Source: Saccharopolyspora spinosa NRRL 18395 (lineage in GTDB: Bacteria; Actinomycetota; Actinomycetes; Mycobacteriales; Pseudonocardiaceae). From it: a DNA stretch of 64,000 nucleotides. The notes below the pieces were generated by a model. It did no database searches and was not told the DNA's origin. It saw only the letters and a list, made by a program, of their open reading frames with translations. This document shows, in pieces, positions 1 through 64,000 of this stretch (its first letter is position 1; each line of letters starts with the position of its first letter). The position numbers and the translations under genes are program-made. The stretch is from NCBI RefSeq assembly GCF_000194155.1, contig NZ_GL877879.1:2160014-2224013 (forward strand), written 5' to 3'.

Positions 1-854
1 GCGTCCTCGACCAGCGCGTGGTTGGCCGCTGAATTCTGCCCGGCGTCGTAGACCACGGTCAGCGACTCGACCTGTGCGGTCAGGTCCTGGTAGCGGGCCA
101 CCAGTTCGTCGATGACGGTGCTGAACTGGGTGACATCCGGGCGGTCCCCGCCGTAGGCGTGGGACACCACCGGGATCCCGGCGTCGCGGGTCACCACCAG
201 GCCCAGCCCGACCAGGCGCAGGTCAGTGCGTTTCTGCTTGGCCTTGCCGCGCTGCGCGATCGGCGCCCGGTCGTTGCCGGTGTCGATGAACGTGGCGAAG
301 TTGGTCATGTCCAGCACCAGACCGGACACATCCAGCTCGAACTCGGTGACCATCCGCCGCCCGAGTTCGGTCTCGATCCGGCGCAGGTCGTCCTCGCCAA
401 GTCTGTCCATGGCCTTCCAGAACCGGCGATGGTCCAGCGCCGCGTGCGGGATCTTCACCCAGCGTGAACCGGCCGTAGTGGCCCACCAGTCAGCGAACGC
501 GGCCTTGGAACACGGAGCCATGATCCGGTTCGCCGTGGCCAACGCCAGATAGGTCCCGACCGTGGCGGTGGCGTCCGAGCGGCGCGACACGACCTCATCA
601 ACCACCCCGGCCACATCCAGGCGCTCCAGCATCGACCAGACCCCGGCAAGGTCCCCGAACCGTTTGTGCTGGGTCCGGACCGGTTCACCCGCCGATGCCC
701 CGGTCAGTTTGGCCATCACTTCCTCGGCGCTGCCCAGGTACTGCTGGGACACGATCCGTGGTTTGCCGTCCACCCTGGCGGACTCCACCAGGTAGTAGTA
801 GGTCTTCCCACCCTGGCGTTTCCCCACGATCGAAGGCATATCTAGGTAATACAT
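1..854 (-). CDS. IS1634-like DDE transposase, 3' end outside the window
   Basis: Cut-and-paste transposase, N-terminal about 280 residues only; the gene runs off the window start. The protein opens with SIVGKRQGGKTYYYLVE-type sequence followed by VDGKPRIVSQQYLG, which is the typical N-terminus of IS1634/IS4-superfamily transposases. Two candidate catalytic aspartates are visible, in LDMTNFATFID and in VYDAGQNSAANH; the final Glu region lies outside. Two starts are possible, ATG at 854 (MYYLDMPSI) or ATG at 839 (MPSIVGKR); neither has a clear ribosome binding site. The element sits directly against the truncated beta-lactamase relic, so it, or a relative, probably caused that truncation. I did not find a terminal inverted repeat because the other end is not in view. 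Confidence 0.85.
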   Translation of the reverse strand, partial: MYYLDMPSIVGKRQGGKTYYYLVESARVDGKPRIVSQQYLGSAEEVMAKLTGASAGEPVRTQHKRFGDLAGVWSMLERLDVAGVVDEVVSRRSDATATVGTYLALATANRIMAPCSKAAFADWWATTAGSRWVKIPHAALDHRRFWKAMDRLGEDDLRRIETELGRRMVTEFELDVSGLVLDMTNFATFIDTGNDRAPIAQRGKAKQKRTDLRLVGLGLVVTRDAGIPVVSHAYGGDRPDVTQFSTVIDELVARYQDLTAQVESLTVVYDAGQNSAANHALVED

Positions 855-911
855 CAACCCGGTATGAAACCCAAGCACCACAACGCAAGACACGCCGATG
901 AATCACGTAGC

Positions 912-1440
912 GGGGAAACTCAGGCTAGGCTGCGCTCGTAAGCCGTCAGCCGGGCCAGGCCGGGCCGGACCGGCGAGCTCGCGGAGGAGGAGGTTTCCCG
1001 CCGTGCCGTCGCTGTAGCGGACTGTGGCGTCGCACAGCTCGCGGATCGTCATCCCCGTGTCCACGTGCGGCTCGGCGACGACGGAGCTCTTCATGAGATC
1101 GCCCTTGCTGTACCTGACGACCTCATCCAGGTGCGACATCGGCTTGTGGCGCAGGACCGCTGCTGCCGCCAGCGCCTTGAACGCCGAGCAGAACGCGAAT
1201 CGTTCATCCGCCCGGTGGGCGATGGTGGCGCCTGTGCCCGTGTTGAGGGCGTAAACCCCCAGGCGCGCGGCGAACTTCCGCTCCAGCTCGACAAGCGATC
1301 ACCGCCCGGGGCGACGGGAGCGGAGGTAAGCGGCGGTGTGCTCGACCCGGCCGGATCGCACGCCGCCACCACGGGAAGCGGCCAGCAGCGCACCAGGATC
1401 GCCCGACGTCCGATGCGGATTTCCCGGTGTTGCAACGAAG
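912..1440 (-). pseudogene. class A beta-lactamase relic, frameshifted and truncated
   Basis: Remains of a serine beta-lactamase. A lipoprotein-like signal (PVVAAC, near 1310-1435) is in one frame. The body is in a second frame from about 1295, with [17 protein letters not shown], the SxxK active-site motif as SAFK, and the SDN loop as YSDG in the stretch [20 protein letters not shown] third frame carries LTAYERSLA before a stop at about 930. The Glu166 and KTG regions are missing. At least two frameshifts and loss of the C-terminal half make it non-functional. The break coincides with the flanking IS1634-like transposase. Family assignment is from motif order; exact ends are approximate. Confidence 0.75.
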
Positions 1441-2079
1441 TTCTCCGTTCGAGTCGACGACCGGGATTCCGGCCCGACGCCAATCAAGCAGCACTCCGCT
1501 CGATAGCGCCAATCCGAGACGCACTGCTGCGCGATAGCCGTTCGATATGGCCGCGGTTGCAGCTTGGTCGCCGCGCTCGGACGGCGCGCGAAGTTCGCCC
1601 ACACCCCGCCGGAGCGCAGTCCGGTGACGAAGTCCGCGATCGCAGCGCGGTACTCCGCCCGGCACCATCCGACTCGAGCAAGATGATCTGCAACACATCT
1701 GACCACGCAGCGGCAGATCATGCCGACTGACCGGAAATCACCTGCACGACATCAACTTCAGAATTTGCGAAAAAATAGCAGGAAATAAGCCGTCTAATTC
1801 GTTTTCCGCGAACCATCGCCGACCACGTACCGACCACCCATTTAGCCGTATTGACGCGGCTAAACAGACTCATAGACTCGTGCACCGATCCAGTTCACGT
1901 CCCAGAGCATCAGGTGTGGAAGCACTTCACGACCGCGCAGTACGAAGCCACGCCAGCTGATCCGACTTCCTCTGCACAGCAACAAATCCAGCATTCGCGA
2001 AAGAGAGCAAGAATTCGTCGTCGAGCGCGCCCGCAACCGGCAAGCGTCTCGACATGCACCCAATCCGGAGGTTCGTGAC
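1441..2079. other. spacer without a convincing gene
   Basis: Open frames here carry no recognisable domain and have poor codon bias. The part from about 1730 to 2060 is richer in A/T than its surroundings and presumably holds the promoter of the downstream encapsulin operon; no clear -35/-10 pair was identified. Confidence 0.5.
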
Positions 2080-3471
2080 GTGTCGTCACCCGGTGCCGAA
2101 CCGTTCTTGTCCCTGCAAACCCAAGCGGCGCGGCTGCTCGCCACCACGACGAAGACGCCGCCGCAGATGCAGTCCATCAGCTCCCGGAACCTGCTCAAAC
2201 GGCTCCCGTGGATCACCGTCTCCAGCGGCACGTACCGGGTCAACCGGCGCTTGCAGATCAAGGTGGGCCGAGGTCGCGTGTCCTTCGTCCAGGACGGCGC
2301 CGACGTCCGCATCATCCCGCACACGCTCACCGAACTCGCCGCGCTGAGGGGCTACAGCGGCACCGGCGTCCTGGAACGCCTCGCGGGCTTGTTCACGGTC
2401 CGCCAGGTCACGCAGGGAGAGGTGCTGGCGGAAGAAGGCCAGCCGATCCGGGAAGTGTTCGTCGTCGCCCACGGCCGGGTCGAGCGCCTCGTGACCGGCG
2501 AGTACGGCACCGTCGACCACCTCGGGGTGATCACCGACGGAGACCAGGTCGGTGACGAAGCCGTCGGAGTCGAAGACCCCACGTGGTCGGCGACACTGCG
2601 GTGCTCCACCGCGGGCACGATCATGGTCCTGAACTGGGACTCCCTGCTCGAGCTCCTCAACGGCGAGGAGGGCCTGCGCACGCACTTGGAGGGCTTCGCC
2701 CGGCGTCGCGCGCTGCCGCAGAACCGCAGGGGCGAAGCCGAAATCGCGCTCTCCGCGGGCCACGAAGGCGAAGCGCTGGTCCCGGGGACCTTCGTCGACT
2801 ACGAGCTCTCGCCGCGTGAGTACGAGCTGTCGCTGACCCAGACGATCCTGCGGATCCACACCCGAGTCGCCGACCTCTACAACGACCCGATGAACCAGGT
2901 CGAGGAACAGCTCCGGCTCACGGTGGAGGAGATCCGCGAAACCCAGGAGCGCGAGCTGCTGCACAACCCGGATTTCGGGCTGCTGCACAACACCTCCTAC
3001 GACCAGCGCATCTCCACCCGCACCGGCCCGCCGACGCCCGACGACATGGACGACCTGCTGTCGATGCGCCGGTCGACGGACGCGTTCTTCGCGCACCCGA
3101 AGGCGATCACGGGGTTCCTGCGGGAGTGCAACCGGCGCGGGCTGGCGGTGGATGCGACCACGCTCGACGACGGGTCGAAGGCCCTGTCTTGGCGCGGCGT
3201 CCCGGTCTTCCCGCTGGGCAAGATCGGCATCAGCGACCACAACACCACAGCGATCATCGCCATGCGGCGCGGTGAAGACCGGCAGGGAGTCGTGGGCCTG
3301 CTGCCGGCCGCGCTGCCAGATGAAACGCAGCCCGGTTTGAACGTCCGCTTCATGGGCATCAGCGACCAGGCCATCCTGCGTTACCTCGTGACCGCTTACT
3401 ACAGCGTCGCTCCCCTGGTCCCGGATGCGATCGGGCTGCTGGAGCACGTGGAAATCGGCCGGGAGTCCTGA
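2080..3471 (+). CDS. family 2B encapsulin shell protein with cyclic-nucleotide-binding-like domain
   Basis: Shell protein of a protein nanocompartment that encloses a terpene cyclase. The 463-residue protein has an HK97-fold encapsulin body split by a cNMP-binding-like insert at about residues 95-215 (VRQVTQGEVLAEEGQPIREVF, then GDQVGDEAVG), the arrangement that defines family 2B encapsulins. The C-terminal part (NTTAIIAMRRGEDRQGVVGL) also matches the family. The GTG start at 2080 has GGAGG nine bases upstream. The stop overlaps the ATG of the terpene cyclase (TGATG), so shell and cargo are translationally coupled, as expected for this system. Family knowledge links this gene pair to 2-methylisoborneol production; whether the insert binds a nucleotide cannot be told from sequence. 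Confidence 0.9.
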   Translation: MSSPGAEPFLSLQTQAARLLATTTKTPPQMQSISSRNLLKRLPWITVSSGTYRVNRRLQIKVGRGRVSFVQDGADVRIIPHTLTELAALRGYSGTGVLERLAGLFTVRQVTQGEVLAEEGQPIREVFVVAHGRVERLVTGEYGTVDHLGVITDGDQVGDEAVGVEDPTWSATLRCSTAGTIMVLNWDSLLELLNGEEGLRTHLEGFARRRALPQNRRGEAEIALSAGHEGEALVPGTFVDYELSPREYELSLTQTILRIHTRVADLYNDPMNQVEEQLRLTVEEIRETQERELLHNPDFGLLHNTSYDQRISTRTGPPTPDDMDDLLSMRRSTDAFFAHPKAITGFLRECNRRGLAVDATTLDDGSKALSWRGVPVFPLGKIGISDHNTTAIIAMRRGEDRQGVVGLLPAALPDETQPGLNVRFMGISDQAILRYLVTAYYSVAPLVPDAIGLLEHVEIGRES

Positions 3472-4532
3472 TGATCGAGCTCGTCGAGCACGAAACCCCC
3501 GTCCCGTTCCAGCAACCGCACAGCGGGGGCGTCCAGGGAACGAGCGCGTGCGTTCCACCGGGACGGCAGCGGAAGACGACCGTCCTGCACTGTCCGCCGC
3601 CACCACCCGAACGCCCGGAGATCGCGGCGGAGATCAACCACCGCACCGTCGCGTGGCTCATCGAGCTCGGCCTGGGCAGCGAGGAGAACATCGCCGGCGT
3701 CGACAAGCACGATCCGGGACGCGGCATCACGTTGTGCCACCCGGGAAGCGAGGACGTCGAACGCATGACGGTCGCGGCGAAGATGATTGTGGCCGAAACG
3801 GCGGTGGACGACTACTTCTGCGAAACCAACAGCCGCCGCGATGCCCACGACCAGTCGATCGGGCCGAACCTGTCGCTGACGCAGTCCGCGATCGACGCGC
3901 CGTGCCTGACTCCCACCTACCAGGCGTTGTGGGAGAAGCGCCGCGACAACCACCCGGTGCTGCGCGCCCAACACGAGGCGTTCAACGACATCAAGCAGAT
4001 CAGCAGCCCGGCGCAGGCCCAACGCGTCCGCCACGACATCGCCCAGCTCTACCTGGGCTACAACGCCGAGAACGGGTGGCGCACGATCAACCGGCTTCCG
4101 CCGGTCTGGCAGTACCTCGCCAACCGGCAGATGAACTCGTTCCGCCCCTGCCTCAACCTCACCGACGTCCTCGACGGCTACGAAATCCCGTCGGAGCTGT
4201 TCACCCACCCCCTGGTGCAGGACTGCATCGCGCGGGCATCGCTGATCGCCACCCTCTACAACGACCTGGCCGGCTGCGAGCGGGAGATCCGCGATCACGG
4301 CCTGCCATTCAACCTGCCGGCCGTGATCGCCGCGGAAGAGCACATCCCGCTCGACGAGGCGTTCATCAAGGCCTGCGACATCCACAACGAGCTGATCCGG
4401 GCGTTTGAGGAGGACACCGCGCGCGCCGCAGCCGCGCTCCCGGCCCCGGCAGTCGCCCGCTACCTGACCGGACTGTGGTCATGGCTCGCGGGAAGCCGCC
4501 ACTGGCATTTCACCACCGCACGGCACGCCTGA
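3471..4532 (+). CDS. 2-methylisoborneol synthase-like terpene cyclase, encapsulin cargo
   Basis: Class I terpene cyclase expected to convert 2-methyl-GPP to the earthy odorant 2-methylisoborneol. The 353-residue protein has a proline-rich, probably disordered N-terminus of about 45 residues (the likely cargo-loading segment), then the Mg-binding DDYFCE motif at residue 113 and the second metal motif at about 264 as NDLAGCERE. The usual NSE serine (NDxxSxxxE) is glycine here, which is unusual and could affect metal binding. The C-terminal Trp/His/Arg-rich stretch (RHWHFTTARH) matches the family. ATG overlaps the encapsulin stop; the C-methyltransferase follows 17 bases later. Confidence 0.88.
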   Translation: MIELVEHETPVPFQQPHSGGVQGTSACVPPGRQRKTTVLHCPPPPPERPEIAAEINHRTVAWLIELGLGSEENIAGVDKHDPGRGITLCHPGSEDVERMTVAAKMIVAETAVDDYFCETNSRRDAHDQSIGPNLSLTQSAIDAPCLTPTYQALWEKRRDNHPVLRAQHEAFNDIKQISSPAQAQRVRHDIAQLYLGYNAENGWRTINRLPPVWQYLANRQMNSFRPCLNLTDVLDGYEIPSELFTHPLVQDCIARASLIATLYNDLAGCEREIRDHGLPFNLPAVIAAEEHIPLDEAFIKACDIHNELIRAFEEDTARAAAALPAPAVARYLTGLWSWLAGSRHWHFTTARHA

Positions 4533-4549
4533 CGAAGGGAACACTGACA

Positions 4550-5407
4550 ATGACCGAGACGACCTACCGGACCACCCCCGCCACCAGCGTGTACCAAGGC
4601 AGCATCGCGAACTACTGGAACCAGGAGGCCAACCCGGTCAACCTCGAACTCGGCGAGGTCAGCGGCTACTTCCACCACCACTACGGCATCGGTGAGCCCA
4701 ACTGGTCGGTCGCCGAAGGCGACCCCGGAACCATCCGCGAACGCATCACCCGGGAACTGCACCGCCTGGAAGGCCAGCAAGCCGAATTCCTGCTCGACCA
4801 TCTGGGGAAGGTCTCCCCGGGGCAGCGGATCATGGACGCCGGGTGCGGGCGCGGCGGCTCCAGCTTCCTGGCCCACGAACGGTTCGGCTGCGCGGTGGAC
4901 GGCATCTCGATCTCGCGCAAGCAGGTCGACTTCGCAAATGCCCAAGCGCGGCAACGCGAAGTCGCCGACAAGGTCGCGTTCCACCAGCTGAACATGCTCG
5001 ACACCGGGTTCGAAACCGGCAGCATGCAGGCGATCTGGAACAACGAGTCCACGATGTACACCGACCTGAACGACCTCTTCAGCGAGCACTCCCGGCTGCT
5101 GGCGCGCGGCGGTCGGTACGTGACGATCACCGGCTGCTACAACGACGTCTACGGCCTGCCGTCCCGCGCGGTCTCCACGATCAACGCGCACTACATCTGC
5201 GACATCCACCCCCGCTCCGGCTACTTCCGCGCGATGGCCGCGAACCGGCTGGTGCCCGCCGCCGTGGTGGACCTGACCGAGGCGACCCTGCCCTACTGGC
5301 GCCTGCGCGCCCAATCACCCCTGGTGACGGGGATCGAGGAGGCGTTCATCGAGGCGTACGAGAACGGCAGCTTCCAGTACATGCTCATCGCCGCCGATCG
5401 CGTGTAA
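4550..5407 (+). CDS. geranyl diphosphate 2-C-methyltransferase
   Basis: SAM-dependent methyltransferase that adds a methyl group at C2 of geranyl diphosphate, the committed step to 2-methylisoborneol. The 285-residue protein has the SAM motif I as MDAGCGRGGSS at about residues 95-105, preceded by SPGQR, and the family-specific YWNQEANPVNLELGEVSGYFHHHYG near the N-terminus. The ATG at 4550 is preceded by GAAGGGA; an upstream in-frame start would read into the cyclase gene and is less likely. It is the third gene of the encapsulin operon, and a strong hairpin follows its stop. Family identity rests on motifs plus context. Confidence 0.9.
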   Translation: MTETTYRTTPATSVYQGSIANYWNQEANPVNLELGEVSGYFHHHYGIGEPNWSVAEGDPGTIRERITRELHRLEGQQAEFLLDHLGKVSPGQRIMDAGCGRGGSSFLAHERFGCAVDGISISRKQVDFANAQARQREVADKVAFHQLNMLDTGFETGSMQAIWNNESTMYTDLNDLFSEHSRLLARGGRYVTITGCYNDVYGLPSRAVSTINAHYICDIHPRSGYFRAMAANRLVPAAVVDLTEATLPYWRLRAQSPLVTGIEEAFIEAYENGSFQYMLIAADRV

Positions 5408-5432
5408 CCCGACGCCGCCTGCTGTGCCGTTC

Positions 5433-5486
5433 GCCGGCCGTGCGTCTTTTGGGCTGCCATAGCTGCCCAGTAGACGCACGGCCGGC
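5433..5486 (+). terminator. hairpin terminator after the 2-MIB operon
   Basis: A perfect 15-bp inverted repeat (arms 5433-5447 and 5472-5486, GCCGGCCGTGCGTCT type) closes a 24-nt loop that itself contains GGGC/GCCC pairing. It starts 25 nt after the methyltransferase stop. There is no U-tract, as is common in actinobacteria. Confidence 0.75.
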
Positions 5487-5509
5487 GGGGTTACCGGCAC
5501 CGCTCGTGA

Positions 5510-5830
5510 AGTCCGCACGGCGTAGGGCAGTTCGATGGGCGCCGGCCAGATTGCGGCGACGGACGAGACGTTGACGATCGAGCCACCGTCGCCCTCGGCA
5601 ATTCGGGTGCCGATCAGCGCGGCGAGCCGGAACGGTCCCGAGGTCACTGCGAGCACCCTGTCCCACAACGCTTCGCTGACCTGGTCGAGACTCGGGTAGA
5701 GCGACGAGAGACCGGCGTTGTTGATCAGCCTCGCCCCTGCCGAATTCGCCGTAGGCGCGTTCGACGAGGGTGCCGCGCTGGTCCCAGTGACTTACGTTGC
5801 AGGCCACGGGGAGTGCGCGCACGCCACGGT
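5510..5830 (-). pseudogene. short-chain dehydrogenase relic, N-terminal/central part
   Basis: The minus strand reads VSHWDQRGTLVERAYGEFGR, then after a one-frame shift LINNAGLSSLYPSLDQVSEALWDRVLAV and GGSIVNVSSVAA, the NNAG and catalytic-Ser regions of an SDR. The Rossmann GxxxGxG start and the YxxxK segment are missing (the sequence stops being SDR-like after PYAV). The matching C-terminus is found on the opposite strand immediately beside it, so this gene was broken by an inversion as well as a frameshift. Confidence 0.75.
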
Positions 5831-5912
5831 GTCGCTGCTGATGCAGGCGGCGTCGTTCATCACAGGCGCGGTGCGGGCCGTGGACGGTGGACTGACGATC
5901 CGCAACGCCTGA
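5806..5912 (+). pseudogene. short-chain dehydrogenase C-terminal relic, inverted
   Basis: Plus-strand fragment ending in MQAASFITGAVRAVDGGLTI and a stop, the conserved SDR C-terminus (ASFITG...VDGG). It lies head-to-head with the N-terminal/central SDR fragment on the minus strand; the two together would make roughly one SDR gene, lacking the central YxxxK part. No start codon or upstream coding sequence belongs to it. Confidence 0.7.
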
Positions 5913-5917
5913 CGCCC

Positions 5918-6661
5918 CTACGAGCGGCGGCGGGGTTTCCCGCGCTTGCCACCCTTGGGCGCGCCGGAACGCCGGTTCCCGCCGGTCGGCTTGCGGGTGG
6001 CGGGCTTCTTCGCGTCGCCAGCGGGACGCTTGGACTTCGGCAGGGTCGGCGGACGCCCGCGTGTGCTGTTGACCGTTCGCCCACGGACGATTCCGATGAA
6101 CTGCTCCATCAAGTCGGTGGTCTCGCCTTCCAGCCACGACAGCGCGACGCTCGACTGCGGGACGTCCGCGAGCGGCCGGTGGGTGAGGTCCTTGCGGTGG
6201 TGCAGGCGGGCGAGCGACTGCGGGACGACGAGCAGCCCCACTCCGGCCGCCACCAGTTCGATGGCAGCCGCGGTCGTTGCCGGGCGCTCGATCGCCGGCC
6301 GTCCGGGCGGCTGTTCCCAGTCGAGGGTGTCGTCGAGCGGGTGCAGGACGATGTCGTCGGCTAGGTCGTCTGGCGACACCTCTTCGGCCGCGGCCACGAC
6401 GTGGTCCTTCGGGACCACGACCACCGTCGTCTCGGTGTAGAGGGGGATCGCGTGCAGCCCCGTCCGGTCCGTCGGGAACCGGAGGAGGGCCGCGTCGGCG
6501 TCGCCGTCACGCACCACGCCGGCGGCTTCGGCGGCGGACACCTGGACGAGGTTCAGCGGGACCTCTGGCGATCGTTCGTCCCAGATCCGCGCCCACTTGC
6601 CGGGTGTCACCCCCGGGACGTACGCGAGCGTGAACGACGGAGATCCGTCCGAGGCTGTCAC
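5918..6661 (-). CDS. LysR-type substrate-binding domain protein without DNA-binding domain
   Basis: 247 residues. The first about 200 match a LysR effector-binding domain (FTLAYVPGVTPGKWARIW, DAALLRFPTDRTGLHAIPLY, then ELVAAGVGLLVVPQSLARL), but no N-terminal winged helix is present: the ORF starts right at the domain. The last about 45 residues are strongly basic (KSKRPAGDAKKPATRKP... KRGKPRRRS), reminiscent of an AT-hook or nonspecific nucleic-acid-binding tail. It is divergent from the DUF5997 gene with about 60 bp between starts. Similar pairs are common in actinomycetes; the function is unknown. It could sense a ligand and act through its basic tail, but that is inference. Confidence 0.8.
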   Translation of the reverse strand: MTASDGSPSFTLAYVPGVTPGKWARIWDERSPEVPLNLVQVSAAEAAGVVRDGDADAALLRFPTDRTGLHAIPLYTETTVVVVPKDHVVAAAEEVSPDDLADDIVLHPLDDTLDWEQPPGRPAIERPATTAAAIELVAAGVGLLVVPQSLARLHHRKDLTHRPLADVPQSSVALSWLEGETTDLMEQFIGIVRGRTVNSTRGRPPTLPKSKRPAGDAKKPATRKPTGGNRRSGAPKGGKRGKPRRRS

Positions 6662-6721
6662 GAGGCCAGATTACCGGGCGTGACCGCAGGCAGCGCACGC
6701 GCGGTCGATACCCTTGAGGGC

Positions 6722-7114
6722 ATGACGTCGCACAAGACCCCTCAGACGATGAAGCCCGCGACCGCGGCGAGGAAGCTGAACGTGTACCTCGAAGCCACCC
6801 CCGGGGAGTTCCAGGAGGGTGTCGTCTCGCGCGACGAGTTGAACGCCCTGCAGGCCAACCCGCCGGAGTGGCTGCGGGATCTGCGCCGCAACGGCCCGCA
6901 CCCGCGGCAGGTCGTCGCGGCGAAGCTGCGCATCTCCATCGGCGGTCTCGCGCGTGGCGGCATCACCGACCCGCTCACCACTGAGCAGATCGAAGCGCTG
7001 AAGACAGCAGACCCGGAGTGGCTCCAGCAGGAACGTGCCACTCAGGCCGAGGCCCAGAAGGAAGCCGAGCGCATCAAGGAGAAGAAGGCGGCCCGCCGCC
7101 CGCGTTCCTGGTAG
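6722..7114 (+). CDS. DUF5997 family protein
   Basis: Small 130-residue protein (MTSHKTPQTMKPATAARKLN at the start, then GVVSRDELNALQANPPEWLRDLRRNGPHPRQVVAAKL) matching actinobacterial DUF5997. The C-terminal third is a charged helix (QAEAQKEAERIKEKKAARR). The function is not known. ATG at 6722 follows a GAGGGC ribosome-binding-like sequence. It is transcribed divergently from the LysR-domain protein and probably shares its control region. Confidence 0.82.
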   Translation: MTSHKTPQTMKPATAARKLNVYLEATPGEFQEGVVSRDELNALQANPPEWLRDLRRNGPHPRQVVAAKLRISIGGLARGGITDPLTTEQIEALKTADPEWLQQERATQAEAQKEAERIKEKKAARRPRSW

Positions 7115-7189
7115 CAGCACCAGACCCGCTCAACGCGGCGCGCCGGCGAGCAGGCCCCGGCGCGCCAGCGTGCCGATCAACGCTGGTCA

Positions 7190-7410
7190 CCGCGCCGAGA
7201 CAGCGCAGGGCCAAGCCGCTGGGCGGGAGCTGCCCAGCGGTCACCACGATCGCTGAAAGCGCGAACAGCCAGCCCGATGCGCTGTCGTCCCCGGTCGCGC
7301 GAACGACTTCGCGGGGTAACGCCAGGTACCGCTGGTTGTAGGCGACGAGCTGCCCGCTGTAGCTGGCGGCGAACCAGCAGAAGATCCGGTTCGCCACGAC
7401 CTCCCGCCAC
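7190..7410 (-). pseudogene. MFS transporter fragment
   Basis: About 70 residues in one minus frame read VVANRIFCWFAASYSGQLVAYNQRYLALPREV, then GDDSASGWLFALSAIVVTAGQLP, which is the segment of a major facilitator superfamily pump around two adjacent helices. Both ends are lost, with no start and no remaining helices, so it is a relic. Confidence 0.65.
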
Positions 7411-7606
7411 CCGGAGAACAACGGACCGGCGCGATTAGCAACGACGCGTTCTTCTTCGGAGTGCTGCCAGGGCTCAACGAGACCGCAAGCCATTTCGGCG
7501 AGCCTCGTCGGACTCAGCATGCGCGCCGTCGGCGACCTGACCGGTGCCTACCCGATCTGATCCTGCCCACCGAAGCATTTCCAGCACTCCGCACAAATCA
7601 CTCCGG

Positions 7607-9042
7607 TCACGGTCCGCTACGACGGTGTGCGCCGCCGCGCAGGTACTTCAAGGCTCGGGCCGCGGCTTGGGCGCCGCAGATGCCGTGAGCGCCCGGCCCG
7701 GGAGGTGTGGCCGCCGAGCACAGAAAGTGCCCGGGCACGCCGACGTCGTAGGGGGTGAAGGTGGTGCGGGGCCCGAACACGAGTTGGGGGACGTTCTTCG
7801 CCCCCGTGACGACGTTGCCGCCGATGTAGTTCGGGTTGTGCTCGGCCAGATCGTGCGTGGTGCGCACAGCAGTGCCGACAATCCGCTCCCGGAAGCCGGG
7901 GGCGAAGCGCTCGAGCTGCGCGATGATCGCTTCGGTCGCGTCGGCGGTGTATCCGCGAGGCACGTGGGCGTAGCTCCACACCGGATGCACGTTTCCGACC
8001 GAGCGTTGCGGGTCGGCCAGGTACTGCTGCCCGACGAGCACGAACGGCCGCTGCGGCATCCGTCCGGCGTGGATCTCCCGCTCGGTCGCGGCGATCTCGG
8101 CGAACGATCCTCCGATGTGGACGGTGCCCGCCCGGCGCGCCCACTCGGCCGTCCAGGGCACGCCGCCCTCGACCGCGAAGTCGACCTTGAACGCGCCCGG
8201 CCCGTACCTGAACCGCCGGTAGGCCCGGGCGATGCGCGGCGGCAGCCGATCCCCCAGGATGCGGGCCACTCCGGTCGGCGCGAGGTCGAACATCGTCACG
8301 TCGGCGTCCGGCAGGCCGGAAGTGGACCGCACCCGGACGCCGGTCTCGATCTTGCCGCCAAGATCGAGCAGCAGCGCCGCCATCGCATGGGCGATCGACC
8401 GGGAGCCACCGGCCGCGACCGCCCAGCCATGCCGATGCCCCGCGGTCAGGATCCCCAGCCCGATGCTGGAGCTCAGCGGGCGGTCCAGCGGGCGGAAGGC
8501 GTGCAATGCGGCCCCGCCGAACAGGGCCTTCGCCTTCTCCCCCGCGAAGGCCTTCGCCAGCACCGATGCCGGCATCAGGGCCGGAATCCCGAAGCGGGCG
8601 AGCCGCAACGGGTGGTGCGGGATGCGCAGCAGCGGTCCGAGGATGTCCTCCGACAGCGCGTCGTAACCCGCCGAAGGGCCAGCGAACAGGCGCGACCAGC
8701 GGGCACCGTCCTTGCCGAGTCCAGCAGCGGTCTCGGCGACAGAGCGGTGCAGCACCCCGGCAGTGCCGTCGTCGAGCGGATGCGCGCAGTCGATTTCCGG
8801 CAGCCGCCACTCCAAGCCGTAGCGGGCCAGATCGAGGCTCGCCAAGAAGCTAGACCCGACGGCCAGCGGGTGAACTGCCGAGCACTGGTCGTGGATCAGC
8901 CCGGGCAGGATCGCTTCGGCGGAACGGGTGCCACCGCCTCCCCGGCGGCCTCCAGCACGGTGACCTGCACCCCCGCCCGGGCCAGGGCGACGGCGGCGGC
9001 GAGCCCGTTGGGGCCGCTGCCCACCACAACCGCCGTGCTCAT
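7607..9042 (-). pseudogene. FAD-dependent phytoene-desaturase-like oxidoreductase with one frameshift
   Basis: NAD(P)/FAD-dependent amine oxidase/phytoene desaturase family. ATG at 9042 with GGGAG upstream opens STAVVVGSGPNGLAAAVALARAGVQVTVLEAAGEA (FAD-binding GxGxxG). The frame then shifts by one base near 8935, because the next conserved stretch GGTRSAEAILPGLIHDQCSAVHPLA is in another frame that stays open to a stop at 7607. The rest is full length and well conserved, including the C-terminal GVPGHFLCSAATPPGPGAHGICG flavin motif. So there is a single missing base in about 1.4 kb: either a recent pseudogene or a sequencing error. The substrate is unknown; no carotenoid genes are adjacent. 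Confidence 0.8.
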
Positions 9043-9772
9043 GCCCAGCTCCCAACCGTGGAGTCGCCGCTGCGGATCGAACGGTAGCCGGGCCACGCGG
9101 GTTCAGCCGACCCCCAACGGAACGGGGCCGTTGGCCACCACTGGGAGCGCAACGACTTCGTGAGCCACAAAACGCCAGCGGCGCTGCCCGGCCATTCCTG
9201 CGCGAAACGGCGACGGAGTCTCGCCCACTCTCGCCCACCGTTCACAACCAGTGCGCGAATGAATACTCCACGTCTGCGATCCGCCCCGGAGTAATTGCAT
9301 CGATCTCGCGAATTCGCCGATCCGCATTTCGAGCGCGAGCGGATCGTCCGACCGGGAGTCCAAAGTAGAGCAGCAGGGAGGTTCCAGGCGGAACAGCACC
9401 AAATATTCAGCTCTTGGCAGCGGTGCGCAGCAATCTCCACGGAGGCGGCAGCCGGGAGGACTTCGCCTGAGAGACTCGGGGAAGTGCGAGTTGTCGATGA
9501 GGTCCAGCACTGCGGTCGGTGCGGACGGGCTTGAAGACGCCGTATCCGCACGCGTGCGATGTCGTGTTGCGGTGGACCGGCGACCGTCTTGCAGCGTCAA
9601 CTGAACGGCCGGTAGCGTCGATTGCCAGCCGTCGAGCAGGCGGTTGGAAACGTGAGACGCCTTCCCCCAAAGCGAGCTGATAACGCCCAAGAGCTGCAAG
9701 CAGAGTCGCCTCGTCCGCTTGGATTTCCTCGACCGGGTGACGTCGTTCCTTCGCAGAACGAATGGAGTTTCG
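9043..9772. other. spacer without a convincing gene
   Basis: About 730 bp between the FAD oxidoreductase and the PAS-GGDEF-EAL gene. Frames on both strands are open in places but show no domain or codon signature. It may contain the promoter of the signalling gene; none could be assigned. Confidence 0.45.
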
Positions 9773-11941
9773 GTGAACACGCAAAAGGAAGAGGCTGCGT
9801 GTAACTTGAGTGGTCGGTGGGAGCCGAGCCGCCGGTTCCACCAGTCGGAAGCACAGATCGACACCGAGCGGTTGATCGGAGACGTCGCCGCGGGCCTCAG
9901 TGATTGCGCCATCTTCGCCATCGACCAGGACGGCCTGGTGACCAGCTGGAACGAGGGTGCGCAGCGGATCAAGGGGTTCGCCAGCGACGAGATCATCGGG
10001 CAACACTTCTCGAGGTTCTACCCGCGTGAGCAGGTCGAGGCGGGATTCCCGTCCTGGGAGCTGCGCCAGGCCGCCGCGCGCGGCTTCTTCATCGACCGGG
10101 GCTGGCGCGTGCGCAAGAACGGCACGCGCTTCTGGGCGCACGTCGTGATAACCGCGCAGCGGGCCCCGGACGGCAGCTTGACCGGCTTCATCAAGGTGAC
10201 CCGCGACGAGTCCGAGGGACGCACGCAGCGCGAGCGGTCGGCTCGGCGGTTCACCGACCTCTTCCAGCTCGCACCGGTGGGCATTGCTCTGCTCGACGAA
10301 TCCGACCAGGTCCTCGACGCCAACGCGGCGCTGTGCGATCTGCTGGGCTACCGGTTGCACGGCAAGGCCGCGTCAGAGTTGATGCACCCCGACGACGCTG
10401 GGTCCGGGTTGGTCCCGCACCCAGCGAGGGCGGGCGGCGAGAGGATGTCGCACCGGGTCCTCGCCCGCGCAGATGGTGAGCCGGTGTACTGCCACGTGCG
10501 GTGCGCAGCCTCGGTGCAGGACGACGGGGACCGGTTCTGGTTGGCCGTGTTCCAGGACGTCACGGAGCAGATCCGCCGCGCAGAGGTCCTGCACCACCAG
10601 GCCACACACGACCCGACGACCGGGCTGCTCAACCGGCAGGGCGTCGACGAACTGCTCGTCGCCATGCTCAACAGCAGCAGCGACCAGATAGCCGTGCTGT
10701 TCTGCGACATCGACAACTTCAAGCGCGTAAACGACTCGCTCGGCCACGATGCGGGCGACGAACTGCTCGTAGCGCTCGCCCGCCGCCTGCGCAGCGAGCT
10801 CCCGGCGTGCTGCACGCCCGCGCGGCTCTACGGGGACGAGTTCCTGATCATCTGCTCGAACGTGCAAGCCTGCGGCGGGCTCGACGCACTCACCAGCAAG
10901 GCGGCCGACCTGCTCCGCGCGGTCGTCCCGTTGCAGGGTCGGTTGGTCAGCGTCACCGCCTCCATCGGCGCGACCACACCCGGCGAGCACACCACCACTG
11001 AGAACGTGATCCGCGACGCCGACGCGGCGATGTTCAACGCCAAGAGGGGCCGCGGACGCGCGCGGACCGGTCCAGGCACTCCCACCGCGCAGCTGACCTT
11101 GGAAGAAGATCTCCGCGCCGCGCTGCGCCACGATCGCCTGCAGCTGCACTACCAGCCGATCGTGGCTAGGGATGGAACCATCACCTTGGCCGAAGCGCTC
11201 GTGCGGTGGCCGCATCCGGAACGCGGACTCCTCACACCGGACACGATCTTGTCCGTCGCCGAGAACGGCGGTCTCATGCACGACCTGGACAGCTGGGTAC
11301 TGCGCACCGCCCTGCGGGAGGCGGTCACCTGGCAGCGGCCCATCGGAGTCACGGTCAACGTCTCCGGAATCCGTCCCGACGCCCCGAACTTCAGCGACGA
11401 GGTCTCCACTGCGATCACCGCCAGCGGCATCGCCCCCGACCGCATCGTCCTGGAGATGGTCGAAACGCTGCTCGTGGACCTGCCCGCGAGACCGCGCCAA
11501 GCGATGCGGGAACTCGCTCGGACGGGAGTCCGGTTCGCGATGGACGACTTCGGCACCGGCTATTCCTCGCTGGCTCGGCTCAAGGACCTGCCGACCCAGA
11601 TCGTCAAGCTCGACCGGCGGTTCGTCTCCGGCATGGGGTCGGACCCGGCCGATCTCGGGATCGCGCGTGCTGTGGTGGAACTGGCCCGGGCGATGGACCG
11701 CACCTGCATCGCCGAAGGCGTCGAGAACACCACCCAGCACGCGCTGCTGAACAGCCTCGGCATCGACGCCTGCCAAGGCTTCCTGTTCTCCCGCCCGCTG
11801 CCCGCAGCGGAGTTCCACGCCCTCCTCAAGTCCCCGGAGTCCGCCGGCCCCCGGAAACACGACTCGGGGAAAGGCAAGCCCCGAACGCGATCGTCCACAA
11901 TGGCGCTGCGTAGTACTGGTACGAAACAAGCTCGGGGTTGA
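9773..11941 (+). CDS. PAS-PAS-GGDEF-EAL cyclic-di-GMP signalling protein
   Basis: Soluble 722-residue c-di-GMP turnover protein. Two PAS domains (about residues 35-145 and 155-270) precede a GGDEF domain (about 285-445) and an EAL domain (about 460-700). The diguanylate cyclase signature is RLYGDEF, with Tyr in place of the first Gly, and no RxxD inhibitory site precedes it. The EAL domain keeps EALVRW, the NVSG Asn, LEMVE, DDFGTGYSS, the KLDRRF Lys, AEGVEN and CQGFLFSRP, so phosphodiesterase activity is plausible while cyclase activity is doubtful. The GTG at 9773 is chosen because GGAG lies six bases upstream; an upstream in-frame start at 9719 lacks one. No transmembrane segment is visible. 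Confidence 0.9.
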   Translation: MNTQKEEAACNLSGRWEPSRRFHQSEAQIDTERLIGDVAAGLSDCAIFAIDQDGLVTSWNEGAQRIKGFASDEIIGQHFSRFYPREQVEAGFPSWELRQAAARGFFIDRGWRVRKNGTRFWAHVVITAQRAPDGSLTGFIKVTRDESEGRTQRERSARRFTDLFQLAPVGIALLDESDQVLDANAALCDLLGYRLHGKAASELMHPDDAGSGLVPHPARAGGERMSHRVLARADGEPVYCHVRCAASVQDDGDRFWLAVFQDVTEQIRRAEVLHHQATHDPTTGLLNRQGVDELLVAMLNSSSDQIAVLFCDIDNFKRVNDSLGHDAGDELLVALARRLRSELPACCTPARLYGDEFLIICSNVQACGGLDALTSKAADLLRAVVPLQGRLVSVTASIGATTPGEHTTTENVIRDADAAMFNAKRGRGRARTGPGTPTAQLTLEEDLRAALRHDRLQLHYQPIVARDGTITLAEALVRWPHPERGLLTPDTILSVAENGGLMHDLDSWVLRTALREAVTWQRPIGVTVNVSGIRPDAPNFSDEVSTAITASGIAPDRIVLEMVETLLVDLPARPRQAMRELARTGVRFAMDDFGTGYSSLARLKDLPTQIVKLDRRFVSGMGSDPADLGIARAVVELARAMDRTCIAEGVENTTQHALLNSLGIDACQGFLFSRPLPAAEFHALLKSPESAGPRKHDSGKGKPRTRSSTMALRSTGTKQARG

Positions 11942-12325
11942 AGACACCTGTGTCAGCCACCGTGGGAGCCCGGTAGGCGGTCGCTTTGTGTTCGTTGCGC
12001 TGTACTCCGGTGAGATGGCGGTTGCCCGCGATCTCACCGGCCCGTTCGCGCCCGACGTCGTAGTTCGTCCGGGGAACGCCCCGCCGCAGTCGCGTCCTAG
12101 CATTTTGATTCCACATCGCAAACTCATAACTCCGCTATGCGAAATTAGGTGTCAGCATTTTCGTATCCCGGATGCCGTCTGTTTCACACCCGCCCGCGAG
12201 CGGAGACATCGCGTTAATCAGCCGAAACAAAGCGAGAATCTACGCCGGACGCGATCTTCTGTTACGTTCAAGAACACGATTCGAGCACGTAGGTACGCCT
12301 CGCAACGACGCCGCTCGGACTGTGG
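11942..12325. other. intergenic region between convergent genes
   Basis: A/T-richer stretch between the stop of the GGDEF-EAL gene and the stop of the alpha/beta hydrolase. No gene and no strong hairpin recognised. Confidence 0.4.
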
Positions 12326-13279
12326 TCATGCGACGGGGTTCAGACCCCGCCGGAGCGCGTCGAGGGTTTCGGCGGCCTGACGCCGGGATACGGTCGCGCT
12401 CGCGACGACGGCCGACCGGTGAAATGTGCCGGGGAACAGGTGCAACTCGACCGATACGCCGTCGTCGAGCAGGCCGGACGCGTAGGCCAATCCCTCATCG
12501 CGCAGCGGGTCGTTCTCGTAAACCGACACGTACGCCGGGGGAAGGCCGGAGAAATCGCTGGCGCGAGCCGGTGCGGCGTAAGGAGGAACGGCCCCGTCGC
12601 AGCCCTCCAGATAGTACCGCCAGCTCAGCACCGCGTCGGCTTGGTTCCACAATGGAGTGTCGTCGAACGTCCGCATCGAGGTGGTGTCCAGCCGGTCGTC
12701 GACCTCGGGGGCATCGAGCAGTTGGAAGCACAGAGGTGGTCCGCCGCGGTCGCGGATGAGCAGGGTGAGCGCGGCGGCGAGACCGCCGCCGGCGCTCATC
12801 CCGTACACGCCGATCCGCGCAGCGTCGACCCCGATCGCTCCACTTCCAGCGGCGATCCAGCGCAGCGCTGACTCGCAGTCCTGCAGGGCAGCCGGATACG
12901 GATGTTCCGGGGCCAGCCGGTAGTCGACAGCCACGACGACCGCAGGCACCCGAGTGCACAGATCCGCGGCTTGCGCGGTGACCGCGTCCAGCCCGCCCAT
13001 CACGAATCCACCGCCGTGCAACAAGAGCAGAGCGGGAAGCGGGCCGGCGGCATCGGGCGGCTTGCAGACCCTGACCTGCACGGAGCCACCATCCACACCG
13101 GGCACCGCGCGGTCGGTCATGACGACCTCGTCGGGCTGCGCCGCGCCCGCAGCCATTTGCTGCATCCGGGCACGGGCCCCAGCGAGGTCCTGGATGTGCA
13201 GGTCGGGCAGCGCGGGCAGGGCTGCTGCCAGCTCGGGATCCAGGTACACGTGGCCACCCCCTTGCCGAGGTACCACCAT
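12326..13279 (-). CDS. alpha/beta hydrolase, hormone-sensitive-lipase family
   Basis: Carboxylesterase-type serine hydrolase, 317 residues from the ATG at 13279. It has the HSL-family oxyanion motif HGGGF, VDYRLAPEHPYPAAL, the nucleophile elbow GMSAGG, the acid in ENDPLRDEG and the catalytic His in FPGTFHRS. The frame is open upstream because of GC bias, so the start is not certain; 13279 gives a normal family length. It is followed on the same strand (upstream in transcription) by a DMT transporter 185 bp away. A degraded paralogue-like fragment of the same family lies at 33.6-34.1 kb. The natural substrate is unknown. Confidence 0.82.
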   Translation of the reverse strand: MVVPRQGGGHVYLDPELAAALPALPDLHIQDLAGARARMQQMAAGAAQPDEVVMTDRAVPGVDGGSVQVRVCKPPDAAGPLPALLLLHGGGFVMGGLDAVTAQAADLCTRVPAVVVAVDYRLAPEHPYPAALQDCESALRWIAAGSGAIGVDAARIGVYGMSAGGGLAAALTLLIRDRGGPPLCFQLLDAPEVDDRLDTTSMRTFDDTPLWNQADAVLSWRYYLEGCDGAVPPYAAPARASDFSGLPPAYVSVYENDPLRDEGLAYASGLLDDGVSVELHLFPGTFHRSAVVASATVSRRQAAETLDALRRGLNPVA

Positions 13280-13464
13280 TGTCCGGCCAGTGCGACCGAC
13301 CCGGCCACCGCTGCGACGGTCCCGCCCATTCGCACCCGAAAGGCGGTTCGACGGCGGGAGCCGGGCGAGCCGGACGAAATCGGCACCCTCAGCGACTTTT
13401 CGGTGAGCGGTGGGCGCTGATCGATCCGGTGGTCGCGGTGTGCGGCAGGCGGTGGGGCTTCGAC

Positions 13465-14376
13465 TCAGCGCTTGCCCGCGCGCACCGCGCCCGCGCTCGC
13501 CGTGACCACCATCGCGATCGCGGCGCATTGCAGCAGCGACAGCCCCTGGTCCAGCACCAGATAACCCGCCGTCGCGGCAATGGCCGGCGACAGGCTCGTC
13601 AGCACCGCGAACGTCGCCGCCTGCAGGCGGCGCAGGGCGAGCAGTTCGAGGGCGTAGGGCACGCCCGAGCTCATCACCGCTATCGCCAGGCCCAGACCGA
13701 GCACCTCCGGTTCCAGCAGCGTCCCGCCCGATGCCCCGATGCCCAGCGGCAGGCTGACCAGCGCGGCGACGGACATCGCGATCGTCAGGCCGTCCAGCCG
13801 TGGGAAGCGGGCACCCGCGCGGGCGTTGAGCACGATGTACGCCGCCCACATCGTCCCTGCCCCCAGCGCGAAGGCCACACCCGCGACGTCGAGTTGGTCG
13901 AAGCCGCCGCTGCCCAGCAGATAGACCCCGGCCAGCGCGAGACCGGCCCACAGCAGGCTGGCGACGCGACGCGAGGCGACGACCGACAGCAGCAGCGGCC
14001 CGAGCACTTCCAGGGTGACCGCCGGCCCCAGCGGAATGCGGTCGATCGCCTGGTAGAAGAGGATGTTCATGCCACCGAGAGCCAGGCCGAACCCGCCGGC
14101 CACAGCCCAGTCGGCGCGCGAGTACCCGCGCAGTCGGGGCCGGGTGATGACCAGCAGCAGCACCGCGGCGAACGCCACCCGCAGTGCGACCGCCCCGAGC
14201 GCCCCGGCCCGGGGGAACAGCAGCGCGGCGAAGGCCGACCCGAACTGCACGGACACCGCCCCTGCCAGCACCAGTCCGACGCCACTGAGGGTGCCGTGGC
14301 CCGCGGCGGGACAGGTGGGAGCGGGCGCAGCCGTCGTCGCGGATGAATTTTGCACCGTGGATTTCATGCGCTTCAC
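13465..14376 (-). CDS. EamA/RhaT-like DMT-superfamily exporter
   Basis: 303-residue integral membrane protein with ten predicted hydrophobic helices in two EamA repeats (first repeat starts GVGLVLAGAVSVQFGSAFAALLFP, second GVAFALGAGTMWAAYIVLNARAG). It resembles RhtA-type amino acid or metabolite exporters. ATG at 14376; a second Met four codons in is also possible. It is divergent from a LysR regulator with a 60-bp gap, the classic arrangement of a LysR-controlled exporter. Confidence 0.85.
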   Translation of the reverse strand: MKRMKSTVQNSSATTAAPAPTCPAAGHGTLSGVGLVLAGAVSVQFGSAFAALLFPRAGALGAVALRVAFAAVLLLVITRPRLRGYSRADWAVAGGFGLALGGMNILFYQAIDRIPLGPAVTLEVLGPLLLSVVASRRVASLLWAGLALAGVYLLGSGGFDQLDVAGVAFALGAGTMWAAYIVLNARAGARFPRLDGLTIAMSVAALVSLPLGIGASGGTLLEPEVLGLGLAIAVMSSGVPYALELLALRRLQAATFAVLTSLSPAIAATAGYLVLDQGLSLLQCAAIAMVVTASAGAVRAGKR

Positions 14377-14436
14377 GCTAGGAATCCGGCCGCGCCTGGT
14401 GAAATGCCGAGTCGGCCGCGGTTATGCTCATGACGC

Positions 14437-15300
14437 ATGACCATCGAGCTGCGACACCTGCGCGCTTTCCTCGTCATCGCCGAGGAAGGCAACATCACCC
14501 GCGCCGCCGCTCGCCTCCACCTGAGCCAGCCCGCGCTCTCCCGCACCCTGCGCCAACTCGAAGTCCACCTGAGCGCCCGCCTCGTCGACCGCTCCACGCA
14601 CCACCTGGAGCTGACCGCCGAAGGCCGCACGTTCCGCGACAAGGCAGCCGCCGCCATCGCCGCCGTCGAGACCGCTCTCGACCCCCGAGGGCTGACGAGC
14701 TGGCCGCTGCGCCTGGGCCACACCTGGGCGGCGCTCGGCGACCACACCGTCCCGCTGCTGCGCCGCTGGGACGAGACGCACCCCGGCATTCCGCTGGAGC
14801 TGCTCCGAATCGACGACCGGACGGCGGGCCTCACGCAGGGCAAGGTCGACGCGGCCGTTCTGCGCGGCACAGTCACCTCGACCGGGCTCCGCACGGAGTT
14901 GCTGCTGTCGGAGGAGCGGGTGGTGGTCATGCCGACGGACAGCCCGCTGACGGCGCTCCCCCAGATCACCCTGGCGGACCTCGCCGCCCACCCGATCGCC
15001 CTCAACACCGTCTCGGGCACCACGACGCTGGACCTGTGGCCGCCGACGGCCCGCCCCGCCGCGACCATCGAGGTGACCAACACCGACGAATGGCTCATCG
15101 CGATAGCGGCGGGCAGAGCCGTGGGGGTCTCGACGTCGGCCACCCCGAGCAGCCACGCACACCCCTCGCTGGTCTACTGCCCGCTCGCGGACGCCCCAGC
15201 GGTCCCGGTCGTCCTCGCCTGGCGCGAGGGCGTGGGACACCCGGCGATCCCGGACCTGCTGGCACTCGCACACGAAGTTCTCACGCCCGGAAAACCCTGA
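14437..15300 (+). CDS. LysR-family transcriptional regulator
   Basis: 287 residues. The N-terminal winged helix (RHLRAFLVIAEEGNITRAAARLHLSQPALSRTLRQLE) is followed by a LysR effector domain. It is transcribed divergently from the DMT exporter and probably controls it, sharing a 60-bp control region. The ligand is unknown. Complete, with normal family length. Confidence 0.92.
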   Translation: MTIELRHLRAFLVIAEEGNITRAAARLHLSQPALSRTLRQLEVHLSARLVDRSTHHLELTAEGRTFRDKAAAAIAAVETALDPRGLTSWPLRLGHTWAALGDHTVPLLRRWDETHPGIPLELLRIDDRTAGLTQGKVDAAVLRGTVTSTGLRTELLLSEERVVVMPTDSPLTALPQITLADLAAHPIALNTVSGTTTLDLWPPTARPAATIEVTNTDEWLIAIAAGRAVGVSTSATPSSHAHPSLVYCPLADAPAVPVVLAWREGVGHPAIPDLLALAHEVLTPGKP

Positions 15301-15317
15301 GCCACGAAGCGAATCCG

Positions 15318-15450
15318 AGCGAACTCGGCATTACCTTCGTGCGTCCCGACCGCCGGGACGAGAACCGCCGTTATGGCAACCTCGCCCTCATCCGGCAACG
15401 CATCGAATCGGTCATCAACACCACCAAGGACCAGCTGCCTCTGGATGATG
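15318..15450 (+). mobile_element. IS982-family transposase C-terminal relic
   Basis: About 43 residues, RPDRRDENRRYGNLALIRQRIESVINTTKDQ, match the conserved C-terminal region of IS982-type transposases (RPxRKDE...IRQxIESVxxTxKxQL). The usual HGGRT...RVAQRLLAL continuation is lost. It sits directly between the LysR gene and the GH43 relic and is too short to be functional. Confidence 0.6.
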
Positions 15451-15483
15451 GGGCTTGCGGGGTGTGTGATCTCCCGCGTCTGC

Positions 15484-15950
15484 TCAGCAGTGCACTTCGC
15501 CGGGGTGAGGCTCCTCAAGTCGCGTGTCGTCGCCTTCGGCTCCCCAGGTGATCGTGGCGGCGTAGCGGTAGCGCGGCGCGTCGCATTCGCCGCCGTTCTG
15601 CCGCCAGCCGTGGCAGAAGGCCACGGTCCGGCCGTCAGCGAGCCTCACCAGCTCGGCGCTCGCGGGGCCGGCGATGCTGGTGTTCTCCTTGGTGAGGAGG
15701 TTGTGGGCGCGGCTGGCCGGATACGGGCCGGTGACCCTGTCCGCCCAGTTCACGGTGGTCGCGTATTCGGCGCTGCGGTACTCGTCCCGCGACATGAAGA
15801 GAAAGTACTTACCCTTCTGGTAAATGATCTGCGGGTTCTCGTGTTTGAAGTCGCGCTCGCCGAGCAGCGTCCGGTCGCCGCTGATGGACAGCCCGTCGGC
15901 CGTCAGGCCCCGGAGGTAGATGCGGCGAATCGCGTTCGGGCCGTTGGCTG
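15484..15950 (-). pseudogene. GH43-like glycosyl hydrolase C-terminal fragment
   Basis: Reads NAIRRIYLRGLTADGLSISGD, then GERDFKHENPQIIYQKGKYFLFMSRDEYRS and GPASAELVRLADGRTVAFCHGW, typical of the C-terminal blades of a family 43-type five-bladed propeller glycosidase. The N-terminal half with the catalytic Asp is missing and no good start is present; the open frame upstream to about 16098 has no similarity. Truncated relic next to an IS982 remnant. Confidence 0.65.
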
Positions 15951-16219
15951 GGCCGCCTACCGCGGACGGGCCGGTCTCATGGGCACATGAAAACGCGACC
16001 AACGGAACCGTTCTCCACGGTCCCCCTCCCGACATACTGCTGACAGCAGGCCACTGGCCACCGTGGGGTGGCCAGCCCGCAACCCAGTCGGCGCGCATGG
16101 GCAGTTCTCACCGTATCCCGGCGGTTCCAAACTAGTCGGTGCCGTCGGGCCGCCCGGCCAAGCGTTTTCCCAGTCGGAAGGAGGCTTTCTGCGCAGCGCA
16201 TGGTCAGGAAGAAATCGGG

Positions 16220-16675
16220 TCAGTAGTTGAACGACACGATCGCGTCGCGCGAGCAGAAGTCCGGGAGGATGTTGCGGTCGACGCACACGTGAATCGCGGC
16301 GCGTGCTGCGGTCGCTTCATGCCGCAGCCTGCGGGACAGGGGCCCGCTGGCGTGTGTGTGGGTTCGGGCGGACTCGCTGCTGCCCGCGCTTTCCCACTTG
16401 CCCTCTACGAGGAAGAAGAACTCCACCCTTACGAACGTGGGCATGCCATCGTTGCGCAGGTCACGCCAATTGGCGCCGACTGTCGCGTAGACACCCCCGT
16501 TGTTGGCGAAGTCTCCATCTGCGGAGCCGATGGCCGTTTGGCCGCTCTTGGCGTAGATCGGCCCCCACAGCTTGCCGGCCGCATTGGCACCAGGCGTCAC
16601 CACCATCGACGCGAGCAGTGACGCGGCGACCATCGCGGACGCCGTGAGACCGCTCCGGAAACCAGCTCGTGCCAT
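16220..16675 (-). CDS. secreted protein of unknown function
   Basis: 151 residues with a clear Sec signal peptide (RAGFRSGLTASAMVAASLLASMVV, cleavage after ANAA). The mature part begins GKLWGPIYAKSGQTAIGSADGDFANNGGVYATVG and carries three cysteines in the C-terminal third (HVCVD, PDFCS). The ATG at 16675 is chosen because GGGAGGAATC lies directly upstream. No family is recognised. The C-terminal part, with single Cys pairs and a final Tyr, suggests a small folded extracellular protein. Confidence 0.72.
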   Translation of the reverse strand: MARAGFRSGLTASAMVAASLLASMVVTPGANAAGKLWGPIYAKSGQTAIGSADGDFANNGGVYATVGANWRDLRNDGMPTFVRVEFFFLVEGKWESAGSSESARTHTHASGPLSRRLRHEATAARAAIHVCVDRNILPDFCSRDAIVSFNY

Positions 16676-17208
16676 GATTCCTCCCAGATCAGCAAGGCGC
16701 ATCGTCCGAATGCGCGAGCGGAGTCTGGCACGGACTCGGCTTGGCCGTGACGCGAATGAACCCGTTTAACCCGGTCGGACATCGAGTCGATTGTTGCCAG
16801 ACCGGATATCTCCAATGACTGTCAGATGTCGCTCGCATGACGACCCGCGAGCGGGCCGGGAGATCGCCGGACCCCTTGCTCCGTCACGCGCTGCGCGCCT
16901 CGTGGGCGGTTCGAGTCGTTGGGCGAGGGAGTGGGCGTCGCGGCGGTCGGCGACCGCCAGGGCGGGGCGAGCTCGTCCCAGATGACGACTTGGCGGCGGG
17001 CCTGGTCGATCAGCTGCGCCAGGGGACAGTACTGGTGACCTTGCGAAATCAACTGTCGCGTGTTCGTCGCTTCACCAGCTCGTTGCGCAAGCACCGGCGC
17101 CCGTGGTCGATCGACCGTGCCCGGAAACGGGTTGCTGCTTGGCAATTGTCCCAGCGCAGCGACGAAGGCCCCGGCCGTGCGCCGGTACACCTTGGGCAGG
17201 GGCGTTGA
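16676..17208. other. spacer without a convincing gene
   Basis: About 530 bp. A minus-strand frame at 16822-17190 is open but has no recognised domain, no ribosome binding site and mixed codon bias, so it is not called. Confidence 0.4.
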
Positions 17209-18018
17209 TCAGCCGTCGGTCCGCAGCGGTCGGACGGTGAGGATCTGCTGTGCTTGCCCGACCGGGCCGTTGATGTCGTGCAGGACGGTGCTGGTGCTGC
17301 CTTGGCCGGTGCTGCCGAAGACGACGGTGGTGTCCAGGCCGGTCCAGCTGCCTTCGGGCTGCCGGTGGAGGTGGATCGTCAGGTCGACGTTGGGCCACAT
17401 CCAGTCGGTGGGCGACTGGCGCGGGGCGATGCCGTTGGCAGTGTCGACGAGCGCGATGTAGGACGCCAGCGGGCTGCTGGACTCACCGGCGACGAGGTCG
17501 AGCTCGGTCGAGATCCAGGCCGTCGTGCGGCCGGGCTGCGACGGCGCGAGCGGGCGGGCGTTCAAGGAGGCGATGTACCCGCCGGGCCACACCGAGTCCA
17601 TCGACCAGGGGGCGACCTCTTCGGGCGGGGTGAGCGGGTCGGCGCCGCCGCCCGCGACGGCTTCGGTATCCAGTACTGCGAGGCGCCATGCGCGGGCCTT
17701 CACGACCGGGCGGTCGGCGACGAGCACGGTGGCTTCGATCAGTTCGATGGTGCGGCCGGGCCGGATGGTCTCCACCCGGATCTCGCATTCGTCGAGGGCA
17801 AGACGCCCGAGGATGTCGAAGCTGATGCGGCCGAGGACCAAGCCGTCGTCCGGACGTGCGGCCAGCTGCTGGTCGATCGCGTGGACTATGAGCCCGCCCA
17901 GTGGGCTGAAGTGCTGCTCGTCCGGGTTCCACGCGCCGCTGGCGTGGCAGGTGGGCTTGTAGCGGTGTTCGTCGATCCGCTCGTAGTAGCTGTTCGTGGC
18001 AGGTGTGCCTGCGTTCAC
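17209..18018 (-). CDS. acyl-CoA thioesterase family protein
   Basis: 269 residues with a double hot-dog TesB-like organisation: first half SPLGGLIVHAIDQQLAARPDDG and GRISFDILGRLALDECEIRVE, second half with SYIALVDTANGIAPR and WPNVDLTIHLHRQPEGSWTGLDT. It is expected to hydrolyse an acyl-CoA. The GTG at 18018 is chosen from GGAG eight bases upstream. It lies downstream of an amino acid permease on the same strand but is separated from it by a hairpin, so it probably has its own promoter. Confidence 0.8.
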   Translation of the reverse strand: MNAGTPATNSYYERIDEHRYKPTCHASGAWNPDEQHFSPLGGLIVHAIDQQLAARPDDGLVLGRISFDILGRLALDECEIRVETIRPGRTIELIEATVLVADRPVVKARAWRLAVLDTEAVAGGGADPLTPPEEVAPWSMDSVWPGGYIASLNARPLAPSQPGRTTAWISTELDLVAGESSSPLASYIALVDTANGIAPRQSPTDWMWPNVDLTIHLHRQPEGSWTGLDTTVVFGSTGQGSTSTVLHDINGPVGQAQQILTVRPLRTDG

Positions 18019-18261
18019 AGGGTTTCTCCAGGGACTGCGGGCGGGTGCGGCGGTGCCGCTCTCAACGCTCAGGATCGTAAGACGGCGCAACGCAAGGTGG
18101 ACCCCAAGCGTTGGGAGCGTCATACCGGCACCCCGACCGAGCAGTCGACCGGCGGTCCGCTCCACCACGGGCTCCGACGGGGTCCGGGAGCCCAGAACTT
18201 GCCACCAAGACGATTGGTTATACCAAAAATGGATCAGGTGCGGCTGACGATCCCCATCGGC

Positions 18262-18290
18262 GGCACCACCCGGCGGCGCCGGGTGGTGCC
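18262..18290 (-). terminator. hairpin terminator of the permease gene
   Basis: Perfect 12-bp stem (GGCACCACCCGG, 18262-18273, pairing with 18279-18290) around a 5-nt loop, beginning 11 nt after the permease stop on the minus strand. Confidence 0.75.
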
Positions 18291-18300
18291 GGTACACGTG

Positions 18301-19806
18301 TCATCCGTCTGGTTTGAAGGGCTGATCGGCGGTCGGCCGACGGGCCGGTATGGCGTCCCCAGCCTGAGCGTTGCTGCGGCCGTAGTGGTGTGTGGTGAAC
18401 ATGTAGACCAGGCCGATGGCGACGACGACACCACCGGAGAGCAGGACGATGTAGTTGTCGTGCCAGGCGGCTTCCGGCGTTCGCGGCCACGAGATGTTCA
18501 CCATCGCGCCGACTCCGTAGGCCAGTGCCAGGACGTTCACCGGCAGGCCCCACCTGCCGAGGGTGAACTCCCCCGTCGGCCGCCAGCCCTTCAGCCGGGC
18601 GCGAAGGGCGGCGAAGACGACCATCTGGAACGCCAGGTAGATTCCCAGGATCGCGAACGAGACGATCTTGGTGAGCGCGTCGGTGGACACCAGCGAACCA
18701 AAGGCGATCAGCACCGGCACGACCCCGGCCAGCAGCAGTGCGTACGGTGGCACGTGGCGGGCGTGGGAGAAGCGGCGCAGCAGCTTGTAGCCGATGATCA
18801 TCTCGTCGCGGGCGTACGAGTAGGTCAGCCGGCCGGCCGCCGCCTGTAGGCTGATCGTGCAGGACAGGAACGAGATCAGCACCACGGCCATCACGGCCCG
18901 CGCGCCCAGGGCGCCGAAGGCGCTGTTGAGCACGTTGATGAGCGGGTCGGAGTCTTCGCCGGAGATGACCTTGCCGTAGTCCGGCACCGCCAGGAGCAGC
19001 GTCAGGCATGCGAACGTCGCCGCGGCTCCGCCGATGTAGATGGTGCGCCGCATCGCCTTCGGCACGTTTCGGCCCGGGTGCGGGACTTCCTCGGCGGTGT
19101 CGCCGCACGCCTCGAAGCCGTAGTACTGGTAGAAACCGATGATCGCGGCGGCGAGGAACACCGGCAGGTAGGAGCCGGTCCCACCGGCGCCGAAGTTGTC
19201 GAACAGCACGCCCAGGCCGTGGAAGCGATGGGTCGTCAGCAGCCAGATGCCCACGAACAAGGCACCCAGCAGTTCGGCGGTGAACCCGATGATCGCGGCC
19301 ATCGACAGCACCTTCGTGCCGCCGTAGTTGATCAGGGTGGCCACCACGATCAGGGCGATCGTGCACAGCACGTTGTTGATCACGGTCGGCTGGAAGCCGA
19401 ACAGCAAGGCGATGTAGGGCCCGGCGCCGTAGGCGACGCTCGTGATCGTCACCAGCAAGGCCATCAGGTAGACCCAGCCGGACATCCACGCCCAACGCTT
19501 GCCCCACAACCGCCGGGACCACGGGTAGATCCCGCCGGCCAGCGGGAACTGCGCGACGATCTCGCCGAAGACCAGGGCGACCAGGAACTGCCCGGCTCCG
19601 GCGAGCAGGAAGCTCCAGATCATCGGCGGACCACCGGTGGCCAGCGCGACCCCGAACAACGTGTAGGTGCTCACCACCGGCGACAGGTAGGTGAACCCGA
19701 GGGCGAAGTTCGCCCACAGGCTCATTTCCCGGCGGAATTCGGAGGTGTAGCCGAGTTCGCTCAGCCGCACGTCGTCGCCGCCGGTGCTGCGGTCCGAAGT
19801 GGACAT
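18301..19806 (-). CDS. APC-family amino acid permease
   Basis: 501-residue integral membrane transporter with about 12 hydrophobic helices. It has the APC signature near the N-terminus (SLWANFALGFTYLSPVVSTYTLFG), a conserved FEACGDTAEEVPHPGRNVPKAM loop after helix 6 and RLTYSYARDEMI later. It resembles amino acid/GABA-type permeases. The ATG at 19806 has GAGGGG five bases upstream; a GTG one codon earlier is also possible. Monocistronic, ending in a hairpin terminator. Confidence 0.9.
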   Translation of the reverse strand: MSTSDRSTGGDDVRLSELGYTSEFRREMSLWANFALGFTYLSPVVSTYTLFGVALATGGPPMIWSFLLAGAGQFLVALVFGEIVAQFPLAGGIYPWSRRLWGKRWAWMSGWVYLMALLVTITSVAYGAGPYIALLFGFQPTVINNVLCTIALIVVATLINYGGTKVLSMAAIIGFTAELLGALFVGIWLLTTHRFHGLGVLFDNFGAGGTGSYLPVFLAAAIIGFYQYYGFEACGDTAEEVPHPGRNVPKAMRRTIYIGGAAATFACLTLLLAVPDYGKVISGEDSDPLINVLNSAFGALGARAVMAVVLISFLSCTISLQAAAGRLTYSYARDEMIIGYKLLRRFSHARHVPPYALLLAGVVPVLIAFGSLVSTDALTKIVSFAILGIYLAFQMVVFAALRARLKGWRPTGEFTLGRWGLPVNVLALAYGVGAMVNISWPRTPEAAWHDNYIVLLSGGVVVAIGLVYMFTTHHYGRSNAQAGDAIPARRPTADQPFKPDG

Positions 19807-20175
19807 CACGGCCCCCTCGGTCGCTCAGGTCCGGATCAGGTCGACCGCGTTCGGCGGCCACGAGCACCATGCATGGCCACGGCGTCGATGCGACCTCAGG
19901 TTCGTTCGCCTCGTCGACCGCACTGGTCACGCTCGCATCGAACGGGTTGACGGCCTCGCGGCTGTCGCCTCGCACCAGCAACTCGGGCACCCGTACCACC
20001 CCCGCGAACGCGGATACCGGAATAGTCCTCTGGCACCCGTTGTCCGGCGACTCGAACGCCGCAGGTCACCCAGCGTGCCGATCAGCAGAGGCCGGCCGGC
20101 GGTCGTAGGCGCACTCTGCGTCGCATAAACGATCTACCTGCGTGCTACCGCAGTCGAGATCCCAGTGGGCTGGTG

Positions 20176-20770
20176 TCACCGGGCGACGAACTCGGCCTTC
20201 GTGTCCTTGCGGTACGCGTCGCGCAGCACCTCGCGGAAGACGCGCGAGCCGCCTCCGGGGTCGACCCAGAAGTTGAACTCCGCCGCAGGAGTCACGTTGC
20301 CCCCGGAGGTGGGCTCGGCCCGTGATCACGAGCTCGCCGATCCCGCCGCGAACCGCGGTTCGGCGATCAGCGCGAGGTCGGTCAACGGACCGGTCGCGAC
20401 GATGACGACATCATCGTTCGCCGCCGTGAGGAAGGTGTCGATCAGCATCTGGACCGATCCGGCCGGACCTCCGTCGTCGCTGGCGCGAGATCCAGGTACT
20501 CGATCTGGAAGTCCGGGGTATCGGCGTTCAAGATGTGCCGGGGGACGGGGAAGTCGGACCGCACCAGCGGACGGGCGGCGCTGGCGCGGACGGGCAGGTG
20601 TACGCCGATGTGGTCGAGCGCCCCAGGGTGTTCTCCGTGTTAGGCAGTGCGACGTTGCCGTTGACGGTCGAAATGGCGAGCAGCTCCAGACCCGGGTGCA
20701 GTGCCGCGGCCATGATCGTGACGGCATCGTCGGACCCGGTGTCGCGATCGAGCACAAGCCTCGTGGTCAC
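20176..20770 (-). pseudogene. inosine-uridine nucleoside hydrolase relic, multiply frameshifted
   Basis: Pieces in several minus frames follow the order of a nucleoside hydrolase: VLDRDTGSDDAVTIMAAALHPGLELLAISTVNGN (the DxDxxxDD-like calcium site, here DRDTGSDDA), then LDHIGVHLPV and FQIEYLDLAP, then MLIDTFLTAANDDVVIVATGPLTDLALI, then GNVTPAAEFNFWVDPGGG and a stop at 20176. At least three frameshifts separate them and the C-terminal third is lost. A GTG at 20770 was probably the start. Confidence 0.75.
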
Positions 20771-21126
20771 GGGAAGGTCCTTGTCATCGGGGAGTCGGTG
20801 CGGGCAGGACTTCCCAACATAATGAGACATCGTCCCCAAACGCAGACGTTTCAGCTGCCCGGATCACCGCCCCTTTGCACGATGATCCGGGCTAGCTCCG
20901 CCGCGATCGACTGCCGTTCGGGCCCCTATTGCGGTCCACATTGGACGGTTCCCTGCTCTCCTTTGAGCATGGCGGCGAAATCGTCGTCCGGGGTTCACGA
21001 TGCGGCGCTGAACCGCCTTCGGTGGATTCTTGCTCGGGCATGCCCTCTCCCCGCTGGTGGGCGCGCTCTGCTGGACCCTTCGCGGAGGAACCGAGAAAGG
21101 GCTGTTTCCTTTTGCTCAAACGCGAT

Positions 21127-21678
21127 TTACTCCCGAAGGTCTTTGATCAGCACGTCGAAGATCGGGGAGCCGGGCAGCGGATTCCGCTTCTGCGCGACCT
21201 TTCGCCAGCCCCAGCCCGCGTATGCGTGCTGGGCAGGGCCAGCAGCGGGTTGAACCGTCAGCGTCGCTCGTTCCTCGGGCCGATCTTCAAGGAGAAGATC
21301 GTGGAGTTGTGCGGCCACGCCTGTGCGCCTCCAGGGTTTACGCACGAGAAGTTCGATCAGAACGAAGGTGCGGCCGGGCGGTTCATCCGTGACTCCTGGT
21401 TCGACGTCGGTGGTGAGGTCGGTCCACCACGGAGCCGACGGCGACAAGGTGAGACCGAAGCTGAAGCCAGCCATTGTTCCGCCCGAGCTGCGGGCGACGA
21501 CCAGACCCGCGCCTGGCCGCTGGTGCTGTACGTCGAAGCGGTCCTTGAACAGGCGCACGTGCTCGTCTCCGTACTCGTAGGGCGGCTCCGAGAAGACCTC
21601 GCGGTAAACCTCGCCCAGCTCGTCGCGGAGTTGGCCTGCTTCCTCGAAGGGCACGCAGTGGAACTCGACATCACTCAC
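21127..21678 (-). CDS. GNAT-family N-acetyltransferase
   Basis: 183 residues. The acetyl-CoA-binding signature is in LIELLVRKPWRRTGVAAQLHDLLL (R/Q-x-x-G-x-A type). The N-terminal part (FEEAGQLRDELGEVYREVFSEPPYEYGDEHV) matches actinobacterial GNAT enzymes. The GTG at 21678 overlaps the stop of the upstream XRE regulator (GTGA), so the two genes form a coupled pair. The acceptor is unknown. Confidence 0.85.
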   Translation of the reverse strand: MSDVEFHCVPFEEAGQLRDELGEVYREVFSEPPYEYGDEHVRLFKDRFDVQHQRPGAGLVVARSSGGTMAGFSFGLTLSPSAPWWTDLTTDVEPGVTDEPPGRTFVLIELLVRKPWRRTGVAAQLHDLLLEDRPEERATLTVQPAAGPAQHAYAGWGWRKVAQKRNPLPGSPIFDVLIKDLRE

Positions 21679-23108
21679 GCCAGATCGTTCTCTCTTCCTG
21701 GGGCGACTTTGTGCACGTAGTCGGCTAAGTTGGCTCGGAAGTCAACGACGGCCACCACGTCACCGTAGCGGGCTGTGAGGCTCTGCGAGTGGGCCACGAG
21801 CCGGTTGATCGCGTTGGAAGAACTGGTCTCCGCAGCCCGGGCCAAGGCACGTTGGGCGAGCTTGCCCGACTCGTCCGGCTCCTGCTGCGCGAGCCGAACC
21901 TTGCTGAGGCGGAGGTCATCGAACAGTCGGCTGCGTAGGCGGTGCTGCTGGCGGTTGGCCGCCGCGTTAAGTGCGTGGTCCTCTGCGTGCCTTGTGTATG
22001 TAGTCGCTTGTCCTGATGTGGGGTCTTCGAGCACGAGCTGGGTGTAAGCCGCTGACGCGAGGCTCTCAACCTCGGCGCGGTCCATGTACTGGTTCCAGGT
22101 CTGCTGCGCGTCGGGTGTGGCCCGGTCGAAAGCCTCCAACGAAGCTTCGACGGCCCGGCGAGTATTCGTTACCTCGTCCCGGCCAAATCTCGCATAGGTA
22201 CACGCCTCATGGCCATGAAGCTCCGATCGGACCAACGGGTTGGCGTTTCTAGGCAAAGTCGCTAGCGCCGTCCGCACCATCGCCAGGCTGTCTTCGTACT
22301 TGCCGAGGGCCTTGGACAGCTGCGCCATGTCGCCAACGATCTTGGCTCCTAGGTCGAGCGCGCCAGCGCGTTTGCACGCACTCAAGGCGTAGAGGAAGTA
22401 GCGTTGAGCTGCGACCGGGAGACCGGCGTCCCACGTCATGAAGCCCGCGAGCTGAGCAAGTTCGCCAGCTACCTGGAACAAGCCACGTTGCTCTGCGTCG
22501 GGATACCTGTGCTGAAGGGTTTCGACCACGGCGTTGAGCTGCCCGAGCACCGCCTTGCGGTGCAAGCCGCCCTGGCCAGACTCATCCCACCGCCGAAACA
22601 GCTCTACCGCGCGTTCAAGGCCGTGAATTTCGTCCCAACCTACCTTCCCGGGCTTGATCGGTACGACCGGGGCGCAGGCGGACCACTGCCGGACTGGAAC
22701 GATCAGAGCTGCACCTGCCAGCAGCGACAGCTCCAAGAATTCTCGACGCGTTGCCATGTCGCTCCCGATGAATTCAACGATGTTGCCGACAGCGGCCAAC
22801 TCTGGGCCCATCGGCTCAATTCCGGGGACTAGTTGGGCACGATCAGCCGAGCTTGCTTCTGTGGCGGCGGAGGCGCATTGCGTCAGTTGGACGAACCGCT
22901 CGCGAGCGTCACCGGCAGCCTTCTGAAGTGCAGTATCGAGAGCAGCCTGCATTTCGGGAAGCGGTGTGATCTCGGCTTGCCGCTTCTCCCACTTGTTGAT
23001 CGTCCTGGGATGCACACCGAGCAAAGCCGCGAAGTCATCAACCGTAAGACGTAGTGCGCTGCGAAACAGCTTGGCCTCGAACCCCGTCCAACGAGCGATA
23101 GGCGGCAT
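21675..23108 (-). CDS. XRE-type regulator with TPR-like C-terminal region
   Basis: 477 residues from the ATG at 23108. The N-terminal helix-turn-helix (FRSALRLTVDDFAALLGVHPRTINKWEKR, about residues 12-42) is followed by a linker containing a hydrophobic segment (TRREFLELSLLAGAALIVPV) and about 300 helical residues resembling tetratricopeptide repeats (QRYFLYALSACKRAGALDLGAKIVGDMAQLSKALGKYEDSLAMV). This architecture is common in actinomycete XRE regulators next to small hypothetical genes. It is coupled to the GNAT gene and divergent from two small genes starting at 23436. Confidence 0.87.
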   Translation of the reverse strand: MPPIARWTGFEAKLFRSALRLTVDDFAALLGVHPRTINKWEKRQAEITPLPEMQAALDTALQKAAGDARERFVQLTQCASAATEASSADRAQLVPGIEPMGPELAAVGNIVEFIGSDMATRREFLELSLLAGAALIVPVRQWSACAPVVPIKPGKVGWDEIHGLERAVELFRRWDESGQGGLHRKAVLGQLNAVVETLQHRYPDAEQRGLFQVAGELAQLAGFMTWDAGLPVAAQRYFLYALSACKRAGALDLGAKIVGDMAQLSKALGKYEDSLAMVRTALATLPRNANPLVRSELHGHEACTYARFGRDEVTNTRRAVEASLEAFDRATPDAQQTWNQYMDRAEVESLASAAYTQLVLEDPTSGQATTYTRHAEDHALNAAANRQQHRLRSRLFDDLRLSKVRLAQQEPDESGKLAQRALARAAETSSSNAINRLVAHSQSLTARYGDVVAVVDFRANLADYVHKVAPGRENDLA

Positions 23109-23435
23109 TGGCCAATGATCGCACGCCCCAGACCACCACATCCAGCAATCCGCGCACAAGTACGTCAGCAGTGCGTCTTGGGTGTGTCCTCAGGGCGTTC
23201 CGCGAAGCAGTGGGGAGCGCGAGGCTCTTTGCATGGCAGCTCCACCGGTTCTTGGGATCACTCCCGGCAACAGCCGTCCGGACTGCCGGGCCAGCGGAGC
23301 GCGCCGTCTGGCGACAGGCGCCCGGTCCGACGTTGTGCCCCGAACTCGACGTCCGACCGGGGTTCCACCTCCGGGCGGTGCGGAAGCCCCCCGACGCACC
23401 GCCCGGAGCCTTTAACCGGCAGGAAGGAGCCAATA

Positions 23436-23648
23436 TTGCCGAATTGGATTGAGATTCAGGGCGAGGGCATCCGGCGGGACGGGGTCAAGCTCTGCTTGGG
23501 GCGCACCGGGCGTGGCGTCATGCTTTTCGCCCGGCCTTCCGATGTCACCCACGTCGTCGGCGAACATGTCGAGGCCTTGCTGACGCAGCTGTCCAATCTC
23601 GCGGGCAAGTCAACGGACGAGCCGCCTTCACCGCCGGCTGGACACTGA
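23436..23648 (+). CDS. small hypothetical protein (70 residues)
   Basis: Short protein PNWIEIQGEGIRRDGVKLCLGRTGRGVMLFARPSD followed by VTHVVGEHVEALLTQLSNLAG. The TTG at 23436 is the likely start because GGAAGGAG sits six bases upstream and the product then has a normal compact size. The stop overlaps the ATG of the next small gene. No known family is recognised; position opposite an XRE/TPR regulator recalls other actinomycete regulator/small-protein pairs. Confidence 0.65.
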   Translation: MPNWIEIQGEGIRRDGVKLCLGRTGRGVMLFARPSDVTHVVGEHVEALLTQLSNLAGKSTDEPPSPPAGH

Positions 23649-23911
23649 TGACGTGTACCGGTGTGGGCAAGCACCCCGCCGATCGAACCACAGACGGCTA
23701 CGTAACCGCCTGGTCCGGCGATCTAGGCTGGGACTTGCCACCGGACATGCGCACGATGCTGCTTCCGCTCCCGGCTATTCCGCCGTTCGACGACCCGGTG
23801 GAGGCGGCGAAGGACCCGAACTTCCTGCGCATCGTCCTGCACGCCTTGAAACGGATGAAGACGCGACCCGATGTCGAAGACCGCGACATCCTCCGCGGCA
23901 CCGAGCCGTAA
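23648..23911 (+). CDS. small hypothetical protein (87 residues)
   Basis: ATG overlaps the preceding stop (ATGA). The sequence contains YVTAWSGDLGWDLPPDMRTMLLPLPAIPPFDDPVEAAKDPNFLRIVLHALKRM; the C-terminal part is charged. No family recognised. Coupling with the preceding small gene suggests a two-gene unit divergent from the XRE regulator. Confidence 0.6.
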   Translation: MTCTGVGKHPADRTTDGYVTAWSGDLGWDLPPDMRTMLLPLPAIPPFDDPVEAAKDPNFLRIVLHALKRMKTRPDVEDRDILRGTEP

Positions 23912-24011
23912 CGAGGTCGGCCGTAGCCGGTTAAAGACGCCGCTACGGCCGGCCTCACCTGCCCGAGCGCACTGGAAGAGACCGCCGTGGAAACGAAGAT
24001 CTGATGGATCG

Positions 24012-24305
24012 GTGGACGAAATACCGACCTTTCTGAGGAATAGAACGCTACGCGCGAAGATCATCGATGCGTGTGGGACGACGTGCACGTTCTGCCACAA
24101 CGAGGGCACACCCGTCTCGGTGGACAACCGCCGTCGGGAGGCAGGATCGTTCGTCACCGCCAGGTCCTCCGACCGCGTGTCGATCTACGCTGCCAGCAAG
24201 GGAACAACTTCCTTCCCACGCCAATGTCCGCGGACGACGAATACTTGCGTGCCCTGCTCGTACTCCGCTTCGCGCTAGGGCTTTCCGAGCTGCACCTGAC
24301 CGTGG
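24012..24305 (+). pseudogene. radical SAM enzyme N-terminal relic
   Basis: Begins VDEIPTFLRNRTLRAKIIDACGTTCTFCHNEGTPVSVDN, with the CxxxCxxC iron-sulfur motif intact, then after a frameshift FLPTPMSADDEYLRALLVLRFALGLSELHLT. The GGEPT motif expected right after this is destroyed. No coding signal continues beyond about 24330, so only about 100 residues of an enzyme normally over 300 long remain. The native substrate cannot be inferred. Confidence 0.7.
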
Positions 24306-24692
24306 CGCTCGTGGAACCGGCTCCACGTGGTGCTCGCTCCGCCGCCGTTCGTCCACTGTGGTCAGACACTGCGGCACCCACGTAGCGCTGGCCGGGCCCG
24401 GCCAGCTCCACTTCCTCCGACCAGCCATCCAAGCCCACGGCGACGGGTCTGAGCGGAGGTTCATCGCCACCTGCACCCAGAACGGGCGGCCGACCGGCGT
24501 CCTCGGCTGGAACATGTCACGACAGCTCCGCCTAGCACGAGCCTCGTCGAGGAGGCGACGGGCACCGGGCGAACTGCCAGGTCCTGAACGCGCGGAATTC
24601 CGGAAGGCTGTCCCGTGATTGCGGGATGGCCTTCGGGCACAACACCGATGCAGGAGCAGTGGGTGAGCGTAGGCAAGACCGCTTTCGCCGCC

Positions 24693-25718
24693 TCAGTGTT
24701 CGCGGTAGTAGCCGGCTAGCGCGGTGAACGCGGCTTTCGGTTCCCATGTCATATCGGGGTAGGTGGTTCCGCGGCGGTCTTCGTAGACCTTGACGATGCC
24801 GTAGCTGGCCAGGTCCAGGTCGTCGCGAGGGTCGCCGTCGGGGCGGTGCGGGTGGTCCGGCAGCGCGAAGGTGAACACGAAGGTGCTGTCGATGCCTCCA
24901 GCATCGAACGCCTCCAGCAACTCGCGCAGATACGCGGCCTGTCCGCCCTCGTCCCGGGCGTACTCACCCTTCAAGCGGACAGGCGCACGGGTTTCGCCGT
25001 CGTACTCGACTATTTCCAGGCCGCGAGCGCCCCTTTCGCCAGCACCTCGGTAGCTGGCCGCGCCGAACTCCGTGATCGCGACGGGCTTTCCCTGCGCGAC
25101 CAGGCCGTGGACGCCTTCGGCGAAGCGGTCAGCGATCTCGGCCGACCGGTAGAGATCCACGGACATGATGTCGAAGGGTGCCCAGTCGACGCGCTCCAGC
25201 GGCACGGAGGCGTAGGTCACCTCGCCGCCGAAGTGCTCGCGGACGAGTGCCACGGCCTTGTCTAGGAAGTCGTTGACGCGCGCGCTGATCTCGCCGATCT
25301 GCTCGCGCACGAGATGCGGCTGGCTCAGCAGCGCCACCCGCTCGTCCGTGCTGTCGCCGGGCAGGAATCCCTTGTTCATGAGGCTGAGCTCGGCACCGGT
25401 GACGAACACGACCTCGGCGCCCCGCAGCCGCAGCCGCTCCGCACGCGCGGCGCAGTCGGCGAACAGCGACAGCATCTCGCCGGTGGTCAGCTCCAGCGGG
25501 TACGGCGAGAACCAGACTTCGAGACCGAGGTCGGCCGCGTGCGCCGCCGCGATCTCCATCCGTTCCGGATCGCCACCCATAACACGGACCGCGGTGCAGT
25601 GCAGGTCGTCGCGGATGATGCGCAGCTCGCGCTCGACCACCTCGGAGTCGAAGTGCTTGTGCCCGATCGCTGCGCCGTGGACGAAACCGGTGTCGTAGCT
25701 GATGCCCTTGGCCCGCAT
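24693..25718 (-). CDS. TIM-barrel-like protein annotated in relatives as abortive infection protein
   Basis: 341 residues from the ATG at 25718 (AGAAGG upstream). The start RAKGISYDTGFVHGAAIGHKHFD, then RELRIIRDDLHCTAVRVMGGDPERMEIAAAHAADLGLEVWFSPYP and AITEFGAASYRGAG, look like a glycoside-hydrolase-type barrel (the E in TEFG sits where a catalytic Glu would be). From memory, homologues in actinomycetes carry the label abortive infection protein; I see no direct evidence for phage defence. Two near-identical 15-bp palindromes lie just upstream and suggest repressor control. Confidence 0.7.
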   Translation of the reverse strand: MRAKGISYDTGFVHGAAIGHKHFDSEVVERELRIIRDDLHCTAVRVMGGDPERMEIAAAHAADLGLEVWFSPYPLELTTGEMLSLFADCAARAERLRLRGAEVVFVTGAELSLMNKGFLPGDSTDERVALLSQPHLVREQIGEISARVNDFLDKAVALVREHFGGEVTYASVPLERVDWAPFDIMSVDLYRSAEIADRFAEGVHGLVAQGKPVAITEFGAASYRGAGERGARGLEIVEYDGETRAPVRLKGEYARDEGGQAAYLRELLEAFDAGGIDSTFVFTFALPDHPHRPDGDPRDDLDLASYGIVKVYEDRRGTTYPDMTWEPKAAFTALAGYYREH

Positions 25719-25748
25719 GTCGCGCCTTCTTCCAAACGTCAAGATTAC

Positions 25749-25818
25749 GGTACTGTCAGTACCCTAATAGTTTGACATACAGGAGCGGCAACCGACATTC
25801 GAAGGTACTACCAGTGCC
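25749..25818. promoter_or_regulatory. paired operator-like palindromes
   Basis: GGTACTGTCAGTACC at 25749-25763 is a perfect 6-bp inverted repeat with a 3-bp centre. GGTACTACCAGTGCC at 25804-25818 matches it at 12 of 15 positions. They flank the probable promoter of the gene ending at 24693. A small ORF starting at 25838 (GGGGAAGGGCGC before ATG) may be the remnant of the regulator, but it is too short to identify. Confidence 0.5.
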
Positions 25819-26075
25819 GATATCCGGGGAAGGGCGCATGGCGAGCGCGGTCACCCGGCTCGTACTGGGCCTTGCCGAACCTATCGAGCAACCGCTTGCC
25901 CAGCCGGGAACGGTCTTAGATCCGCTCCAGTCCCCCGAGCACGGCCACGTAGCTTCGAACGACAGCCTGCCACAGCGGCGAGTGCGGAACCTTGAGCCAG
26001 TTGGCCAACGTCCTTGCCGACCAGCCTGCGCAGTAGCGCGGGGACGACACCGTTGAAGACCTTCGCCGGCACGGC

Positions 26076-26505
26076 CCGCAGGCGCCGTCGATCGCTGCCG
26101 CTCGCATCGCCGCCACGTGCGATTTCGGCCTCAACAGAGCCGACGACGTGCGCCGCGCCGCCCGCGATCTGGTCGCCTCCTATCGCGCCGTAGGCCGCCA
26201 CATCCCGGGATTCGGCCACCACTTCCACCTCCGCGACCCGCGCCGCGATCCGCTCCTCGAACTCGTCGCAGAAGCGGTCGAAGCCGGAGAAGTGCCGGGC
26301 CGCGCCTTGGAAGCAGGCCCCGCTCTGGAAGCAGCGTTCGCGGAAGGCCGCTCCCGACCGGTACCCATGAACATCGACGGAGCCACCGCCATCGTCTACT
26401 CCGAACTCGGGTTTCCCCCAGAACTGCGCCGAGGGCTGTTCGTCCTCTCCCGCAGCGTCGGCGTCCTCGCCCACACCTCGGAAGAGACCAAACCGGCGCC
26501 CCACG
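26076..26505 (+). pseudogene. citrate synthase/citryl-CoA lyase-like relic
   Basis: The C-terminal part of a citrate-synthase-fold enzyme: APSIAAARIAATCDFG, then RAVGRHIPGFGHHFHLRDPRRDPLLELVAEA (the conserved PGFGH histidine region), VPMNIDGATAIVYSELGFPPELRRGLFVLSRSVGVLAHTSEE. The segment between the SIAAARIA helix and the RDLV helix is shortened, and no N-terminal half is present. The 3' end runs into the dispersed hairpin repeat at 26528. Broken gene. Confidence 0.7.
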
Positions 26506-26527
26506 GCAAATCCGGTGATGGGTTTGG

Positions 26528-26574
26528 GCGAACGGCCCGCTCGTCACACCTATCGACGCGAACAGTCCGTTCGC
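26528..26574. repeat. dispersed hairpin repeat, isolated copy
   Basis: 47-nt unit with outer arms GCGAACGGCCCG-like and GTCCGTTCGC, the same length and arm sequence as the three copies at 59989-60201 but in inverted orientation. The central CTATCG is shared with the reverse complement of those copies. It interrupts the 3' end of the citrate-synthase-like relic. Confidence 0.65.
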
Positions 26575-26582
26575 TTCACACC

Positions 26583-26942
26583 AGCAACGCCAGGTACACC
26601 ACTGGGTCGTTGCTCTGAGATGGAAATCCGTTCCTCGATCGTTGGTGGTGGCGCAGTCAAGCCCGAGCGACATCCGTCAAGACTGCCTTTCCTCGGGATG
26701 GAGCACGAGGTGCTCGTGGTGGAGCACTCCGTCGCGGACGTCGCCCGTCGCGGTGAACCTGGTGTCGTCGGCGTAGTCGAGGTGGTTGCCGGCTTGGAAT
26801 GACTTGCTGCTGGTAGCGACCTGTTCGGGCGCGGCGCACGTCCACGATCACCCCGCGCGAACGGGTGGTGATCGTTGTGTCGGCGGGGACGCGTTTGTAC
26901 CTTTCGTCTTGCTAACTGCATGCCACGGCATCAGGAGGACGA
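26583..26942. other. spacer without a convincing gene
   Basis: About 360 bp before the M28 peptidase. A minus-strand reading (GNHLDYADDTRFTATGDVRDGVLHHEHLVLH, about 26690-26800) has coding-like composition and could be a gene remnant, but no family is recognised. Confidence 0.35.
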
Positions 26943-29003
26943 ATGTCCCTGCACGCACCGCATCGACGCGGTAGGTGGTTGTTCGGTTCGGCGGCGTTGG
27001 CCGCGACGCTCGTCGCCGGGCTCGCGGTGCAGCCCTCCCCCGCGACCGCGCAGGACGCAAACGCCCACCTTCGCTTCTGGGAGCGCGCGCTGCAGAAGGA
27101 GGTCGACGCGGATAGCGCGGCGCGCATGAGCGAAGCGATGTCCACCTACACCGGCAGGGTCGGAACCAGCGGCGCCATGCGCAGGGCCCAGTACTCGATG
27201 GACAAGCTGGCCGATTGGGGTTTGCACCCGAGGTTGGAGAGCTACGGCGTCCACGCCTCGGTGCCGCGCGACATCTCGGTGACCATGACCGGGCCCGAGC
27301 AGCGGGAACTGGAAGTGAAGGAACCGCCTTTCCCGTGGCACGGGGGGTTCGACGACGTGGTCGTCGGGTACAACGCCTATTCACCGCCTGGAAACGTCAC
27401 CGCGGACGTGGTTTACGTGAACTACGGCCTGCCGGACGACTACGCCGAGCTGGCGAAGATGGGCGTCGACGCCCGGGGCAAGATTGTGCTCGCCCGCTAC
27501 GGGCAGAGCTTCCGCGGCGTGAAGTCGAAGGTGGCCGAAGAGCACGGCGCCGCAGCGTTGATCCTGTACTCCGACCCGGCGGACGACGGCTTCGCCAAGG
27601 GCGCCGTCTACCCGGACGGGCCGTGGCGCAACGCCGACAGCATCCAGCGCGGGAGCGTGCAGTACATCTTCCAGCACCCGGGCGACCCGCTCACGCCCGG
27701 AGAACCGTCCACACCGGACACGCCCCGCATCGATCCGTCCGAAGCGGACAACGTGACGAGCGTGCCGACCACGCCGATCTCCTACGGCCAAGCCCAGCAC
27801 CTGTTGGCAGCGCTGCAAGGACCACCCGCGCCCGAGGGGTGGCAGGGCGGCTTGGACCTGGACTACCGGGTGGGCCCCGGGCCGACCCGGGTCGACCTCG
27901 ACCTGGACATCGACTACCAGCAGATCCCGGTCAACGATGTGATCGTGGAGATCCCCGGTTCCAAGCACCCGGAGCAGAAGGTGGTCCTCGGGGCGCACTT
28001 CGACTCGTGGGCCTACGGCACCAAGGACGACGTCGCCGGGTGGTCCACGCTGATGGAAACGGCTCGGGCGCTGGCCGAACTGCGGGATCGCGGTTGGCAA
28101 CCGGAGCGGACCATCGTCCTCGCTGGCTGGGACGGCGAGGAGTACGGGCTGCTGGGGTCGACCGAATGGGTCGAGCAGCACCGGGCCGATCTGCTCAAGA
28201 ACGCGTTGGTGTACCTCAACATGGACGGCGCGGGCGGCGGCGAGAACTTCTCCGCAGGCTCCGTCCCGGCACTCGACCACGTGCTGACCGACATCGCCAA
28301 GGACATCCCAGACCCCGAACACGGCACGCTGTACCGGAACTGGCAGCAGTCGTCGGGCGAGCAGAAACCGGTGCCGGAGCGGTTGGGCAGCGGATCGGAC
28401 TACACCGCGTTCCTGGACCATCTCGGCATCGCCTCGGCCGAGTTCGGCACGTCGACACCGGGCGGCGAGTATCACAGCGCCTACGACGACCTGCACCTCA
28501 TGCGCAACTCCCTCGATCCCGGTTACCGGTACCACGAGGTAGCCGCCGCGTACGCGGGCACTTTCGCGCTGCGCCTGGCCGGTTCGGACACCGCACCACT
28601 GGTCTACTCCGACTACGCGGCCGCGGTCGCCGGTCACCTACGGGATCTCGACGCGAAGCAGGCCGACCACCAGGTCGTCGATCTCGCCCCCGCCTACCTC
28701 GCCGCTCGGCAGTGGGAGGAGGCGGCCAAGCGGTTGGAGACCCGACGGCACGCCGACGCGGATGCCGTCAACGACGCGCTGATCGCTCAGGAACGTGCGT
28801 TGACCCACCGGGAAGGTCTGCCCGGCCGGGACTGGTACAAGCACATGGTCTACGCACCGGGCCTGTACACGGGTTACGCGGTGCAGCCGTTGCCAGCGAT
28901 CGATGACGCCATCACCGACCGCGACACCGCAACGGCCGAGAAGTACCGCGATCTGCTGATCGATTCCCTGCACAAAGCGGCCGAAGCGGCCCGTGGAGCC
29001 TAG
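26943..29003 (+). CDS. secreted M28 metallopeptidase, glutamate carboxypeptidase II type
   Basis: 686-residue exported zinc aminopeptidase/carboxypeptidase. It has a signal peptide (WLFGSAALAATLVAGLAV, cleavage near ATAQ), a protease-associated domain (about 110-300, ARGKIVLARYGQSFRGVKSKVAEEHGAAALILYSDP), the M28 catalytic domain with zinc/catalytic residues in GAHFDSW, TKDDVAG, DGEEYGLLG, LNMDGAG and EYHSAYDD, and a C-terminal transferrin-receptor-like helical domain. This is the M28B (PSMA-like) layout. The start ATG has AGGAGG upstream. It converges on glnA with a 42-bp gap. It likely trims peptides outside the cell. Confidence 0.9.
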   Translation: MSLHAPHRRGRWLFGSAALAATLVAGLAVQPSPATAQDANAHLRFWERALQKEVDADSAARMSEAMSTYTGRVGTSGAMRRAQYSMDKLADWGLHPRLESYGVHASVPRDISVTMTGPEQRELEVKEPPFPWHGGFDDVVVGYNAYSPPGNVTADVVYVNYGLPDDYAELAKMGVDARGKIVLARYGQSFRGVKSKVAEEHGAAALILYSDPADDGFAKGAVYPDGPWRNADSIQRGSVQYIFQHPGDPLTPGEPSTPDTPRIDPSEADNVTSVPTTPISYGQAQHLLAALQGPPAPEGWQGGLDLDYRVGPGPTRVDLDLDIDYQQIPVNDVIVEIPGSKHPEQKVVLGAHFDSWAYGTKDDVAGWSTLMETARALAELRDRGWQPERTIVLAGWDGEEYGLLGSTEWVEQHRADLLKNALVYLNMDGAGGGENFSAGSVPALDHVLTDIAKDIPDPEHGTLYRNWQQSSGEQKPVPERLGSGSDYTAFLDHLGIASAEFGTSTPGGEYHSAYDDLHLMRNSLDPGYRYHEVAAAYAGTFALRLAGSDTAPLVYSDYAAAVAGHLRDLDAKQADHQVVDLAPAYLAARQWEEAAKRLETRRHADADAVNDALIAQERALTHREGLPGRDWYKHMVYAPGLYTGYAVQPLPAIDDAITDRDTATAEKYRDLLIDSLHKAAEAARGA

Positions 29004-29045
29004 CCAGTGGCCCGGTCGCCACGGTCCCGGCGGAGGCAGCAGCTG

Positions 29046-30470
29046 CTAAACGTCGTAGTACAGCTCGAACTCGTACGGGTTCGGGCGCAGTCGCAGCGGG
29101 TCGATCTCGCGCTCTCGCTTGAAGGCGATCCAGGTCTCGATAACGTCCGTGGTGAAGACGTCACCGCGCAGCAGGAAATCCTGGTCGGCCACGAGGCTTT
29201 CCAGCACGGCGTCCAGTGAGGACGGAACCTGGACGACGTCGGTGGACTCCTCCGGCGGTAGCTCGTAGAGGTCCTTGTCGATCGGGTCTGGCGGCTCGAT
29301 CTTGTTCGCGACGCCGTCCAGGCCGGCGAGCATCATCGCCGCGAAGGCCAGGTACGGGTTCCCGGAAGAGTCCGGGCAGCGGAACTCGATGCGCTTGGCC
29401 TTCGGGCTGGCGCCGGTCACCGGGATGCGGATGCAGGCCGAGCGGTTGCGCTGGGAGTAGACCAGGTTCACCGGCGCCTCGAAGCCGGGCACCATGCGGT
29501 GATACGAGTTCACCGTCGGATTGGTGAATGCCAGCAGGCTCGGCGCGTGGTGCAGGATGCCGCCGATGTAGTGCCGCGCGAGCTCGGAGAGCCCTGCGTA
29601 GCCCGCCTCGTCGTAGAACAGCGGCTTGCCGCTCTTCCACAACGACTGGTGGGTGTGCATGCCGGAACCGTTGTCGCCGAAAAGCGGCTTGGGCATGAAC
29701 GTGGCCGTCTTGCCGTGCTGCCAGGCGGTGTTCTTCACGATGTACTTGTAGAGCTGGAGGTCGTCCGCGGCGTGCAGCAGCGTGTTGAACCGGTAGTTGA
29801 TCTCGGCCTGCCCCGCGGTGCCGACCTCGTGGTGGGCCTTCTCAACGGTGAAACCCGCATCGATCAGGTTCAGCACGATCTCGTCGCGCAGGTCCGCCAG
29901 GTGGTCGGTGGGCGGCACCGGGAAGTACCCCGCCTTGTACTTGATCTTGTACCCCTGGTTGCCCCCGTCCTCGGCGCGACCGGTGTTCCACCAGCCCTCG
30001 ATGGCATCGATCTCGTGGAACGAGGTGTTCTCCGCGTTCGAGAACCGCACCGAGTCGAAGAGGTAGAACTCGGCTTCCGGCCCGAAGTAGGCGAGGTCGG
30101 CGATGCCGGAGCCGGCGAGGTACTGCTCGGCCTTGCGCGCGATGTTTCGCGGATCGCGGCAGTAAGGTTGCAACGTGAACGGATCGTGCACGAAGAAGTT
30201 GAGGCTCAACGTCTTCTTATTGCGGAACGGATCCAGTCGCGCGGTATAGGGGTCGGGCAGCAGGAGCATGTCCGACTCGTGGATCGCCTGGAATCCGCGC
30301 ACCGACGACCCGTCGAAGGCGATGCCTTCGTCGAAGATCTCGGCGGCGAACGACTTGGCGGGCACCGCGAAGTGCTGCATGATGCCCGGGAGATCGCAGA
30401 ACCGGACATCGATGAACTTCACGTCCTCATCGGAGACGAACCGCAGGACCTCCTCCGGGCTGTTGAACAT
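29046..30470 (-). CDS. glnA: glutamine synthetase, type I-beta
   Basis: 474-residue GSI, ATP-dependent synthesis of glutamine from glutamate and ammonia in a dodecamer. It has [14 protein letters not shown] at the N-terminus, [18 protein letters not shown], the Asp/Glu metal residues in [13 protein letters not shown], the ATP loop [12 protein letters not shown] and [19 protein letters not shown]. The adenylylation tyrosine is present in [10 protein letters not shown], so activity can be controlled by a GlnE-type adenylyltransferase. The ATG at 30470 follows GGAGG. It lies 28 bp downstream of uvrA on the same strand, an unusual neighbour. Confidence 0.96.
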
Positions 30471-30498
30471 CGCTACCTCCGAAATTCTCGATCTGGTT

Positions 30499-33357
30499 TC
30501 AGGAAGCGAGCGCCCGGCGCAGGAACTGCCCGGTGTAGCTGGTCTCGTCGCCGGCGACCGCTTCGGGAGTGCCCGTGGCGACCACCCGACCACCGGCGGA
30601 TCCGGCCTCGGGCCCCAGGTCGATGATCCAGTCGGCGGTCTTGACGACCTCGATGTTGTGCTCGATGACGATGACCGTGTTGCCGACGTCCACCAGCCGT
30701 TGCAGCACGTCGAGCAGCTTGTGGACGTCGTCGAAGTGCAGTCCCGTGGTGGGCTCGTCCAGGATGTACGCGGTGCCGCCGTTCGAGCGCCGGGTGAGCT
30801 CCGTCGCGAGCTTCACCCGCTGCGCTTCACCACCGGACAGCGTCGGCGCGGGCTGCCCCAGCCGCACGTACCCCAGCCCGACGTCGACCAGCGTGCGCAG
30901 GCGGCGGGCGATGCCCGGCAACGCCCCGAAGAACTCCAGCGCCTGTTCGATGGGCATGTCCAGGATCTCCGCGATCGTCTTCCCCTTGTAGCTCACGTCC
31001 AGGGTTTCGCGGTTGTAGCGGGCCCCACCGCACTCCTCGCACGGCACGTACACGTCGGGGAGGAACTGCATCTCGATCCGGATGGTTCCGGCGCCGGCGC
31101 ATGCTTCGCAGCGTCCGCCGGGCACGTTGAAGGAGAACCGACCCGGCCGGTAGCCGCGGACCTTTGCCGTGGTGGTGGCGGCGAACAGGTTGCGGATGGG
31201 ATCGAACGCCCCGGTGTAGGTCGCGGGGTTGGAACGCGGCGTGCGGCCGATCGGCGACTGGTCGACGTGGACGACCTTGTCGATGCTGTCGATTCCGGTG
31301 ATGGAGCCGTGCTTTCCCGGTACCGCGCGGGCGCCGTGCAGCTTCCGGGCCAGCCCGTTGTAGAGGACATCATTGACCAAAGTGGACTTCCCCGAGCCGG
31401 AAACGCCGGTCACGGCGATCATGCAGCCCAGCGGGAAGGACACGTCGATGCTGCGCAGGTTGTGCTCGCGTGCCGCGTGGACCGTCAGTACGCGGTTGCG
31501 GTCGACCGCACGCCGCACGGCCGGTACCGGGATCTTGCGGCGACCGGTCAGGTATTCGGCGGTCAGCGACTTCTGGTTGGCGAGCAAGGTGTCCAGCGGA
31601 CCGCTGTGCACGATCGTCCCGCCGTGCTCACCCGCGCCGGGACCGATGTCCACGACCCAGTCGGCAGCACGGATGGTGTCCTCGTCGTGTTCGACGACGA
31701 TCAGCGTGTTGCCGAGGTCGCGCAGCCGGGTCAGCGTTGCGAGCAAGCGGTGGTTGTCGCGCGGGTGCAGGCCGATCGAAGGTTCATCCAGCACGTAGAG
31801 GACCCCGGCCAGCCCGGAGCCGATCTGCGTGGCCAAACGGATCCGCTGGGCCTCTCCCCCGGCGAGCGTGCCCGCCGCCCGATCCAGCGACAGGTAGTCC
31901 AGCCCGACATCCAGCAGGAAACCCAGGCGCGCCTGGGTTTCCGAGAGCACCCGGCCGGCGATCGCGCGTTCGCGGCGGCCGAGCACCAAGCCGCGCAGGA
32001 ACTCCGCGCAGCCCGCCACCGACAACGCGGACACCTCGGCGATCGAGCGCTTCCCCAGCGTCTTGTGCTCCAGCGTGACGGCGAGGACTTCCGGTTTCAA
32101 GCGGGTGCCCGCGCATTCCGGGCAGGGCACTTCCCGCAGGTAGCCCTCGTACCGCTGGCGCACGTAGTCCGACTCGGTCTGCTCCAAGCGGCGCTCCAGG
32201 AACGGAATCACACCTTCGAAGCGGGCGTAGTAGGACCGCCGCCGGCCGTAGCGGTTGCGGTACTGCACGTGGATCTGGTCGTCGGAGCCGTAGAGCACCG
32301 CCTTCTGGACCCTCGCGGGCAGCCGTCGCCACGGGATGTCCACCGAGAAGCCCCGGGCGTCGGCCAGGGAGCTCAGCAGGCGCTGGAAGTACTCGCTGGT
32401 CTGACCGCCCTGCCACGGTGCCACGGCACCATCCGCCAGCGACAACTCGGGATTCGCGATCACCAGTTCCGGGTCGACCTCGCGGCGCACCCCGATCCCG
32501 GTGCACACCGGACATGCGCCGTACGGGGAGTTGAAGGAGAAGGACCGCGGCTCGAAGTCCTGCACGCCGATCGGATGGCCGCGGGAGCAGGCGAGATTCT
32601 GCGAGAACGGCCACTGCCGGTCCCGCGCCTGCGGCGGCTGGTCGACGAACTCCACGATCACGACGCCGTCCGCCAGTGCCAGCGCCGCCTCCACCGACTC
32701 CGTCAAGCGCTGCCTCGCCGCCGGTTTGACCACGAGCCGGTCGACGACCACCTCGACGGAGTGCTTCTCCTGCTTCTTCAGCTTCGGCACGTCGTCGAGG
32801 TGGTGCACCTCGCCGTCCACCGACACCCGCGCGTACCCCTGCGATCGCAGGCGGGCGAACAGTTCCGCGTACTCGCCCTTGCGTCCGCGCACCACCGGCG
32901 CCAGCACCTGGAACCGGGTGCGCTCGGGCAGGGCCAGCACCTGGTCGACGATCTGCTGGGGGGTCTGCCTGCTGATCCGCTCGCCGCAGACCGGGCAGTG
33001 CGGCTCGCCCACGCGGGCGTACAGCAGCCGCAGGTAGTCGTAGACCTCGGTGACGGTGCCCACCGTCGACCGCGGGTTGTGGCTGGTCGCCTTCTGATCG
33101 ATCGACACCGCGGGCGAGAGTCCTTCGATGACTTCCACGTCCGGCTTGTCCATCTGACCCAGGAACTGCCGCGCGTACGCCGACAACGACTCCACGTATC
33201 GGCGCTGGCCTTCCGCGAAGATCGTGTCGAACGCCAGGGAGGACTTCCCGGAACCGGACAGACCCGTGAACACGATCAAGCTGTCCCGGGGCAGGTCGAC
33301 ACCCACGCCGCGCAAGTTGTGCTCACGCGCGCCACGCACGACCAGTCGGTCAGCCAC
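30499..33357 (-). CDS. uvrA: excinuclease ABC subunit A
   Basis: 952-residue DNA damage sensor of nucleotide excision repair. It has two ABC ATPase modules (Walker [13 protein letters not shown] and [12 protein letters not shown]; signatures LAGGEAQR and [12 protein letters not shown]), the damage-binding insertion domain, and the C-terminal zinc finger (CEACAG ... CEEC). The first zinc site uses CSRGH plus CPVC. Full length and complete, so a canonical UvrA rather than a short UvrA2/DrrC-type protein. GTG start at 33357. glnA follows 28 bp downstream. It may be a second copy placed near secondary-metabolism genes, but a genome search is needed to know. Confidence 0.96.
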
Positions 33358-33564
33358 GGCTCAAGAACCAGACCACGTCAGGACAACACAGCCAGTTTGG
33401 CACAGGACCGCGCCGTGGCGCACCGCGGCGGCAGGTCCAGGCCCTCCGGCAAGGCCCCTGGCGCACCCAGGCCTGAGTTGTCCAGTTGACCGCACCAACC
33501 ATCTGCGAAGGCAGCTGGTGGCAGGCCGGGCGAAGAACTGCCGGAAGCGGCGCCCGTCGTGTCG

Positions 33565-34424
33565 CAACCTACCGACTCATTCACTTGCTGCCGGTGGCCT
33601 CGTGGTCGTGTTCGGCGCGCTCCGCATCGGTGGCGGCCATCGAGCGTCCCGGCCAGATGCGGATCGCCGCCGCGACCGGTCCCGGCGACCAACGCGGCCA
33701 GCCAGATGATCCCCGAGGCCGTGACCGCGCAACAGCCGGACAGATCGACGGCCCGCGCTGGGGCGGCGTACGGCGAGGCACGAGCCGAGCCCAGGTAGTG
33801 CCGCCACGCCGCGGTGACTTTGTCGCGATTCATCCAGGGCGTGCCGGTGGAGTGCCGCGCCGACCACGTCTCCTGCCTGTCGTCGAGCCCGGGCTGGTTG
33901 AGCAGCTGGAAGCCGATCGGCGGTCCCCTGCTGGTCACGTGCCCGCAACGCCACCCAGCGCGATCCGCCCCGGGTCGACGCCCAGCTCGGCTGCGTGCTC
34001 GGCCGTCCAGGCCAGCACAACGTAGGCGTCGTGCAGCGCGGCCGGGAAGCGGTGTTCGAGGGGCCAGGCGGTAACCCGCCGAGATCACCACCGCCGGAGC
34101 GCTCCGCGATCTGAGCGGCCCACGGGTGCTCGGTGAGCAGCCGGAAGTCGACGAAGGCCCGGTACTCGCCCGCCTCGGCCAACGCCAGCGGCGCCGACCA
34201 GACCCCGTGGCCGACCTCGACCGGGTGCAGGTGCCAGAGACACGGGTAGTCGCCGGCCTCGCCCGCAGCCAGCCGCGCCGTCTCCGGAGCGAAGGTGTAG
34301 CGGTCCTTCTTGAACTGCGGGCCTTCCGGCGCAGCGCCCCCGCGTGCTCCGATTCGTGGTGCGCGGCAGCTTGCCCGTGGTGACCGGCGTGCATCGACTC
34401 GTTCATCACCGCCTCTTTCGTCAT
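33565..34424 (-). pseudogene. mosaic of gene relics: His-rich protein, alpha/beta hydrolase, membrane tail
   Basis: Three kinds of coding remnant share one strand in different frames. At the 5' end is a His-rich start (MNESMHAGHHGQAAAHHESEHAG, 34350-34410), continuing after a frameshift into GPQFKKDRYTFAPETARLAAGEAGDYPCLWHLHPVEV and YRAFVDFRLL. The middle (about 33740-34090) is an HSL-type alpha/beta hydrolase: [11 protein letters not shown], then GPPIGFQLLNQPGLDDR and PYAAPARAVDLSG, related to the intact hydrolase at 12.3-13.3 kb. The 3' end reads SGIIWLAALVAGTVAAAIR plus an EHDHEATGSK tail, a membrane-protein C-terminus. None is intact. Confidence 0.55.
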
Positions 34425-34544
34425 ACCCCCTACGCGTATATCTTTCTTGTTCTTGCTCGGGGTGCTGGTAGAAACGCGTGGGGATGAATGTCGATCGATG
34501 CCTCGACGACGTTCAGCGATCTCGACGTCGAAAAGAGAGACCGG

Positions 34545-35486
34545 ATGTCAGTCCACGTCGTAGTCGGCAAGGGGCCGGTCGGTGCGGCCACGGCGAATCT
34601 GCTCGCCGAACAGGGCCAGGAGGTCCGCTTGATCAGCCTTTCAGGCGGCCCTTCCGAAAGCCCGATCAAGCACGTCGCACTGGATGCCGGTGACGCGGAC
34701 CGGCTTGCCGAGGCCAGCGCCGACGCGGTGGCCATCTACGGCTGCGCGGCCCCGCCCTACCACCGCTGGACCCAGGACTGGCCGCGACTGTCGACCGCCT
34801 TGCTCGATGTTGCCGAACGCACCAATGCGGTTCTGGTCCTCACCGGCAACCTCTACGCATACGGTCCGACGGACGTTCCGATGACCGAAGACCTCCCGCT
34901 GAATGCCGGATTCCGCAAGGGCAAAGTTCGAACACGCGTCTGGCAGGACGCCCTGGCGCGTCACCAGGAGGGGCGCGTCCGCGTGACGGAAGCACGCGCG
35001 TCCGACTTCATCGGCCCCGGCGTGACTGCGGGCGGTCACCTGGCTGCACGCGTCGTGCCCAAGCTGCTCAAGGGACGGCCGGTCCAGGTTCTCGGTAACC
35101 CGGATGCAACGCACAGCTGGACCTACGTGCCCGACATCGCGCGCACCCTGGTCCGACTGGCCCGGGAAGAGCAGGCATGGGGCCGCGCATGGCATGTTCC
35201 CACCGCGCCACCCTTTTCGGCACGCCAGGCCATCGAGCAGATGTCCCGAATCGCCGGTGTCGCGGTGCCTCGCGTGTCTGCCATGCCGTGGTGGGCGCTG
35301 CAGGCGATCGGCCTGGTTTCCCCGCTGGTGCGCGAGCTGTCCGAGATCCGCTACCAGTTCGACTCCCCATTCGTGATCGACTCCAGCGGCTACACGAAAA
35401 CGTTCGACGAGGAACCAACCCCAACCGAAGAAGCGCTCGCGGCGACCATCAACTGGTGGCAGCAGAAACTCACCGCCCAAAGCTGA
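34545..35486 (+). CDS. NAD-dependent epimerase/dehydratase family protein
   Basis: 313-residue extended-SDR protein. The N-terminal Rossmann motif is atypical: VHVVVGKGPVGAATANLLAEQG (GxGPxG in place of GxxGxxG). It continues VLVLTGNLYAYGP and GPGVTAGGHLAARVVPKLLKGRPVQVLGNPDATHSWTYVPDIA, which is family-typical. The catalytic Tyr/Lys pair is not evident in the usual YxxxK spacing, so it may bind NAD(P) without epimerase activity, like NmrA-type proteins. ATG at 34545 with an AGAGAGA-rich leader. No co-oriented neighbour. Confidence 0.78.
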   Translation: MSVHVVVGKGPVGAATANLLAEQGQEVRLISLSGGPSESPIKHVALDAGDADRLAEASADAVAIYGCAAPPYHRWTQDWPRLSTALLDVAERTNAVLVLTGNLYAYGPTDVPMTEDLPLNAGFRKGKVRTRVWQDALARHQEGRVRVTEARASDFIGPGVTAGGHLAARVVPKLLKGRPVQVLGNPDATHSWTYVPDIARTLVRLAREEQAWGRAWHVPTAPPFSARQAIEQMSRIAGVAVPRVSAMPWWALQAIGLVSPLVRELSEIRYQFDSPFVIDSSGYTKTFDEEPTPTEEALAATINWWQQKLTAQS

Positions 35487-35764
35487 AGCCGCACACTCGG
35501 CCTCTTTCACGTAACAAGTAACGTTTCGCGTCCTGCGGTCGCCTCGCGGCGCTGGGATGTCGGCGGTGGTCGGCACACCGGCACCGACCAGAACGGCGAC
35601 GGGATAGGGGACGTATGTACGCACTCGATGACGTTCAGCAGCGAAGGCGGCCTGCAACCATTGGGACACCGACGGTGCGGAGCCTGCCGGAAGGCGCAAG
35701 CGGCCTTCCCCTCCGGGCCAACGGTTCCCAACATGGCAAGGATGGACCGGAGGCTTGCAGGCGC
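35487..35764. other. intergenic region between convergent genes
   Basis: About 280 bp between the epimerase and the lactone oxidase stops. No gene or strong terminator identified. Confidence 0.4.
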
Positions 35765-37093
35765 TCAGGCCGTACCCGTGAAGATTCGCTCCAGGTAGGG
35801 GTTGATCAGGATTCCTTTCGGATCGAGAGATTGGCGAATCCGCTGCACGTCGTTCCAGCGTGGATAGCGGGGCGCGAGGCTGCTTGCGGTTTGGGAATGC
35901 AGCTTCGCCCAGTGCGGGCGACCATCAAAATCGCTAAGAACCCTTTCGGCGACCTGATATATCTTGTCGTGCGGGCTGCGCCCATCGGTCGCCAAATTGA
36001 CGTAACCCGTTCGGCGCCCGTAAGCCGGGCTGAGCGGGATGTCATTGCCGGCTGCCACCCGTATCTCCAGGGGCAGCGAAACCACCTCGCCGGAGGACGG
36101 TAGTGCTCGACGCAATTCCTGCAACGCCTGTCCCAACGCCTCGAGCGGCACGGCGTACTCCATCGACACCACACGGACGTGTTGTGGAAACGTGAAAACC
36201 CGATGGCTCACGTCAACGAACGACCGAAGAGGTCGGCGCGTCAGGACTTTGGAGGCAAATGGCACGAGCGCAGCATCGCGCCGGTGGGCCCAGAGCACAC
36301 CTTGCAGTCCGACATGGCCCGCCAGGTAGTGATCTCGCCAGGCCTGCCACCGTGACGAAGGCCGCCGTGGCGCCGTCGTGCGCGACAAGGCACGGATGTG
36401 TACCCGGTCGCTCCACATAGGCCAGAAGAAGACGGGATGGTCAATGCTCTCGGCGTGTTCGGGCAGGCGCTCGATTAGCTGGGAAAATGACTCTGTTCTC
36501 TCCTCGAGGCCGAGCGAAAATGCCGGTACGCAACGAAATGTGACCGTAGAGATCACTCCCAAAGCGCCCAAGCCCAGACGAGCAGCCGAGAAAACGTCTG
36601 GTTCGGACGTCGCCGAGCACTCCACGACGTCCCCGCGTCCCGTGACGAGCCGCATACTCGCGATCTGACTCGACAGGCAGCCATAGCGGGTGCCCGAACC
36701 GTGTGTCCCCGTCGAGACCAGGCCGGCCGCGGTTTGAACGTTGATGGACCCCATGTTCTCGAGCGCGAGTCCGTACCGGTCCAACTCGGCGTTGATGCGC
36801 CAGAGCGGTGTGCCGGCCTGGACCGTGACCGTCATGGCGGCGGGGTTCACTGCGACGACATCATCGTACTCAAGCAGATCAACGAGGACGCTGTCCGTGC
36901 TGACCAGTGGCGCGAAGGAGTGCCCATTTCCGGCAATGCGTAGCGGCTGACCCGTGGTATATGCGTCCCGGACTTGCTGAACCAGCTCGTCCTCACTGCG
37001 CAGGCTGACGCGACGGGCCGGGAAGCACCGGGCGGACCCTGCCCAGTTCGTCCAGTCCCCTCTGGCGCCAGCGTGCTCTGCGACGCCAGTCAT
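35765..37093 (-). CDS. FAD-dependent aldonolactone oxidase (arabinono/gulono-lactone oxidase type)
   Basis: 442-residue vanillyl-alcohol-oxidase-superfamily flavoprotein. The PCMH FAD domain has IAGNGHSFAPLVSTDSVLVDL, with the His that carries covalent FAD in relatives, and NMGSINVQTAAGLVSTGTHGSG. The C-terminal ALO domain ends with RPHWAKLH (the HWAK motif) and DPKGILINPYLERIF. Known relatives oxidise L-gulono-, L-galactono- or D-arabinono-1,4-lactone, the last step to ascorbate-like enediol lactones; alditol oxidases are an alternative. The ATG overlaps the stop of the GDP-mannose-3,5-epimerase-like gene by four bases, implying a joint pathway. Confidence 0.85.
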   Translation of the reverse strand: MTGVAEHAGARGDWTNWAGSARCFPARRVSLRSEDELVQQVRDAYTTGQPLRIAGNGHSFAPLVSTDSVLVDLLEYDDVVAVNPAAMTVTVQAGTPLWRINAELDRYGLALENMGSINVQTAAGLVSTGTHGSGTRYGCLSSQIASMRLVTGRGDVVECSATSEPDVFSAARLGLGALGVISTVTFRCVPAFSLGLEERTESFSQLIERLPEHAESIDHPVFFWPMWSDRVHIRALSRTTAPRRPSSRWQAWRDHYLAGHVGLQGVLWAHRRDAALVPFASKVLTRRPLRSFVDVSHRVFTFPQHVRVVSMEYAVPLEALGQALQELRRALPSSGEVVSLPLEIRVAAGNDIPLSPAYGRRTGYVNLATDGRSPHDKIYQVAERVLSDFDGRPHWAKLHSQTASSLAPRYPRWNDVQRIRQSLDPKGILINPYLERIFTGTA

Positions 37094-38088
37094 GGCAGGA
37101 ACCTGTGCGAGGCGTAGCCGACTTCCTTGTAAATCCACTTGTACGTCTCGGAAATTCCCTCGCGCAGCGATACGGCTGGTGCCCAGCCGAGCTGTTCACG
37201 GATGAGCGTGTTGTCGCTGTTTCGTCCCCGCACACCTTGCGCAGCGGAAAGGTTGTGGTGCCGGGTTAGTGAGCAGCCAGCAAGTTCCTGGACCAGATCG
37301 ACGAGCTGGTTGATGGTGACGAGCTCCTCGCTGCCCAGGTTGAGTGGCTGGTCGCAGTCGCTGCGCATGATGCGGAGAATGCCCTCGACACAGTCGTCGA
37401 TGTAGGTGAAACTCCTGCTCTGCTCCCCGTCGCCCCAGATCTCGATCTGGTCGTCGCCGTTAATGACCGCAGCAGCGATTTTCCGGCAGATCGCGGCCGG
37501 GGCTTTCTCGCGTCCGCCGTCCCACGTCCCATGCGGGCCGTAGATGTTGTGGAAGCGGGCTACCCGGGTGCGCAGGCCGAAGTCCTCGGAGAAATGCCGG
37601 CACATGCGCTCGTCGAAGAGCTTCTCCCACCCGTAACCGTCTTCGGGCATCGCAGGATAAGCCATCTCTTCCCGTAACGGTTCAAGATCCGGGGCGGTCT
37701 GGTGCGCAGCGGCGTAGACACAGGCGGACGAGGAGAAGAAGAATCGGTCCACGCCGGCATCGCGGCTGGCCATCAGCAGGTGCGTGTTGATCAGCACTGA
37801 CAACATGCAGCGGGCCTTGTTGCCTTCGATGAAACCAATGCCACCCATGTCGGCGGCTAGGTTGTAAACCTCGTCCATCCCGTCGGCCGCCGCGCGTGCT
37901 GCGTCGAGAAGTGACAGATCGGCCACCACGTTCTCCGCGTCGGGATGTACCTGGTACCACTCGTCAACCGGTTTGCAGTCGACCACGCGAACGCGGTAGC
38001 CCTCGCGCAGCAGGCGAGCGGCCAAGTGCCCGCCGATGAAGCCCCCGCCGCCGGCTACGAGAGCTGAACTGCTACTGTAGTCACTCAC
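37090..38088 (-). CDS. GDP-mannose 3,5-epimerase-like NDP-sugar epimerase
   Basis: 332-residue extended SDR. NAD motif GGGGFIGGHLA at the N-terminus; then VYNLAADMGGIGFIEGNKARCMLSVLINTHLL, the near-diagnostic motif of GDP-mannose 3,5-epimerases, and the catalytic Cys in SSSACVYA with Tyr/Lys in YGWEK. These enzymes make GDP-L-galactose and GDP-L-gulose. The GTG at 38088 is chosen because GAGGAG lies nine bases upstream. The gene overlaps the lactone oxidase and follows the glycosyltransferase on the same strand, so all three look like one operon. Confidence 0.87.
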   Translation of the reverse strand: MSDYSSSSALVAGGGGFIGGHLAARLLREGYRVRVVDCKPVDEWYQVHPDAENVVADLSLLDAARAAADGMDEVYNLAADMGGIGFIEGNKARCMLSVLINTHLLMASRDAGVDRFFFSSSACVYAAAHQTAPDLEPLREEMAYPAMPEDGYGWEKLFDERMCRHFSEDFGLRTRVARFHNIYGPHGTWDGGREKAPAAICRKIAAAVINGDDQIEIWGDGEQSRSFTYIDDCVEGILRIMRSDCDQPLNLGSEELVTINQLVDLVQELAGCSLTRHHNLSAAQGVRGRNSDNTLIREQLGWAPAVSLREGISETYKWIYKEVGYASHRFLP

Positions 38089-38244
38089 GGCAATCAACTC
38101 CTCTAGGTATCTACGATCAATCCGGAAAGCGCCGATTTTCGACGTTTTGCAAGGCAATCCGCAGTCCTGGCTGTTAGGGTTTTCCCTAGTCATCGATACG
38201 TCGCGTTGCACACGGACTGCTGTGCGATCAGGTACTCCGGGGTG

Positions 38245-39405
38245 TCAGGGCACGAGGATCTCCTCGAAGCGGTCGGCTATCGGTTCGATCGCAAAAGCGC
38301 GTCGGGCGTACTGCCGTCCTGCGCTTCCCATGCGCAGACGACGTGCGGGGTCAGCGAGCAGGGCGAACGCCGCTTCCACGTATTTATCCGGGTCGTCTGG
38401 GCTGACTACTTGCCCCGCTCCGATTTCCGCAAGCAACTGCGCGGCACGATTCGTCGAGGGGATGGCAGCGAGCACCGGGCGTCCGGCGCATAGATAGGCC
38501 AGTACCTTGGAGGGAACCGACATCTGACCCGCTTCGGTGCTCAGCCCAGCGAGTAGCACGTCGGCCGCCGCGAACATGCGCGGAACGTGTTCGTAGGGCT
38601 GAAAGTCGTATAACTGCAGCCGACGTATTCCTAGCGCGCGTGCACTTTCCAGTGCACGGCGGCCGCTTCCCTCGCTGACGACGATCAGGACGCCGGTGTT
38701 CCGGGCATCGCAGGCCTTCGCCAACCGCACCAGCAGGTCTGCGCCGTGACGGTCGTCCAGCGTGCCAGAGTAGAGGAAAATGGGCTCTCCGGAGCTGTGG
38801 TAGGAGCTCGCCGGTGCCCAGTCGTCGCTGTCGCATTCCATTTCTGCCAGCGGCGCCCAGTTCTCTATCACGGTGATGTGCTCCGGCTGGACCCCACACT
38901 GACGAACGAAATCCGCGAACGGCTCTGCGATGGCAACAACCGCATCGCTGCTCAGCAAGGTGGCCTTCTCGCACCGTGCGGTGCGTTCCCAGTCGTCGGG
39001 GCGGGTCTTCACGCTGGGTGCACGCGCGGAGTAGACATCCTGCAACCAGTACACAAACCGGATTCGCCACTGAGCGCAGGTTTGCTGGATGTCCCGCTGA
39101 ACCGGGACCGGGCTATTTCCCGAAATCACCACGTGGGGTGCGAAGTCTCCGATGAGGCTGCCGACGTCTTGGCCGTATGTGTCAGGACCCGAAATCGGGT
39201 TTTGTTGCTGAGGCACACCAATGATCGACAGGCGACCGGAATCTGGTTCTCCGACCTGCAGCTTCCCTTGTCCGACTGCGATGGTCGAGCAGTGCACGTG
39301 ACGGACATCGTGTCCTCGCCGTGCCAATTCGCGGCTGAGTTCGATTTGGAACGGATGCCCCAGGTAATCGTGGACAACTATGCGCGCGGGACGTTGACTG
39401 GCAAT
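38245..39405 (-). CDS. family 4 glycosyltransferase
   Basis: About 386-residue GT-B glycosyltransferase. It begins RIVVHDYLGHPFQIELSRELARRGHDVRHVHC, has FLYSGTLDDRHGADLLVRLAKAC between the domains and AADVLLAGLSTEAGQMSVPSKVLAYLCAGRPVLA, the GT4 EX7E-region equivalent. It resembles WcaI-type exopolysaccharide glycosyltransferases. The start is unresolved: there is no ATG or GTG near GGAGG (39411-39415), and the best candidates are ATT at 39405 or CTG at 39417. Transcribed toward the GDP-sugar epimerase, 156 bp upstream of it; plausibly transfers the sugar that the epimerase makes. Confidence 0.82.
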   Translation of the reverse strand: MASQRPARIVVHDYLGHPFQIELSRELARRGHDVRHVHCSTIAVGQGKLQVGEPDSGRLSIIGVPQQQNPISGPDTYGQDVGSLIGDFAPHVVISGNSPVPVQRDIQQTCAQWRIRFVYWLQDVYSARAPSVKTRPDDWERTARCEKATLLSSDAVVAIAEPFADFVRQCGVQPEHITVIENWAPLAEMECDSDDWAPASSYHSSGEPIFLYSGTLDDRHGADLLVRLAKACDARNTGVLIVVSEGSGRRALESARALGIRRLQLYDFQPYEHVPRMFAAADVLLAGLSTEAGQMSVPSKVLAYLCAGRPVLAAIPSTNRAAQLLAEIGAGQVVSPDDPDKYVEAAFALLADPARRLRMGSAGRQYARRAFAIEPIADRFEEILVP

Positions 39406-40001
39406 GATGACCTCCAGATGCCGTATCCGGCTACACCTGCGCCGCTTGCCGGATCGCCGCAGGGCCGTGGACGCCGTGCTTGGCGCACTCCAATGGATCC
39501 GGTTTGCCCGTAGCTCGGTCCAGCATGAAAATGTTCGGGATGTTTGCGGAATGTTCGTTGAAATGTGGTGGCGCTCCGGGAAAGCGGTTCGCCCGGCGAG
39601 GCTGACCAAAGCCTGCGAGGTCGGTCTGCGCTCGACCAGTGACCTTGGCCTGCGGCACCCCATGCCGGAACCTCCTTTCGCTGTCCCAGAGCCCACCACG
39701 CTCCTGCTTGAGCAATCAGCACCCAAGGCACCGTTGCTGTAGGCCGTACGCCCCGAGGTTGCTGTGGTTGGCGCGGTCACTTCCTATCCGAACGGAGCAT
39801 CAAGCTCGGTGAACTAGAGGAAGAAGTGCACTATGGGTGCCCGTTCAGACTGTTCTTCGCTGCGTCTGATTCATGTCACGCGATTCCCAGACGAGCATGG
39901 GGAGCCTTGAACGGACCGCGCAGTGTGATGCCACGGTCAGCGCCGGCGCTCGTGAGCGGATCGAGGCGTGGTGGACGTTCGCTATCCCATAAATTCACGC
40001 C
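39406..40001. other. divergent intergenic region
   Basis: About 600 bp between the glycosyltransferase and the MFS pump, which are divergent. Open frames exist on both strands but none has a domain or good start; presumed promoter region. Confidence 0.4.
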
Positions 40002-41444
40002 GTGAGGACTCGGACAGCCATGATCGACGCGCGCCACCGGAATACCGCGTTCCTGGTCGCCGGCTGCTTCTTCATGGAGAACTTGGACAGCACAATCGTC
40101 ACCACGGCCGCCCCTGACATCGGCGAGTCGTTCGGCGTACCACCGACTGCGGTCGGTCTCGTGATGACGGCTTACCTCGTCACCTTCTCCGTGCTGATCC
40201 CACTTAGCGCCTGGCTGACCAGCAGGCTGGGTGTCCGGCCGGTGTTTCTGGCCGCAATCGTGATTTTCACCCTGGCCTCGCTCGGTTGTGCAGCCAGCGG
40301 CAGCCTTCCGATGCTGGTGGCCATGCGTGTGATGCAGGGCGTCGGCGCCGCGATGATGGTGCCCGTCGGGCGGATGGCAGTGCTGTCCAGGACGGAGAAA
40401 CCGGACCTGTTGCGGATGATGGCCTACATCGTGTGGCCCGGTCTGCTGGCACCCGTCGTCGCACCGCTAGCCGGTGCACTGATCACCACGTATGCGTCCT
40501 GGCAGTGGCTGTTCCTGATCAACGTGCCGCTCGGCGTGTTCGCCTCTGTGGCGGCATGGAAACTGGTCAGGGAAGCCGACAGCGGCACCGCCCAGCGACC
40601 ACTGGACTGGCTCGGCCTGGTGCTCACTTGCGGCGGGCTCGGCGGGCTCACCTTTACCGCGCACCTGATTTCGGACAGCGACACGAGCTGGCCGGTGACC
40701 ACCACGCTGACCGCGCTATGTGTCGCCTGCCTCGCCGTGGCAGGCTGGCACCTGCTGCGCACCCCGAACCCGCTGGTCACCCTGCACACGCTGCGCGTGC
40801 CGACCTTCCGTCTCTCCCAGTCCAGCGGGTTCCTGTTCTGGATCGTGGTCGGAGCCGCACCGTTCTTGTGCCCGCTGATGTGGCAGAACGTGTTCGGCTA
40901 CAGCGCGATCACCTCGGGCACGCTGGTGCTGTTCATCTTCGTCGGCAACCTGGCGATCAAGCCGGCGACCACCCCCATGCTCAACCACTTCGGCTTCCGG
41001 CCGGTGCTGCTCGTCTCCACGATCACCCTCGCGCTGTCCATGATCGGTCTCGGCTTCACCACCGCCTCCACCCCGCTACCCGTGCTCGCCGCGCTGGCCT
41101 TGCTGTCCGGGGTTGCCCGCTCGGTGGGGCTGACCGCGTACGCCACGATCGGGCTCAGCGATGTCCCGCCCGAGCAGATGCGCGACGCCAACACGCTGGC
41201 TGCCACCACGCAGCAGTTGTCCACCGGGCTGGCGATCGCGCTGGCTACGGTGGCTCTGCGTCTCGGCGCGCCCTTGGGTGAGATGGTGTTCGGCGCGCGC
41301 AGCGGGGCGGCCTACACCGTGGCCTTCACCCTGCTCGGGCTGGCCGCGCTGATCGCCACCGCCGGGGCGTTACGCCTCCACCCACAGGCCGGCAACGCCG
41401 TGCGCACGCAGGCAAGCGCCGCCTCCACCCCGCAACCAAGCTGA
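40002..41444 (+). CDS. DHA2-type MFS drug/metabolite exporter
   Basis: 480-residue major facilitator with about 14 hydrophobic helices (EmrB/QacA class). The N-terminus has FFMENLDSTIVTTAAPDIGESFG, the DHA2 motif D1 (LDxTIVNxAxP). Motif A is in LTSRLGVRP and motif C in LAPVVAPLAGALIT. GTG at 40002 or ATG at 40020 as start. It may export a product of the neighbouring sugar locus or confer resistance; no regulator is adjacent. Confidence 0.9.
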   Translation: MRTRTAMIDARHRNTAFLVAGCFFMENLDSTIVTTAAPDIGESFGVPPTAVGLVMTAYLVTFSVLIPLSAWLTSRLGVRPVFLAAIVIFTLASLGCAASGSLPMLVAMRVMQGVGAAMMVPVGRMAVLSRTEKPDLLRMMAYIVWPGLLAPVVAPLAGALITTYASWQWLFLINVPLGVFASVAAWKLVREADSGTAQRPLDWLGLVLTCGGLGGLTFTAHLISDSDTSWPVTTTLTALCVACLAVAGWHLLRTPNPLVTLHTLRVPTFRLSQSSGFLFWIVVGAAPFLCPLMWQNVFGYSAITSGTLVLFIFVGNLAIKPATTPMLNHFGFRPVLLVSTITLALSMIGLGFTTASTPLPVLAALALLSGVARSVGLTAYATIGLSDVPPEQMRDANTLAATTQQLSTGLAIALATVALRLGAPLGEMVFGARSGAAYTVAFTLLGLAALIATAGALRLHPQAGNAVRTQASAASTPQPS

Positions 41445-41594
41445 TAGCGCCGTCGTGATTGGTGGCTGATGGTCCTTGACGGGCACAAACTGCGCGCGTT
41501 CGTGCTCAACCCTGCGCACGAGGCTTGGGTTCTCGCCCGCATCATGCTTGGGTCCAGCGGGAGCCAATTCAGTGATCACACCTGGGAGAAAGCG

Positions 41595-41849
41595 ATGCCG
41601 GAGAAGCTGACCGTGGATCTTCACCCGATCTTCCGCAGCGACAGGGACATCGACAACGCGGTGCGCAACGCGATCTTCCGTGCCGCCGGCGAGAAGGTGC
41701 CGCTCGTCGAAATCATTCCGGGCAAGGGCTCCGGCAAGCTCAAGAACCGCGTTCTCGCGATGCTGAAGCAGCCCCACATCAAGAAGCTGTACCGACGTGT
41801 GGAGGTGGTCCCCGGCAACGACGGGATGGTGCTGGTGCACTTGAGGTAG
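41595..41849 (+). CDS. small Smr-domain protein
   Basis: 84-residue protein that is essentially one Smr (MutS2 C-terminal) domain: LTVDLHPIFRSDRDIDNAVRNAIFRAAGEKVPLVEIIPGKGSGKLKNRVLAML, with the LDLH and PGKGSGKL loops (HGxGxxxL type). Smr domains cut nucleic acids, often RNA at stalled ribosomes. The ATG at 41595 has GGGAGAAAGC upstream; an upstream in-frame extension to 41469 has no domain. Confidence 0.82.
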   Translation: MPEKLTVDLHPIFRSDRDIDNAVRNAIFRAAGEKVPLVEIIPGKGSGKLKNRVLAMLKQPHIKKLYRRVEVVPGNDGMVLVHLR

Positions 41850-41929
41850 CGCGGCTGGTGCATTAGGCCCGCCGAAAAGTACTTCATCGCCCAGCAGGGC
41901 GGTCTCAGGCACAGGTCGGTGACCGCCTG

Positions 41930-42059
41930 ACGCAAGGTCGCCGACCGCGTCGTCTTCGTCGACGACGGGAAGATCGTCGCCGACCTCCCACCGCCGGAGT
42001 TCTTTCCCGACAGCAACACAATCCCCGCTTTCGCACATCCCTGGACAAGGTCCTCTGAC
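41930..42059 (+). pseudogene. ABC transporter ATPase C-terminal fragment
   Basis: KVADRVVFVDDGKIVADLPPPEFFPDSN, then after a one-base shift RTSLDKVL and stop. This is the end of a polar amino acid (GlnQ-type) importer ATPase. The Walker motifs are gone. Confidence 0.6.
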
Positions 42060-42144
42060 CGGTTCCACAACGACCCCGGCCTGGGCAAGCCCGCGCAGGG
42101 CCTTGCCCAGGCCGGGACTGACGCTGAGCCCGAGCGTCGACTCC

Positions 42145-42291
42145 TGCGGGGATCACCGACGCGCCTGCCGTGACGGTCGAGAGGAACAGGGCGAATAGCC
42201 CGATGGTCGCGAGGCCCGCCAGCACCAGGGGGCGGGTACCGATGCGGTCGGCGAGACGACCGATCAACGGCGAGAGGGCGGGTGTCACGGC
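42145..42291 (-). pseudogene. MFS transporter fragment
   Basis: About 49 residues, TPALSPLIGRLADRIGTRPLVLAGLATIGLFALFLSTV, are the motif-A loop (GRLADRIGTRP) and one helix of an MFS pump. No start, no rest. Confidence 0.6.
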
Positions 42292-42299
42292 GGATCGCC

Positions 42300-42961
42300 C
42301 CGTGCTCGACCTTCGACCTCGGCATCGGCACTTCTCCATTCAGAGCAACGCCGATCGTCCCATCGGACCATGCTGGTGACGTCACTTCGCCGACATGGCC
42401 CAACCCACCCCCGAGGCCGGTGTAAACATTCACGCCCAAACGACGTCACATCACCCTCAAACCCAATCGTGCCGGTGCCAGGGAAACAGGACCGAGCTCG
42501 ATAGCTCAGATTCCACAGAATGATGTGGTTGCCCCGTCCTTCGACGGGTCGGAGTTCCAGCGGGTGGCCAGGCCCGCAGTGCCGGCGTGTAAATGCGGAG
42601 GATCACCTGCGGGATTCGCAGGAGGTGCCTGCTTAGCCTCCACCACCCGTGAACGGCTGAGACCATTTCGCCCCTATGACGCGGAATCCGCTGATATCCC
42701 CGACTCGCAGGACTTTCGTGCAATGCGAGATGCACCTTCGCGCAAGTAGGCAGGTGAACCACCGCGTTGTCCTATTTAATCCCTCACAGACGAGACACAA
42801 GCCATCACACAGGGAGATCATCCCAGGTCAATACGGAATAATCCGCGTGCTGAACGACTGGAGTGGCGACGGGCCCCCTTTCGCTATGCCCTGAATACCT
42901 TCTCGTTTACCTCGGCTCATAGACGGACCCACCCGGTTCGACAAACCCCTGTAGAAAGCCG
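42300..42961. other. spacer before the P450 gene
   Basis: A/T-richer intergenic stretch, no gene recognised. GTGACGTCAC, a perfect 10-bp palindrome, occurs near 42373, and a related CGACGTCACATCACC occurs near 42440; both could be regulator sites but there is no evidence beyond symmetry. Confidence 0.35.
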
Positions 42962-44196
42962 ATGGAGCAGCAATCCTGCCCATTCAAGATCGACCCCACC
43001 GGCGCCGACGTCTACGCGGAGGCGGCCAGCATCCGGCGACAAGGCCCCGCAACGCTGGTGGAACTTCCTGGTGGAGTGGTGGCGTGGGCGGTAACCAGCC
43101 ACGATCTGCTCAAACGGCTGCTGAGTGATCCACGCGTTTCCAAGGACGCCCGACAGCACTGGCCTGCCTTCATCAACGGTGAGATAACCGAGGAGTGGCC
43201 GCTGTATGTCTACGTCTCGGTGCCTAGCCTGTTCACCGCCTACGGCAATGAGCACCGGCGGTTGCGTTCGCTGATGTCCAAGGCGTTCACCCCGCCCCAC
43301 GTCGAGAAACTCCGGCCGGGTGTCGAGCAGATCACCGACAAGTTGCTCGACGGACTGGCCATGACACCGCGTGGAGAGCCGGTAGACCTCCGCAAGAAGT
43401 TCGCCTATCCGCTGCCGGCCGAGGTTATCTGCGAACTGTTTGGTGTTCCCGACGCCGCGCGTCCTGCCCTGCGCCAGTGCATCGACGGTGTCGTCGCCAC
43501 CTCGGCCAGTCCAGAAGAAGCTGAGGCCAATCGACAGGGGCTGTACAGCGGGTTAGCTGACCTCGTTGCCACCAAACGGAAAGATCCCGGCGACGATATG
43601 GCCACCGCGCTCATCGCCGCCCGCGACGACGACGGTTCACGGCTCAACGAAAGGAGTTGGTGGGCACTCTTATGTCGATGCTTGCGGCGGCACACGAAAC
43701 CTCCGCCAATCTCATCGACCACGCCGTCACGGCTCTGCTCACTCACCCCGAGCAGCTCGCCCTCGTCCGGGCCGGCGAAGTTTCCTGGGCGGACGTGGTC
43801 GAAGAGACATTGCGCTGGCAAGCGCCTATCGTGAGTATGCCGCTGCGTTACGCCGTCGAGGACATCGAGATCGACGGCGTGGTCATTCGGCAAGGCGAGG
43901 CAATCGTCGCCGCCTACGGCGCGGCTGGCCGCGACCCCGCCGCGCACGGCGCGGACGCCGATCACTTCGATATCACCCGCCCGGGCAAGAACCATGTCTC
44001 TTTCGGTTACGGTGCCCACTATTGTGTCGGCGCTCCCCTGGCCCGATTGGAAGCGTTGGTCGCCCTTTCTGCTCTGTTCGCCCGCTTCCCCGATCTCCAG
44101 CTCGCCGTGCCGGCAACCGAGCTACGGCCGGTGCAGTCCTTCATCACCAACGGCCACCGGGCGCTACCGATCGTGCTCCAGCCGACGGCGGCCTGA
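42962..44196 (+). pseudogene. cytochrome P450 with a single frameshift
   Basis: Bacterial class I P450, complete except for one missing base near 43655. Frame one runs [18 protein letters not shown] through [21 protein letters not shown] and DDDGSRLNE; the next residues [21 protein letters not shown] (helix I, AHET in place of AGHET) are in the next frame. That frame continues with EETLRW (ExxR) and FGYGAHYCVGAPLAR (heme ligand Cys) to a stop at 44196. Undisturbed it would be about 411 residues. The break is in a GAAAGG run, so an assembly error is possible. No ferredoxin gene is adjacent. Confidence 0.8.
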
Positions 44197-44444
44197 CGCT
44201 GCGCAACGTCGTGCTGCCCCAGATGAACGTGCTGAAGAGATCGAAGGCCGAGGCGAAGGCGCACGACCTGCTGCAGCGCGTGGTGTGCCGCAGGACGGTA
44301 CTTCGCCACACGGCCTGTGATCGCATTGGTGCGAACGGGACGTCGAGCCGTCGTCGCACATGCACGACGACGCTGCGACCTCCCGTTCGCAATGCCCCGC
44401 AAGAAGACCTCTACCAGCCAGCCCACCAACACAACCAACCCACA

Positions 44445-44710
44445 GCAGCACCAGCCGCGGCTTGGGATGTCCTGGGGGGAATCCGGCCACCGGGTGAGCA
44501 GCATTTCCTGACCGAACTTGGCTTTGTCACGGCGGTTTCCACTAACGGTGTGGATGTGCGCATCCTCCTGCGCGTCCCCGAAGCCATGTGCTGGACGGAA
44601 GGGCAAAGTCAGTTGCTGGCCGACCTCGAAAAGGCCATCCGCGGGATGCTGCCGCTTGGTAAGGTCGAACTGACGGTGAAACCGTACAACGGCGTTCTGG
44701 GCATCTCAGC
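44445..44710 (+). pseudogene. MIP18/PaaD-like (DUF59) iron-sulfur assembly domain remnant
   Basis: Reads AAWDVLGGIRPPGEQHFLTELGFVTAVSTNGVDVRILLRVPE, then CWTEGQSQLLADLEKAIRGMLPLGKVELTV, matching the ~90-residue metal-sulfur-cluster assembly domain (LTELGFV, then a beta-hairpin and Cys). No credible start codon lies in frame upstream and the downstream frame is not coding-like, so it looks truncated. The P450 gene lies 250 bp upstream. Confidence 0.5.
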
Positions 44711-45308
44711 TCCTTTCCATGCACGACCAGGATCGTTGGCCACGGGAGCGGCGCGTCCGCTTACCACACGGCCGCACAGGCCACCGCGTCCGTTGATCAC
44801 AACACTTGCCTCGCCGATGCCGTCGACTCTGGCTGGATCATCGACGACGTCGAACCGACCAGGGACCGGTGCGGGTCGCGCAACCAAGACGTCCACACTG
44901 CCAGCGTGCGTGTGTTCATCCGGGCACGCGTTGAACAGTGAGTTGATCTCAGTGACTGGCTGCGCGGCGTGCCGCGTAGTCCTGGCAGCGGGGATCGTGG
45001 CTGCGTCAGTTGGTAGCGATTGTCCATAGTGCACTGATAGCTGCATGATCGCCCCCACGATTGATTCTGCGGCGCTGGGTTTTGCCACTTCAGCGCTCGA
45101 CTGGGCTGAAACCACAGAGCACGGCGAGGGCGGCCTCTCTGCAATTACACGCTTGTTCCGTCGGTTCCTCGCAGATGTGCGCATGCCGCAGTGAGATCGG
45201 CCATGCGCCGCCGGCTGACCTGGGCTCGCGCCACATCATCGAGTTCGAGGACGAGGCAACGCAGCGGCAGCCCGGCTTGGACGCGGGACTTGACGGCGCA
45301 GCGTCGTG
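44711..45308. other. spacer with possible small coding remnant
   Basis: Plus-strand reading NTCLADAVDSGWIIDDVEPTRDRCGSRNQDV, ending at a stop near 44940, has coding-like composition and may be the end of a lost gene; no family recognised. Otherwise nothing convincing. Confidence 0.35.
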
Positions 45309-46577
45309 CTACGAGCAACGCCCGTGACTGCCCTGCGGGGGCCGTGCGCGCTTTGGGGCGGCGGTCGCATCACCGGAAAGTACCGTGCGAGCGGCATTTC
45401 CCGCGTCCACCGGAACGGATTTGCCAGTGCGTCCCACTTGCGCCGGTATGTTTCCCGGCGCGGCTTGCATCGGCCCCTCGCAGGCGTGCAGGCTGCCGCC
45501 TGTGCTGGGCAGGAGCGTCCCGAGCGGATACAGCCCCACGGCCTGCAGATCCAGCCCAGCCCGTTCGGCGACTGTCCGCGCCGCGGACAGAATGCGGGAC
45601 TCGGACGGATCCTCCACGCATATCAGCAATCGCCCAGATCGTCCGTGCAGCTCTGGGCAACCGGCACGCAGCACCTGCACCACATAGGCCAACCGGACCA
45701 GCTCGGAGTAACTGGTGACCGGCTCGGTCGCAGCGATGCGGTGCCAGACCGGATCGGCCTCGGCTAGAAACCGCAGTGCCTGGCGGGGCGAGGTACCTGG
45801 CAACCGGCCGCGGGCAATGTCCGCAATACCGGCCAGCCCTTCGACGCCGACAGCATGCAGGCCCTCGGCGAGACATCGCCGCACCACCAGAGCCTGGACC
45901 CGGGCGTTGCGCTGACGCACCAAATCCTGCCAGTAGTGCCATAATTCCGGTGTCAGCATCGGCGCACCCCGCTCGTCCAGCAACGCGGCCAAGTAGTGCA
46001 GCCCGGGTATGTCCCAGTCCATTGCCGGAGGCACTCGGATCGCCGCCCACCGCGCCAACGCGCCCGCGAGTCCGGCCAGTGCCGCTGAGGTCGTGGTCTC
46101 ATAGGCGGAGAGCTCCGCGTGAGACCGCAGAGTGTGCAGAGTGCGAACCTGCTCAGGTTGCGGTGCCCGCGTCAATTCCACTGCTCCCGCCGCTCCCACC
46201 GCACTCAACGCTCCGGTCCCCCACAGACACAGTCCCGAGGACAGCACCACCTCGTCGACCGCGACCTGGCGCGAACGCAAATGCGACAGCCCGGCTGCAC
46301 GCACCCAGTGCCGGTCATCCTCCCCGCCGAGAGCCACGAACCAGCTGCCGCCCGCTGGTGACGACTCCTCCACCGCTGCTCCACCCAGCGCCACATCGTG
46401 CGCGCCGAGCAAGCTCAGCAGGTACTCCAATCCGCGCCGCGCCCGCCTCAATGACTTGCTCTCCGGTGCCTTGGAGTGCAAGGTGAATCGCTCGGTCAAT
46501 CGCACGTTCCCAACGGCGGTCGGGCACCACGGCACCGGAACACCAATCGTCTGCGGTGACGGCTCGAGCCGCAGCAT
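45309..46577 (-). CDS. unidentified 422-residue protein
   Basis: Intact ORF with good GC-codon bias and ATG at 46577 preceded by GGAGG at six bases. No signal peptide or membrane helix. The N-terminal part (RLEPSPQTIGVPVPWCPTAVGNVRLTERFTLHSKAPESKSLRRARRGLEYLLSLLG) may include a short beta domain. The middle is helical and Ala/Leu-rich (LAGLAGALARWAAIRVPP). The C-terminal 180 residues contain SYSELVRLAYVVQVLRAGCPELHGRSGRLLICVEDPSESRIL. The tail after about residue 380 is basic and low complexity. No known family is recognised. It stands alone, surrounded by relics, so it may be a survivor of a lost cluster. Confidence 0.65.
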   Translation of the reverse strand: MLRLEPSPQTIGVPVPWCPTAVGNVRLTERFTLHSKAPESKSLRRARRGLEYLLSLLGAHDVALGGAAVEESSPAGGSWFVALGGEDDRHWVRAAGLSHLRSRQVAVDEVVLSSGLCLWGTGALSAVGAAGAVELTRAPQPEQVRTLHTLRSHAELSAYETTTSAALAGLAGALARWAAIRVPPAMDWDIPGLHYLAALLDERGAPMLTPELWHYWQDLVRQRNARVQALVVRRCLAEGLHAVGVEGLAGIADIARGRLPGTSPRQALRFLAEADPVWHRIAATEPVTSYSELVRLAYVVQVLRAGCPELHGRSGRLLICVEDPSESRILSAARTVAERAGLDLQAVGLYPLGTLLPSTGGSLHACEGPMQAAPGNIPAQVGRTGKSVPVDAGNAARTVLSGDATAAPKRARPPQGSHGRCS

Positions 46578-47199
46578 GCGAAACCTCCTGGCGAGAAGAA
46601 CTCGGGGAGAATGGAAAGCGTGTGACATCACCACCGAGCCGGGATGTCGTCGCCTGTCGTCTCTGAAAGAACGGGCGTTATTGATATAGAGCCCGCGAAA
46701 CACTACTGACCCGCCGAAAATTATCAACCCGCCCCCCCAGAAGACAAGTAGTTGGGTTTTTCAGAACACGGCGTCAGTCGCCCGGTAGGGCCACTACTAC
46801 GACGGTAGGTTGCGATGTGGCCCGATCGGGCAAATTGTGCCTCTATGTACGGCTTTTCGTGCACCTTTTTCCGTCGGTCGATGTCCGCATGCATTGCCAC
46901 CCGACCTGGTGTCTGTCACGACGCCCGCCCCAAAGACGTCGGCGGCACACCGCACCGTCCACAGTTGATCACGCCGAAACCGGGCCGAGCGGCTCGATCG
47001 GCGCCAGCTGGCAGCGCACACCAACACCGAGCGCGTTGATCGAGTTGCGCGCGGAAGCACCGGCGGCATTAGCCCAGGTGTTTCATGCGGGTGTTGTGAT
47101 ATGGGCCGGGAATGAGGCGAAGTGCCTGTCCTGCACGGGGAAACTAGGACTTGGCCCGGGTCCAGGTTCTCCTGCGGAAAAGCACTTCGCTGATGAAGC
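46578..47199. other. spacer without a convincing gene
   Basis: Upstream region of the 422-residue gene and the approach to the transposase relic. A/T-richer near 46640-46800. Nothing with coding signal was recognised. Confidence 0.4.
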
Positions 47200-47430
47200 G
47201 GAGCAAGCGGCTGCGACGGGCCAAGGTCAGTGTGGACGGTGTCGGGGCCGTGTCGGGTGCCGGGGTTGGAATGTTGCGGAAAATGGCGCGCGACACCGGG
47301 CTCATGGCTGGCGTGACGGCCGCGCTGGCGGACACTTATATAGCGGCGAGTCCCGGCCTCGTACCGTATCTGCGCCGACTCGATCTCGAACACACCTTCA
47401 GGTTCATCGGACTCAAGAGACACTCGTCGA
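47200..47430 (+). mobile_element. chimeric transposase relic (IS1380-like joined to another transposase end)
   Basis: One plus frame reads AKVSVDGVGAVSGAGVGMLRKMARDTGLMAGVTAALADTY, the start region of IS1380-type transposases, then directly PYLRRLDLEHTFRFIGLK, which resembles the C-terminal region of a different transposase group (LRRFDVEHTFRFLKQTLGW). Neither catalytic centre remains, so two decayed elements appear to be fused. Confidence 0.55.
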
Positions 47431-49167
<1,737 letters not shown>

Positions 49168-49239
49168 ACCGGTCTGGGCGACACCTCGCACCAAGCCCAG
49201 TCACGAATGAAGGCCTGGCAGGCTACCGCGAAGCCTGCC

Positions 49240-49560
49240 AGGCCGCTTCGGTTGTCGGTCAGAAGTCGAAGGCCACCGAGGTGGGTGTTCTTGATGCAGT
49301 CGTTGTCGAAGGTCCGCGAGTAGCTGACCGGCCTGCCCTCCCGCGTACCGGTGGCGGTCACCTCCACCGGGCGTCGCCTCCACCGGGCGCGAGATCATCG
49401 GGCAGGGGGCGTCCGGGGATTGCATGGGAATGCTGTCGGAATTCCCCCGAACCCCCGGCAGCAGCACGCAGGCGCCAGCCGCGTCCGGGTACGAGCCACC
49501 AGCAGCGTCGCAGGTGAGCGTCACGCTCGACCGCGCACTCTGCCCCCTTCGTGGTGGTCA
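49240..49560 (-). pseudogene. SSI-type subtilisin inhibitor relic
   Basis: Reads SVTLTCDAAGGSYPDAAGAC, then PCPMISRPVE (the CPMxxxPV reactive-site loop with a Met at P1), and in another frame TATGTREGRPVSYSRTFDNDC. These match the middle and end of Streptomyces subtilisin inhibitor. The signal peptide is missing and at least one frameshift separates the pieces. Confidence 0.7.
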
Positions 49561-49689
49561 CCCCGGAGTAAAACCGCAGCTTCCGGGTGATTTGCACTCC
49601 CCCCACCCCGGCTATCCACCCCGCCGGATGTACTCGTCCACACTGGACTTCTCTACGGAAAACCCCGCCCGTGATGGCAAGTTCGGCGG

Positions 49690-49935
49690 TTGACCCCCGG
49701 GGCGATCGACCTGCTGAAGATGGACATCGAGGGCGCCGAGGCCGACGCGCTCGCCGGAATCGGCGATCACGACTGGGCCAGGACCCGGCAGGTCGTACTC
49801 GAAGTACATGACTTCGCCGGTGCCCCGGCGGCCGTGCGCACCACGCTGGCGGAACGCGGCTTCACCATCACCGCGGACCGGCCGGAGGGCATGCTAGGCG
49901 GGCTGGGTACCAAGACCGTTTACGCACGGCGGTGA
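49690..49935 (+). pseudogene. FkbM-family methyltransferase C-terminal fragment
   Basis: About 80 residues, IDLLKMDIEGAEADALAGIGDHDWARTRQVVLEVHD through LGGLGTKTVYARR, are the C-terminal half of an FkbM-type methyltransferase. The SAM-binding N-terminal part is absent; the only start, a TTG at 49690, would give a non-functional stub. The glycosyltransferase pseudogene begins 10 bp downstream. Confidence 0.72.
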
Positions 49936-49945
49936 ACGCGGCAAG

Positions 49946-51147
49946 ATGCGGATCATCCTGACCAGCCTGCCCTACTACTCCCACCTGGTGCCGGTTGTGG
50001 TCCCGGTGGCCCACGCCCTGCGGCGCGCCGGGCACACCGTCGCCGTCGCGACCGCACCGTACATGGCCTCGGAACTCTCGCGGCACTGCGTCGAACACCT
50101 GCCGCTGCCGAACGTCCAAACCCTCGAACAGCTGCTCGCCGCCCCGCGTTCGTCACCAGCCCCGGCATGCCCGGAGCGGAAGGGGAAGCCGCCGAGGACA
50201 CCGCGCGCACCCGCGAGAATCCCGGTCCGCTGATGAAGGCGTTCGCCGGGCCGCTGGCCGGGATCTTCGCCCGGGATCTGATCGCTGCGGCGGCGGACTG
50301 GCGGCCGGACGTGGTCGTCCGGGTGTGCAATGAATTCGGTGGCTACCTCGCCGCGGAACGGCTCGACCTGCCGCGCGCGGTGCTCGACATCGCGCCGCGC
50401 TCGTCCGCGCATCTGCCGTTCCTGTGGGACACGCTCAACGGTCAGTTGGTCAATCTCAGGCTTGCTCCATCGGACGATCCGTGGCAGCCGAACGACGGTC
50501 TGCTGGCCGCCGTCGTGCCCGTCACGTGGTACCCGCGGCGCCTGCGCACGCCATCCCTCCGCGCCTTCCGGCCGAATTCCGTTGCGCCACAAGCAGTTAC
50601 GACTTTACTCCGAACGGCCGCTGATTCTCGCCGGGCTCGGTACGGTCGCGCACACCGTTTGCCCGTGGCCCCGCAACTGCTCGCCGCGACGGTCGCCGCG
50701 CTCGGTGAGCTGCCGTGCACCGGCGTGGTGTCGCTGGGGCCGGCACTGGAGAGCTGGACCGGGCCGCGACCGGCGAACGTCCGCCTGGTTTCCTTCGCGC
50801 CGCAACGAGAGCTGCTCGGCAGGGCTGTGATTTTCCTTTCGCACGGCGGCTTCGGGGGCGTCCACGATGCAGTGCAGGCCGGGACGCCGATGGTGAACCT
50901 GCCGTTGTTCGCGGACCAACCGGACAACGCACGTCGCGTCACCGAGCTGGGCCTGGGCCTGGGCCTGGGCCTGGGCCTGCACGTCAACCCCGCTGCGGCG
51001 ACGCCGGACGTGCTGGCCGACGCGACCGGCCGCGTGCTCGCCGACGGCGGATTCCGGTGCCGCGCCGCAGATCTGGCTCGCTGGGCAGGTGCGGGAAGCG
51101 CCCGGCTTCGACGTGCTGGCCGAGGATCTCGCCGCCTTGACTTGAGC
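49946..51147 (+). pseudogene. MGT/UGT-type glycosyltransferase pseudogene, several frameshifts
   Basis: GT1-type antibiotic glycosyltransferase. ATG at 49946 opens RIILTSLPYYSHLVPVVVPVAHALRRAGHTVAVAT; a frameshift leads to FVTSP..., MKAFAGPLAGIFARDLIAAAADWRPDVVV and GGYLAAERLDLPRAVLD. A third frame carries ERPLILAGLGTVAHTV, and a return frame ELPCTGVVSLG, LVSFAPQRELLGRAVIFLSHGGFGGVHDAVQAGTPMVNLP (acceptor/donor HGG and the PLFADQPDNA). The C-terminus QIWLAGQVREAPGFDVLAEDLAAL is in yet another frame. At least four shifts. A 5-copy hexanucleotide repeat lies in it. Confidence 0.75.
50947..50976 (+). repeat. hexanucleotide microsatellite, (CTGGGC)5
   Basis: Five perfect tandem CTGGGC units encode alternating Leu-Gly inside the glycosyltransferase pseudogene. 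It is in frame, so copy-number change alone would not alter the reading frame. Confidence 0.9.
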
Positions 51148-51443
51148 CGCCGACGGAAACACCTTCGTCACGGCCCGGAAACCGGAATGCGCTCAATCTC
51201 GCACGCGAGCCTACGGAATTGTCGGCCTACCGTCGATCCGCAATCGGGAATGGTGCCCGAAATTCCGGCGACCGTGCCCGGGAAAGCAAAACCGAATGTC
51301 ACAGTTTTGTTCTGGTGGACAATTTACTTTCAGCTGCTTGACAATCGATCACGACGACACGCAGTCTAACGGAGGCTCTGATCTAGAATGTGGTGACAGG
51401 CGATGGAAAGCCCGTGTGCGGCAACGGAAAGGCCTTCATTCAC
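51148..51443. other. upstream region of the terpenoid operon
   Basis: About 295 bp, A/T-richer than its flanks and without a gene. It should contain the promoter of the operon that starts with the aminotransferase: TTGACA at 51338-51343 is a weak -35 candidate, but no good -10 hexamer is visible 16-18 bp downstream. Confidence 0.4.
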
Positions 51444-52436
51444 GTGACTCAGATCATTCATCAGCTGTCCCTGAACGAAAACACTTCCCGGCCATTGCCG
51501 GGCGTGCTCGAAGCGGCCGAAAGTAGCCTCGGCCGCATGCACCTCACGCTCGACGCGCTGGCCTCCGGACTCACCAACGCGATCGCGGAGCGGTTCGCGA
51601 TCGGGCCGGAGCGGGTGGTCGCCGGCGCCGGTTCAGGGGCCCTGCTCCAGCAGTTCCTCACCGCGCACTCCGTTGCCGGCGCGTCCGTCGTGCACGCCTG
51701 GCCGTCGTTCGAGCTGTACCCGCTGCTGATCCGCAACGCGCTGGCCGAACCGGTCGCGGTGCCCTCGGACGGGGACGGCCAGGACCTAGCGGCGCTGGCC
51801 GCCGCCGTCACTGCGAAGACGAAGGTCGTGCTGCTGTGCAACCCGAACAACCCGACCGGCGAGGTGCTCGGCCACGCTGAACTGGCGGACTTCCTCGCCG
51901 CGCTGCCCCCGCACGTGCTGGTGCTGATCGACGAGGCGTACCGCGAGTTCGCCGACCCGGCGCAGATCGCCGACGGGCTCGCCCTCGCGGCGGCCGACGA
52001 CCGGGTCGCGGTCGTGCGCACGTTCTCCAAGTCCCACGGCCTGCTCGGTCTCCGCGCCGGATACCTGGTGGCGGCCGAACCGGTGGCCGCGGCGCTGCGG
52101 CCGATGCTGCCGTTCTACCGGGTGCCGACCGTCGCGCAGGCCGCGGCGCTGGCGGCGCTCGATGCGGAGGACGCGATGCGCGAACGCTGTCGCGAGGTGG
52201 CGGCAGAGCGCGACCGCGTGCGGACCGGGCTGCTCGAACTGGGCTGGGACGTGCCGCCCAGCGGCGGGAACTTCCTTTGGCTGCGACTCGGGGAACGGAA
52301 CAAGTCCTTTGTGGACTACCTAGCCGCGCGCGGCGTCGCGGTGCGCGAGATCGCCAGCGCCGGGGTGCGCGTGAGCACCGGGACACCGGAGGCGAACGAC
52401 GCGTTGCTGGTGCTGGCCAAGGAGTTCAACCAATGA
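51444..52436 (+). CDS. HisC-like PLP-dependent aminotransferase
   Basis: 330 residues from GTG 51444; GTG 51390 (348 residues) is also in frame. Fold type I class II aminotransferase: HQLSLNENTSRPLPGV at the N-terminus, the NPNNPTG loop (VVLLCNPNNPTGEVL), D in LIDEAYREF, and the PLP lysine in RTFSKSHGLLGLRAGY. This family includes histidinol-phosphate aminotransferases and threonine-phosphate decarboxylases, so amine or amino acid substrates are likely. First gene of an overlapping operon; its stop overlaps the polyprenyl synthase start (ATGA). In a meroterpenoid pathway it could make or modify the acceptor amine, but this is inference. Confidence 0.83.
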   Translation: MTQIIHQLSLNENTSRPLPGVLEAAESSLGRMHLTLDALASGLTNAIAERFAIGPERVVAGAGSGALLQQFLTAHSVAGASVVHAWPSFELYPLLIRNALAEPVAVPSDGDGQDLAALAAAVTAKTKVVLLCNPNNPTGEVLGHAELADFLAALPPHVLVLIDEAYREFADPAQIADGLALAAADDRVAVVRTFSKSHGLLGLRAGYLVAAEPVAAALRPMLPFYRVPTVAQAAALAALDAEDAMRERCREVAAERDRVRTGLLELGWDVPPSGGNFLWLRLGERNKSFVDYLAARGVAVREIASAGVRVSTGTPEANDALLVLAKEFNQ

Positions 52437-53443
52437 CCGCCGCGCACTCCCTGATCCACGAGGTCACCTCGTCCGCTGTCGCGACGGACATCCGGCGCGC
52501 GCTCACCGCGCGTTGGCCCGCCACCGGTGAACGCCTCGACGAGGTCGCCCGCTACGCGCTGCTGTCGCCGGGCAAGCTGCTGCGGCCGCTGGTGCTGGCA
52601 GCCTCGGCCGAGGCCGTCGGCGGCGATCGCGAAGCGGTGATGCCCGCAGCGCTGGCCGTGGAGTACCTGCACGCGGCGTCGCTGGTGCACGACGACATCA
52701 TCGACGGCGACGACACCCGCCGTGGCCGGGCGTCGGTGCACGCCCGCTACAGCGTGTCCGACGCGATCGTCACCGGGGATGCGTTGATCATCAAGCTGTT
52801 CGGCGCGCTTGCCGAATGCACGGTGCCGGAGACGAACATCCTGTCCGCAGTGCGCATACTCGCGCGAGCGGGCGAAGACCTGTGCCGCGGCCAGGTGCAG
52901 GAGGCATTGCTGGTGCCGCCTGCGCACGACACGCCGGGCAGCGGTCTCGCGGCCTACCTCCAGGTGGCAGCGCTCAAGACCGGTGCGCTGTTCCGCGGCT
53001 CGTGCCAGGCCGGCGCGGTGCTCGGCGGCGGATCGCCCGATGAGGTCGGCGTCGTAACGGAGTTCGCCGAGCACGCGGGCCTCGCGTTCCAGATGTACGA
53101 CGACCTGCTGCCGTTCCTGGGTGATCCCGAGATCACCGGGAAACCGGGCACGAGTGACGTGGCGAACCTCCGCCCGACGTTCCCGGTGTTGCTGGCCCAC
53201 CGCGAGGGAGGACCGGCCGAGCGCAGTCGGATCGAGCAGGTGCTGGCCGGCGGGCTCCGACCGGATGCGGCGCTGGCCGCCTTGCGCGAGGTCGTGGTGG
53301 CGACGGGCGCGCTTGACCTCGCACTGGCGCAAGCGCGCGAGGAGGTGCGGCTGGCCAAGTCCGGGCTCGGCGTGCTCCCCGTCGCCGAGGCCGCCGGGCT
53401 ACTCGGCGCCGTGGCCGAACTCGCGGCGCGGAGGGACCGCTGA
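52433..53443 (+). CDS. polyprenyl diphosphate synthase
   Basis: 336-residue trans-prenyltransferase of the IPPS family. First Asp-rich motif HDDIIDGDD at residues 86-94; second motif is MYDDLLPFLGD, with Pro in place of the usual last Asp of DDxxD. GK-like KPGTSD follows. It would condense IPP onto an allylic diphosphate; chain length cannot be predicted with confidence. ATG at 52433 overlaps the aminotransferase stop. Supplies the prenyl donor for the UbiA-type enzyme encoded 2 bp downstream. Confidence 0.85.
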   Translation: MTAAHSLIHEVTSSAVATDIRRALTARWPATGERLDEVARYALLSPGKLLRPLVLAASAEAVGGDREAVMPAALAVEYLHAASLVHDDIIDGDDTRRGRASVHARYSVSDAIVTGDALIIKLFGALAECTVPETNILSAVRILARAGEDLCRGQVQEALLVPPAHDTPGSGLAAYLQVAALKTGALFRGSCQAGAVLGGGSPDEVGVVTEFAEHAGLAFQMYDDLLPFLGDPEITGKPGTSDVANLRPTFPVLLAHREGGPAERSRIEQVLAGGLRPDAALAALREVVVATGALDLALAQAREEVRLAKSGLGVLPVAEAAGLLGAVAELAARRDR

Positions 53444-53445
53444 CC

Positions 53446-54459
53446 GTGGCGCCGACGATCACGGGACTGTGCCGGCGGATCGGCTGGTCGGTCCTCGCTC
53501 ACGTGCAGACCTGGCGCCCCTACACCTCCTGCTACCCCGCGCTGCTCGGGCTCGCGGGGACCGCGGTGGCCGGGGGCGCGGGCCGTGCGGACGCGCTGGT
53601 CGTCGCGGCGCTGGCCCCGACGCTGGGTTGGCTGTCCGGGCACTACCTCGGCGACTACTTCGACCGCAACCTCGATGCGATCGGCAAACCGCATCGGCCG
53701 ATCCCATCGGGACGCCTGTCCACCGAGGCCGCGCTGTTCGGGGGCCTGGCGTGCGCGGCACTTTCGGCCGTGCTGGTGGTGTGGGCGAACTGGCGGATCG
53801 TGCCGCTGTTCGTCGTCGCGGTAGCCGGGATCGTCGCCTACAGCAAGGTGTTCAAGCGGCGCGGCATCGCCGGCAACGTCACGCGCGGCTCGCTCACCGC
53901 GCTCACCCTCGTGATCGGCGCAATGGTGGCAGCGGCATGGCCCCCGTGGCCGCTGCTGCCGGTGGCGGCGGGTTTCCTCCTGCACGACACCGCGTCGAAT
54001 CTGGTGGGAACGGTCCGCGACGTCGACGGCGACCGTGCCGGTGGCTACCGCTCGGTGCCGGTGCGCCGCGGCGTCCGGCACGCGGTCCTGCTCGCCCTGC
54101 GCCTGTACAGCGGTGGCGTCGCGCTGGTCGTGCTCGGCGCGGTGTGGGCGACAACGGATCCGGCCGCCCAGCTCGCTATCACCGCAGTCGCCGCCATCAT
54201 CGGGGCCTGCGCGTTCACCCCGTTGGTGCGCGCCGGTGACGTCGTGAGCGCGCGGACCGCGCTGCGCGCCCACGAACTGCTGGTGGCCGAACGCCTCGTG
54301 CTCGCCGCCGCGATCATCGCAGGTGCCGCCGGCGGCCGCTTCGCGCTCGCAATCGTGCTGCCCGTACTGCTGTTCTCGCTACTCACCCAAGCGCTGATGC
54401 GCGCCCGCCACGAGTTCCCGCCCGCCCCTGCGGTGGCCGGGAGAAAGGACCCTGCGTGA
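53446..54459 (+). CDS. UbiA-family prenyltransferase
   Basis: 337-residue membrane prenyltransferase with eight or nine helices. The Mg-prenyl-diphosphate motif GDYFDRNLDAIGKPHRPIPSGRLS resembles aromatic and DGGGP-type UbiA enzymes (NxxxDxxxD changed to GxxxDxxxD at the first position). The second Asp motif is VRDVDGDRAGG. It transfers a prenyl chain to an acceptor, or in some relatives acts as a terpene cyclase. GTG at 53446, 2 bp after the polyprenyl synthase stop; its own stop overlaps the cyclase start (GTGA). Confidence 0.85.
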   Translation: MAPTITGLCRRIGWSVLAHVQTWRPYTSCYPALLGLAGTAVAGGAGRADALVVAALAPTLGWLSGHYLGDYFDRNLDAIGKPHRPIPSGRLSTEAALFGGLACAALSAVLVVWANWRIVPLFVVAVAGIVAYSKVFKRRGIAGNVTRGSLTALTLVIGAMVAAAWPPWPLLPVAAGFLLHDTASNLVGTVRDVDGDRAGGYRSVPVRRGVRHAVLLALRLYSGGVALVVLGAVWATTDPAAQLAITAVAAIIGACAFTPLVRAGDVVSARTALRAHELLVAERLVLAAAIIAGAAGGRFALAIVLPVLLFSLLTQALMRARHEFPPAPAVAGRKDPA

Positions 54460-56117
54460 CGTTCCTGCGTCCCGACCAGATCAACGAGGCGATCACCGAG
54501 GGCGCCGAGGCGCTGTTCGCCGCACAACGCGAGGACGGGGTGTTCGACTACGGCGGAGCAAGCCTGACGTCGACGCTCGGCACGGTTGGCGCCGTGTGCG
54601 CGCTGCACTTCGCCGATCCTGGAGGGGCTGCGGACCTGATCGAGGCAGGCGTCGGCTGGCTCAAGCGCACGCAGGCCGCCGAAGGCGGCTGGGCGATGGT
54701 GCCCGGCGAGGCGTCCGAGGCCGGGCCGACGGCAGTGGCGTCGGCCGTGCTGCACCTGGCAGATCCGCGCGGCAATGCCGCCGCCGTCGAGTCCGGTCAG
54801 GAGTGGATGCGGGAATTCGGCGGCTTGGAGGCGATCCCGCACGCCGAGGTCGTTGCGTGGTGCCGGCAGTTCTACGGCTTCGCGGGCTGGCTCGACGCGC
54901 GCGAGATGCGGCGGTTCCCGCTTGAGCTGGCACTGCTGCCCGGGCTGTACCGGCGGCTGTTCGACCTGCGCGCGCCGATGGTCTCCGCGCTCGGCCTGGC
55001 CCAGACGCGGCACAAACCGCTGACCCGGCTGCAGCAGTCGTTGGCGAAGCTCGCGGAGCCGAACGCGCTCGCGGTGATCCGGCAGGTCTACGAGCACGAG
55101 GGCAGCACCGGCGGATGGTGTGAGGACGCCTGGGTGACCGGGCTGATCTGCACCGGGCTCGCACGCGCCGGGCTGGGCGGTGACATGGTCGACGGTGCCG
55201 TCGGCTGGTTCCGCCGGACGGCCGCTCCCGACGGCTCGTGGTCGAGCGGACCGCTGGACCTGACCTGGTCGATGTACGCCACCGCCGGTCTGCTCGAAGC
55301 CGGGTACGCGGACGACCCCCGACTGGCCGCCGTCAAGGAGCTCTTCCTTCGCCTGCAACAGGACCAGCCGTTCACCGCGTTCGGCTGCGCGCCCGGGTTC
55401 TGGGGCTGGTCGGGAACTCGCGGCTGGCCCGCGACGCTGGAGACCGGTGAGATCCTGTCCGCGCTGAACCACCTGCCCGGCACGGACCAGGCCGATGCCG
55501 TGCGCCGCGGCGTCACCTGGCTGACGCTGCAGCAGGACACCCGCGGGTCGTGGGGCTTGTGCGTGCGAAACACGAAGGTCGCCAACAGCGGACCGTGCCC
55601 GCACATGACCGCGCAGGCCGTGGACGGGCTGCTGGACTCGGGTGTGCCCGCCGAAGACCGCCGCGTGCGCCGCGCGCTGCGCTGGCTGGCCAAGGCGCAG
55701 AAGCCGGACGGGAGCTTCGAGTCCGTCTGGTACCGCATGCACACCGCAGGAACCTCGGCCGTGCTTCAGACCTTCGCCAAAGCCGGTGCGGCAGAAGGCG
55801 AACCGGCACGGCGCGCGAGGGCGTGGCTCGAACGCACGCGGCTGACCGACGGCTCATGGGGCACCGGTGCCGGCGAGCCCGGGACCGTCGAGGAGACCGG
55901 CTGGGCGGTGTCGGCACTGCTGGCCGCCGGTGCCGAGCCGGATTCCGCGCGGTCCGGTGTGGACTGGCTGCTGGCGCACCGGCTGCCCGGCGGCGGCTGG
56001 CCTGCCGCGAACGTCAACGAATACGTGCGGCACGTCTGCCGGTACCCGAATCCCGCGTTGGCGCACGGTCTCGCGCTGAAAGCCCTCGCCCGCTACCGGA
56101 AGGCGGTGGCGCGATGA
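54456..56117 (+). CDS. squalene-hopene-cyclase-like class II terpene cyclase without DxDD
   Basis: 553 residues with several QW-type repeats (EGGWAMVPG, TGGWCEDAW, PDGSWSSGPLDLTWSMYATAGLLEAG, PDGSFESVWYRMHTAG, TDGSWGTGAG, GGGWPAANVN), the alpha-barrel repeat of SHC and oxidosqualene cyclases. The protein is shorter than SHC (about 630). No DxDD proton donor is present anywhere, so if it acts on an epoxide another acid must start the reaction. GTG start overlaps the UbiA stop. The FAD monooxygenase follows with a 4-nt overlap, which supports epoxide-initiated cyclisation. Family membership is firm; substrate and activity are inferred. Confidence 0.8.
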   Translation: MTFLRPDQINEAITEGAEALFAAQREDGVFDYGGASLTSTLGTVGAVCALHFADPGGAADLIEAGVGWLKRTQAAEGGWAMVPGEASEAGPTAVASAVLHLADPRGNAAAVESGQEWMREFGGLEAIPHAEVVAWCRQFYGFAGWLDAREMRRFPLELALLPGLYRRLFDLRAPMVSALGLAQTRHKPLTRLQQSLAKLAEPNALAVIRQVYEHEGSTGGWCEDAWVTGLICTGLARAGLGGDMVDGAVGWFRRTAAPDGSWSSGPLDLTWSMYATAGLLEAGYADDPRLAAVKELFLRLQQDQPFTAFGCAPGFWGWSGTRGWPATLETGEILSALNHLPGTDQADAVRRGVTWLTLQQDTRGSWGLCVRNTKVANSGPCPHMTAQAVDGLLDSGVPAEDRRVRRALRWLAKAQKPDGSFESVWYRMHTAGTSAVLQTFAKAGAAEGEPARRARAWLERTRLTDGSWGTGAGEPGTVEETGWAVSALLAAGAEPDSARSGVDWLLAHRLPGGGWPAANVNEYVRHVCRYPNPALAHGLALKALARYRKAVAR

Positions 56118-57361
56118 CCTACGACGTCGTGGTGTGCGGGGCCGGCGTCGCCGGGCTGGCGGCGGCATGCGCGCTGGGCCGGCTGGGTCGGCGCGTGCTG
56201 CTGGTGGACAAGCAGGAGCGGGTGCGGCCGGTCGCCAAGGGCGAGGTGTTCCAACCGGGGGCGCTGGCGATCCTGCACGAGTGGGGCGTCGCGACGCGGC
56301 TGGAAGCGGCCGGGGCCCTGCGGCTCGGGATGCTGGTCGCTCGCGACGCCGAAGGCCGCGCGCAAATGGCCCTCGACTACGCGCGCCTGCCCGCGCAGCG
56401 CAACTGGCTGCTCGCCCAGGATTACCCGGCGATCCTCGAAGCGCTAACGAAATCCCTGCCGGACAACGTCGAGTTCAGCCGCGGCAAGCTGATCACCGGC
56501 CTGCTTTCCAGCGGCGGTCGGATCACGGGCGTCCGGATCGGCGACGACGTCGTCGAGGCAGCGCTCGTGGTCGCCGCCGACGGCATGTCGTCCCGCCTGC
56601 GCCGCGAGGCCGGCATCGAGATCCGCCGTGACGACTACCCGCACCGGCTGGTCGCGCTGGAGCTGCACGACGCACCGGAGGTCGAACCCGACTTCTCCGC
56701 TTACGTCACGCCGCGCGGGCTGCGCCTGCGCTACCCGTTGCCGGACGGCCGGATCCGGCTCTATGCGCAGACCGGAACGCACGAGATGCGCGGTCTCAGC
56801 GCCGACGGACTGGACCGCTGGGCCACCGATCTGGTCCGGGAAACTCCCGCGCTCGCACCGCTGGAGGAGTCGATCCGCACGAACCTCGCCGCCCGGCAGT
56901 TGCTGCCGGTGTCCCGGTTCCTCGCGCCATCGCTTGCCGTCCCGGGCCTGGCGCTGGTCGGGGACAGCGGGCACACCGTGCACCCGATGGCCGCGCAGGG
57001 CATGAACAGCGCGATCGCCGACGCCCACGAGCTCGCCACGATGCTGCGGCAGGGCGGCTCGCTCGCCCCGTCCGCCGTCGATCACGCGCTGACGCGGTAT
57101 TCGGCCGCGCGCCGGGAGAATCTGGCGCACATCGGCCGGACGAGCCACAACGCGGCGAGGATGATCACGGACCTGTCATGGGTGGGCCGGTTCGCCGGCC
57201 GCCGGGCGCTGCGCGGCACCGGGGGCAACGACCGGATCCGCTACACCGTGATGCACACGATGTCCGGGCTGGGCGTGCACCCGCTGACCCCGCTGGACCG
57301 GCTGCACCAGCTGGGGTTGCTGCCGGACCCGCGGGCCCGGCAGCTCCCGTCCTGGGCGTGA
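56114..57361 (+). CDS. FAD-dependent monooxygenase, probable prenyl epoxidase
   Basis: 415-residue group A flavin monooxygenase. It has [21 protein letters not shown] (GxGxxG), the DG motif in [10 protein letters not shown], and [24 protein letters not shown] (GD motif). The family covers aromatic hydroxylases and squalene-epoxidase-like enzymes. Its position directly after a class II cyclase-like gene favours epoxidation of a prenyl double bond, but hydroxylation of an aromatic acceptor is possible. ATG at 56114 overlaps the cyclase stop; last gene of the overlapping operon, 8 bp from the convergent methyltransferase. Confidence 0.83.
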
Positions 57362-57369
57362 GCGCGGTG

Positions 57370-58371
57370 TCAGCCCGTGCACTCCACGACGACCAGCCCG
57401 CTCGGCCAGCGGTGCGTGGCGTACACCGACAGGCCCGCAGCCGCGGAAAGCTTGTGGAAGTCGGCGATGGTGCGCTCACGACCGCCCAGCAGCGTCAGCG
57501 ACTGCAGGTCGAACGAGGAGTTGTTCTTCGCGTGCTCCTCGCCAGCGAGCACCTCGACGATCGCGACGCGTCCGTCAGGCCCCGCGGCCTCGCCGCAGCG
57601 GCGCAGGATCTTCGTGGCGTTCTCGTCGTTCCAGTCGGTCAGCACCCGCGACACCAGCAGCACGTCGTAGCCGACCGGCAGCGGATCGAAGAAGCTGCCG
57701 CCGACGAACTCCGCGCGTCCGGAAAGCCCGGCCTCGGCGAACGCCTGCTCGGCTTCGGGACGCACCGGTGGCAGGTCCAGCACGGCGCCCGTCAGGTGCT
57801 GGTGCTTGAGCAGCACCTCCGAGAGCAGTGCCCCCGTCCCACCACCGACGTCGAGCACCCGTCGCACCCCGGACCAGTCGTACTCTGCGGCCACGGCCGG
57901 GCCGGTCTGCCAGGCGTGCGCGGCCATGATCGCGCCGAAGAACAGCCGCAGCCGTTCATCGCGCTGGTAGTCAGCCCAGAACTCGACGCCGTGCACCCGA
58001 CCGTACGCGGATTCGCCGGTGCGCACCGAATGCAGCATCCCGGTGTAGGCGAGGTCCATCTTCGCGCCCGGGCCGCCGATGTCGAGCCAGCCGCGCTGCC
58101 AGCGGTGTTCCTCGCCAAGCAGTTCGCGCGACAACGGTGTGAGCCCGTAGGCGCCCGGCGCTGTTTCGGCGAACAGGCCGACGGACACCAGGTGCCGCAG
58201 CAGCCGCGCGAGCGAGTCCTCGTCGCACTCGCTCGCGGCGGCCAGCTCCGCCAGGCCGGTGGTGCCGGCCTCGACCAACTCCGGCAGCCGCAGGGCGACC
58301 GCGGTGCGGATCGCAAACGGGGTCGCCAGGTCCACGAGGCGGGCGAGCTCGGCAGCGGCATCGTGCGGCAT
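57370..58371 (-). CDS. SAM-dependent O-methyltransferase
   Basis: 333 residues, plant-type/small-molecule O-methyltransferase. An N-terminal dimerisation helical domain ([28 protein letters not shown]) precedes the SAM motif [19 protein letters not shown]. The C-terminus has [12 protein letters not shown] and a catalytic region around [19 protein letters not shown] (RVLHDWxDxxxxxIL type). Convergent with the FAD monooxygenase; divergent from the dioxygenase with a 163-bp shared promoter region. Probably methylates a hydroxyl in the final product. Confidence 0.9.
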
Positions 58372-58534
58372 GAGCGTCCTTTCGACGAAGGGGTTCGAGG
58401 GCCGCCGGAAACTATATCCGGCACGACCAGAATGCCAATTCAGAACAATTCTCGTCAACCATTGCTCGAATGTTTTTCCCGGGTGACGAAAGGGCATTTC
58501 TCCCTGCCCGAAAAACGTAAGCGAAAGGAGAAAG

Positions 58535-59394
58535 ATGACCAAGAACCGTTTCGACGTGCGCCCGGTTTCCGGGGCTCTCGGCGCGGAAGTGCGCGGGGTA
58601 CCGCTCGACGCGCTGACCGACTCCGATTTCACCACGGTGCGGGAACTGCTGCTGGACTGCGGGAACTGCTGCTGAACCACCTCGTGCTGTTCTTCCCGGA
58701 CGCGGCCGGACTCGAACCGGAAGCGCACAAGGCGTTCGGCCGCCGGTTCGGCGAACTGGAGGTGCACCCGTTCCTGCCGAAGCTTTCCGGGCACGACGAG
58801 CTGGTGGTGCTGGACTCGGATCAGGGCGCGCGCGCCGACGTCTGGCACACCGATGTCACGTTCAGCCCCTCGCCGCCGATCGCGTCGGTCCTGCAGCTCG
58901 TGGAATGCCCGGCGGCTGGCGGGGACACGATGTGGAGCAACCAGTACCTGGCGTTCGAAGCGCTGTCCGCGCCGGTGTCCGAGCTGCTCGAAGGGCTCAC
59001 CGCAGTGCACGTCTTCGAGCACCCGAACGGCTCGTTCCGCAGCGAGGCCGAGCATCCCGTGGTGCGCACGCACCCGGAAACCGGCCGCCGCTCGCTGTAC
59101 GTCAACCGCATGTTCACCCGCCGAATCCCGCAGCTGACCTCGGGTGAGAGCGACGCGCTGCTGAACCACCTGTTCGAAGTCTCCGAAAGCCCCCAACGGG
59201 TTTGCCGCTACCGCTGGGTCCCCGGCGCGGTCGCGGTCTGGGACAACCGAGCGACCCAGCACTACGCCGTGAACGACTACACCGGCCGCCGGGTCGGCCG
59301 CCGCGTCACAGTGCTCGGCGACAAGCCCGTCGGCGAACCGGCCCGCTGGCCCCACCACGAGGAGAGCGCGCTCAGCGCGTCGACCAGTAAGTAA
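58535..59394 (+). pseudogene. TauD/TfdA-type dioxygenase split by a 20-nt tandem duplication
   Basis: Fe(II)/alpha-ketoglutarate dioxygenase. ATG at 58535 (AGGAG upstream) reads [28 protein letters not shown] until a stop at 58673 caused by a duplicated segment. In the next frame the rest is fully conserved: [14 protein letters not shown], metal ligands in WHTDVTF (HxD) and the distal His in [11 protein letters not shown], 2-oxoglutarate Arg in GRRVTVLGD, to a stop at 59394. Deleting one 20-nt repeat would restore an intact 279-residue reading frame. So the gene is off as sequenced, but slippage could turn it on. Confidence 0.85.
58638..58674 (+). repeat. 20-nt tandem duplication in the dioxygenase gene
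   Basis: 17 identical bases at 58638-58654 recur at 58658-58674 with a 20-nt period (TGCGGGAACTGCTGCTG, spaced by GAC). The period is not a multiple of three, so the extra copy shifts the frame and creates the stop at 58673. Confidence 0.92.
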
Positions 59395-59401
59395 TCCTTG
59401 T

Positions 59402-59439
59402 GATGTGGTCCGCCGACGAGCACGTCGGCGGACCACATC
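59402..59439 (+). terminator. strong hairpin terminator after the terpenoid block
   Basis: Perfect 16-bp stem (59402-59417 and 59424-59439) with a 6-nt loop, eight bases after the dioxygenase stop. It closes the cluster. Confidence 0.85.
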
Positions 59440-59576
59440 GAGGCAAGCGATCCGCCTCGCTCCTCGGATTCGTCCACAGAGGACTAACGGCGAGCCCGAA
59501 CCGGACCGGCAGCGCGAACGCACGCCGAGCCGGTGACGTTCGGGGACCTCGACGATGCGCGCGCACTGCGCGCGGC

Positions 59577-59664
59577 GCGGCGGCCGGTTGGCGACCGCTG
59601 CGCGTCACGCGGCGGCCGGTTGCCGACCGCTGCGCGTCACGCGGCGGCCGGTTGCCGACCGAGG
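59577..59664 (+). repeat. 32-nt tandem repeat, about 2.7 copies
   Basis: Units start at 59577, 59609 and 59641 (GCGGCGGCCGGTTG-type, 32-nt period). The repeat covers the GGRLPT stretch of the adjoining formylglycine-generating-enzyme relic. Confidence 0.85.
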
Positions 59665-59950
59665 ACGAGTGGCAACTCGCCAGCGAGACCGGTCGGCTGC
59701 GAGGCGGCAAGCCCGCCATCTGGAACTGGACCGAGAGCGAGCACTCCGACACGGGCGGACCCGGTTCGTCATGCTCAAGGGCGGCAGCGACATCCAGGCC
59801 GAGGGCTCGAGTGGTACCTCGACGGCGGACGCCAGGCACCGGAATTCAGCATGAAGCTGCTCCTGCCCGGACTGGGATGCGGGCGCAGCGCAACAGTCGG
59901 CTTCCGCTGCGCCTGGGATCTGCCCGCCGCGGAAACCGCACCACCAAGCT
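59640..59950 (+). pseudogene. formylglycine-generating enzyme (SUMF1) C-terminal relic
   Basis: GGRLPTEDEWQLASETGRLRGG and WNWTESEHSD in one frame, then RFVMLKGGSDIQAEGS and EWYLDGGRQAPEFSMKLLLPGLGCGRSATVGFRCAWDLP in other frames, follow the order of the C-terminal half of formylglycine-generating/sulfatase-modifying enzymes. The N-terminal half and the active-site Cys pair are not present. At least two frameshifts. Confidence 0.68.
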
Positions 59951-59988
59951 CGTTTGCGCAGTGGCGCATCAACACTGGCCAGTATGAA

Positions 59989-60201
59989 GCGAACGGCCCG
60001 TCCACTCCGATAGACGACACAAACGGTCCGTTCGCCCCAACCACCCAACCCCACCACCAACTATGAAGCGAACGGCCCGTCCGCCCCGATAGACGACACA
60101 AACGGTCCGTTCGCCCCAACCCCACCACCCCACCACCCCACCACCGACTATGAAGCGAACGGCCCGTCCGCCCCGATAGATGACGTAAACGGTCCGTTCG
60201 C
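59989..60201. repeat. three-copy array of a 47-nt hairpin repeat
   Basis: Hairpin units at 59989-60035, 60068-60114 and 60155-60201. Each has a left arm GCGAACGGCCCG and a right arm CGGTCCGTTCGC, which pair at 11 of 12 positions across a 23-nt conserved loop. Units are spaced by A/C-rich (CCACCACCCC-type) tracts and start with TATGAA. A fourth, inverted copy is at 26528-26574. Confidence 0.88.
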
Positions 60202-60215
60202 TCCAACTGCTCCAC

Positions 60216-60786
60216 ACCGGCCTTGCGCTGACTTGGCGCGAGGTGAGGACTGTTCGCCCTCACTAGCTGCGGGTGTGGACAGGTGCCTAGCCGTATCGTT
60301 GCTGAAGACGTCTGACGCGAGTGGAAGCGCCCTTCAACAACACGAGTTAACAAGGCACTACTTGTGAACAGCGGGCCTGCGTTACGTTCTCGCGGCTGCT
60401 GCGACCATGTAGATGATCAGGCACGGGGCAGGGCTCGGCCTACCCCGTGCTGCAACTGACCGTCGTGTCTTGAGCACCGATCTGCCGACCGTTGCCCTGG
60501 CCGGTGCTTGCTGCCGCCGGGCCGGTGTGGCGTGTCCCGAAACGGGCCTTCGCGACAGGCACCGTCACAGTCTTGACCGCTTGCACCGACCCGGCGTTGG
60601 CCATAGTGGCCCGTCTGCTTCACCGCTCCTACGAGACGTCCGCCCTGTGCCGCGCACCGGTACTCAGCCCCTCGGAGCTCATCAACCTTTGGAGATCTCC
60701 CGCTCGCCCCGACCGACCGCGGGGGCACAGTTACGCCCCGCAGACGAAGCCCGATCAGACGGCTGATGTTGCTCGGCTGGCAACGC
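60216..60786. other. spacer without a convincing gene
   Basis: About 570 bp between the hairpin array and the acyl carrier protein stop. Plus-strand frames around 60490-60770 are open but not assignable; a transposase remnant is possible and not shown. Confidence 0.4.
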
Positions 60787-61020
60787 CTACTCGGGGGTGG
60801 ACAGCAGGTTGAGCAAGTCCGACACGGTGGTCGCCGCGAACACCTGATCGTCGTCGATGGGCTGCTGGAATTCCTTCTTCAGCGCCAGGCAAAGCTCCAG
60901 CCGGGTCAACGAGTCGATGTCCAGCCCTGCATCGATCTCCATCTCCGGCGTGATTTCTGGGCTTGCCACCTTCGACCACCCGCTCAGCACATCGGTCAAA
61001 CGGCGATATGTGTCGCTCAT
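60787..61020 (-). CDS. acyl carrier protein
   Basis: 77-residue ACP. The phosphopantetheine attachment serine is Ser37 in GLDIDSLTRLEL. Acidic, helical, with a typical LALKKEFQ helix after the Ser. It lies 27 bp downstream of the KAS III gene on the same strand, the last gene of a polyketide/fatty-acid-like operon, and likely carries the growing or starter acyl chain. Confidence 0.92.
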   Translation of the reverse strand: MSDTYRRLTDVLSGWSKVASPEITPEMEIDAGLDIDSLTRLELCLALKKEFQQPIDDDQVFAATTVSDLLNLLSTPE

Positions 61021-61047
61021 CGAGATTCTCCTTGCCTCTTCGACAGG

Positions 61048-62058
61048 TCAGTCAACCGGTTCGACCGCGAGGTCCGGCCATCGGACTGTCGTGGATCCCC
61101 AGGTGAATCCGGCTCCGAACGCGGTCATCAGGACGAGATGTCCAGGCTGCAAGGCTCCGCTGGTCACGCCATCGACGAGCGCGAGCGGAATCGACGCCGC
61201 CGAGGTGTTACCGAACCGCTCGATGTTGGTGACGAGGCGGTCCTGCGGGAGGTCCAACTGCTTTGCCACCGCATGCAGGATGCGGATGTTGGCCTGGTGA
61301 CCGACGACTCGATCGACGTCACCAATAACGTGTCCTGCTCGGGCAAGCGCAGTCCTGGACGACGACGACATGTTGGCGACCGCGGCGAGGAAAACTTCCT
61401 TGCCCGCCATGTATATGTACCTGTCGGTCTCCTCGGCGACCGCGTCAGGCATCGAATACGTTCGAATCCCGGCCGGGACATTGATCAGGTCCGCGTGCTC
61501 ACCGGAGCTGTGCAAGTCGAACCCCGCGAATACGCCCGGTTCTCCCTGCTCGCCTGCCCGCAGCACGACAGCACCTGCGCCATCCCCGAAAAGTGGGGCC
61601 GTCATGCGGTCGTTGGGGTTCGTGATCGTCGACAAGACGTCCACGGCGATCAGCAGGACGCTGTCTGCCACACCCGACGTGATCAATCCCGTGGCGACCC
61701 CCAGCCCGTACACGAACCCGGCACACGCCGCATTGAGGTCGAAGGCCGCGACACCGGTCAACCCCATCTCGGTCGCCACCGAAGGCGCGGTGGCCGGGAT
61801 GACCTGGTCGGGCGTCGTGGTCGCGAGCACCAAATGGTCTACGGTGGTCAGCTTGGACGACCGCAACGCCCGTGTACCGGCCTGCACAGCGATGTCCCTA
61901 GTCGACATCTCCGGTGCGGCCACCCGCCGGGCCCCGATACCTGTTCGTGTTCTGATCCACTCATCGGTCTCCGCGATCCGCGAAGCTACCTCGTCGTTGG
62001 TGACCACCCGGGGTGGTGCCCACGCCCCGAGCCCCGCGAGGACCGCTGTCCTGGTCAT
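61048..62058 (-). CDS. 3-oxoacyl-ACP synthase III (FabH-like)
   Basis: 336-residue KAS III. The catalytic triad is visible as Cys112 in AFDLNAACAGFVYGL, His in VVGHQANIRIL and Asn in FGNTSAASIPLAL. It should condense an acyl-CoA starter with malonyl-ACP, or transfer an acyl group. ATG at 62058 overlaps the stop of the ketosynthase (ATGA). In this context it is more likely a dedicated starter-selecting enzyme than housekeeping FabH. Confidence 0.92.
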   Translation of the reverse strand: MTRTAVLAGLGAWAPPRVVTNDEVASRIAETDEWIRTRTGIGARRVAAPEMSTRDIAVQAGTRALRSSKLTTVDHLVLATTTPDQVIPATAPSVATEMGLTGVAAFDLNAACAGFVYGLGVATGLITSGVADSVLLIAVDVLSTITNPNDRMTAPLFGDGAGAVVLRAGEQGEPGVFAGFDLHSSGEHADLINVPAGIRTYSMPDAVAEETDRYIYMAGKEVFLAAVANMSSSSRTALARAGHVIGDVDRVVGHQANIRILHAVAKQLDLPQDRLVTNIERFGNTSAASIPLALVDGVTSGALQPGHLVLMTAFGAGFTWGSTTVRWPDLAVEPVD

Positions 62059-63830
62059 GGGGTCACCGCCACGTTCACGCTGTCGAGCCAATATCTGCGG
62101 GTCTGCCACGGGTACGTGGGCAATTCCACGTAATGGGCGGCGGGATCCAGAACATCGCTCCAATCGGGCTTGCCACCGGCAAGGTAGTGGTCCACGACTG
62201 CGGCGAAGGCAGGATCCGCTGTGTGGCCCGCACCAGCTCCGTCGAGGTGCCTACGCAGCTTGGTGACGAGCTCGCTGGCGGAGGACGCCGTGCACGCGAG
62301 ACGGCAAGTGTGGTGGTCGCGGCGGGTGGCCGCGGTAAAGCAGATGTCGCGCAGTTCGAGGCCTTCGCCGGCCCCGCCTGGTTGCAGGTGTTGCACATAC
62401 CGGCGCACCAGGTCATCGAGCGCGGCAGGGGTGCGTGCGGAAACTGCGAACACGGACGCGGCGCGGGTTGCTGGCGGCCGCTCGGTGTCGCGCCAAGCCG
62501 GGTCGGACTCGCCGACGACAAGGTGGGTGTTGACCGAGGAAATGCCCTGCCCGCTGATGCCCGCCACAGCGAGGCGCCCACGGTCATGCAGCTGGTGCAC
62601 ACCGGTCGGCACTTCAACCGGGAGTTCGTCCCACGCCACCTTCGGATTGGGGACGTTGTAGTGCAAGCTTGGCACGACCTCGCGGTGTTCCAGGCACAGG
62701 ATGGTCTTGATCAGGGCGGCGACGCCTGCTGCGCCTTCGGTGTGCCCGAGGTTGGACTTGACCGAGCCGACGTACAGCGGGTGGTCCTCCGCCCGGCCGG
62801 CACCGAGCACTTCACCAAGTCCGGCGAATTCGATCGGGTCGATCATCGGTGTACCGGTGCCGTGCGCTTCGACGAAGTCGACGTCGGACGGCGTTACGCC
62901 CGCGTCCTCGTATGCCCAACGCAGCATCTGCACGTGTCCCTCGATCGACGGTGCGAGCAGCGAGCCGCTGCTCGCACCGTCATTGGTAACCGCGCTGCCG
63001 AGAATGACGCCACGGACGCGGTCGCCGTCGGCGAGGGCCTGGTCGAGGCGCTTCAGAACGACCACGCCGACCCCCTCGGAGGGGGCGAAGCCGTTGGCAG
63101 ACGCGTCGCCGAACTTGCATCTGCCGTCGGGCGCGAGCATCCCGATCTGGGACAGGAGCACGTCCTCGTCGGCAGTCAGCTTCAGGTTGACCCCGGCCGC
63201 CAGCGCCAGACCTGTTTCGCCCGCACGCAGGCTCTGACATGCCAGGTGCACGGCGACCAGTGACGACGAGCAGGCAGTGTCCAGCGGGATGCTCGGACCT
63301 CGCAGATCAAACGTGTAGGACAGTCTGCCGGACAGCACGGACCGGTAGTTGTAGATCGTCCCTGGGCTGATCGCCTCCGCACCCCGCTTGGCGACCAGAT
63401 CCCAGTAGTCCAGGTGCATGTTGCCCACGTAGACGCCGGTGCGGCTGCCGGCGATGGCCGAGGGCGCCTGCCCGGCATCTTCTAGCGCCTCCCAAGCGGT
63501 CATGAGCAGCAGCCGCTGCTGCGGGTCGAGGTTTTTCGCCTCGTTGGTGGACATCCCGAAGAATTCGGCGTCGAATTGGTCGATGCCGTCCAGGTATCCC
63601 GACCGGCGGCTGACTACCTTGCCCGGTGCCGGGTCCGGCGAGTACATCGCTTCGATGTCGTATCGCTCGATCGGCGTGTTCCCGGTCGCATCCGCACCGG
63701 CGCGCAACAGTTCCCACAGTTCCGCGACACCAGCTGCGCCAGGAAAACGACACGCCATGCCAACCACGGCAATCGCGTTGCGCCCGTCGGTGCGGCCCCA
63801 TCGGCCGCTTCGGGTCCGCGAAATGTTCAT
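62055..63830 (-). CDS. AT-less polyketide ketosynthase
   Basis: 591 residues. The N-terminal KS domain (about 18-450) has IAVVGMACRFPGA, Cys187 in DTACSSSL, His in EAHGTGTPMID and the KSNLGHTEGAAG histidine. After it come the KS-AT linker (FAVSARTPAALDDLVRRYV, LRDICFTAATRRDHHTCRLA) and directly the post-AT linker ending VELPTYPWQTRRYWL; the acyltransferase domain itself is missing. So it is a stand-alone AT-less KS that would rely on a trans-acting AT or the KAS III. ATG at 63830 overlaps the stop of the upstream gene; its own stop overlaps the KAS III start. Confidence 0.9.
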   Translation of the reverse strand: MNISRTRSGRWGRTDGRNAIAVVGMACRFPGAAGVAELWELLRAGADATGNTPIERYDIEAMYSPDPAPGKVVSRRSGYLDGIDQFDAEFFGMSTNEAKNLDPQQRLLLMTAWEALEDAGQAPSAIAGSRTGVYVGNMHLDYWDLVAKRGAEAISPGTIYNYRSVLSGRLSYTFDLRGPSIPLDTACSSSLVAVHLACQSLRAGETGLALAAGVNLKLTADEDVLLSQIGMLAPDGRCKFGDASANGFAPSEGVGVVVLKRLDQALADGDRVRGVILGSAVTNDGASSGSLLAPSIEGHVQMLRWAYEDAGVTPSDVDFVEAHGTGTPMIDPIEFAGLGEVLGAGRAEDHPLYVGSVKSNLGHTEGAAGVAALIKTILCLEHREVVPSLHYNVPNPKVAWDELPVEVPTGVHQLHDRGRLAVAGISGQGISSVNTHLVVGESDPAWRDTERPPATRAASVFAVSARTPAALDDLVRRYVQHLQPGGAGEGLELRDICFTAATRRDHHTCRLACTASSASELVTKLRRHLDGAGAGHTADPAFAAVVDHYLAGGKPDWSDVLDPAAHYVELPTYPWQTRRYWLDSVNVAVTP

Positions 63831-64000
63831 GCGTTGAGCCCTTTGTCGTCTGGAATCGGATTCGTGTTCGTGTTCGTGTTCGTGTTCACCCAGTCAATGG
63901 AAAACCGGCCGGTGTGCGCGTAATTCTGGGAGACTGCGGCGAGCTCGTTCGGCGTGAACACCTCGCTGACGTCGGAGAACCCGTCCGGCGCCCGTTGGTG
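63827..64000 (-). CDS. C-terminal end of an unidentified gene (5' end outside the window)
   Basis: 57 codons: HQRAPDGFSDVSEVFTPNEL, then AVSQNYAHTGRFSIDWVNTNTNTNTNPIP and a stop overlapping the ketosynthase start (ATGA). The family is not recognised. The Asn-Thr repeat near the end comes from a (CGTGTT)4 microsatellite. Same operon as the ketosynthase, KAS III and ACP. Confidence 0.7.
   Translation of the reverse strand, partial: HQRAPDGFSDVSEVFTPNELAAVSQNYAHTGRFSIDWVNTNTNTNTNPIPDDKGLNA
63863..63886 (+). repeat. hexanucleotide microsatellite, (CGTGTT)4
   Basis: Four perfect CGTGTT units on the plus strand, encoding Asn-Thr repeats on the minus strand in the C-terminus of the partial gene. 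In frame, so length change would only alter the tail. Confidence 0.9.

What the first reader, a model, noticed from the sequence alone, without database searches (positions are those of the whole stretch)
51444..59394. Compact, apparently uncharacterised terpenoid/meroterpenoid cluster
Seen: aminotransferase, polyprenyl synthase, UbiA prenyltransferase, SHC-like cyclase and FAD monooxygenase read as one strand with overlaps or a 2-bp gap, followed by a convergent O-methyltransferase and a TauD dioxygenase, bounded by a hairpin. Known: epoxidase plus SHC-like cyclase plus UbiA is the logic of bacterial meroterpenoids (from memory, longestin/KS-505a is an analogue). An HisC-like enzyme at the head and a DxDD-less cyclase are unusual. 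Inference: the acceptor may be an amine or amino-acid-derived unit.
Basis: partly seen in the sequence, partly recalled or inferred. Interest (0 to 1): 0.88.

Follow-up and report, generated by a model that had tools for sequence, protein, structure and literature searches.

The report
Brasilicardin-type terpenoid amino acid cluster
A soil actinobacterium carries a recurring set of seven genes that most likely builds a ringed terpenoid tipped with an amino acid, related to the immunosuppressant brasilicardin; the kind is known, but I found no known product for this branch of it.

Summary
The gene set is real: AT (51444-52436), polyprenyl synthase, UbiA, SHC-like cyclase and FAD monooxygenase run on one strand with 4-bp overlaps or a 2-bp gap, then OMT (minus), TauD (plus) and a 17-bp perfect hairpin. 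One correction: TauD is split here by a 20-bp tandem duplication; 58 of 59 TauD copies examined are unsplit.

The set recurs: 45 of 89 cyclase loci examined hold all seven families. It fits the published brasilicardin cluster: core genes bra1-bra6 plus bra0 and bra11 for methoxylation. A Nocardia-genus locus (G411) shows TauD divergent from AT-PPS-UbiA-CYC-FMO-P450-acyltransferase-GT-OMT.

Best reading (inferred): UbiA joins GGPP to a small, probably C3, keto acid; the FAD enzyme epoxidises the far end; the cyclase closes three rings; AT makes the alpha-amino acid; TauD plus OMT add a methoxy group.

The cyclase does lack DxDD: in all 67 relatives beside this FAD-enzyme type or AT, the acid position is hydrophobic and the next residue Glu or Asp. 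The HisC-like enzyme and DxDD-less cyclase are family traits. New member of a known kind; product unknown.

The parts
51444..52436 (+). PLP aminotransferase, Pat/aromatic-aminotransferase-like (AT)
   Evidence: PF00155; NCBIfam PRK03321 344 bits, below its cut-off 374; best solved relative 4r2n; PLP Lys and carboxylate Arg kept in 57 of 58 AT rows, the other has a gap; nearest paralogue in the same genome 44% identical
52433..53443 (+). polyprenyl diphosphate synthase, probably GGPP
   Evidence: PF00348; Ala at -5 and Ser at -4 before the first Asp motif (meaning for chain length recalled)
53446..54459 (+). UbiA prenyltransferase with GDxxDxxxD and DxxGD motifs
   Evidence: PF01040; motifs across relatives
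54456..56117 (+). class II (SHC-like) cyclase without DxDD; A326-T327-L328-E329 stand at that site
56114..57361 (+). FAD monooxygenase, probable terminal-alkene epoxidase
   Evidence: PF01494, and PF08491 squalene epoxidase
57370..58371 (-). SAM O-methyltransferase (PF00891)
   Evidence: best 3i53
58535..59394 (+). TauD-type Fe/2OG dioxygenase, split by a frameshift
   Evidence: PF02668; two tblastn pieces in two frames
58638..58677 (+). 20-bp tandem duplication at the TauD break
   Evidence: single copy in L119, L116 and L001
59402..59439 (.). hairpin, 17-bp perfect arms, 4-nt loop, after TauD
49946..51369 (+). macrolide-type glycosyltransferase remnant in more than one frame; a 393-residue gene stands at this place in L116
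49699..49935 (+). C-terminal remnant of an FkbM methyltransferase; longer gene upstream of the GT in L001
42941..44172 (+). P450-like stretch in two frames; possible distant tailoring gene
   Evidence: two tblastn pieces, 31% and 42% to the L003 P450; the first piece alone has no Pfam hit

Best explanation
It is a brasilicardin-type biosynthetic cluster. The polyprenyl synthase makes GGPP; UbiA transfers it to a small alpha-keto-acid-type acceptor, probably C3 (pyruvate, PEP or similar); the FAD monooxygenase epoxidises the terminal alkene; the class II cyclase opens the epoxide and closes a tricyclic ring system, probably using a Glu one position along from the usual acid; the aminotransferase turns the keto acid end into an alpha-amino acid; TauD hydroxylates and the O-methyltransferase methylates that hydroxyl. 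P450 and glycosyltransferase genes decorate the core in some relatives. In the window strain AT to OMT are full-length, but TauD, GT and an FkbM methyltransferase are broken, so it may make only a simpler congener. Shown: gene content, order, motifs, relatives, breaks. Inferred: every chemical step, the acceptor and the product.
For: The gene set equals the bra core plus methoxylation pair as described in print: bra1-6 core, bra0 and bra11 methoxylation, bra0 a dioxygenase divergent from bra1, product a tricyclic diterpene linked directly to an amino acid side chain. G411 (Nocardia genus) shows TauD divergent from AT-PPS-UbiA-CYC-FMO-P450-acyltransferase-GT-OMT (GT named by eye, no Pfam hit). 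The cyclases of all 58 AT-bearing loci are one side of one branch (99*, quick tree). Divergence of the seven proteins is correlated over 43 loci (r 0.73-0.93; cyclase against each of the other six, 0 of 999 permutations as high). UbiA of AT+ and of AT-less TauD+ loci lie together (99*), while the HPPD branch has a far-off UbiA. AT is nearest to a putative phenylalanine aminotransferase.
Against: No Bra sequence was available, so identity with Bra proteins was not measured. That bra1 is an aminotransferase, and that the side chain is C20+C3, is inference or recall, in no text I read. In G411 only two ORFs were recognised between P450 and OMT, fewer than bra7-bra10, and its flanks were not searched for a SARP. 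Three AT+ loci (L150, L152, L158) show no TauD or OMT, nine more no OMT. The window has no intact P450 near the core. AT-first pathways exist: ZigA is proposed to act on Trp before prenylation, and its loss was complemented by host transaminases, so lack of AT beside the AT-less loci does not prove that AT acts late. In the UbiA tree the AT+ rows are one side of a branch with support of only 29.
Confidence: 0.7

Rival explanations
1. Aromatic meroterpenoid: AT makes an aryl- or indolepyruvate from Tyr, Phe or Trp, UbiA prenylates it, then epoxidation and cyclisation; OMT methylates a phenol.
For: AT resembles a putative phenylalanine aminotransferase. ZigA-ZigB-ZigC of zigralone are the same AT-PPS-UbiA trio, acting on Trp. 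OMT is nearest to 3i53 and to anthracycline O-methyltransferases, which act on aromatic hydroxyls (substrates recalled). A broken tyrosine phenol-lyase lies upstream.
Against: UbiA is shared with AT-less loci and unlike the UbiA of the HPPD branch, where an aromatic acceptor is plausible. Beyond the core, P450 and GT no family recurs in more than 10 of the 46 flanks (those families were not domain-searched). None of L001-L008 gave a match to the tyrosine phenol-lyase within the stretches held.
Confidence: 0.18
2. The cluster is dying in this strain: TauD, GT, FkbM methyltransferase, a P450 and a tyrosine phenol-lyase are broken, and the core survives only for now.
For: Five broken genes within 42.9-59.4 kb; TauD unsplit in 58 of 59 loci.
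Against: AT, PPS, UbiA, cyclase, FMO and OMT are full-length, with the motifs looked at kept in the window. Some breaks may be assembly errors.
Confidence: 0.3
3. Phenalinolactone/tiancilactone-type diterpenoid with a butyrolactone rather than an amino acid.
For: Related logic: tiancilactones carry a butyrolactone and were found through atypical type II synthases (passage and title); phenalinolactone has a squalene-monooxygenase homologue; prenylation, epoxidation, cyclisation (title).
Against: AT is present in all 58 loci of the window's branch and was not seen in its sister branch of 9.
Confidence: 0.08

Closest known systems
Brasilicardin A cluster (Bra-BGC, Nocardia terpenica IFM 0406)
   Same: Core genes plus dioxygenase and methylation pair; tricyclic diterpene with amino acid side chain
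   Different: In the window TauD lies at the far end beside OMT and is broken, the only GT seen is of another type and broken, and no match to the G411 acyltransferase was found; cyclase 45% identical to the bra-like G411 one. Bra sequences themselves not seen
Zigralone (zig) cluster, Micromonospora zingiberis
   Same: AT, polyprenyl synthase, UbiA, methyltransferases
   Different: Pyr4-like membrane cyclase and a P450 epoxidase instead of SHC-like cyclase and FAD enzyme; indole unit from Trp
Phenalinolactone, tiancilactone and atolypene pathways
   Same: Prenylation-epoxidation-cyclisation, atypical or non-canonical class II cyclases (titles and passages only; that one title concerns atolypene is recalled)
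   Different: Sequences and AT content not seen here
Squalene-hopene cyclase
   Different: 553 residues against 631 in the chain matched; DxDD and the nearby His (H451, recalled number) absent
   Same: Bacterial terpenoid of mixed origin (recalled)
   Different: Tetraterpenoid with an aromatic unit (recalled); no cluster sequence seen

Membership tests
Brasilicardin-type cluster | Core genes for prenyl synthase, prenyltransferase, class II cyclase and partners in one operon-like run | tested here: met
   AT-PPS-UbiA-CYC-FMO overlap in the window; same order in G411. The equation with bra1-bra5 is inferred
Brasilicardin-type cluster | Dioxygenase plus methyltransferase pair for methoxylation (bra0, bra11) | tested here: met
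   TauD and OMT families present; TauD broken in this genome; that bra11 is the methyltransferase is inferred from the text
Brasilicardin-type cluster | Sixth core gene (a P450, by the G411 layout) | tested here: inconclusive
   Only a two-frame P450-like stretch about 8 kb upstream in the window; P450 seen near 34 of 46 AT+OMT+TauD loci, the window's counted
Brasilicardin A proper | 3-hydroxybenzoate and rhamnose genes (bra7-bra10) | tested here: inconclusive
   G411 acyltransferase and GT gave no match in the window; bra7-bra10 sequences not available; a different GT is present but broken
Brasilicardin A proper | SARP regulator bra12 | not tested
   not searched
Brasilicardin-type cluster | Sequence identity to Bra proteins | not testable with these tools
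Brasilicardin-type cluster | Product is a tricyclic terpenoid alpha-amino acid | not testable with these tools
   needs expression and chemistry
Squalene-hopene cyclase | DxDD acid motif | tested here: not met
   A-T-L-E in its place; two SHC controls read D-I-D-D
Zigralone-type cluster | Pyr4-like cyclase and TPP enzyme | tested here: inconclusive
   None among the ten window proteins given to Pfam and NCBIfam; not searched for by model

The most novel reading that the evidence does not exclude
The window belongs to a large, unexplored branch of terpenoid alpha-amino acids (37 loci in its cyclase clade, several genera), built by prenylating a small keto acid, in which the cyclase moved its catalytic acid by one residue when it switched from protonating alkenes to opening epoxides; the free amino acid products could be amino-acid-transporter ligands, as brasilicardin A is.
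Probability: 0.35. Interest if true: 0.66.

Novelty: new member of a known kind. Interest (0 to 1): 0.45.

Why it matters
[quoted passage not shown] A family with 58 AT-bearing loci among 89 examined offers new scaffolds and enzymes. The change from DxDD to a hydrophobic residue followed by Glu/Asp, seen in 67 of 67 cyclases beside AT or this FAD-enzyme type, while 4 of 9 loci with a more distant FAD enzyme keep D/E-x-D-D, makes a question about class II cyclase mechanism testable by mutation.

Tried and rejected
A plasmid search with the cyclase gave 10 partial hits under 60% identity, none covering 80%. Paper searches for this gene combination: 0 papers; some searches listed only related or unrelated work. 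Tyrosine phenol-lyase as acceptor supplier was dropped: it is broken and unmatched in L001-L008. My first TauD frame was wrong and gave spurious matches; corrected. Of five SHC control rows only L013 and L015 showed DIDD; the other three were on the wrong strand and ignored. The cyclase model is weak (pLDDT under 50 at 302-315 and 317-325) just before the motif, so the acid was not assigned from it. The careful UbiA tree did not finish; the quick one is quoted. In one search each protein row was extended upstream in frame to a limit, so some rows carry a few residues before the true start, and the row of L008 (split cyclase) carries out-of-frame residues; its branch is long. Absence of a gene in a locus means no match within the stretch held (mostly 19.5 kb; some cut by contig ends).
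Full report
What is there. The window lies in an 8.58-Mb genome (G000, completeness 98.39). Searches confirm five same-strand genes joined by 4-bp overlaps or a 2-bp gap (AT, PPS, UbiA, cyclase, FAD monooxygenase), an OMT on the other strand after 8 bp, and a TauD gene divergent from OMT. Pfam and NCBIfam agree on the families. A 17-bp perfect hairpin follows TauD. TauD is split: its first 40 or so residues and the rest lie in different frames, at a 20-bp tandem duplication. Of 59 TauD-bearing loci only the window's copy is split; that of the same-genus relative L119 (cyclase 96% identical) is not. Whether the break is real or an assembly error I cannot tell.

Relatives. A genome-contig scan gave 8 loci, all with all seven families in the same order (OMT flipped in two): Saccharopolyspora (2), Streptomyces (2), Amycolatopsis, Nocardia, an unnamed actinobacterium and a record labelled Melainabacteria. 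Whole-genome searches: full-length cyclase matches in 4 of 394 genomes of the class sample, own genome included; 3 of 150 in the Nocardia genus; 21 of 392 in the Streptomyces genus at E 1e-60, some partial; 70 of 390 in the window's own family, 18 of 46 genera. I fetched 80 regions, chosen by me, covering part of the 106 places listed. With the earlier loci and after dropping 5 duplicates, 89 loci with a cyclase were analysed. AT, OMT and TauD together occur in 46 of 89; all seven families in 45 (L151 lacks an FMO match; 43 were used after leaving out the window and L008). AT occurs in 58, TauD in 59.

Family tree. In the cyclase tree the 58 AT-bearing loci are one side of a branch (SH-aLRT 99, quick tree, midpoint root); the window sits in a 37-row clade (100) whose rows all have AT, OMT and TauD. 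Subtypes: P450 beside the core; a GT1/P450 type (L040, L146-L149, L151, L177); AT+TauD without OMT (L039, L103-L107, L114, L115, L145); AT without TauD (L150, L152, L158); TauD without AT (L109-L111, L178); an HPPD type (L041, L155, L156; HPPD confirmed by model for L041, 427.9 bits against a cut-off of 277); types with a distant FAD enzyme or none. Divergence of the seven proteins is correlated (r 0.73-0.93; Mantel tests of the cyclase against the other six, 0 of 999 permutations as high). This supports joint inheritance; related loci are not independent. Beyond the seven, P450 (30 of 46) and GT (13 of 46) recur in the flanks by the ORF picks; other families there occur in 10 loci or fewer, several being shadow frames of the core.

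The cyclase. The model's top fold match is squalene-hopene cyclase. At the DxDD site (89 rows): 13 loci without the FAD enzyme read E-S/T-E-D, with His at the site of SHC H451 (recalled number); of 9 loci with a distant FAD enzyme (FMO.k), 4 keep D/E-x-D-D and the His and 5 read N-S/T-G-N; the other 67 (every locus with AT or FMO.w/n/h) have Leu, Val or Met at the acid position, Glu or Asp at the next, and no His. The canonical acid centre was thus dismantled in the branches with this type of FAD enzyme or AT; the FMO.k loci show that a FAD enzyme alone does not go with the loss. The window's E329 is the natural candidate acid; E480 (Glu in 85, Asp in 4 of 89) is another. [quoted passage not shown] neither paper was seen.

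What it most likely makes. Two papers on brasilicardin regulation (passages and introductions read) describe bra1-bra6 as core genes, bra0 and bra11 as methoxylation genes, bra0 as a dioxygenase divergent from bra1, and the product as a tricyclic diterpene linked directly to an amino acid side chain. The G411 locus shows TauD divergent from AT-PPS-UbiA-CYC-FMO-P450, then an acyltransferase (PapA-type), a GT (by eye; no Pfam hit) and OMT, which fits that layout. Identities of G411 to the window: AT 46, PPS 51, UbiA 46, CYC 45, FMO 48, OMT 50; TauD 65, measured against L001. I infer that AT makes the amino acid, that UbiA attaches GGPP to a small keto acid, and that TauD and OMT add the methoxy group. 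That the side chain adds three carbons to C20 is recalled. The shared UbiA branch of AT+ and AT-less TauD+ loci, against the far-off UbiA of the HPPD branch, argues that AT acts after prenylation, but only weakly: in zigralone (main text read in full) AT is proposed to act first, on Trp, and its loss was made good by the host.

State in this strain. Broken: TauD, a glycosyltransferase (393 residues in L116), an FkbM methyltransferase remnant (longer in L001), a P450-like stretch about 8 kb upstream, and a tyrosine phenol-lyase whose N-terminal part lies in another frame. The six other core genes are full-length, with the motifs looked at kept. The strain may make a simpler congener or nothing.

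Prior art. Genome papers (passages read) already mention a cluster weakly similar to brasilicardin in Pseudonocardia, one of 30% gene identity in two species abbreviated Sps., and brasilicardin A in Lentzea fradiae. In searches (listings) I found no product for the window's branch; the library holds open-licence papers only.

Verdict. Real and conserved, with an explainable logic: a new member of a known kind, in a broad branch without a known product, with a clean cyclase-mechanism question attached.

Noticed in passing
window 48001-49167: Tyrosine phenol-lyase homologue matching model positions 89-450, its N-terminal part in another frame upstream: a broken gene.
   Followed up: partly
window 61048-62163 and 62055-63830 (minus strand): FabH-like KAS III beside a ketosynthase-like ORF (read by eye): a second biosynthetic locus next door.
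   Followed up: no
window 59566-60208: Three 32-nt tandem copies (59566-59661) and three copies of an 87-nt unit (59956-60208) downstream of the cluster.
   Followed up: no
L008: Record labelled Candidatus Melainabacteria carries a cluster whose proteins are most like the Nocardia locus L005 (cyclase 82%): probably a mis-binned actinobacterial contig.
   Followed up: partly
L041, L155, L156: HPPD-UbiA-PPS-cyclase-FAD clusters, perhaps a homogentisate-type meroterpenoid family with the same cyclase kind.
   Followed up: partly
window 57370-58371 and 45 other OMT rows: Thr stands where a catalytic His is usual in this methyltransferase family (recalled): Thr in 44 of 46 rows, Ser in 1, gap in 1.
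   Followed up: no
FMO rows of 75 loci: At the second FAD motif 58 of 75 FAD-enzyme rows read Glu where 17, the window among them, read Asp.
   Followed up: no
L129, L134, L179: Two AT copies flank the rearranged cluster.
   Followed up: no
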